A DNA stretch of 29,712 bases. It comes from a bacterium. Lineage in GTDB: Bacteria > CLD3 > SB21. Numbering within the stretch: position 1 is the stretch's first letter; every line of letters starts with the position of its first letter. Under the pieces are notes generated by a model. The model did no database searches. It was not told the origin of the DNA and saw only the letters and a list, made by a program, of their open reading frames with translations. The position numbers and the translations under genes were made by a program. Where the stretch lies: assembly GCA_013360215.1 (NCBI GenBank), contig JABWCP010000034.1, forward strand, positions 1 through 29,712, written 5' to 3'. Shown piece by piece: positions 1-29,712 of this stretch.

Positions 1-2680
1 AGATCAGATACACATTCTGCTTCACCAGTACCGGCAGCGTGATGGCTTCATCCATCCCGGTACTTTCAAACTTTACGGTAATATTTTTTCGACCCAGTAA
101 ATCATGCGCAAAATTTTGCATCCGCAAATTCAAATCCGTGACCCGATCATTGCGCGCATCTATAGACCACACGATATCACTCATACTGGATATCACATTC
201 CGGCTGAGATCTCCGATTTTATCCAGCATCGGGATAGAATCATGCAGCGTTTTGCTTTCTTTGGCTAAATCGGAGTACATCGCGATTTTTGACAGATTGG
301 CACCGATATCGTCGTGCAGGTCGCTGGCAATTTTTACGCGCAACCGCTCCACCGCCAAAAGCCGGTTTACGCGATACTGATACACCCGCCATAAAATCAA
401 TCCGATGAGTACCAAAATCAGCAAGCGAAACCACCATGTCCGATACCACGGCGGTAAAATGCGAAACGTATAATTCGCTTCCCTTCCGATGACCCCATAT
501 ACATTCATCGCTCTTACTCTAAATGTATACTCCCCTTCATTCAAGTTCGTATATATCGCGCGGTTCTCACTGCTCCATGCTGTCCAATCGGCATCAAAAT
601 TCTGAAGTTTCCACGAAAACTGCAGATGTTTAGTGTCGAGAAAATACGAAGCCGCGAATTCGAATGTCAGATTGTTATAACGGAAATCAATTTTCAAATT
701 TTGATTTTCATAATTCGGCACGGGCATACCGGCATACAATACTGAATCGCCGCGCGTTTTTATCGTACGTATTTTGGCGTCAAAATTTTGCTTGAAATCA
801 TACCCGATACTCCGATCGTAACGGGATACACCGTCCGTTCCATAAACCCACAAATAGCGCCCGTCAATCATCATGCCCGTAGGATCAACTTCGGTATTGA
901 GAAAAATTGTCGAATCATAAGACCATAATTGTTCACTGAGCGGTCTGATATGATACAATGCTCCGGCTTTGACCCAATATCCGACACTGTCGGCTACAAT
1001 GAAAAACGTATTTCGTTTGCTACCGTTGATCATCGGCCCCAGCGTATTATCTTCCAATACGTTGATCAAACCATTTCTTTCTTCGAACCGGTATACCCCA
1101 CGCATGGTATTAGCCGCTAAATGGCCGAGATTATAATTCACATAGGTATATCCATCGTACGGCATGGCAACATATCTGTGATAGAAGTATTTCCCTTCAT
1201 GCGACATCATGATCAGAGCTGCACCTTTACTGACAAAACCCGCCCAGTACCGCAACGTGTCCTCTTGTTTTTCGCGAGATAAAACCAATGAAATTATTTC
1301 ATCATGAAAATCATACAATTTTTCACGCGCTTTTGTTTTTTTGTTCCAACGGATTAACTGATGTCGAGAAGTTGCTAGCAGCCAATCCGGATGCGTAGGT
1401 ACACTTTGGACATTTTGTGTAATAAAATCATTTTTGAATACTGTTTTAAATGCCGTATCAAGTAAAACAAACTCACCACCTTGCACCGCAAGATGCCCCC
1501 ACACCGTATCGAGCATTGTTATTCGAAAATTGATATCGGGTATACGCACCCATTCGGATAATAGCGGAGAGCGCGCATCTTTTTTTTCATAATACAATCC
1601 CTGAGTCGTACCCATCACCATACGCCCGCCGTACCGCAGCATCGTGGTCACAGATCCCTGAAATCCTTGGCCGTCACGACGTGTTCGTATCGGATTGTGC
1701 CAATCAAAAGATATGATACCGTTTTCGGAGCATAACCAGATGCTCCCGTCTTGGGCCTGATACGCCGATTTTATATTATTGGTCGGCAATCCGTCTGTCA
1801 TATCGGCCTGTACCAGCAGAAAGCCGGACGAATCCATCAATGCAATACCATGAGATGTACTGGTCAACAAATAGTTTCCATCTTTCAGTCGAATACATGA
1901 TGACGGAACAAAAGCACTAATATCAAATGAAGATTTGAAAACCTGCAAGGTTTCCGTCAGCGGATCATACACCAAGGGCTCGGATTTGGATGTAAGTAAA
2001 AGATATTGACCATTGCGCCAGGGCACGATGCTCGAAACACGCCGCTCGCCGAGCGATTCAGAATTTTTTAAAATGGAAAACTCGAGACTTTGCCGATTGA
2101 GTACATAAATGCCTTCTCCCGGAATCGGCGCCCAAATCGTATTACCGACTTTAAAAATAAGGCGGAATCCTTTTTTTCTTTTCAATAACTTCGTTTCGCC
2201 AAGATGATAGCGTATCACACCGGCAAACGAACCAAAATAAACCTCATCATCTAATATTATCGTATTCCACACCTGCGTAATACCGTTGATCGAATCACGT
2301 AGACCTGTTGATAGTGAATAAAATTGATACATGCCGACCGTATCCGCTTTCAAAAAACCCCAATCGGAATGACCGCCTACCCAAATCGTACCCGTTTCAC
2401 TAACGTCAATCGAAAATGCACCTCCCGGAATATCAAGCTGCGTTTTGCGCCATCGCTGTCCGTCAAACTGCAACACATAACCCGGTCCGCCGTTGGCAAA
2501 CAGCATGACGCCGTCATGCGCTTGTACGGCACGCCAAACCTGTTGAAAACCTTCATAGGCTTTGGGGGGATAATAAATAAAGTCAGGTAACCCGAAACGC
2601 GATTGGGCGCGAATCGGGTTTAGTATGATTAGACCAAAAATTAATACGGTTAATGCACTGTACCGACGAAAATAGTTCAT
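1..2680 (-). CDS. Membrane sensor histidine kinase with propeller ectodomain (3'-truncated by window edge)
   Basis: I translated this by hand from the ATG at 2678-2680; the frame stays open to base 1, giving 893 codons with no stop. Residues 1-26 form a signal peptide ending in an RAQ-like cleavage site. A long region rich in short beta-strand motifs follows (for example 'DGSIWLCSENG'-like repeats), typical of Reg_prop two-component regulator propellers. A Y_Y_Y domain comes next (about 655-745, with 'LQNFDADWTAW' and 'LNEGEYTFRVRA'), then one transmembrane segment (about 752-772). The HisKA_3-type phosphoacceptor motif SDLHDDIGANL has its His at residue 789 (codon 314-316). The HATPase_c domain must lie left of the window. 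It probably senses an extracellular or periplasmic signal and phosphorylates a NarL/LuxR-type regulator; the ligand is unknown. It is a separate unit from the upstream solute-binding protein, with a terminator between them. Confidence 0.9.
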   Translation of the reverse strand, partial: MNYFRRYSALTVLIFGLIILNPIRAQSRFGLPDFIYYPPKAYEGFQQVWRAVQAHDGVMLFANGGPGYVLQFDGQRWRKTQLDIPGGAFSIDVSETGTIWVGGHSDWGFLKADTVGMYQFYSLSTGLRDSINGITQVWNTIILDDEVYFGSFAGVIRYHLGETKLLKRKKGFRLIFKVGNTIWAPIPGEGIYVLNRQSLEFSILKNSESLGERRVSSIVPWRNGQYLLLTSKSEPLVYDPLTETLQVFKSSFDISAFVPSSCIRLKDGNYLLTSTSHGIALMDSSGFLLVQADMTDGLPTNNIKSAYQAQDGSIWLCSENGIISFDWHNPIRTRRDGQGFQGSVTTMLRYGGRMVMGTTQGLYYEKKDARSPLLSEWVRIPDINFRITMLDTVWGHLAVQGGEFVLLDTAFKTVFKNDFITQNVQSVPTHPDWLLATSRHQLIRWNKKTKAREKLYDFHDEIISLVLSREKQEDTLRYWAGFVSKGAALIMMSHEGKYFYHRYVAMPYDGYTYVNYNLGHLAANTMRGVYRFEERNGLINVLEDNTLGPMINGSKRNTFFIVADSVGYWVKAGALYHIRPLSEQLWSYDSTIFLNTEVDPTGMMIDGRYLWVYGTDGVSRYDRSIGYDFKQNFDAKIRTIKTRGDSVLYAGMPVPNYENQNLKIDFRYNNLTFEFAASYFLDTKHLQFSWKLQNFDADWTAWSSENRAIYTNLNEGEYTFRVRAMNVYGVIGREANYTFRILPPWYRTWWFRLLILVLIGLILWRVYQYRVNRLLAVERLRVKIASDLHDDIGANLSKIAMYSDLAKESKTLHDSIPMLDKIGDLSRNVISSMSDIVWSIDARNDRVTDLNLRMQNFAHDLLGRKNITVKFESTGMDEAITLPVLVKQNVYLI

Positions 2681-2750
2681 GAAAAACAACCCATTCGGTG
2701 AATAACATATTAATGTAGGTATCCGCACGTATCATTGCTACAGATTTTGC

Positions 2751-2768
2751 CCTACATCATAATGTAGG
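2751..2768. other. Small perfect hairpin in the intergenic region before the histidine kinase
   Basis: CCTACAT and ATGTAGG form a 7-bp perfect stem around a 4-nt loop, about 70 bp upstream of the histidine kinase start. It has no T-tract on either side, so it is not a standard terminator. It could be an operator or an mRNA structure. Related words (CCCTACAT, ATGTAGGA) also occur in the next intergenic region near 4652-4692. Confidence 0.35.
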
Positions 2769-2782
2769 AGTTATTCGAAGAT

Positions 2783-2807
2783 AAAAAAAAACCAGCATCA
2801 TTGCAGG
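2783..2807 (-). terminator. Probable Rho-independent terminator of the solute-binding protein gene
   Basis: On the minus strand CCTGCA-ATGA-TGCTGG forms a stem with one T-T mismatch. It is followed immediately by nine T residues (A-run 2783-2791 on the plus strand). It lies about 60 bp past the stop of the gene ending at 2865. The stem is short, so efficiency is uncertain. Confidence 0.55.
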
Positions 2808-2864
2808 GCTTCGAAGTTATAAAACATTTCCGGAATGTAATTAATATTTTCAAAAAAACTGACT

Positions 2865-4487
2865 TCACTTTACAGCTTTACTTAACCAAACATTATTAAA
2901 TCGTCGCACAGACGACGCGTAGGTTTGGAAATTCCTTACTCTTGCAGATAAAGGTACGTAGGCTATCGAATGCGCTAATGGTATAAAAGGAAGGTCGTCA
3001 TTAAACAGTTCGCAAGCTTTGTTATATATTACGGCACGGCTCCGCGTATCTAATGTTTTTCGTCCTTGATCAATCAAAACATGCATGGCATCACTATCAT
3101 AAAAAGAAGTATTTGTTGACAAATTCCCCTCCACAACGCTCTTATCAAGTAAGGGATGAAAAAAGAAATGCGGATCCGGCGCATCACCGATCCACCCCGA
3201 TATACTCATGTCATACTCACCTTTTTTTCTACGCTCAAGAAATTCTTTCCATTCGGTAACGACAATTTGCACGTCAATGCCGATTACCGAAAGATCACGC
3301 TTAATCAACTCGGCTGCAAGTTGCCCATTCGGCATATATTCACGGGGGATAGGAATAGGCCACAGAGTACACCGAAATCCATCCGGATAGCCCGAAGTTT
3401 TCATAAACTTTCGTGCCGCTATCGGATCGTATTTTGTCATAGGAATATTATTATTATATCCCAAAACTTGCGGAGGTATAGGATTTTTTGCGATCCGCCC
3501 GTTGTCACCATATACCGCGGTAATGATCTCTTCACGGTTTATCGCATGCGCTATAGCTTTGCGTACATTTTCATCTTTAAAAAAAGATCGCTTAAGATTC
3601 ATTGCAAGATAAGCGATATTCATACCAAAAGATTGAACCATCTTAACCTTAGACGTATCGTACGCACGATGAATGACGTTTTTAGGCGGCGCATCAGCAA
3701 TGTCAAGAGAACCGCTCAACATCATTTTCCAGCGGGTTTCGACATCCGGAATCGTTTGAAAAATAAGAGAATCAATATACGGTGGTCCCGCCCAATAAGC
3801 TTTGTTTGAGCGAAGTACAACTCTATCGGCATCCCAGTAGCTAAATCGAAATGGTCCCGTTCCAACCGGATTTTTTGAAAATTCTTGGCGGGTCAAACTC
3901 ACAGACTCCGGGCTTACAACCGACATAAAATTCAGTGTCAACAATCCGAGAAACGTTGCATCCGGTTCATGCAACGTAATACGAAATGTTGAATCATCCA
4001 CCGCTTCCATACTTCGTACAATACGATCCATTCCAAAATTTTTCCAATCTTCAAACACTACCGATTCGCTTGCCGAGCCTTGCTTTTGCCTCAAAAAAGA
4101 AAACAAAACCGACGATGCCGTCAACTGCGTACCATCATGAAAACGGATACCCTGCCGCAGTTGGAAGGTATAAACTTTTCCATCCGAAGACACATCCCAG
4201 GAATGAGCCAAAGCAGGTTTGATACCGACGCGGCCTGGGATTTGCTCGACAAGACCATCAAATATATTTGCGATAATGACGGATGACTCCGTTTCTCCGG
4301 ATTGCGCCGGGTCGAGAGTAATGGGATGCCCGCTTTTTCCATATACTAAGGCCCCGCCGTATTCTGGTTTTTTGTCTGATTGCATTTCATTACTGGCGGA
4401 TGGTCCGCACGCAGATATGCTGCATATCACTAAAACGGATAGTACAACAAGGCGAACAAGAAAAGTTGTTTTATTAACTGTAAACAT
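2865..4487 (-). CDS. ABC transporter solute-binding lipoprotein, family 5 (peptide/nickel type)
   Basis: This 540-residue protein begins with a lipoprotein signal peptide. The lipobox ISAC places the lipidated cysteine at residue 27. The mature part has the SBP_bac_5 layout (OppA/DppA/NikA relatives): an N-terminal 'GHPITLDPAQ' segment, 'FDGLVE', 'ALAHSWDVSSDGKVYTFQLR', 'GIRFHDGTQLTA', then 'VGTGPFRF' and 'VRKAIAHAINRE'. Members capture oligopeptides, nickel or similar small molecules outside the inner membrane and pass them to an ABC permease. The length is normal for the family. An AGGAG ribosome binding site lies 8 nt before the start. No permease or ATPase genes are adjacent, so it is an orphan here and its substrate cannot be assigned. 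Its proximity to the hydroxyproline operon is not close enough to imply a link. Confidence 0.9.
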   Translation of the reverse strand: MFTVNKTTFLVRLVVLSVLVICSISACGPSASNEMQSDKKPEYGGALVYGKSGHPITLDPAQSGETESSVIIANIFDGLVEQIPGRVGIKPALAHSWDVSSDGKVYTFQLRQGIRFHDGTQLTASSVLFSFLRQKQGSASESVVFEDWKNFGMDRIVRSMEAVDDSTFRITLHEPDATFLGLLTLNFMSVVSPESVSLTRQEFSKNPVGTGPFRFSYWDADRVVLRSNKAYWAGPPYIDSLIFQTIPDVETRWKMMLSGSLDIADAPPKNVIHRAYDTSKVKMVQSFGMNIAYLAMNLKRSFFKDENVRKAIAHAINREEIITAVYGDNGRIAKNPIPPQVLGYNNNIPMTKYDPIAARKFMKTSGYPDGFRCTLWPIPIPREYMPNGQLAAELIKRDLSVIGIDVQIVVTEWKEFLERRKKGEYDMSISGWIGDAPDPHFFFHPLLDKSVVEGNLSTNTSFYDSDAMHVLIDQGRKTLDTRSRAVIYNKACELFNDDLPFIPLAHSIAYVPLSARVRNFQTYASSVRRFNNVWLSKAVK

Positions 4488-4640
4488 GGATTCACTCCTG
4501 ATTTCAGACGGTGTGTACCAATGAATACCGTCAAAAAAAGTTTTGTGTGGATGGATATAGTGCAGAACCGAAATTACTACTGCATATCAATGATAAAAAA
4601 TTCGATCCTCTAGCGCACCTCCATGAAAATGTAGTATATT

Positions 4641-4674
4641 GCAATAATAAAGCCCTACATCTCTGCAGGGCTTT
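4641..4674 (-). terminator. Rho-independent terminator of the BNR-repeat gene
   Basis: On the minus strand AAAGCCCT (4667-4674) pairs with AGGGCTTT (4649-4656), an 8-bp perfect stem with a 10-nt loop, followed by TTTATTATT. It begins 25 bp after the stop codon of the gene ending at 4699. Confidence 0.75.
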
Positions 4675-4698
4675 GGCCTAAAAATATGTAGGACTCTA

Positions 4699-7600
4699 TT
4701 ACTTTTTCGTATCAATATTAATCGCCGGAAGCGTTTGCAAAGATGCTTCCGAGTTAAATCGTGGAATTTCTTTTTCTAAAATCGGCTTCAATTGAGCAAG
4801 CCATCGATCCGCTTTAGCTCGAATATCTTCGTAAACCGCGTATTGCGCATCGGTAGGACGCACATCCGCCGATGCGACATCCGCCGCCAAGGCCGCCAGT
4901 TTGTTATTAAGTCGCATCGGATAATTAAGTACATCCTGGCTGCTTTTGATTTTGGTTTGTATCAATTCGTTTTCGATCGCTGAAAGCGAATCCTGAATCG
5001 GCTTGGCCGATTTTTTCATAGCCGTCGCACTCGTCGAATCTTTGATACGGTTCAGATAATCCGTTATTTGTTTTTGTACATCTCGAATCCGATTAACGGC
5101 TTCATGAACCTCGTTGAGTTTTTTATGAATTCCACTGATAAGTTCAAATTGTTTTTTTAAATCTTCCGGCGATGTGTCCACACGAGGATCTTTGAGAATT
5201 TCAAATTTCTCCGTCCATGATTGCGAACCGATATGCATGCGCACTTGATATGTACCGGGTACGACTTTGGGACCTCTGATATTACCGCCCCACATGATCG
5301 CTCCGGCCACTTCCGCGGCATCCGGATAACGCATATCCCACACAAAGCGATTCATCCCTGAATCGGCAGGAACTACATCCATTCGTTTTTCTTTTTTCTT
5401 CTCGTAGAATTCTTTTGAACTCTCGATCGTTTTGCCTTTTTTATCTTTTTTGCTGGAGTAAGCGGTTATAAGATTACCCTCGGCATTCAAAAACTCGAGT
5501 CTTACTTCTTCCTTCGGCGGTTCTTTTAAATAATAATTAATCAATACACCGTTGGGAGGATTAGTCCCTACAGGAACACCGGGTTCGCTGTATTGAAATC
5601 CGTCCATGCGGTACGCGTCTCGCGGTTTGTAAAGCAATCCCGCTTGTTTGGCCCACGCATCCGCGATCTGATGGAGCGGTGTCAGATCGTCTAAGATCCA
5701 AAATGAACGCCCGTGTGTCGCCACGACAAGATCTTTTTCCCGCGTTTGTACGGCCATATCGTGAATCGGGACCACGGGAAGATTGAGTTGCAACGATTGC
5801 CAGGATTCACCGTCGTTGAATGACACAAACATGCCCGTTTCCGTGCCGGCATACAATAAACCCGAACGGAACGGATCGGCGCGAATCACACGCGTAAATG
5901 CACCGTTCGGAATTCCCTGCGTAATACGTTTCCATGTTTTGCCGTAATCCGTAGTTTTAAAAAGATATGGTTGCAGATCGTCAAACTTGTACCGCGTCGC
6001 CGCCACATAACAAACGCCGCCATCCATATACGACGGTTCGATTATGCTGATAAGGCCTTCGGGAAAATCTTTGGGCGTCACATTGTTCCATGTCGCACCA
6101 TGATCACGACTGATATGTATCAAACCGTCATCACTCCCGGCCCAAAGAACTCCTTTTTCTTTGTACGATTCCGCCAGCGAAAAAATCGTATTGTAATATT
6201 CGACACTGGTGTTGTCTTTGGTGATCGGTCCGCCGGACGATAGTTGTTTAGATTTATCGTTGCGCGTAAGGTCACCGCTGATGACCGTCCAGCTCTGGCC
6301 CTCATCCGTTGAGCGAAATACGCACTGCGCCGTTACATATAGCGTATTTTTATCGTGCGGTGAAAAAACAATCGGGTACGTCCATTGGAAACGATATTTT
6401 TGATCAGCGGCACCCGCACCGATCGGATTGTCAGGCCATACGGCAATGTTCCGTTCCTGTTTTGTGGCCGCGTCCAATCGTGTAAGGTATCCTCCGTAGC
6501 TTCCTCCGAAAGTCACCGTCGGCTTCGACGGATGGGCAACGACATAACCGCTTTCTCCTCCTGCGACGATACTCCAATCGGCGAAGTCAATGCCGTAACT
6601 CGTGGTACGACTGCTGATACGAACGGTACTATTGTCTTGTTGAGCACCGTAGATGTTATATGGAAATTGATTATCCACGGATACATGATAAAACTGCGCT
6701 GTCGGAATATCCAAATCGGTCCACGATACACCGCCGTTGTAGCTTACCGCGGCCCCGCCGTCATCAGCGATGATCATTCGTTCCGAATTACGAGGATCAA
6801 TCCACAAATCGTGATGATCGCCGTGTTTGGTTTCAAAATTTTTAAACGTTCGCCCGCCATCCACGGATTTGAAAAACTGTACATTGAGCGCATATACCGA
6901 TTCCGAATTGACAGGATCGGCATAAATATGCGAATAATACCATGCCCGCTGGCGCAAATTTCGTTCTTCATTGGTGCGCCGCCATGTCTGACCACCGTCA
7001 TCCGATCTGAAAACACCGCCGTTATCATTTTCGATACATGCCCACACGAGTCCGTCTTTGACAGGTGAAACGGAAATACCGATTTTTCCGATCACGCCTT
7101 TAGGCAAGCCGGGATATTTTGAAATATCCGTCCACGTTTCGCCGCCGTCGGTTGATTTATACAACCCCGAACCCGAACCTCCGCTGGTCATGCTCCACGC
7201 ATTGCGATGAGCTTCCCATAACGCCGCATATACGATGCGTGGATTGCGCGGATCAAGCGCCACTTCGACCGCGCCGGTTTTATCGTCTTTGTATAAAGTT
7301 TGTTTCCACGTTTTTCCGCCGTCGGTTGTTTTATAAATTCCGCGCTCTTTATTGATACCAAAAATATGTCCCATTGCGGCGACTAAAACGAAGTCGGGAT
7401 TCTGCGGATGTATCGCAATGCCGCCGATAAACTGCGTTTCTTTCAAACCGGTATGCGACCAGGTTTTGCCGGCATCAAGCGATTTGTAAATACCGTCGCC
7501 CGGCGTAATATTACCGCGAATGCACGTTTCGCCCATCCCGGCATAGATCACATTAGGATCCGATTCTGCTACGCTTAACGCACCGACCGCGCCGGTTTTA

Positions 7601-7878
7601 AAAAATCCGTCCGATACATTGAGCCACGTAATACCGCCGTCTGTCGTTTTCCATACACCGCCGCCCGTTGCGCCAAAATAAAAGGTCAACGGATCGCGCG
7701 CGTCACCGGCAACCGCGACGGAACGGCCTCCGCGAAACGGACCGATTTGGCGCCATTCCATAGATTTGTACAACCCGGGTTCCATGCCGCTTGGCACGTC
7801 CGTTTTTTTCTGTGTGAAAAGAAACCCCGGCATCAGGATCATTAGCATACCGACAAAACACACATGTTTCCGATTCAT
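4699..7878 (-). CDS. Exported BNR/sortilin-like multi-repeat protein
   Basis: This 1059-residue protein starts with a Sec signal peptide (about residues 1-22, ending FLFTQ). The next ~730 residues carry at least ten Asp-box/BNR motifs of the form S/T-x-D-x-G-x-T/S-W: TTDGGITW (about 78-85), SLDAGKTW, TTDGGKTW, STDGGETW, SDDGGQTW, SVDGGRTF, YNGGVSW, STDEGQSW, SRDHGATW, TTDYGKTW and FNDGESW. This predicts one or two beta-propellers of the VPS10/sortilin and WD40/YVTN-like type. After 'VATHGRSFWILDDL' comes a region with 'GMNRFVWDMRYP', a beta-sandwich-like section and a helical, charged C-terminal segment (about 920-1030). Proteins of this build are common in Bacteroidetes, Acidobacteria and Gemmatimonadetes and are often annotated as glycosyl hydrolases, but no catalytic activity can be inferred. 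The start has a GAGG ribosome binding site. A terminator follows the gene. Confidence 0.88.
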   Translation of the reverse strand: MNRKHVCFVGMLMILMPGFLFTQKKTDVPSGMEPGLYKSMEWRQIGPFRGGRSVAVAGDARDPLTFYFGATGGGVWKTTDGGITWLNVSDGFFKTGAVGALSVAESDPNVIYAGMGETCIRGNITPGDGIYKSLDAGKTWSHTGLKETQFIGGIAIHPQNPDFVLVAAMGHIFGINKERGIYKTTDGGKTWKQTLYKDDKTGAVEVALDPRNPRIVYAALWEAHRNAWSMTSGGSGSGLYKSTDGGETWTDISKYPGLPKGVIGKIGISVSPVKDGLVWACIENDNGGVFRSDDGGQTWRRTNEERNLRQRAWYYSHIYADPVNSESVYALNVQFFKSVDGGRTFKNFETKHGDHHDLWIDPRNSERMIIADDGGAAVSYNGGVSWTDLDIPTAQFYHVSVDNQFPYNIYGAQQDNSTVRISSRTTSYGIDFADWSIVAGGESGYVVAHPSKPTVTFGGSYGGYLTRLDAATKQERNIAVWPDNPIGAGAADQKYRFQWTYPIVFSPHDKNTLYVTAQCVFRSTDEGQSWTVISGDLTRNDKSKQLSSGGPITKDNTSVEYYNTIFSLAESYKEKGVLWAGSDDGLIHISRDHGATWNNVTPKDFPEGLISIIEPSYMDGGVCYVAATRYKFDDLQPYLFKTTDYGKTWKRITQGIPNGAFTRVIRADPFRSGLLYAGTETGMFVSFNDGESWQSLQLNLPVVPIHDMAVQTREKDLVVATHGRSFWILDDLTPLHQIADAWAKQAGLLYKPRDAYRMDGFQYSEPGVPVGTNPPNGVLINYYLKEPPKEEVRLEFLNAEGNLITAYSSKKDKKGKTIESSKEFYEKKKEKRMDVVPADSGMNRFVWDMRYPDAAEVAGAIMWGGNIRGPKVVPGTYQVRMHIGSQSWTEKFEILKDPRVDTSPEDLKKQFELISGIHKKLNEVHEAVNRIRDVQKQITDYLNRIKDSTSATAMKKSAKPIQDSLSAIENELIQTKIKSSQDVLNYPMRLNNKLAALAADVASADVRPTDAQYAVYEDIRAKADRWLAQLKPILEKEIPRFNSEASLQTLPAINIDTKK

Positions 7879-7999
7879 AGATTCCTCACTATGCGTTGGG
7901 TTATTACTTACTCATATCGAATGATTGATTTGACGTTTCCGCGTTTAACCAAGCAGTCATCAGGTTTCTTGTCTTTACAAAATAAAAAAGCAAGAAAAC

Positions 8000-8815
8000 C
8001 TACAGCATGATCGCAGCTATTTCCTTAAATACTTTTGCCGCTACCATATCTGTCATGCCATGGGAATCCATTTCCGGGTTGTATTCGACAATGTCGGCGC
8101 CGATGATATCGGCATTAAGTGATTGGATGATACTTAACACTTCCCGCGTGGAAAGCCCTCCGGGTTCGCGATGAGATATACCCGGAGCAAAAGCAGGATC
8201 AAGGCAATCCATATCAAAACTAATATAAAGAGGAGAATCCCATCGTACATCAAAAATATCACGCCAGCGTTGCATCGTAAGAACCTCCACACCAAAACGC
8301 TGTGCTTGCGCACGTTGATGTCCATTGATGGTGCGAATTCCAACCTGCACCAGACGCTTCGCCAAACCCGACTCCATGATTCGTGCAAAGGGACTGGCGT
8401 GCGAATGCGGGTTGCCCTCGAAGTCCTCATACAAATCAGGATGTGCATCAAAGTGAAGAATGCTGAGATTACGATGCGTTTTCGCTGCCGCTTTGACCAG
8501 CGGAAAAGTCACGGAATGATCGCCGCCAAAGGCAATGACCTTCAAACCGGATTCATAAAGTTGACCGGCTGCACGTTCCGTCTCCGCAAGCAATTGCGAC
8601 GGCTCCGGCGTTATATCTCCCATATCCGTAAAAATGCCTTCGGCACCAAGATTCATTTCATTTTCACTCCAAAGATTGGAGGAATCGCAAAAGAATGCGT
8701 TGCGGATCCGCTGCGGAGCGCCCGCTGCGCCACGTTGGTAGGATGAGTTTTGATCAAATGCCACGCCTAATAAACCGATGCGTCCGGCTGACGGAAATAC
8801 GGGAAAAGCGTTCAT
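8000..8815 (-). CDS. Agmatinase/arginase-family ureohydrolase
   Basis: This 271-residue protein has all the metal-ligand motifs of the ureohydrolase superfamily: GGDHS (His100), DAHPD (Asp123, His125, Asp127) and SFDMDCLDP (Asp201, Asp203). The PGISHREPGG loop follows, and Glu244 lies in 'DIVEYNPEMD'. These ligands bind the two Mn2+ ions that activate water to hydrolyse a guanidino group, releasing urea. The motif context (DPAFAPG, EYNP) fits the agmatinase/guanidinobutyrase side better than classical arginase, but formimidoylglutamase cannot be excluded. It is a cytoplasmic enzyme of normal length. It is transcribed in the same direction as the BNR gene, 121 bp away, and divergently from the amidotransferase at 8963. 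Confidence 0.88.
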   Translation of the reverse strand: MNAFPVFPSAGRIGLLGVAFDQNSSYQRGAAGAPQRIRNAFFCDSSNLWSENEMNLGAEGIFTDMGDITPEPSQLLAETERAAGQLYESGLKVIAFGGDHSVTFPLVKAAAKTHRNLSILHFDAHPDLYEDFEGNPHSHASPFARIMESGLAKRLVQVGIRTINGHQRAQAQRFGVEVLTMQRWRDIFDVRWDSPLYISFDMDCLDPAFAPGISHREPGGLSTREVLSIIQSLNADIIGADIVEYNPEMDSHGMTDMVAAKVFKEIAAIML

Positions 8816-8962
8816 ATTGGCCTCGTGACTTCACAGGAATGTTTTATAAATTTTTTTAGTGTACGGAGCACCCATACGCACGCGTAAAGTTAAACGCGTA
8901 CAATGATGTGTGTTTTATTTTTCATAGTTGGTTTTTTTCCCTTCAAAGCGTATCATACACCC

Positions 8963-9763
8963 ATGTGCCGATTAGTTTTATACAAAGGCCCGGCAATATC
9001 GCTAGGTCACCTGCTTCACACACCGAAGCATTCAATCATCAAACAAAGTTATGAAGCGCGGGAGATGCTGCGCGGAACAACCAACGAAGACGGATTCGGA
9101 CTGGCGTGGTATGCGCCGCATTGGTCCGACGAACCCGCCGTTTATCGCAGTATCCAACCGATCAGCAATGATGTCAACATGCATACGATGGCCGGCAAAA
9201 TAAGTTCGGACATCATTTTGGCGCATGTACGCGGCGCTTCCGAAGGTATGCCCGTCGCGATCACCAATACGCATCCTTTTGGTTGGCAACGTTATGCTTT
9301 TATGCACAACGGCGCCGTGGATGAATTTCGCTCACGGTTTTTTCCGGAATTATTCAACGATATTCATCCTTCGCTTTGGCCGCACATCAAAGGCAATACC
9401 GATTCCGAACATGTTTTCGGATTATGGTTAAGTTACCTTGGTTTAGATAAGAATGCGTCGTTGCATGAACAAGTATCGGCGCTTCGTCGCACATTTCAGC
9501 GATTGGAAACCATCGCACAAACACAAAACTTAGACATCGTATTGAATATCGGAATTTCCGACGGACAGAACATCATTGCCGCACGGTTTCATTACGGAAG
9601 CCGCAAAGCTACATTGTATTACAATGACCATCTCACGTTATTTCCCGATGCTGTGATGATCGCATCCGAGGCGCAAACCGATGATGCAGGATGGAAACCC
9701 GTACCCGAACGCAGTATCCTCACAATTACTTCAAATAACATCCTTCACATTGAAGCATTTTAA
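8963..9763 (+). CDS. Class II glutamine amidotransferase (EgtC/YafJ-like)
   Basis: The frame is open from an ATG at 8903, but the true start is almost certainly the ATG at 8963, which gives MCRLVLYKG. Members of this N-terminal-nucleophile family need Cys at position 2, exposed by removal of Met, and the 20 residues before it are an unrelated hydrophobic run. The resulting 266-residue protein has 'TNEDGFGLAWY', 'LAHVRGAS', 'NTHPFGWQRYAFMHNGAVDEF' and 'NTDSEHVFGLWL'. These are the glutamine-binding and oxyanion-hole motifs of the single-domain GATase_4/GATase_6 type. It should hydrolyse glutamine or a gamma-glutamyl amide in the cytoplasm. EgtC acts in ergothioneine synthesis, but no other egt gene is nearby, so the substrate is open. 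Confidence 0.88.
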   Translation: MCRLVLYKGPAISLGHLLHTPKHSIIKQSYEAREMLRGTTNEDGFGLAWYAPHWSDEPAVYRSIQPISNDVNMHTMAGKISSDIILAHVRGASEGMPVAITNTHPFGWQRYAFMHNGAVDEFRSRFFPELFNDIHPSLWPHIKGNTDSEHVFGLWLSYLGLDKNASLHEQVSALRRTFQRLETIAQTQNLDIVLNIGISDGQNIIAARFHYGSRKATLYYNDHLTLFPDAVMIASEAQTDDAGWKPVPERSILTITSNNILHIEAF

Positions 9764-9843
9764 AAGCTTCACTCCAATTTAAACCTGTAATACAATGCCT
9801 GGCCAAATGTACGTTGGTTAGGCGCGATATTTTTCGAAGCCTT

Positions 9844-10392
9844 CTATTTTTTGCTTAAGGCCTGTGTCACATGTAATAATTCATGGACTGCGGCTTGCAG
9901 CATTTCGATCTGTTTAGGATCGATGAGTTTCCCTTGTTCATCAAACGCTTTGGCGGCCGACGGAATACCTACCTGACGCGGAATAACGAACGCGTTAAAA
10001 AATACGAGCATCTGCCGCATGGCAATAAATAAACGTACACACCCGAACGGCCCTTGTGTCGCACCGGTGAGCATGACGGGTTTATCATGCAACGGACGCT
10101 CTTTGCTTCGCGAAACCCAATCCACAGCGTTTTTCAAACCGCCCGGTATGTTATAGTTATATTCCGGTGAAACAAAAATAACCGCATCGGCACGTTTTAC
10201 ACGTTCGGCAAGGCGTTGCGTTTCCGGAGGCGTTTTATCACCGTCCAGATCACCGTCAAATACCGGAAGCACGGTTTCTTTCAAATCCACCACATCCGTT
10301 GTGTGCCCTTCAAGCATCGGCAAAACATTATTCAATAGTTTTCGGTTGAACGAATCTTTGCGGAGACTGCCGAGAAAAAGTACAATATGCAT
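9844..10392 (-). CDS. NAD(P)H-dependent FMN reductase
   Basis: The frame extends upstream to 10491, but I place the start at 10392: an AAGGAG ribosome binding site sits 9 nt before it, and the family motif begins at once (MHIVLFLGSLRKDSFNRKL). The upstream part of the frame also overlaps the terminator of the neighbouring gene. The 182-residue product is a flavodoxin-like fold. It has the phosphate-binding GSLRKDSFN loop, 'VIFVSPEYNYNIPGGLKNAVDW' carrying the PEYN signature near residues 75-80, and 'GATQGPFGCVR'. Members reduce FMN, quinones, azo dyes or chromate with NAD(P)H. It is cytoplasmic and of normal length. Confidence 0.92.
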   Translation of the reverse strand: MHIVLFLGSLRKDSFNRKLLNNVLPMLEGHTTDVVDLKETVLPVFDGDLDGDKTPPETQRLAERVKRADAVIFVSPEYNYNIPGGLKNAVDWVSRSKERPLHDKPVMLTGATQGPFGCVRLFIAMRQMLVFFNAFVIPRQVGIPSAAKAFDEQGKLIDPKQIEMLQAAVHELLHVTQALSKK

Positions 10393-10454
10393 AACGATGC
10401 GCTCCTTGTCTTTATGTTTTGTTAACGAAATTTTCCGAGTGATTCGCTCAGGAT

Positions 10455-10500
10455 ATAAAAAACGGGTCCGTGACAGAAATATTCCGCACACTGACCCGTT
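10455..10500 (-). terminator. Strong Rho-independent terminator of the SPFH gene
   Basis: On the minus strand AACGGGTC (10493-10500) pairs with GACCCGTT (10461-10468), extended by further pairs toward the loop (GTG with CAC). A run of T residues follows (A-run 10457-10462). It begins 17 bp past the stop of the gene at 10517 and separates it from the FMN reductase. Confidence 0.9.
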
Positions 10501-10516
10501 CGATTTAACAAAGAAA

Positions 10517-11443
10517 TTATTGCGGTTTGGCCGGCTGTTTTTTATTTGCCTCTCCGGCCGTGATCATCGCATCGCGAATCTGATCAGCTATCGCATTGAG
10601 TCCGCCCGGGGAATGGGGCATCAGAATTGTATTGGTATGTGAATGTTCACCCAGATTTTGCAACGTATCAAAATACTGCGTCATCAAAACAAGCATCATT
10701 ACGTCTTTGGCGGAAGAACCTTCGACCGCCTGCTGAAATTGTTCGACGGAATCGCGCAATCCTTCGATGATGGCTTTACGTTGATCGGCGATACCTTTCC
10801 CCTGAAGTGCTTTACTCTGCGCTTCGGCCTCGGCCGCTTTGACCTTGAGAATACGATCGGCTTCGCCTTTTTCGGCCGCGGCCATACGCATACGCGTTGC
10901 CGCATTGATTTCATTCATCGCTTCTTTCACTTTGGCATCGGGATCAATGTCGGTGACCAGCGCTTTGAGTACGGCATATCCGAAATCTTCCATCGTATCG
11001 CTAAGCTCATGACGCACGGCATCCGCGATCTCGTCTTTTTTCTCAAACAAATCATCCAGTTTGAGCTTGGGCACACGCGCACGCACAAGATCAAATACGA
11101 ACGAAGTTACTTGCTGATGCACATTGGATAACTTGTAATAGGCTTCGTACACTTTTTCCGGTATCACAAAAAACTGAACGGATACTTTGAGATGTACGAA
11201 TACGTCATCCTGTGTTTTGGTTTCCACAACGACGTCGAGTTGCTGCACGCGCATATTGACCCGTGCGGCGATACGATCCACCATCGGAATTTTAAAACGT
11301 AAACCCGACTCGGCCATCCGTGTAAATTTTCCGAAACGCTCGATCACGGCAACGGTTTGTTGCTTGACCACAAAAAAAGCGCTCATGATAATCAGAAACA
11401 GGATAAACCCTGCAAACGCCAAACACATCATTTCAAAGCCCAT
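10517..11443 (-). CDS. SPFH/band-7 (stomatin-like) membrane protein
   Basis: This 308-residue protein has one N-terminal transmembrane helix (about 5-26) and then a full SPFH/band-7 domain: 'VKQQTVAVIERFGKFTRMAESGLRFKIPMVDRI', 'QDDVFVHLKVSVQFFV', 'AYYKLSNVHQQVTSFVFDLVRARVPKLKLDDLFEKKDEI' and 'GYAVLKALVTDIDPDAKVKEAMNEINAA'. A charged, Ala/Glu-rich coiled coil follows (about 195-240). Proteins of this type form large membrane rings or microdomains and often control membrane proteases. The NfeD-type protease partner seen in many stomatin operons is not adjacent. The gene is monocistronic, with a strong terminator downstream and a divergent neighbour at 11603. Confidence 0.92.
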   Translation of the reverse strand: MGFEMMCLAFAGFILFLIIMSAFFVVKQQTVAVIERFGKFTRMAESGLRFKIPMVDRIAARVNMRVQQLDVVVETKTQDDVFVHLKVSVQFFVIPEKVYEAYYKLSNVHQQVTSFVFDLVRARVPKLKLDDLFEKKDEIADAVRHELSDTMEDFGYAVLKALVTDIDPDAKVKEAMNEINAATRMRMAAAEKGEADRILKVKAAEAEAQSKALQGKGIADQRKAIIEGLRDSVEQFQQAVEGSSAKDVMMLVLMTQYFDTLQNLGEHSHTNTILMPHSPGGLNAIADQIRDAMITAGEANKKQPAKPQ

Positions 11444-11602
11444 ATTTGAATCTCCGTTTTAATGGATACGTTACGTGATATTTTGTTATATGATTAAATT
11501 CCTCAATGGTATCATTTTAAAAAAAAGAATGGACATTGGCTAATGAATTCGCGTATTTTCGCGCCAATGAAATAAATCCATACTGAACGCATTCATCGCC
11601 CC

Positions 11603-12496
11603 ATGCTTGCTGAACTGGCTACCGAAATCATTCCCCGCTCCAATACTTTATCTATACAGCGAGTACTTCCGCATGTATTGTGCCCCGAGTGCCGATCCGC
11701 ATCATTCAAAATGTATGCTGACGGATCTACGGAATTATCGGTGCTGACGCACGGCGTGATCGTTTGCCAATCCTGCCATCATTGTATTCGTTTTGAAGAC
11801 GGTATCCTCGAAGTGCTCAAAGAAAAACCGGATCATCTTTCGCCCGCACAACATAGTAATTTTTTTCTCCCGGTGGCCGCCGGTTATCAAAAATGCTGGC
11901 GTACGTGGTGTATGCACATGATGTGCGGTACGTCGTTCCCCAACGAAAAAGAAGCCACGCTTCTGATCTCATCGCTCCAACTTTCGTCGTTACCTTCGTC
12001 GGGCATAATCCTGGATCTCGGCACCAGCCATGGTTTCTACGCGGTTGCGATCGCTCAAGCGCTCGAACGCATGCAAAGTGATGCCCTTGTACTGGCGATA
12101 GATATTTCCAAACCCATGTTGCAGCGTGCTGTTCAGAGAGCCGAAGAGGCCGGCGTTTTACATCGCATAATTTTTATTTTAGGTGATGCCGAAGCGTTAC
12201 CTTTGGCGGATTCGACGGTTTGTCGCGTAGTAAGCGGCGGTTCGCTCAATGAATTTACCCGGCCCGATGTCGCCATGAGCGAAGCCGCGCGAACAACACA
12301 AACCGATGCACTTTTTTTTAATATGTTCCTTCATCGCACATCATGGACGGCGCCGCTTTTATCCTTGATCGCCACACTTTCCGGTTTGCATTTTCATACG
12401 GCCGGCACGTACAATGCCCTTTTCGAAAAAACCGGATGGCGTATGGATTTGGCAGAGACGCACGGCATTGTAACTTTTGCACGTCTGAAAAAATAG
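11603..12496 (+). CDS. SAM-dependent methyltransferase with N-terminal zinc-ribbon
   Basis: This 297-residue protein begins with a probable Cys4 zinc site: CPEC (Cys27, Cys30) and CQSCHHC (Cys55, Cys58, with Cys61 as an alternative). A class I methyltransferase fold follows. Motif I is 'IILDLGTSHGFYAVAIA' (about 134-150), motif II 'VLAIDISKPML', and 'ILGDAEALPLADSTVCRVVSGGSLNEF' covers motifs III-IV. Zinc-ribbon plus Rossmann methyltransferase is the layout of RlmA-type rRNA guanine methyltransferases and of many UbiE/Methyltransf_11 relatives, so the target could be RNA or a small molecule. The product is cytoplasmic. It is the first of three plus-strand genes, with 59 bp before the next one. 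Confidence 0.82.
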   Translation: MLAELATEIIPRSNTLSIQRVLPHVLCPECRSASFKMYADGSTELSVLTHGVIVCQSCHHCIRFEDGILEVLKEKPDHLSPAQHSNFFLPVAAGYQKCWRTWCMHMMCGTSFPNEKEATLLISSLQLSSLPSSGIILDLGTSHGFYAVAIAQALERMQSDALVLAIDISKPMLQRAVQRAEEAGVLHRIIFILGDAEALPLADSTVCRVVSGGSLNEFTRPDVAMSEAARTTQTDALFFNMFLHRTSWTAPLLSLIATLSGLHFHTAGTYNALFEKTGWRMDLAETHGIVTFARLKK

Positions 12497-12555
12497 AATC
12501 GTTTTTTGATTTCGGTTTTTATTGAACACCACATCATTGTATTTTAGTTTGTGTT

Positions 12556-12900
12556 ATGCGAGAACAAACCCATCCTATCCAAAGTATCGAAGAAGAACTG
12601 GCGGAAGCGGAGTTATCGCTCCATAGTGGTAATGACGGACGCGCGCGGGTACAATCACGCCGGGCCGTAGGATTGGCTGTCACGGCATGGCATGCCTCCC
12701 GCGGCGAATTCTCAAGACGTCCTGCGATCGAGCATTTGCGCCATATCGCGCAGGACGCAGCGCTGCCGACGCCCGTACAAAAAGCCGCCGCACGTCTGAT
12801 CAAAAACGTCAACGATCGCTTATCCGCTGATTATACGTTACACCCGGTACGCGACGCACGCATTATCATCACTTATTTTTTACAACGTCTAACCCCTTAA
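12556..12900 (+). CDS. Small helical protein of unknown function
   Basis: The 114-residue product is predicted to be all-helical, with no signal peptide or membrane segment. It starts with an acidic helix ('SIEEELAEAELSL') followed by an Arg/Ala helix ('GRARVQSRRAVGLAVTAWHA'). I do not recognise a family with confidence. The helical pattern and the chain of conserved-looking Arg/His residues loosely recall HEPN-type four-helix bundles, but the catalytic R-x4-6-H motif is not clear. It ends 10 bp before the following membrane-protein gene, so the two are probably co-transcribed. Codon use matches the neighbouring chromosomal genes, which supports a real gene. Confidence 0.7.
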   Translation: MREQTHPIQSIEEELAEAELSLHSGNDGRARVQSRRAVGLAVTAWHASRGEFSRRPAIEHLRHIAQDAALPTPVQKAAARLIKNVNDRLSADYTLHPVRDARIIITYFLQRLTP

Positions 12901-12910
12901 CCCATCGCCT

Positions 12911-13918
12911 ATGTTTTCAACCATATTCATCATCATCGCCGGTACCGCCATCACCATTGCCGGTATCACCGCGTATAACAAAATCAAAGGCCTGATTCTC
13001 AGAAAACCCAAAGGCTTCCATCTTAACCTCGTCGAGTTTTTCCTCGTGCCGGTCGTGGCGCTTCTGATCGTTTTCGAGATATGGTCGCGCATCGTGGGTA
13101 CCCAGGAAGTGCACGCTCTGGAAATGAGCGGCAACATGCTCTGGGCGCTCGAACACGTCTCACGCGGCACCGGTAATTGGGGCGAACGTTTTTCTCTGCG
13201 CAATGTATTTGGTATCCGCGTCAGCGACGGCACGTACCTTTATAAAAAATCCATGGAAGGCAATTTTCAACGTATCGCTCAAAAAGAAAATATCGCCTGG
13301 TGCTGGGATGATGAAACGATCGTCGGTGTCGAATCTTCGACCGGCGATGTGAAATACACGATTGATCCCGATCGGTTTGAATCGTTACCGGCGTTTCGCG
13401 ATGGGGTGGCCGGTTTTGATATGAAAGCCGATGGTATCATACGTGCCACTAATAAATCCGGTCAGACGATAAACATTGACCCGCTCCATTTTACGGAAAT
13501 CGCTGCACCGCCGGATACAATAGCATCCGAACCCATTACGGCTTCGTCGGATTCTTTCAAGTTTGCTATGTCCGATACGACGAATGCGCAATTGGTCAAC
13601 GCGGCCGGCCAAATTATTTCTAAAGACATTTTAACGCACGGGCGGATTTTGCAAGTGGATCCCGTTCAAAAAATCATCATCACCCGGCATTATGAGAATA
13701 ACGATCCGCAGGATTTTATCATATCCGCGTACCTTTTTAACGGGACATTGCGCTGGCAGGTACGCTATGATCAACTCGGTGTTCGGCGTTTTTTCCTCAA
13801 AAAGAGCTTATTGGCGCACAGCCTGATCGCCGATGAACGGTTTATATTTTCAGCCGGCAACTTTGTCGTCGCATTGGATATTGCAACCGGCAGGCTTTTA
13901 TGGAAAACGGCGTTATAA
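12911..13918 (+). CDS. Membrane-anchored protein with PQQ-like repeat domain
   Basis: This 335-residue product has two hydrophobic helices near the N-terminus (about 3-20 and 45-60, 'FFLVPVVALLIVFEIW'). A long, probably extracytoplasmic part follows. Its C-terminus has beta-propeller-type PQQ/quinoprotein repeats: 'FNGTLRWQVRYDQLG' and 'DERFIFSAGNFVVALDIATGRLLWKTAL'. An inner section ('VSDGTYLYKK', 'AWCWDDETIVGVESSTGDVKYTID') looks like earlier, weaker repeats. No enzymatic residues are evident, so a scaffold or binding role is more likely. It follows the 114-residue protein by 10 bp and is the last gene before the promoter region of the hydroxyproline operon. Confidence 0.8.
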   Translation: MFSTIFIIIAGTAITIAGITAYNKIKGLILRKPKGFHLNLVEFFLVPVVALLIVFEIWSRIVGTQEVHALEMSGNMLWALEHVSRGTGNWGERFSLRNVFGIRVSDGTYLYKKSMEGNFQRIAQKENIAWCWDDETIVGVESSTGDVKYTIDPDRFESLPAFRDGVAGFDMKADGIIRATNKSGQTINIDPLHFTEIAAPPDTIASEPITASSDSFKFAMSDTTNAQLVNAAGQIISKDILTHGRILQVDPVQKIIITRHYENNDPQDFIISAYLFNGTLRWQVRYDQLGVRRFFLKKSLLAHSLIADERFIFSAGNFVVALDIATGRLLWKTAL

Positions 13919-13990
13919 GAATACCCTTCTTTAAAGAAACTATGTTCGCAGATCGGATCGATTATTTTATAATCGCGTTTTAAAAATTTA

Positions 13991-14018
13991 TTGTCTTTCA
14001 AATATTCTGTGATATATT
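13991..14018 (+). promoter_or_regulatory. Possible promoter of the hydroxyproline operon
   Basis: TTGTCT (13991-13996) and TATATT (14013-14018) are separated by 16 nt, 29 bp before the first ATG of the operon. They lie in the only sizeable intergenic gap (13919-14046) ahead of it. A GGAG ribosome binding site lies 7 nt before that ATG. The word TATATTACA occurs twice across the -10 region (14013 and 14025), and ATATTACACA recurs just before the dehydrogenase start at 15041, so it may be an operator. This is inference from sequence alone. Confidence 0.4.
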
Positions 14019-14046
14019 ACACGTATATTACAAATGGAGATAAAAC

Positions 14047-14943
14047 ATGCATTCCACATGGCAAGGAATATTTCCTGCAACGACAACTAAATTTAAACCC
14101 GACTTCAGCGTAGATTATGCGGCGATCGAAAAGCATACGACGTGGATGCTGGAAGCCGGAATTCACGGCCTCGTTGTTCTGGGTTCTCTTGGAGAAAACC
14201 TCACCCTCACCGAAGACGAAAAACTCGCCATACTCAAAACGGCATGCAACGTTTGCGCCGGAAAAATCCCGGTCATTGCAACCGTGATGGAAACTTCCAC
14301 GGCCAAGGCTTGTGCTTTTGCAGAAAAAGCTGCACGCGCCGGAGCACAGGGATTCATGGTATTGCCCGGCGTTCCGTATCCGTCCGATGCCCGCGAAACG
14401 ATCGCACATTACCGCACGATCGCCAAAGCAACCGACATCCCGATCATGATCTACAATAATCCGGTGGCTTATAAAGTAGACATTACACCGGAAATGTTTG
14501 CGGAAATGGCGGACGAACCCCATTTTGTAGCGATCAAAGAATCGTCCGATAATATTAGACGCGTGACGGATATCTATAATCGCGTAGGAAACCGTTATCG
14601 GATTTTTTGCGGCGTGGATGATTTGGCTATGGAAGCGCTCACTCTTGGCGCGGACGGATGGTTGGCCGGGTTGGTAGTAGCTTTCCCGCATGAAACGGTA
14701 GCAATCTACAATCTCGTGCGCGAAGGTAAAATGCAACAAGCGCTCGAAATCTACCGATGGTTCATGCCGCTGCTGCATCTGGACGTAAACACCAAATTTG
14801 TCCAAAACATCAAACTGACGGAACAATTGGTCGGTGTCGGTTCGGAGATCGTTCGTGCACCACGATTGCCTTTGATCGGAGATGAGCGTGCGCGCGTCGA
14901 ACATATCGTCCGGGAAGCTTTAGCCAAGCGTCCGAAGCTCTGA
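14047..14943 (+). CDS. DapA-family 1-pyrroline-4-hydroxy-2-carboxylate deaminase
   Basis: The 298-residue protein is a complete TIM-barrel member of the dihydrodipicolinate synthase/N-acetylneuraminate lyase family. The Schiff-base lysine is Lys164 in 'FVAIKESS' and the catalytic Tyr is Tyr136 in 'IMIYNNP'. The substrate loop reads GSLGENLTL instead of the GTTGE of true DapA, so it is not the lysine-pathway enzyme. In hydroxyproline operons this family deaminates and dehydrates 1-pyrroline-4-hydroxy-2-carboxylate to 2-oxoglutarate semialdehyde, the substrate of the next gene product. The assignment rests on neighbours: semialdehyde dehydrogenase, racemase-family enzymes and a D-amino-acid dehydrogenase follow on the same strand. 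The start has GGAG 7 nt upstream. It is the first gene of the operon. Confidence 0.85.
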   Translation: MHSTWQGIFPATTTKFKPDFSVDYAAIEKHTTWMLEAGIHGLVVLGSLGENLTLTEDEKLAILKTACNVCAGKIPVIATVMETSTAKACAFAEKAARAGAQGFMVLPGVPYPSDARETIAHYRTIAKATDIPIMIYNNPVAYKVDITPEMFAEMADEPHFVAIKESSDNIRRVTDIYNRVGNRYRIFCGVDDLAMEALTLGADGWLAGLVVAFPHETVAIYNLVREGKMQQALEIYRWFMPLLHLDVNTKFVQNIKLTEQLVGVGSEIVRAPRLPLIGDERARVEHIVREALAKRPKL

Positions 14944-15040
14944 CAAAAAATCTGATTTACTATATCCGATCCGGGATGTACATTGATCGGCACTTCTTTG
15001 GTTACACATTCTGTAGTTCTCATCTAAACAAATATTACAC

Positions 15041-16486
15041 ATGACCACCGATATCAAACGTTTGTATATCAACGGTTCATGGATTGACGGTGGCGATACG
15101 TTTGCCAATATCAATCCGTCCGATACGTCCGACCTGATCGCTCATTATGCCGTCGCCACGGCCGATCATGTACATGATGCCGTCGCATCCGCCAAACAAG
15201 CTTTCCCCGCATGGTCGCTTTCCACTCCGCAACAACGGTTTAATATTCTCGACGCCGTTGGTGGTGAAATTTTAGCACGGCAAGATGAACTAGGCCGTTT
15301 GCTGTCGCGAGAAGAAGGAAAAACATTGCCCGAAGGAATCGGCGAAGTGGTACGCGCCGCGATGATATTCAAATTTTTTGCCGGAGAAGCTCTGCGTGCA
15401 GGTGGCGAACGCATGGCCTCCGTACGACCGGGGGTTATGGTAGATATGATGCGCGAACCGCTCGGTGTCGTCGGACTCATCACGCCATGGAATTTTCCGA
15501 TCGCAATACCGGCGTGGAAAATAGCCCCGGCATTAGCATTCGGTAACTGCGTCGTTTTTAAACCGGCTGAATTAGTCCCCGGTTGTGCATGGGCTTTGAC
15601 CGAAATTTTACACAAAGCTGGAATTCCCGCCGGTGTGTTTAACTTACTCATGGGCAAAGGATCTGTCATCGGTCGTACGATCGTTGAGCATCCCGATGTA
15701 AATGCCATTAGCTTTACCGGCTCCGTCGGTGTCGGACGACAGGTTGCGGCACAGTGTGCGGCACGTTTGGCCAAAGTACAACTGGAAATGGGAGGGAAAA
15801 ATCCTCTCGTAATCTTAGATGATGCCGATCTGTCCGTCGCCGTCAACGCCGCCGTACAAGGTGCCTATTATTCCACAGGCCAGCGATGCACGGCGTCAAG
15901 CCGCCTTATCGTGACCGAAGGTATTCATGATGCATTTGTGAAAGCTCTGACGGACAAACTTCAAACCCTGCGCATAGATGATGCATTGGCGCAAGGCACG
16001 GATATCGGCCCGGTCGTTGATCTGACACAGATGAATAAAGACCTCGAATACATTACTATCGGCGCACAAGAGAATGCACATCTTGCGTTTGGCGGTGTCG
16101 CACTCGAACGCAGCAAAAAAGGTTTTTACCTGCAACCCGCGCTGTTTACAGAGACTACCTCTGCCATGCGAATCAACCGCGAAGAAATTTTCGGCCCGGT
16201 CGCGTCAGTGATACGCGTTAAAAATTATGATGAAGCCTTAGCTATGGCCAACGATACCCCGTTCGGTCTGACGTCGGGTATCTGCACGACTTCGCTTAAA
16301 TTCGCAGAACACTTCAAGCGGCACGCGCAGGCCGGCATGGTGATGATCAATCTGCCCACTGCCGGAGTGGATTATCATGTACCCTTCGGAGGACGCAAAG
16401 GCTCCAGCTATGGGGCGCGTGAACAAGGCACGTATGCACGCGAATTTTATACAACAGTAAAAACGGCATATACCTTTGCGGGGTAA
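15041..16486 (+). CDS. 2-oxoglutarate semialdehyde dehydrogenase (aldehyde dehydrogenase family)
   Basis: This 481-residue cytoplasmic NAD(P)+-dependent aldehyde dehydrogenase has every catalytic element: 'TPWNFP' with Asn151, Lys174 in 'VVFKPAE', the cofactor loop 'FTGSVGVG', the general base Glu249 in 'LEMGGKNP', and the nucleophile Cys283 in 'GQRCTASSR'. 'EEIFGPV' follows near the C-terminus. Length and motifs fit the 2-oxoglutarate semialdehyde dehydrogenases of hydroxyproline and pentose catabolism, which are close to succinate-semialdehyde dehydrogenases. In this operon it would oxidise the deaminase product to 2-oxoglutarate, feeding the TCA cycle. It lies 97 bp after the deaminase gene and 2 bp before the regulator gene. 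Substrate is inferred from context. Confidence 0.9.
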   Translation: MTTDIKRLYINGSWIDGGDTFANINPSDTSDLIAHYAVATADHVHDAVASAKQAFPAWSLSTPQQRFNILDAVGGEILARQDELGRLLSREEGKTLPEGIGEVVRAAMIFKFFAGEALRAGGERMASVRPGVMVDMMREPLGVVGLITPWNFPIAIPAWKIAPALAFGNCVVFKPAELVPGCAWALTEILHKAGIPAGVFNLLMGKGSVIGRTIVEHPDVNAISFTGSVGVGRQVAAQCAARLAKVQLEMGGKNPLVILDDADLSVAVNAAVQGAYYSTGQRCTASSRLIVTEGIHDAFVKALTDKLQTLRIDDALAQGTDIGPVVDLTQMNKDLEYITIGAQENAHLAFGGVALERSKKGFYLQPALFTETTSAMRINREEIFGPVASVIRVKNYDEALAMANDTPFGLTSGICTTSLKFAEHFKRHAQAGMVMINLPTAGVDYHVPFGGRKGSSYGAREQGTYAREFYTTVKTAYTFAG

Positions 16487-16488
16487 CT

Positions 16489-17127
16489 ATGAAAGTCAGT
16501 CTCACCGATCAGGCCTACGATAAAATCGAAGAGATGCTCGTCACGTTAAAATTCAAACCCGGAACGATCATATCCGAACCTGAAATCATCGAACGGATCG
16601 GCATGGGGCGCACTCCGGTCCGCGAGGCTTTATTGCGATTGGGCAAGGAACACATGATCAAAGCCATTCCGCGCAAAGGCATTTATATCAACGAAATCCA
16701 CATCACCGATCACATCGCGTTGATGGAAACGCGTCGGGCACTGGAACGCATTATTGCTATGCGTTCGGCCAATCGCGCTACGGCGGAACAGAAAAAAGAA
16801 CTGACCCGCCTCTCGCAACGTATTGTGGATGCCGCGAAAAAAAATGATATCGAAACGTTCATTCATGCCGACCATGCGTTTGACCTTATCATCAGTGAAG
16901 CCTGTCGCAATCCGTATGCCTCCGAAGCCTGTGCTTCGCTTCGCGCGCATTGCCGACGCTTCTGGTATCGTTTTCATCATGATCAGGATTTGGTAACTTC
17001 CGCTAAACTGCACGCTGAGGTTATGAGTGCTATCGTCGCAGGTAATGAAGTGCGCGCGGGTACCGCCTCCGACAAACTGATGGATTATCTGGATCAGATG
17101 ACGCGCGTTGCGATGAATAAAGGATAA
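16489..17127 (+). CDS. GntR-family regulator with FCD domain, probable operon regulator
   Basis: The 212-residue protein has an N-terminal winged helix-turn-helix (about 5-70, with 'SEPEIIERIGMGRTPVREALLRL' as the recognition region) and a C-terminal all-helical FCD ligand domain. Likely metal or ligand contacts are in 'HADHAFDLIISEACRN' and 'AKLHAEVMSAI'. FCD regulators usually repress catabolic operons and release DNA when they bind a small carboxylate. Its start is 2 bp after the dehydrogenase stop, so it is co-transcribed and probably autoregulated. A hydroxyproline pathway intermediate is the natural candidate effector; this is inference. The stop codon is followed immediately by a heptanucleotide repeat tract. 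Confidence 0.88.
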   Translation: MKVSLTDQAYDKIEEMLVTLKFKPGTIISEPEIIERIGMGRTPVREALLRLGKEHMIKAIPRKGIYINEIHITDHIALMETRRALERIIAMRSANRATAEQKKELTRLSQRIVDAAKKNDIETFIHADHAFDLIISEACRNPYASEACASLRAHCRRFWYRFHHDQDLVTSAKLHAEVMSAIVAGNEVRAGTASDKLMDYLDQMTRVAMNKG

Positions 17128-17128
17128 G

Positions 17129-17204
17129 AATTAGAATTTAGAATTTAGAATTTAGAATTTAGAATTTAGAATTTAGAATTTAGAATTTAGAATTTAGAAT
17201 TTAG
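17129..17204 (+). repeat. Heptanucleotide tandem repeat, (AATTTAG)10 plus a 6-bp partial unit
   Basis: Ten perfect AATTTAG copies occupy 17135-17204, preceded by a degenerate AATTAG. The tract fills nearly the whole gap between the regulator stop (17127) and the epimerase start (17211). Its last unit contributes to TTTAGGTC, the only ribosome-binding-like sequence, 5 nt before the ATG. Slippage would change the gap in 7-bp steps, which could alter expression of the downstream genes. Confidence 0.97.
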
Positions 17205-17210
17205 GTCATT

Positions 17211-18212
17211 ATGTCACGACATACATTTTCATGCATTGATGCACATACCTGCGGCAATCCGGTACGCGTTGTTACCAGCGGCGGTCCGGCACTCTTAGGC
17301 GCTAATATGAGTGAACGCCGTCAGCACTTTCTTCGCGAATTCGACTGGATACGTAAAGCGCTTATGTTCGAACCGCGTGGTCACGATATGATGTCAGGCA
17401 GCATTTTTTATCCTCCGATTGATCCGGCCAATGATGTTGCGATATTATTTATCGAAACGAGCGGCTGCCTGCCGATGTGCGGTCATGGCACGATCGGCAC
17501 AGTCACTGTGCTCATCGAGCAACGTTTGATCACGCCGCGCACACCCGGCATCCTCCGCTTGGAAGTTCCCGCCGGTATCGTCGAGGCACATTATACAATC
17601 CAACATAATAAAGTGACCAGTGTTCGCATCGTCAATATCCCCTCGTTCCTCCATTCGCAAAATCTTACCGTCGAATGCCCCGATCTCGGCGAAATCACAC
17701 TGGATGTCGCATACGGTGGTAATTTTTATGCGATCGTGGATCCGCAAAAAAACTTTAAAGGTCTTGAGACGATTTCTGCCGGTGATGTTTTACGATGGAG
17801 TCCGATCGTTCGCCAGCGTATCAACGAAAAATATACTTTCACCCATCCCGAAAATCCCACGATTTGCGGCTGTTCCCATTTACAATGGACGGGCGCTCCG
17901 ACACAAAACGAAGCCCACGCCCGCAATGCCGTATTCTACGGTGATAAAGCAATTGACCGCTCGCCCTGCGGCACAGGCACTTCCGCGCGCATGGCCCAGT
18001 GGGCGGCCAAAGGAAAACTCAAAACCGGCGATACGTTTGTACATGAAAGTATCATCGGAAGTATGTTTCGCGGGCGCGTGGAACGCACAACGCATGTCGG
18101 TGATTACGATGCCATCGTTCCAAGCATCGAAGGATGGGCTTACGTCACAGGTTACAATACGATTTTTATAGATACGGATGATCCCTACGCATACGGTTTT
18201 CAAGTTATGTAA
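17211..18212 (+). CDS. 4-hydroxyproline 2-epimerase (proline racemase family, Cys/Cys)
   Basis: This 333-residue member of the proline racemase superfamily keeps both catalytic cysteines: Cys90 in 'MCGHGTIG' and Cys253 in 'DRSPCGTGTSA'. The Cys/Cys pair performs two-base racemisation or epimerisation, as opposed to dehydration. With the D-amino-acid dehydrogenase next to it, the expected reaction is trans-4-hydroxy-L-proline to cis-4-hydroxy-D-proline, although proline racemase activity cannot be excluded. Other family marks are 'IDAHTCGNPVRVV', 'FEPRGHDMMSGS' and 'DVAYGGNFYAIVD'. It lies directly downstream of the heptamer tract and 45 bp before the dehydrogenase gene. It is a paralogue of the product of 19510-20577. 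Confidence 0.92.
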   Translation: MSRHTFSCIDAHTCGNPVRVVTSGGPALLGANMSERRQHFLREFDWIRKALMFEPRGHDMMSGSIFYPPIDPANDVAILFIETSGCLPMCGHGTIGTVTVLIEQRLITPRTPGILRLEVPAGIVEAHYTIQHNKVTSVRIVNIPSFLHSQNLTVECPDLGEITLDVAYGGNFYAIVDPQKNFKGLETISAGDVLRWSPIVRQRINEKYTFTHPENPTICGCSHLQWTGAPTQNEAHARNAVFYGDKAIDRSPCGTGTSARMAQWAAKGKLKTGDTFVHESIIGSMFRGRVERTTHVGDYDAIVPSIEGWAYVTGYNTIFIDTDDPYAYGFQVM

Positions 18213-18257
18213 CGGGATACGGTAAACATATAGAAAAAATTTAATTCGGATACGCAA

Positions 18258-19517
18258 ATGAGTTCAAAAAAAACAGATGTCGCCATCATCGGCGGAGGTG
18301 TGATCGGATTATGTACAGCGTATTACCTCAATAAAGCCGGCATCTCGGTTACGATCATCGAAAAAAAACAGCCCGGCTTTGGTTCGTCTTTCGGCAACGC
18401 CGGTCTCATCAGTCCTAGTCATTTCGTTCCTCTGGCGGCGCCGGGTATGGTTGCCAAAGGTCTCAAATGGATGTTTGATGCAGAAAGTCCATTCTATATT
18501 CATCCGCGCCCGGACATTGATCTTATCACATGGCTGTGGAAGTTTATGCGCGCGAGTACCGATAAGCGCATGCGCCCGGCTATGCCGGTATTACGCGATA
18601 TGACATTAGCCAGTCAGCAGCTTTTTCATACCATTGCCAATGAAGAGCGTTTTGATTTTGCTCTGGAACAAAAAGGCCTCATTCTTTTGCATGATACCGC
18701 CGAAGGTGAAAAAGCGCATCATCACGAAGTAGCTTTAGCCAATGAAGTCGGCGTTACGGCACGTATGATCTCGCGGGAGGAGATTCACCAAATGCAACCC
18801 GGCGTAAAAGTGCGCGCCACGGGCGGCGTATTTTTTCCCCAAGACGGGCATCTCATCCCCGATCAGTTTAACGCCAAGCTCACGTCGTTATTGCAAACAC
18901 GCGGTGTGCAGTTTATGAACGAAACCGATGTATTTGGCTTTGTCCCCAACGGCAAAGCGGCGGGACATCTGCGCACCAGCGAGGGTGACATCCATGCGAA
19001 TCAGTATGTCGTGGCGGCCGGCGCATGGACGTCCGATCTGCTCTACGAAATCGGTATTGCACTCCCGGTGCAAGCCGGTAAAGGCTATAGCGTGACCGTT
19101 AAGCGCGACAAGAATAATCTTACGATTCCGATCATTTGTACCGAAGCGCGTGTAGCCATTACCCCAATGGGCGATACGATTCGTTACGCCGGTACGCTGG
19201 AGTTGAGTGGTAACGATCTGACCATCAATCCGCGTCGCGTGAAAGCGATACTCCGGGCCGCAGACCGCTATCTTGAAAATTTTGATGCACAATCGTCGGA
19301 TATACAAACAGCCTGGGCCGGCCTTCGCCCGTGTTCACCGGACGGATTGCCTTTCATCGGCCGATTTAAGCGCACTCCCAACGTAATCGCCGCGACCGGC
19401 CATGCGATGCTCGGTATTACTCTAGGACCGATTACCGGGAAACTGGTCTCTGAAATTGTTACCAATGCACCCCAAACCATTGTATCACCGTTATTGGATG
19501 CAGACCGCTATGCCTGA
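18258..19517 (+). CDS. FAD-dependent D-amino-acid dehydrogenase (D-hydroxyproline dehydrogenase)
   Basis: The 419-residue protein is a DadA-like DAO-fold flavoenzyme. The FAD-binding Rossmann motif GGGVIG is at residues 12-17, with the ribose-binding Glu35 in 'TIIEKK'. 'SSFGNAGLISPSH' comes next, and the C-terminal FAD motif 'GLRPCSPDGLPFIGR' (about 355-369) with 'ATGHAMLGITLGP' closes the domain. No signal peptide is present, so it probably acts at the inner face of the membrane and feeds electrons to the respiratory chain. In this operon it should oxidise cis-4-hydroxy-D-proline, the epimerase product, to 1-pyrroline-4-hydroxy-2-carboxylate for the deaminase. Its last 8 bases overlap the next start codon, suggesting translational coupling. 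Confidence 0.9.
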   Translation: MSSKKTDVAIIGGGVIGLCTAYYLNKAGISVTIIEKKQPGFGSSFGNAGLISPSHFVPLAAPGMVAKGLKWMFDAESPFYIHPRPDIDLITWLWKFMRASTDKRMRPAMPVLRDMTLASQQLFHTIANEERFDFALEQKGLILLHDTAEGEKAHHHEVALANEVGVTARMISREEIHQMQPGVKVRATGGVFFPQDGHLIPDQFNAKLTSLLQTRGVQFMNETDVFGFVPNGKAAGHLRTSEGDIHANQYVVAAGAWTSDLLYEIGIALPVQAGKGYSVTVKRDKNNLTIPIICTEARVAITPMGDTIRYAGTLELSGNDLTINPRRVKAILRAADRYLENFDAQSSDIQTAWAGLRPCSPDGLPFIGRFKRTPNVIAATGHAMLGITLGPITGKLVSEIVTNAPQTIVSPLLDADRYA

Positions 19518-20577
19518 AAAAAAATCGGTATTTGAAAAACGCCTGCGCGCTATGCAGCGTTGGGAAGCGCCCGCATCGTGGCGGCGTATCGAAACGATCG
19601 AAGCGCATACCGGCGGTGAACCGCTCCGCATCATCATATCAGGATTACCGCCGATCAAAGGCCAAACCATTCTTCAGAAACGGGCGTACCTCAAGACGCA
19701 TCTTGATCATCTCCGTACGGCGCTGATGTGGGAACCGCGCGGCCATGCCGATATGTACGGTTGTATCATCACTCCGCCGGTGGAAAAAAATTCCGATTTC
19801 GGTGTGATTTTTTTGCATAACGAAGGTTATTCCACCATGTGCGGCCACGGCATCATCGCTGTTACCAAAGCGGCCGTAGAAACCGGACTTATTCATGCAC
19901 GCGGTACGAAAGTCACACTGCGCATTGATTCGCCCGCAGGACTGATCACTTCCATAGCCCAAATCCGGCGCGGCAAAGTGCAATCCGTTCGTTTTCTCAA
20001 TGTTCCATCGTTTGTACAAACTTTGGATGCCGTCGTCGACATACCGGGATTGGGACGCATACGTTATGATCTTGCGTACGGCGGTGCATTTTACGCTTTT
20101 GTGCACGCCGAAGATGCCGGTGTAACGATGGATGCGGCAGGATATCGCGGCCTTATCGAACGCGGCATGATGATCAAACGCGCTGTTATGCGGAGCGTAG
20201 CCATGCAACACCCATTCGAATCGGAGCTCAATTTTTTATACGGTACGATTTTCACCGGCCCGGGACATACGACCGGCGCAGATTCCCGCAATGTCTGTAT
20301 TTTTGCCGACGGCGAAGTGGATCGAAGCCCGACAGGAACGGGAGTCAGCGCGCGAATGGCTATTCACCATGCGCGCGGTGCGCTTCGCACCGGTGAACCG
20401 ATGGCCATCGAAAGCATTACAGGCAGTCGCTTTGTGTGCCGCGTTCATGCGACGACGACGTATGGTAACTACCCGGCGGTGATCCCCGCTATCGAAGGCA
20501 CGGCGCATCTCTGCGGAAAAAGCTCCTGGATTATAGATCCTGCCGATTCGCTGCAGGACGGTTTTTTCTTCCGTTAA
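19510..20577 (+). CDS. trans-3-hydroxy-L-proline dehydratase (proline racemase family, Cys/Thr)
   Basis: This is a second proline racemase-family protein (355 residues). The first catalytic cysteine is kept (Cys111 in 'MCGHGIIA'), but the second is replaced by threonine (Thr275 in 'DRSPTGTGVSA'). Cys/Thr is the known signature of trans-3-hydroxy-L-proline dehydratases, which make 1-pyrroline-2-carboxylate. The next gene is a reductase for that product. The frame is open back to 19456, but ATG 19510 is favoured: it gives an 8-bp ATGCCTGA overlap with the upstream stop, and earlier codons run deep inside the dehydrogenase gene. There is a ~20-residue N-terminal extension relative to the upstream paralogue. 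Confidence 0.9.
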   Translation: MPEKKSVFEKRLRAMQRWEAPASWRRIETIEAHTGGEPLRIIISGLPPIKGQTILQKRAYLKTHLDHLRTALMWEPRGHADMYGCIITPPVEKNSDFGVIFLHNEGYSTMCGHGIIAVTKAAVETGLIHARGTKVTLRIDSPAGLITSIAQIRRGKVQSVRFLNVPSFVQTLDAVVDIPGLGRIRYDLAYGGAFYAFVHAEDAGVTMDAAGYRGLIERGMMIKRAVMRSVAMQHPFESELNFLYGTIFTGPGHTTGADSRNVCIFADGEVDRSPTGTGVSARMAIHHARGALRTGEPMAIESITGSRFVCRVHATTTYGNYPAVIPAIEGTAHLCGKSSWIIDPADSLQDGFFFR

Positions 20578-20582
20578 AATCC

Positions 20583-21551
20583 ATGCGATTTATTCCAAGC
20601 GACACACTGCGTGAGTTGATCACTATGCCTGAAGCGATAACGGCAATGCAATCGGCATTTTCTGCATTATCCGATGGGTCGGCTGTTGTGCCGCTTCGAA
20701 CGACCCTTGACTTTCCCGGTTCCGACGCCCGTGCGCTGATCATGCCGGCTTATCATTCATCATCTCGGTACTTCACGACCAAAATAGTGACGGTATGTCC
20801 GACCAATGCCGCGCGCCATCTTCCGCTCATCCACGGTACACTGATCGTTACGGACGGATCCACAGGAAAAACACTGGCACTGATGGATGCAGAGTGGATT
20901 ACGGCTTTGCGGACTGGTGCGGCTTCCGGACTGGCCACGGAATGGATGGCTCTTCCCGATGCGCATACATTAGGAGTTTTCGGGACAGGTGCGCAGGCCT
21001 ACGAACAGGTGCGTGGCGTCATGAGTGTACGGAAATTAACACGGATTATTATATTTGGCCGCGATCCCCAAAAAACAACTACGTTTTGTAAAACTGTTTC
21101 AAATCAATTTGCAATTCCTTGTTTTCCCGCTCAAGCGCCGCAAGAGGTTTCCCAATGTGATATCCTCTGCTGCGCAACCAATGCGCATAACCCGGTTTTT
21201 GAAGATAAGTATCTCACGCACGGTACGCACATCAATGGTATCGGCGCATTCAAACCCGCAATGCGTGAAATACCATCAGCGACTATAGCACGCGCTCGCA
21301 TTATCGTAGATCAACGCGCATCCGCATGGCGTGAAGCCGGCGACTTGATCCTCGCTCAAAAAGATGGAGTAGTCGCTGAAGATTGCATTGCCGGCGAAAT
21401 CGGCGAAGTCGTCACGCATAAAACTTCCGGACGTATATCCCGAGAACAAATCACCATCTTCAAGTCCGTAGGTAATGCGATTCAGGATAATGTAATTGCA
21501 TCCATGGCTTATGAACGTGCCCTCAAAGCGGGAATAGGAACGGAGATTTGA
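20583..21551 (+). CDS. 1-pyrroline-2-carboxylate reductase (ornithine cyclodeaminase/mu-crystallin family)
   Basis: The 322-residue protein shows the ornithine cyclodeaminase/mu-crystallin fold: Lys67 in 'FTTKIVTV', Arg110 in 'TALRTGAASGLAT', the nucleotide loop 'GVFGTGAQA' (Gly134-Ala139) and 'GRDPQK'. The position that carries the catalytic Asp in true ornithine cyclodeaminases is part of 'GIGAFKPAMREI' here and lacks that Asp. This agrees with NAD(P)H-dependent imine reduction rather than deamination. It would reduce the pyrroline-2-carboxylate made by the preceding dehydratase to L-proline. The start is 5 bp after the dehydratase stop. It is the last gene of the operon. No convincing terminator follows, and AT-rich cassette DNA begins within about 80 bp. 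Confidence 0.88.
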   Translation: MRFIPSDTLRELITMPEAITAMQSAFSALSDGSAVVPLRTTLDFPGSDARALIMPAYHSSSRYFTTKIVTVCPTNAARHLPLIHGTLIVTDGSTGKTLALMDAEWITALRTGAASGLATEWMALPDAHTLGVFGTGAQAYEQVRGVMSVRKLTRIIIFGRDPQKTTTFCKTVSNQFAIPCFPAQAPQEVSQCDILCCATNAHNPVFEDKYLTHGTHINGIGAFKPAMREIPSATIARARIIVDQRASAWREAGDLILAQKDGVVAEDCIAGEIGEVVTHKTSGRISREQITIFKSVGNAIQDNVIASMAYERALKAGIGTEI

Positions 21552-21628
21552 ACCTACGATTAGTATTAGAAAACAACTTGTTCATATTCGAAATATATAT
21601 TTGTTTTGACGTGCCGTAGACCATGACC

Positions 21629-22363
21629 TCATAATTTCCACATGTAACCAACGCTGATGCTAAAAACATGACCTGTATGACCTATACTTAATGGGTTATT
21701 CACGTACGAATAGACCAATTCGGCGAAACCTTTATTCTTATTTATATTTTCGCTCTAGCCTATATGAAAAGACGGGAAGTTATTAGGATTAGAACCTTTC
21801 CCACCTTCACCATAATCATGATCTATATTAAATAAGTTATATTTAATTATTCCATACATAACACTTGTTTGTGAGCTGCGCTTCGAGATAATTAATCCGG
21901 GGGAAATACCCGAGGCAAGTTTATCCGTTCGTTCAGAATAAAATAAAAAATAATTAGTATAGTTCAGCAAAAGAGACATTTGCATTTTCGAATTATCAGG
22001 AGTAACTCTATATTTTAACATTCCTCTTAAGCCAAAATCACAACTTTTTATATTCGCACCCAACACAACTTTAGAGAGTAACACCGGTGCGGCATACCCA
22101 CTCCACAAACTTGCCCCTACATTTAGGCGGTCACTTATACCATACGATAACCTAGGTTCAAGTATTGCGGGTGTAATCGCTTTTACAAAATGATCTCTTG
22201 GTTTTTTTGACCATTCTTCTGGACCACCTGAAGCGCTAGTCAGTACACTGAATTTCCCACGATTTAATGTTTCCGCATCTTGGTGTTCAATTATACTTAT
22301 ACCGCCACAACTAATTTGAGGTAAGGAAAAAATAATTATACAGCATTTAACAATTTTATTCAT
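21629..22363 (-). pseudogene. Outer-membrane beta-barrel-like cassette gene broken by an in-frame TAG
   Basis: The frame from ATG 22361-22363 codes for 202 residues and stops at TAG 21755-21757. Reading on in the same frame gives 41 more codons to TGA at 21629-21631. They end in an alternating aromatic/aliphatic strand ('HVFSISVGYMWKL') like the last strand of an outer-membrane barrel. The upstream part has a signal-peptide-like start with a Cys near residue 19, 'EPRLSYGISDRLNVGASLW' and further alternating strands. I conclude that a ~243-residue barrel-type protein has been cut short by one nonsense codon. A truncated but functional protein is less likely, since the barrel would be unclosed. 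I recognise no specific family. No attC-like site follows before the hydroxyproline operon, so this is the distal end of the array. Confidence 0.65.
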
Positions 22364-22398
22364 CGTTGCCCCATTTTAATAGAATATAACCGCATGGT

Positions 22399-22589
22399 AC
22401 ATAACGGATCGCGACAATCTGCGATGGTGCGGTATAAGGTTTCGAAAATTTCAAACCACTCGTGTCTCGCGCCACGCTGTATGTGAAGTGCGAACTCGAT
22501 TTATTATTTGACATTATTAAGATTACCCTTAAAATCCCATTTTAAATATTGTACGAGCCCTGAATGAACAGATGGACCGCGAATTATTC
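22399..22589 (-). repeat. attC-like site R1 (191 bp, diverged)
   Basis: It aligns over its full length with the other repeats (edges ACATAAC ... ATTATTC, then CGCGAC, 'GCGCCACGCTGTAT', 'GAACAGATGGACCGCG'). The inner 13-bp arm is largely destroyed ('GTGCGGTATAAGG' against 'TGTCTCGCGCCAC'). It has the standard length but is one of the most diverged copies, consistent with an old, distal cassette. Confidence 0.8.
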
Positions 22590-23067
22590 GTTGGACTTAT
22601 CAGTTTTTAATAATTTTGTCCTTACGAAAATCTTGTAAGATGCTTTTCTGAAGAAAAACCCGTCACCTTTAGTGAATACACCATCGGAATAAATGGACAT
22701 TTAATGCTCCATATTCTATTTTGATAGTTTTGATTGCATATTTGGCTTCCCATATCACTGCATCACTTTTAATCGGTTGCAACATAAATAAAAAAAACTT
22801 CTTGTTTCTCTACCGCTAGAAGTGATACTTATGAAGTAGCGCCGGTATATTTATCTGTATACGTTCTAATTCCAATGTTTTCAATTGCAGTATTATCAGA
22901 TTTTGTATGGTAATAGTCAGCAGTTTCCATACTTAAAATTAGATCTGCACAAACTCGTGTACAATTTCCTCAACTGTTTGACTGATTAATAATCTATTTC
23001 CTTCTATAATCTTTAATTCAATTTGGTAGGTATTTAGCATTTCTTCTAATTTTTTTAAACGCACCAT
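22584..23067 (-). pseudogene. Decayed cassette gene (frameshifts and stops)
   Basis: No long ORF is present, but coding-like stretches follow each other on the minus strand. ATG 23067 opens a 42-codon frame ('MVRLKKLEEMLNTYQIEL', 'SQTVEEIVHEF'). After a one-base shift the frame continues 'CADLILSMETADYYHT', 'IENIGIRTYTDKYTGATS', then stop and 'VSLLAVEKQEVFFIYVATD'. Another shift gives 'MLQPIKSDAVIWEAKYAIKT', and a last one 'MSIYSDGVFTKGDGFFFRK' with a stop at 22584 inside repeat R1. The order and spacing suit one ~150-residue protein with several inactivating changes. I do not recognise the family. Stretch boundaries are approximate. Confidence 0.5.
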
Positions 23068-23143
23068 GAAATTCCCTATTTATAAACTCTATCTACATGT
23101 TTACGGGTACTTTTTTATCAGGTAGATCCCACAATTTCTTTAA

Positions 23144-23260
23144 TTAAGATTTAAAATTACCTCGCGCACAGGAAATAACTAAAAATAGAAATGTAAAAAA
23201 AATATTTTTCAAAAGACTTTCAATTTTTAAACGTTCTGTGACGTTTGCATAACTTTTCAT
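23144..23260 (-). pseudogene. Lipoprotein signal-peptide stub, probably the 5' end of the decayed gene
   Basis: ATG 23260 opens a 38-codon frame with a hydrophobic helix and a lipobox-like VISC ('FFTFLFLVISCARGNFKS'), then TAA at 23144-23146. The same frame continues for 16 codons ('LKKLWDLPDKKVPVNM') to another stop. It sits directly upstream of the frameshifted stretch beginning at 23067. I therefore read it as the former N-terminus of that lipoprotein; a real 38-residue peptide is possible but less likely. Confidence 0.4.
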
Positions 23261-23403
23261 AGTATTAGATGCGCCATTGTTCGAGGTATCTTTATCTTTA
23301 AACTTTCTACTCTTGGTACTCGCATCTATCTGAACCGAGATATGTCATCAAATATCGCAGTCTGGGGAAACAAATATAGAGCATTTCGATTTCATTGCCG
23401 TTA
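23261..23403. other. Non-coding gap, possibly a badly decayed repeat
   Basis: No ORF, RNA gene or clear repeat is visible. The words 'GCGCCATTGTTCGAGGTATCT' and 'TCTACTC' around 23272-23310 weakly recall the left arm of the attC-like repeat, and a site would be expected here between two cassettes. The match is too poor to annotate as a site. Confidence 0.25.
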
Positions 23404-24021
23404 TCATGGGGTTATGATCGGCGTATCCGCACTGAATAAAAGTCCAATAGAAATTGACCCTGACCATAAATTTTTTAATTGATTTGCCGAAACTGAGAAA
23501 ACAAGAGAAGCCTTGGAAGTCAGTTGTTTAGCGCTTGAAATACCCAAAAAAACACCAGTTTGTGGTTTAGCGCTACGTTCTCCACTCAAAATCATCACAA
23601 CCCCATATCCAAGTTCCGGCGCCAAACGAAAATCATTTCCTTCAGTAATATCTACGGACATACCACCGCTAAAGTTAATTGATTGAGGCATAGCAAATTT
23701 TGCACGTTTCCATTTCAAAAAAGCAAAGTCAACAAAAGGATGTAGGCGCCCTGAGGCAGAATACATTTCAATTTCTGGGGAAAAATAACTAACTTCTTTT
23801 TCATCAGATTTCAATGTTCCACCGACAATGCTGAATTCGATACCTTCTTTGAAGCTAATCGATAAATATCCTGCTTTTGACGAGGAATTTTTACTTCCAT
23901 ACGCATGAACACCGCCCATACTCATGACAGAACCATCACAATGCGAAACTAGCCGCCTTTGAGCGCTAGAAGGGGTGATTAAGAACTGAAGCAGAGCCGT
24001 TAAAAACAATAGTTTTTTCAT
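23404..24021 (-). CDS. Exported beta-rich protein of unknown function (cassette gene)
   Basis: The frame is open from ATG 24030, but ATG 24021 fits better: a GGA ribosome-binding-like triplet lies 9 nt before it and the signal peptide MKKLLFLTALLQ begins at once. The 205-residue product has a cleavage site near PSSAQR, no lipobox, and then alternating hydrophobic/polar strands ('AGYLSISFKEGIEFSIVGGTL', 'GMSVDITEGNDFRLAPELGYGVVMIL', 'SLVFSVSANQL', 'WSGSISIGLLF'). This suggests a small outer-membrane beta-barrel. I recognise no family. It is intact although its neighbours on both sides are decayed. The damaged repeat R2 lies just upstream of it. Confidence 0.7.
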   Translation of the reverse strand: MKKLLFLTALLQFLITPSSAQRRLVSHCDGSVMSMGGVHAYGSKNSSSKAGYLSISFKEGIEFSIVGGTLKSDEKEVSYFSPEIEMYSASGRLHPFVDFAFLKWKRAKFAMPQSINFSGGMSVDITEGNDFRLAPELGYGVVMILSGERSAKPQTGVFLGISSAKQLTSKASLVFSVSANQLKNLWSGSISIGLLFSADTPIITP

Positions 24022-24069
24022 ATTCAACATTCCAAAGGTTACTAAAATGAGGCATCACTCAAAACATCA

Positions 24070-24240
24070 TGCTACAAATGTTGTACCAGTAAACAAGTAA
24101 ATCCAATCGTCTAATTCTACTTGCTCAACGCGCCACAATGTATTCGAACTGTAAACTCAAATTATTATTTAAAAAACAATCACTTGAAAAATCTTATTTT
24201 CTGTGTTCCGCAATCAGTGAGCAAACATCTGTGGTTATGC
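24070..24240 (-). repeat. attC-like site R2 (decayed left half)
   Basis: The right half is clear: 'GCGCCACAATGTATTCGAAC', an AT-rich loop, 'CAGTGAGCAAACATCTGTGG' and the core GTTATGC at 24234-24240. It resembles R10 most. The left half (24070-24120) has lost the GTGGCGCGAGG arm and no longer shows a TAAC edge, so the left boundary is approximate. The site is unlikely to be functional. Confidence 0.65.
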
Positions 24241-24432
24241 TATTCAATGCTGCTTTGATTTAGTATCCAAACAATAATCCACATTCAACTGCCTCAACAA
24301 ATCTGTTTTTATGATTCCTTAATGATATCAATATTTTATGTTTTTTTATCATTAACATTGACTTTTTCTATCTTTCCATAATTCCAAGCCCAAAAGTACT
24401 CCCAATATTGGCATTTGATTACCATTAAACGT
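24241..24432 (-). pseudogene. Remnant of a short cassette
   Basis: This lies between repeats R2 and R3. On the minus strand a 29-codon frame ('MVIKCQYWEYFWAWNYGK') and, in another frame, 'NHKNRFVEAVECGLLFGY' followed by a stop are the only coding-like traces. No complete ORF remains. I regard it as a decayed cassette of about 190 bp, without an identifiable product. Confidence 0.3.
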
Positions 24433-24553
24433 ATATAACTGTAGCGGCATGCTGCAAGTAACTATTATTTGTTAAAACTTTAACCATTCCTTGTAAAAAC
24501 CTTACTTTCAATACTTCACGAGGAGCATGCGAACAGATGGGTGCGGGTTAGAG
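24433..24553 (-). repeat. attC-like site R3, 121 bp, lacking one hairpin arm
   Basis: The edges ATATAAC (24433-24439) and GTTAGAG (24547-24553) are present, as is the GCATGC arm ('CGGCATGCTGC' ... 'GAGGAGCATGCGAACAG'). The ~70 bp holding the GTGGCGC arm is missing. It looks like an internal deletion of a standard 191-bp copy. The result has the size of a conventional attC site. Confidence 0.75.
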
Positions 24554-24577
24554 ACATTACAGATTTATTTATTCATC

Positions 24578-24925
24578 TCATTTTTTTGCAGCTGTTGCAA
24601 TATTCAATCCTGGGGCTAAATTAGCACCTATCACAGCTCGTTGCGGCCAATGATTTGGATCTGAACCAATTCATTGTTTTCATAGATTATAAAAAACGCC
24701 ACGGCTTTCTATACGACTCAATATAATTTGTAATGATAGAATATGAGTTTTGTGCGAACCGGTCTCTTCCAATGGCTTTTCAAGTTGATATAAACACGCC
24801 TCAACTTCTTTGTCAAAATCTGGAATTTTAGCTACTGTCGATACAACCCATATAATATTGTCATGCGAAACCATTCGCGAGCGACCAGGCACACTTGCGT
24901 TCCATCTTTTAATTTTATTTTCCAT
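24578..24925 (-). pseudogene. RidA/YjgF-family gene with two in-frame TGA codons
   Basis: ATG 24925 opens 81 codons to TGA at 24680-24682, with RidA-like features ('RSRMVSHDNIIWVVSTVA', 'EVEACLYQLEKPLEETGSHKTHILSLQIILSRIES'). The same frame then continues through a second TGA three codons later into 'IGSDPNHWPQRAVIGANLA' and 'TAAKK', ending at TGA 24578-24580. The continuation matches the conserved RidA C-terminus, where Trp-x4-Pro-x-Arg precedes the trimer contact. The total of 115 residues is the family's normal length. At least the second TGA stands where family members often have Trp. TGG is the Trp codon elsewhere in the window and TGA ends intact genes, so these are nonsense mutations rather than a changed code. 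Intact homologues hydrolyse reactive enamines/imines. Confidence 0.75.
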
Positions 24926-24990
24926 TCAATCCTGTCGACAGCAATATATTACTCTATCAATTTAATCAGCTTTTGTTAATTAGTATTGAA

Positions 24991-25180
24991 GCTAAAAGTC
25001 TTCGGTATCCACGGTTCTGTAGCGGAGGTATTTAAAAACTTCAAATCTCTCGCGCCTCACGCCACAGTATCGGCACAATGCGGGTTACAATTATTTGCTA
25101 AAATTCTAATCAGTATCTATAAAAATCTTATTATCCATATTCTACGAGCATCGTGCGAACGGATCACTAGAAGATTAGAC
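24991..25180 (-). repeat. attC-like site R4
   Basis: Left edge GCTAAAA is degenerate; right edge ATTAGAC is at 25174-25180. The outer stem still pairs (CTTC ... ATCC with GGATCACTAGAAG). The inner arms are 'CTGTAGCGGAGG' with 'CCTCACGCCACAG' and 'GCACAATGC' with 'GCATCGTGC'. The R' core next to the RidA pseudogene has lost the conserved C of TAAC. Confidence 0.85.
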
Positions 25181-25190
25181 GCACATCAAT

Positions 25191-25757
25191 TTATTTCAAT
25201 TTCAATCTCAAACCAATTCCTAGTGCAACATGGTTATATTTTATGTTCATCTTCTCATCCTCAAACTTCCATCGCGCTTTATGCCGTTGATAACCAATAT
25301 CAAAATTTAAAAAAAAGAAGTTTAAACCCGTAGAAATCCCAAAATATGAACCATCTTTGATCGTTCCTCCCCCTTCATAAGAAACATTATTAGATATTAA
25401 TGAAACCCCATATTGAAAGCCAAAATACACGTGGTTCATGTGGTCCGATAACTTAATTTGCAGGGCACCATAAAATGGTCTTACGCTAAATTTTCCTCCC
25501 CATCTTTTAGTCGCCATTGTGGTACTTTTGCTCATACCGCCACCTATAATAAAATATTTGTTTACCGGAAAGAGCATTTCACCTGAAAATTGTATTGAAT
25601 GTACTTTCTCAGTTAATGGCTCTTTTAAATCCCAAAAGTTTGTTGACTCTGATATATGTTTTCCATCAATATCTTTTGAGATTCTTAAAAAGATTTCTTG
25701 AGCATTGATTGAAGATGCTAAAGATGCGATTAAAAGTGTCGAGATTACTCTATTCAT
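25191..25757 (-). CDS. Small outer-membrane beta-barrel-like protein (cassette gene)
   Basis: The 188-residue product has a Sec signal peptide (cleavage near SSINAQ). Amphipathic beta-strands separated by short turns follow ('SIQFSGEMLFPVNKYFIIGGGM', 'FSVRPFYGALQIKLSDHMNHVYFGFQYGVSL', 'SYFGISTGLNFFFLNFDIGYQ'), ending in 'HVALGIGLRLKLK'. This pattern suits an eight-stranded barrel of the OmpA/OmpW-like size class, although the last residue is Lys rather than aromatic. I recognise no family. Its stop codon at 25191-25193 overlaps a cassette-end inverted repeat, TTAGACGCACATCAATTT (25175-25192), whose perfect complement stands at 25783-25800 next to R5. The cassette is therefore complete and well preserved. 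Confidence 0.78.
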   Translation of the reverse strand: MNRVISTLLIASLASSINAQEIFLRISKDIDGKHISESTNFWDLKEPLTEKVHSIQFSGEMLFPVNKYFIIGGGMSKSTTMATKRWGGKFSVRPFYGALQIKLSDHMNHVYFGFQYGVSLISNNVSYEGGGTIKDGSYFGISTGLNFFFLNFDIGYQRHKARWKFEDEKMNIKYNHVALGIGLRLKLK

Positions 25758-25793
25758 TCTTAGTTTTAAATATAAACATGCAAATTGATGTGC

Positions 25794-25960
25794 GTCTAAC
25801 GTTGCCTGTATCTGCGGTGCTGCGGCGTGGGGTATCTGAAAATTTTCGACTATTAGCCCCTCGCACCGCGATATGTGCCGAGACGCGTGCCCAGCTATCG
25901 TATCCGGGAGAATCTAATATTACACGTATCGAGATCGCTGCCGCTATCATGGAGTTAGGC
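25794..25960 (-). repeat. attC-like site R5 (167 bp, perfect core edges)
   Basis: Edges are GTCTAAC (25794-25800) and GTTAGGC (25954-25960), both exact RYYYAAC/GTTRRRY matches. The arm is 'GCGGCGTGGGG' with 'CCCCTCGCACCGCG'. The inner section differs from the other copies ('GTGCCGAGACGCGTGCCC') and is ~24 bp shorter, so this is a separate subfamily. Confidence 0.85.
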
Positions 25961-26417
25961 GTCTGCACAGCGCTTTTATTTTAAAAATATCACATAAATT
26001 AAACTTTGATTCATCAAAATCATTGTACTTATACTCTGCAAAAACAGCAATTTTTTGTTTGCCAACTAAAATACTATCAATATATAATGTATTATTTGTA
26101 ATACTAAACTCTACTCCTGAATCAAATGTATTTTCTTCGCTATTCCAACTCCTTAATAAACCATTTTCAACTTTATACGAGGTCTCCCCTTCATAATCAA
26201 TACAATCACCCTCATCATCATAACTCCATTCTTTTTGAGTATCGGCTGTAAACTGCATGTAAAATTCGCCCTCGTAAAGAGACTTGTTTTGCTTGTATAA
26301 CTTCCATTTTGTATTTGGAATAGATGCAATGTTGTTTTCTTTATCATCACTACAGGCTTGCAAAGCACTAAAAATTATAACGATTGTTGCGAGGCTTTTG
26401 ATAAGGAACGACTTCAT
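25947..26417 (-). CDS. Lipoprotein of unknown function (cassette gene)
   Basis: The 156-residue product has a lipoprotein signal peptide with the lipobox LQAC, lipidated Cys22, then 'SDDKENN'. The mature part is acidic and beta-rich ('NTKWKLYKQNKSLYEGEFYMQF', 'CIDYEGETSYKVENGLL', 'SGVEFSITNNTLYIDSILVGKQKIAVFAEYKY'). This looks like the lipocalin-like or META-like small lipoproteins of Bacteroidetes-type genomes, but I cannot name a family. The last residues (LCRRLTP) and the TGA stop are encoded inside repeat R5, as is common when a cassette ORF runs into its attC site. Around 100 bp of non-coding DNA precede the start up to R6. Confidence 0.8.
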   Translation of the reverse strand: MKSFLIKSLATIVIIFSALQACSDDKENNIASIPNTKWKLYKQNKSLYEGEFYMQFTADTQKEWSYDDEGDCIDYEGETSYKVENGLLRSWNSEENTFDSGVEFSITNNTLYIDSILVGKQKIAVFAEYKYNDFDESKFNLCDIFKIKALCRRLTP

Positions 26418-26517
26418 ACAATCTCCTAATTTAAAACTATTTATATAGTGGAATTTCGATCATAAATACATTTGAGTATGTGTTTAGTAAATGGATTGGC
26501 GGTCAATGCTGCATGAC

Positions 26518-26708
26518 GCCTAACGGTCTCCGGTATCTGCGGTGCTGTGGCGCGAGGTATATGAAAAACTCAAACCTCTCGTACCTCGCTCCACAGTATC
26601 GGCACGATGCGAGTTACAATTATCGTTAGAAATCTAATCATTACCTACAAAAACCCTGTTTTCAATAATCTAAGAGCAGCAAGCGAACGGATGGGCCGCG
26701 TGTTATTC
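26518..26708 (-). repeat. attC-like site R6 (191 bp)
   Basis: Edges are GCCTAAC (26518-26524) and GTTATTC (26702-26708). The arm 'CTGTGGCGCGAGG' pairs with 'CCTCGCTCCACAG' except for one mismatch. The left side has the CTCCGG/GCACGATGC variant while the right side has GCAGCAAGC/GGGCCGCG, so its outer stem does not pair well and it may be a chimera. Confidence 0.9.
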
Positions 26709-26725
26709 GAAGACCCGCGTTCACT

Positions 26726-27253
26726 TTACGAATTATCTTGCCTGATCCACCAACTGCTGAGAATAGGAAGCATCACGATCTGACCCACGGCGGCCCAGAC
26801 ACCCGGTAAAAGTGCGACTTCAAAGTATTCAACAGCGTTTGACTCAGGCACATAAGTCAAGAGAGCACAGACAATAAATGCTATTCTTCCAAAGATTAGA
26901 CCCATCAATACACAAGCAAACTTATTTATGCTTGTTTTTTCTCGCATCAATCCTATTGACAATCCATATATCATAAGTTCAACCGTCATTGACGGTAAGA
27001 TACTAGGCAATGGATAACCAGAAACAATATAACTGAGTATTGGTGCAAAAATGCCTGCAATTGTTCCTGCACGCCAACCGTATACCAAGCCAGCTAAAAT
27101 GATTGGCCAATGCATCGGTAGCATTATTCTTACCGGTGCACCAATGAAATGCATTCCTATTGGCAATAGAACGGCGACCAAAACAAATATGATTTGTAGA
27201 GTGTATGCTTTCACTCCTTGCAAAGCTAAGGTCTGTGCTTCACTTGCTGACAT
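26726..27253 (-). CDS. ECF-transporter S-component-like membrane protein (cassette gene)
   Basis: The 175-residue product has about five to six hydrophobic helices: 'TLQIIFVLVAVLLPIGMHF', 'WPIILAGLVYG', 'GTIAGIFAPILSYIVSG', 'MTVELMIYGLSIGL', 'FACVLMGLIFGRIAFIVCALL' and 'LPGVWAAVGQIVMLPIL'. The size, the G-x-R-x-G loop after helix 2-3 ('YGWRAGTIAG') and the 'E-x-x-x-Y-G' pattern in the middle fit substrate-binding S components of energy-coupling factor vitamin transporters. The vitamin is not predictable. The start has AAGGA about 6 nt upstream. No T or A components are nearby, so it would have to share an ECF module encoded elsewhere. Confidence 0.72.
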   Translation of the reverse strand: MSASEAQTLALQGVKAYTLQIIFVLVAVLLPIGMHFIGAPVRIMLPMHWPIILAGLVYGWRAGTIAGIFAPILSYIVSGYPLPSILPSMTVELMIYGLSIGLMREKTSINKFACVLMGLIFGRIAFIVCALLTYVPESNAVEYFEVALLPGVWAAVGQIVMLPILSSWWIRQDNS

Positions 27254-27303
27254 GCAATCCTTTCTATCTCTTTTTAGGGATTAAATTGTGTTAAGCGGCT
27301 TTC

Positions 27304-27495
27304 GGATAACGGTCTCCGGTATCCGCGGTGCTGTGGCGCGAGGTACCTGAAAACATAAAATCTCTCGTGCCTCGCGCCACAGTATCGGCATGCTGCGAGT
27401 TACAATTATTTATTAGAAGTCTACTCATTACCTATAAAAAGCTTATTTTCAACACTCTACGAGCATCGTGCGAACGGATCACCGGATGGTTATCA
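27304..27495 (-). repeat. attC-like site R7 (192 bp)
   Basis: Edges are GGATAAC (27304-27310) and GTTATCA (27489-27495). The arm CTGTGGCGCGAGG pairs perfectly with CCTCGCGCCACAG (13 bp). The outer stem TCCGGTATCC pairs with GGATCACCGGA. The GCATGCTGC arm faces GCATCGTGC, which is not its best partner. Confidence 0.92.
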
Positions 27496-27557
27496 CCTTC
27501 ACAAGCCATTAATCCAAATAATAATATCACAAGTAGGTTGGAAAAATAGAATCTCAT
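27432..27557 (-). CDS. 41-residue mini-lipoprotein in a ~100-bp cassette
   Basis: Between repeats R7 and R8 there are only about 100 bp. An ATG at 27555-27557, preceded by AGAGAGGA at good spacing, opens 41 codons. They begin with a signal peptide and lipobox LMAC (lipidated Cys19), then 'EGDNHPVIRSHDARRV', and stop at TAG 27432-27434. The second half is encoded by the attC-like repeat R7 itself. Either this is a real minimal lipoprotein or the remnant of a lipoprotein gene reduced to its signal peptide by deletion. The intact ribosome binding site and lipobox favour expression. It is too short for most gene finders. Confidence 0.5.
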   Translation of the reverse strand: MRFYFSNLLVILLFGLMACEGDNHPVIRSHDARRVLKISFL

Positions 27558-27596
27558 AAAATCCTCTCTTAGTTTTATTAGAAATTGAGAGCTATC

Positions 27597-27788
27597 AGAT
27601 AACGGTTCGCGACTATCTGCGGTGCTGTGGCGCAGGGTACCTGAAAACTTTTACTATTAGTTCCCTGCGCCACAGTATCGGCATGCTGCGAGTAACTATT
27701 ATTTATTAAAAATCTAATCATTCTTTGTAAAAAGCCTACTTTCAATACTCTACGAGCAGCATGCGAACAGATGGGTCGCGTTTTATAT
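27597..27788 (-). repeat. attC-like site R8 (192 bp)
   Basis: Edges are AGATAAC (27597-27603) and TTTATAT (27782-27788, the G of GTTA is changed to T). The arm CTGTGGCGCAGGG pairs perfectly with CCCTGCGCCACAG, GCATGCTGC with GCAGCATGC, and CGCGACTATCTG with CAGATGGGTCGCG. It is nearly identical to R9. Confidence 0.93.
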
Positions 27789-27826
27789 GTCATTGCGCTA
27801 TATTATTTTGATCAACAATCATTTTT

Positions 27827-28261
27827 TCATTCATTTAAGAATCTAAGACGAAACACCCTTTCTCCAGTCTGCTCATGTGTCTTTTCAGCGACAAATCTGA
27901 ATCCGTACTTTGCATAGAATTTGCGTCCAACTATATTTTTTTCAAAGACTTCAACAATCAACTCATTGTGAAATTCGAGTGCTTTATCTACCAACATTTT
28001 CCCAAAATTCTTCCCAATATGAGTAGGCTGAAGAAATAGACCTCCAATTTCATTTTGAATCAGCGAAACAAATCCAACAACAACACCATCAACCTCAATT
28101 ACCCACGTTTCCACATTTGGTAGATAAAGATCACGAACATTTTTCTTTTCTTGTGCTTGAAAATCTTCAGACAAGAACGGATGAGCTAAACATTGGGCAT
28201 TTTCCCATGCAGAGAGTACCGCAGATAAATCTGATTCTCTATATTTTCGAATTGAAATCAC
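27827..28261 (-). CDS. GNAT-family N-acetyltransferase, YjaB-like (cassette gene)
   Basis: The 144-residue product is a complete GNAT domain. It starts 'ISIRKYRESDLSAVLSAWENA', has 'AHPFLSEDF' and 'VETWVIEVDGVVVGFVSLIQ', then the acetyl-CoA motif A 'GLFLQPTHIGKNFGKMLVDKAL' (Q/R-x-x-G-x-G/A pattern) and motif B 'NIVGRKFYAKYGFRF'. The order and wording follow E. coli YjaB and related small acetyltransferases. The acceptor substrate is unknown. GNAT enzymes are among the commonest cargo of integron cassettes. It is cytoplasmic and intact, with about 40 bp to R8 and about 57 bp to R9. Confidence 0.9.
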   Translation of the reverse strand: MISIRKYRESDLSAVLSAWENAQCLAHPFLSEDFQAQEKKNVRDLYLPNVETWVIEVDGVVVGFVSLIQNEIGGLFLQPTHIGKNFGKMLVDKALEFHNELIVEVFEKNIVGRKFYAKYGFRFVAEKTHEQTGERVFRLRFLNE

Positions 28262-28317
28262 TTTTCACTCCATAAATTAACAACATTACAACAATAATTT
28301 CAAAAATGGGCAATGGC

Positions 28318-28508
28318 ATATAACGGTTCGCGACTATCTGCGGTGCTGTGGCGCAGGGTATATGAAAACTTTTACTATTAGTTCCCTGCGCCACAGTATC
28401 GGCATGCTGCGAGTACAATTATTTATAAACAATTTATCCATTCCTTGTAAAAACCCTACTTTCAATACTCTACGAGCAGCATGCGAACAGATGGGTCGCG
28501 GGTTATGC
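28318..28508 (-). repeat. attC-like site R9 (191 bp, best-preserved)
   Basis: This is the clearest copy. Outer stem: 28318-28340 with 28488-28508 (CGCGACTATCTG facing CAGATGGGTCGCG). Inner arm A: 28346-28358 with 28384-28396, a perfect 13-bp stem. Inner arm B: 28402-28415 with 28466-28484 (GCATGCTGC/GCAGCATGC). The core edges are ATATAAC and GTTATGC. Confidence 0.95.
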
Positions 28509-28522
28509 GTGGTGATGCTTCA

Positions 28523-28972
28523 TTAAGCATTAAATTCAGTTAACTTCTCTTTATCATACCATATCCTATATCTTTCCGGCACTAGTAAATTAACATAAGT
28601 AACAATTGAATCGATTTGCGGTGAATAATAGTTACTTACATGTGTCTGATACTTCTTTTTTTTCTTCGTAAAAGAAAATGATAGCTGCAATCCATCTTGT
28701 ACGGAGGAATTTCTATAATTGCTAAAGAACATATTCGTATCCAAGTTACATAAATAATTTAAGTATGGTGAGTCACTAAATTTTCGGCACCACACAATTT
28801 TAGGCTTTGAATCAATTTCGCCATATGATTCGATTACTGTTACACTATTCTCAAAAATTCTATAAGTGTAACCATCGCCTGTTGAATAATCGGCATTGTA
28901 AATGGATAGATAGGTGCTTCTGTTTGCACATCCACTCATAATTACTAATACAAATATTGAAACAAACTTCAT
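28523..28972 (-). CDS. Lipoprotein of unknown function (cassette gene)
   Basis: The 149-residue product has a short lipoprotein signal peptide with lipobox MSGC (lipidated Cys15), then 'ANRSTYLSIYNADYSTGDGYTYRI'. The mature part is beta-rich with many Tyr and Ser ('ENSVTVIESYGEIDSKPKIVWCRKF', 'GLQLSFSFTKKKKKYQTHVSNYY') and ends 'PERYRIWYDKEKLTEFNA'. I recognise no family. Two cysteines in the mature part ('VWCRKF', 'NYLCNL') might form a disulfide. The start lacks a strong ribosome binding site. It lies 15 bp from R9 and 26 bp from R10, so the cassette is compact. Confidence 0.75.
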   Translation of the reverse strand: MKFVSIFVLVIMSGCANRSTYLSIYNADYSTGDGYTYRIFENSVTVIESYGEIDSKPKIVWCRKFSDSPYLNYLCNLDTNMFFSNYRNSSVQDGLQLSFSFTKKKKKYQTHVSNYYSPQIDSIVTYVNLLVPERYRIWYDKEKLTEFNA

Positions 28973-28997
28973 ACAAATTCTTTCAAAGCATCATCAC

Positions 28998-29188
28998 GCC
29001 TAACGGCACGCCATAGGCGATGTGTCGTGGCGCGAGGTATCTGAAAACTTACACCTACTCGTTCCTCGCGCCACGATATATGCGAACTGCGAGCCTAATT
29101 TATTATTTAAAAATGATACATTCACCTGTAAAAACCCTATTTTCAATACCCTGCGAGCAGTGAGTGAACGCCTGTGGCGATGTTATCT
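28998..29188 (-). repeat. attC-like site R10 (191 bp)
   Basis: Edges are GCCTAAC (28998-29004) and GTTATCT (29182-29188). Its outer stem has a different but still complementary sequence (CGCCATAGGCG facing CGCCTGTGGCG). The arm TCGTGGCGCGAGG pairs with CCTCGCGCCACGA over 13 bp, and GCGAACTGC faces GCAGTGAGTG. These are compensatory changes relative to R7-R9. It is the same subfamily as the decayed R2. Confidence 0.93.
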
Positions 29189-29202
29189 GAGGCTTGAGGC
29201 GA

Positions 29203-29673
29203 TTAATCCACAACTTTAATATCCCCATAACTAGTGTAAATCGTATTACCATGCTTAAATTTAAAAACACATCTGTATACACATCTGTATAGCCCATTCG
29301 AAATTCGATCTCCATCATCTTTATTCAAATCCCAAATGATACTATGAAACCCTTGAGACATAAACTGATCATCCATTAGGTATCTGACAATTCGTTTTGA
29401 GCTTTTAATGTACATTGTTACCTTCATTGAGCTGGCAATTTTATACCTGAATTCGATTGGACCATTGGTAGGATTCGGAAAGGCTGCAGCAACTTCAGGC
29501 GCACTAATTACTGATTCACCTTTAATTGTTACGCGCCAATCATCCTCGTCTTCAGAAATTACATCCCCTTGGCTGTCAGTTTCAGTATATCCACTAATTA
29601 CATCACTGTTGTCACATGCCAGAAGCATCAATAAGATTGTTAACGACATTGTTTTACTAAACATAATTACCAT
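29203..29673 (-). CDS. Lipoprotein with FlgD/T9SS-like C-terminal domain (cassette gene)
   Basis: The 156-residue product has a lipoprotein signal peptide (lipobox LLAC, lipidated Cys20 if ATG 29673 is used; ATG 29664 is also possible). An acidic linker follows ('SGYTETDSQGDVISEDEDDW'), then a FlgD Ig-like/secretion-sorting-like beta-sandwich: 'AAFPNPTNGPIEFRYKI', 'VTMYIKSSKRIVRYL', 'SQGFHSIIWDLNKDDGDRISNGLY'. The F-P-N-P start, W-D-x-x-x-x-D-G and S-x-G-x-Y are the usual marks. Such domains bind or sort at the cell surface. A 12-bp tandem duplication near 29268-29291 gives YRCVYRCV where homologues have a single strand. Cassette-end inverted repeats (GGCTTGAGGCG and CGCCTCAAGTCTCAG) flank the gene. 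Confidence 0.78.
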   Translation of the reverse strand: MVIMFSKTMSLTILLMLLACDNSDVISGYTETDSQGDVISEDEDDWRVTIKGESVISAPEVAAAFPNPTNGPIEFRYKIASSMKVTMYIKSSKRIVRYLMDDQFMSQGFHSIIWDLNKDDGDRISNGLYRCVYRCVFKFKHGNTIYTSYGDIKVVD

Positions 29674-29703
29674 TTAAAAAAATATTAATGCGCCTCAAGT
29701 CTC

Positions 29704-29712
29704 AGATAACGG
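29704..29712 (-). repeat. Left edge of the next attC-like site (R11, truncated by window end)
   Basis: AGATAACGG at the very end matches the left edge of R8 exactly, and the preceding bases are complementary to the sequence just after R10. The array therefore continues beyond the window. Confidence 0.7.

Follow-up and report, generated by a model that had tools for sequence, protein, structure and literature searches.

The window analysed here, a stretch of 29,712 nucleotides that comprises the entire contig C34, carries an array of one-gene cassettes that we read, with a probability of about 0.8, as part of a gene-capture platform on the chromosome that resembles an integron but has an integrase other than IntI. 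Judged by its sequence, the integrase assigned to this platform lacks the IntI-specific domain and falls outside the IntI clade, and by the defining test the platform is not an IntI integron. A system that appears to work like an integron without this defining domain suggests that a second type of gene capture has been overlooked.

The genome comprises 3.72 Mb in 56 contigs and, since the window is a whole contig, its right end represents an assembly break. The sites occupy the minus strand between positions 22399 and 29712 and separate one-gene cassettes with short ORFs on that strand. The eleven repeat copies and minus-strand ORFs described in the original prediction were confirmed: seven of the copies are full-length (190-192 nt), three are shorter or decayed, and the contig end cuts through the eleventh (Table 1). 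The genome scan proposed there was performed with a covariance model built from the seven full-length sites A, B, C, D, E, G and K, which also recovered H, F and I, all of them on contig C34, and no site copies elsewhere in the 3.72-Mb genome at E<=10. An additional copy, J, suggested at 23226-23406, was unsupported and was rejected. The attC sites of integrons usually measure about 57-141 bp, and the earlier claim of an unusually long site family thus holds for the window as well as for related genomes, in which sites of up to ~430 nt occur. The cleanest sites and cassettes are located at the right end of the array, with decay towards its left limit, a chromosomal ornithine-cyclodeaminase-like gene. 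The gene beside the array end was found elsewhere only in genome G001, so that synteny is uninformative for C34 and C41, the contig carrying the candidate integrase gene. With respect to the cargo, searches against Pfam supported the predicted GNAT protein (1.4e-10) and an ECF-transporter S component (1.2e-10), whereas the RidA assignment of an 81-aa frame received no confirmation from Pfam.

Table 1. Sites and cassettes of the array in the window.
Feature	Position	Strand	Description
Site A	28998-29188	-	191 nt, full-length
Site B	28318-28508	-	191 nt, full-length
Site C	27597-27786	-	190 nt, full-length
Site D	27304-27495	-	192 nt, full-length
Site E	26518-26708	-	191 nt, full-length
Site F	25794-25960	-	167 nt by hand; covariance model hit 25794-25919; chimeric, 5' half is a different sequence
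Site G	24991-25180	-	190 nt, full-length
Site H	24435-24553	-	truncated; covariance model hit 24388-24553
Site I	24077-24240	-	decayed; covariance model hit 24059-24245 (E 0.002)
Site K	22399-22589	-	191 nt, full-length; last recognisable site before the chromosomal gene 20583-21551
Eleventh copy, right edge (R' box, CC|GTTATCT)	29706-29712	-	cut by the contig end; first visible cassette starts here
Cassette 1	29182-29710	-	lipoprotein-like ORF 29203-29673; terminal 18 nt complementary except position 11 (A/G)
Cassette 2	28502-29004	-	ORF 28523-28972; complementary ends, position 11 A/G
Cassette 3	27780-28324	-	GNAT acetyltransferase ORF 27827-28261; end decayed through a small insertion
Remnant cassette	27489-27603	-	115 nt; ends mismatched
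Cassette	26702-27310	-	ECF-transporter S-component-like ORF 26726-27253; position 11 A/G
Cassette	25954-26524	-	ORF 25947-26417; 10 nt complementary at the ends, one-base deletion exactly at position 11
Cassette	25174-25800	-	beta-barrel-like ORF 25191-25757; 17 nt complementary at the ends, position 11 without mismatch
Distal cassette ORF	21755-22363	-	no site recognised on its 3' side

The start and the end of the cassettes in the window are complementary to each other in a manner private to each cassette, and none of 100,000 permutations was as good (permutation value without the 7-bp core, 0.0004). Such cassette-private ends are expected if each pair once formed a single site in a circle. 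The sites are strictly associated with cassette boundaries, and the proposed integron-type nature of the array is supported. Folding of site B was more stable than that of shuffled sequences on the two strands (z -5.6 and -5.0), with a weaker signal for site A (z -2.1), and both-sided changes were present in 17 of the 43 consensus pairs of the window sites.

A search for integron integrases detected no protein above the curated cut-off (TIGR02249) in this genome, and the same search yielded three related recombinases besides two XerC/D-like proteins. One of the three is encoded at C41:121-1065 and is followed after ~20 nt by GTTATCCGAAACTCTGC, a ribosome-binding-like GGAGG and an ATG; contig C41 ends ~100 nt past the GTT of this cassette start, and no C34-type site was seen on it. 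The distance from the KGxKDR patch to the HxLRH motif amounts to 64-65 residues in the candidates and in 76 of 80 relatives, whereas Xer proteins have 69-73 residues and the 15 measured IntI proteins 106 (two further IntI proteins were unmeasurable, and a fragment of 204 residues was excluded). The corresponding gap in the alignment with IntI4 covers about residues 197-247, and the catalytic columns are invariant. In a quick tree, IntI formed one side of a branch with a support of 99, and the candidates were placed outside with insert-less relatives, mostly from Bacteroidota; the G001 recombinase has a long branch and an unsure placement. For the G006 protein, structure prediction (pLDDT 86, pTM 0.71) gave a model nearest to the solved structure of IntI4 (2a3v) and then to XerA. 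IntI was over the cut-off in 37 of the 290 genomes searched.

The related genomes of the same family encode recombinases that are 51-55% identical to the C41 recombinase and are likewise located near contig ends. Downstream of the recombinase gene, one complete cassette with matching ends is visible in G006 together with an attI-like stretch and the beginning of a site, while G005 has four cassettes and G003 a cassette start; no array was recognised in the neighbouring stretch examined for the G004 copy. The copies of this genome (G000), G001 and G005 have a common neighbour gene ~4-6 kb away, which marks a settled chromosomal locus. When the repeat model of the window sites was applied to 117 relatives, it recovered only one further site, in G002, a genome without a close match to the recombinase. 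This result reflects the lineage-specific sequence of the sites, and a pattern of the left edge was more productive for detecting those of relatives. The original prediction had offered a chromosomal integron or an integrase-less cluster, and neither description fits, since IntI is missing from nine genomes and the arrays nevertheless start beside an insert-less tyrosine recombinase. It had also named, as evidence against itself, a lack of IntI along with repeats that lie beside a different recombinase or bear no relation to ORF boundaries. IntI is indeed lacking and the recombinase is a different one, but the sites are strictly bound to cassette boundaries, which argues for a parallel integron-like system rather than for a refutation.

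A common signature of the cassette ends emerged from ~90 cassettes of G003, G005 and G006, three genomes of one genus whose inner site lengths cluster at ~152, ~180 and 345-426 nt. The first and last ~17 nt of these cassettes are mutually complementary and private to each cassette. Numbered outward from the G of GTT, positions 1-10 and 12-15 showed 97-100% agreement between the start and the reverse-complemented end, in contrast to 1% at position 11, which was mismatched in 88 of 89 cassettes and in 86 of 89 cases combined an A at the start with a G in the reverse-complemented end. Among candidates from Bacteroidota, which were picked on positions 1-10 only and kept when chained, the agreement was 3% at position 11 and 76-84% at positions 12-14, compared with the random rate of 26% at position 11 in upstream control pairs. 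A strict count of the signature gave 92 pairs downstream of 34 of the 79 insert-less recombinases (251 kb), mostly from Bacteroidota. The controls consisted of upstream, shuffled and opposite-orientation sequence and yielded 2 pairs in 582 kb, 1.7 pairs and 3 pairs, respectively; a reverse-complement control is unsuitable because inverted pairs read alike on either strand. No signature pairs were present at XerC/D loci (74 kb) or at IntI loci (239 kb, with few arrays visible). The signature was not found at the remaining 45 of the 79 loci, often because the contig ends. In draft genomes, contig breaks lie just downstream of the recombinase far more often than upstream, which is one sign of mobility: of 51 loci with long upstream DNA, 34 have the break less than 3 kb downstream, and the reverse situation occurred in 0 of 15.

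These data bear on the possibility that the window belongs to a chromosomal integron of the ordinary kind, with intI lost or hidden in an assembly gap and the C41 recombinase as a bystander. The assembly break at the right end of the window and the attC-like GTT/AAC edges of the sites would agree with this explanation, as would the finding that class 1 cassettes also pair beyond the core, over 12-13 bp, which leaves only the position-11 mismatch and the asymmetry of the bulge as distinctive features. However, no IntI was detected at E<=1e-50 in nine genomes of the family or class (G000-G008), most of them at least 90% complete, and arrays directly adjoin an insert-less recombinase in several genomes of the same family and in Bacteroidota. 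Moreover, position 11 is matched in those class 1 cassettes whose pairing reaches past the core (aadA variants, aac(6')-Ib, blaGES and aadB), and the mismatch is absent from the IntI loci examined; this contrast is based on about six class 1 cassettes from plasmids, as the contigs of genomic IntI loci end near intI. We therefore regard an ordinary integron as improbable. A dead, CALIN-like cluster that gained its cassettes in the past and has lost mobility appears just as unlikely: although C34 itself is without an integrase and the left half of its array is decayed, with the degenerate sites H and I and mismatched cassette ends, the right half has kept matched ends, the genome possesses an intact recombinase with an adjoining cassette start, and a living array likewise decays away from its capture end. 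Dispersed intergenic repeats of the MITE or REP type, unrelated to a recombinase, would account for sites with strong local hairpins but are highly improbable in view of the private complementarity of the cassette ends, the one-strand, one-ORF layout (the main ORF is on the cassette strand in 72 cassettes and on the opposite strand in 3), the enrichment strictly downstream of the recombinase and the restriction of all copies in this genome to cassette boundaries.

The architecture of the sites is consistent with the preferred reading of an integron-like platform with a non-IntI integrase. The sites form an attC-like imperfect palindrome of R'', L'', L' and R' boxes with an AAC/GTT core, in which, by eye, the R''-L'' spacer has 1-2 nt and the L'-R' spacer ~5 nt, whereas the class 1 controls have equal spacers. 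The sites of genus g4 contain, again by eye, an extra base within the L stem, and the 8-nt stem search often lands on the stem part past this base. DNA folding of reconstituted circular sites revealed a more stable bottom strand in 51 of 51 cases, as expected because an A.C pair in one strand corresponds to a G.T pair in the other. Additionally, many loci contain, before the first cassette, a palindrome such as ACGCAATTGCGTATA that is followed by 7-8 nt and then GTT and represents a candidate attI-like site.

Under the preferred reading, a short insert-less tyrosine recombinase of an IntI/XerA-like branch probably captures circular one-gene cassettes at the palindromic attI-like site just past its own gene and probably also excises cassettes from the array. 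Recombination would probably use the cassette site in a folded, single-stranded form, most likely that of the bottom strand, in which the cassette ends pair to a private stem of ~17 bp whose position 11 is obligatorily non-Watson-Crick (A.C in the top and G.T in the bottom strand), followed inward by an asymmetric bulge of 1-2/5 nt and an inner stem, to which this lineage adds a two-armed head. The recombinase would presumably catalyse the exchange at G|TT, and position 11 may direct the choice of the strand. In this genome, the integrase would be the protein encoded at C41:121-1065 with its adjoining cassette start, and the window is likely the partly decayed distal part of the same array; C41 and C34 are separate contigs, and we infer their join. 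The sequences themselves show the architecture, the signatures of sites and cassette ends, the co-location in relatives and one natural breakpoint, and the mechanism is deduced from this anatomy. It is also reasonably probable that a second class of integrons exists in Bacteroidota and several other phyla, with integrases devoid of the IntI domain and folded single-stranded sites that would be recognised by a private outer stem, its fixed position-11 mismatch replacing the contacts of the IntI insert.

The proposed system shares with integrons the array of same-strand one-gene cassettes, imperfect-palindrome sites with a GTT/AAC core, complementary cassette ends, a candidate attI-like site by the integrase gene, little sharing of cassettes among related genomes and IntI4 as the nearest solved structure. 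It differs in the missing insert and the position of the integrase outside the IntI clade, in the obligatory mismatch of the outer stem, in the unequal spacers that are roughly equal in integrons, in site lengths of ~120 nt (Bacteroidota) and 150 to ~430 nt (this lineage), and in an integrase gene that is oriented in the same way as the cassettes. The C41 recombinase scored 225.7 bits, above the cut-off of 220, against the XerA or 'site-specific tyrosine recombinase/integron integrase' family NF040815, with which it shares the absence of the insert. Archaeal XerA is a chromosome-dimer resolvase; in contrast, this genome has separate XerC/D-like genes, and the relatives of the C41 gene adjoin cassette arrays.

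The IntI-specific domain has been described as defining integrons and as necessary (PMC9668308, PMC9024848), and Messier and Roy (2001), as cited in PMC9668308, reported that integron recombination needs the insert; the need cited there counts against the reading of an insert-less integrase. According to the relevant part of Smyshlyaev et al. 2021 (PMC8138268), conservation of the insertion is incomplete in an integron-like subgroup of tyrosine recombinases, which leaves room for insert-less members, but the insertion is essential for integron function, and that part mentions no arrays beside insert-less members. IntegronFinder searches for the IntI insert (PMC9668308, PMC9024848), and complete integrons were very rare in Bacteroidetes according to IntegronFinder 2.0 (PMC9024848). 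No description of arrays beside insert-less recombinases was found in the literature searched, which does not prove novelty, as preprints and most subscription journals were outside its scope. Integrons are defined by this insert, which is also used to explain how folded single-stranded sites recombine. Should cassette arrays be run by recombinases without it, that explanation would be incomplete, the system would escape current tools and Bacteroidota would contain a large pool of cassettes not yet read; the fixed mismatch would provide a directly testable handle on strand choice.

Signature-bearing arrays are located behind insert-less recombinases in Flavobacterium, Winogradskyella, Spirosoma, Bacteroidales and others, and outside Bacteroidota in the genomes G334 and G094; G094 carries IntI as well. 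No clear signature array was present at the plasmid recombinases of Flagellimonas and Arenibacter or on the Chryseobacterium oryzae plasmid. Among the signs of mobility, few cassettes are common to G003, G005 and G006, the three genomes of one genus. In addition, G003 holds two copies of one cassette that are 97% identical and differ in their neighbours upstream; the identity of the two copies begins at GTT, giving the breakpoint C|GTT in one natural case. Flavobacterium sedimenticola possesses 14 chained cassettes with inner sites of 112-120 nt (~118), the first cassette lying 137 nt past the stop codon. On a complete Chryseobacterium plasmid, the recombinase gene is followed by same-strand cassettes, with an IS110-family element and a group II intron located at boundaries between cassettes and sites.

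On the Chryseobacterium sp. SNU WT5 plasmid (L239), whose array is associated with an insert-less tyrosine recombinase, i.e. one lacking the IntI-specific domain, two mobile elements lie at cassette/site boundaries: one of the IS110 family and one a group II intron. IS1111/IS110 relatives target attC sites, as do group IIC introns. G094, a genome outside Bacteroidota, has genuine IntI genes alongside insert-less recombinases, the latter with an array bearing the signature of complementary private cassette ends mismatched at position 11 (contigs C55 and C202; C243 and C304).

Features of the plasmid array and of the window
Feature	Location	Strand	Position in array
IS110-family element	L239, 24068-25069	opposite to cassettes	cassette/site boundary
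Group II intron	L239, 26491-28233	opposite to cassettes	cassette/site boundary
Second match to same group II intron family	L239, 33123-33294
Site F	window, 25794-25960

Site F shares its 3' half with the neighbouring sites and has a 5' half unrelated to theirs, as though it had arisen by recombination between two families of sites. By eye, an 81-aa ORF of the window (24611-24925) resembles the beginning of a RidA-like gene disrupted by a frameshift; the intact part yielded no Pfam match.

The arrays of three genomes of one genus (G003, G005 and G006; L199-L218, L064) contain several ORF-less cassettes of approximately 180-190 nt that recur at 73-88% identity, possibly representing a non-coding or parasitic cassette, and most of these are followed by long sites (345-426 nt). 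Short palindromes such as CCTATCGTACGATAGG are densely arrayed between genes near the cassette cluster of the relative G002 (C76, L035, 5590-5950), and GGGTTCCCGCTTTCGCGGGAACGACATGC-rich repeats form the end of contig C10 in the source genome (L018, 12418-12731).
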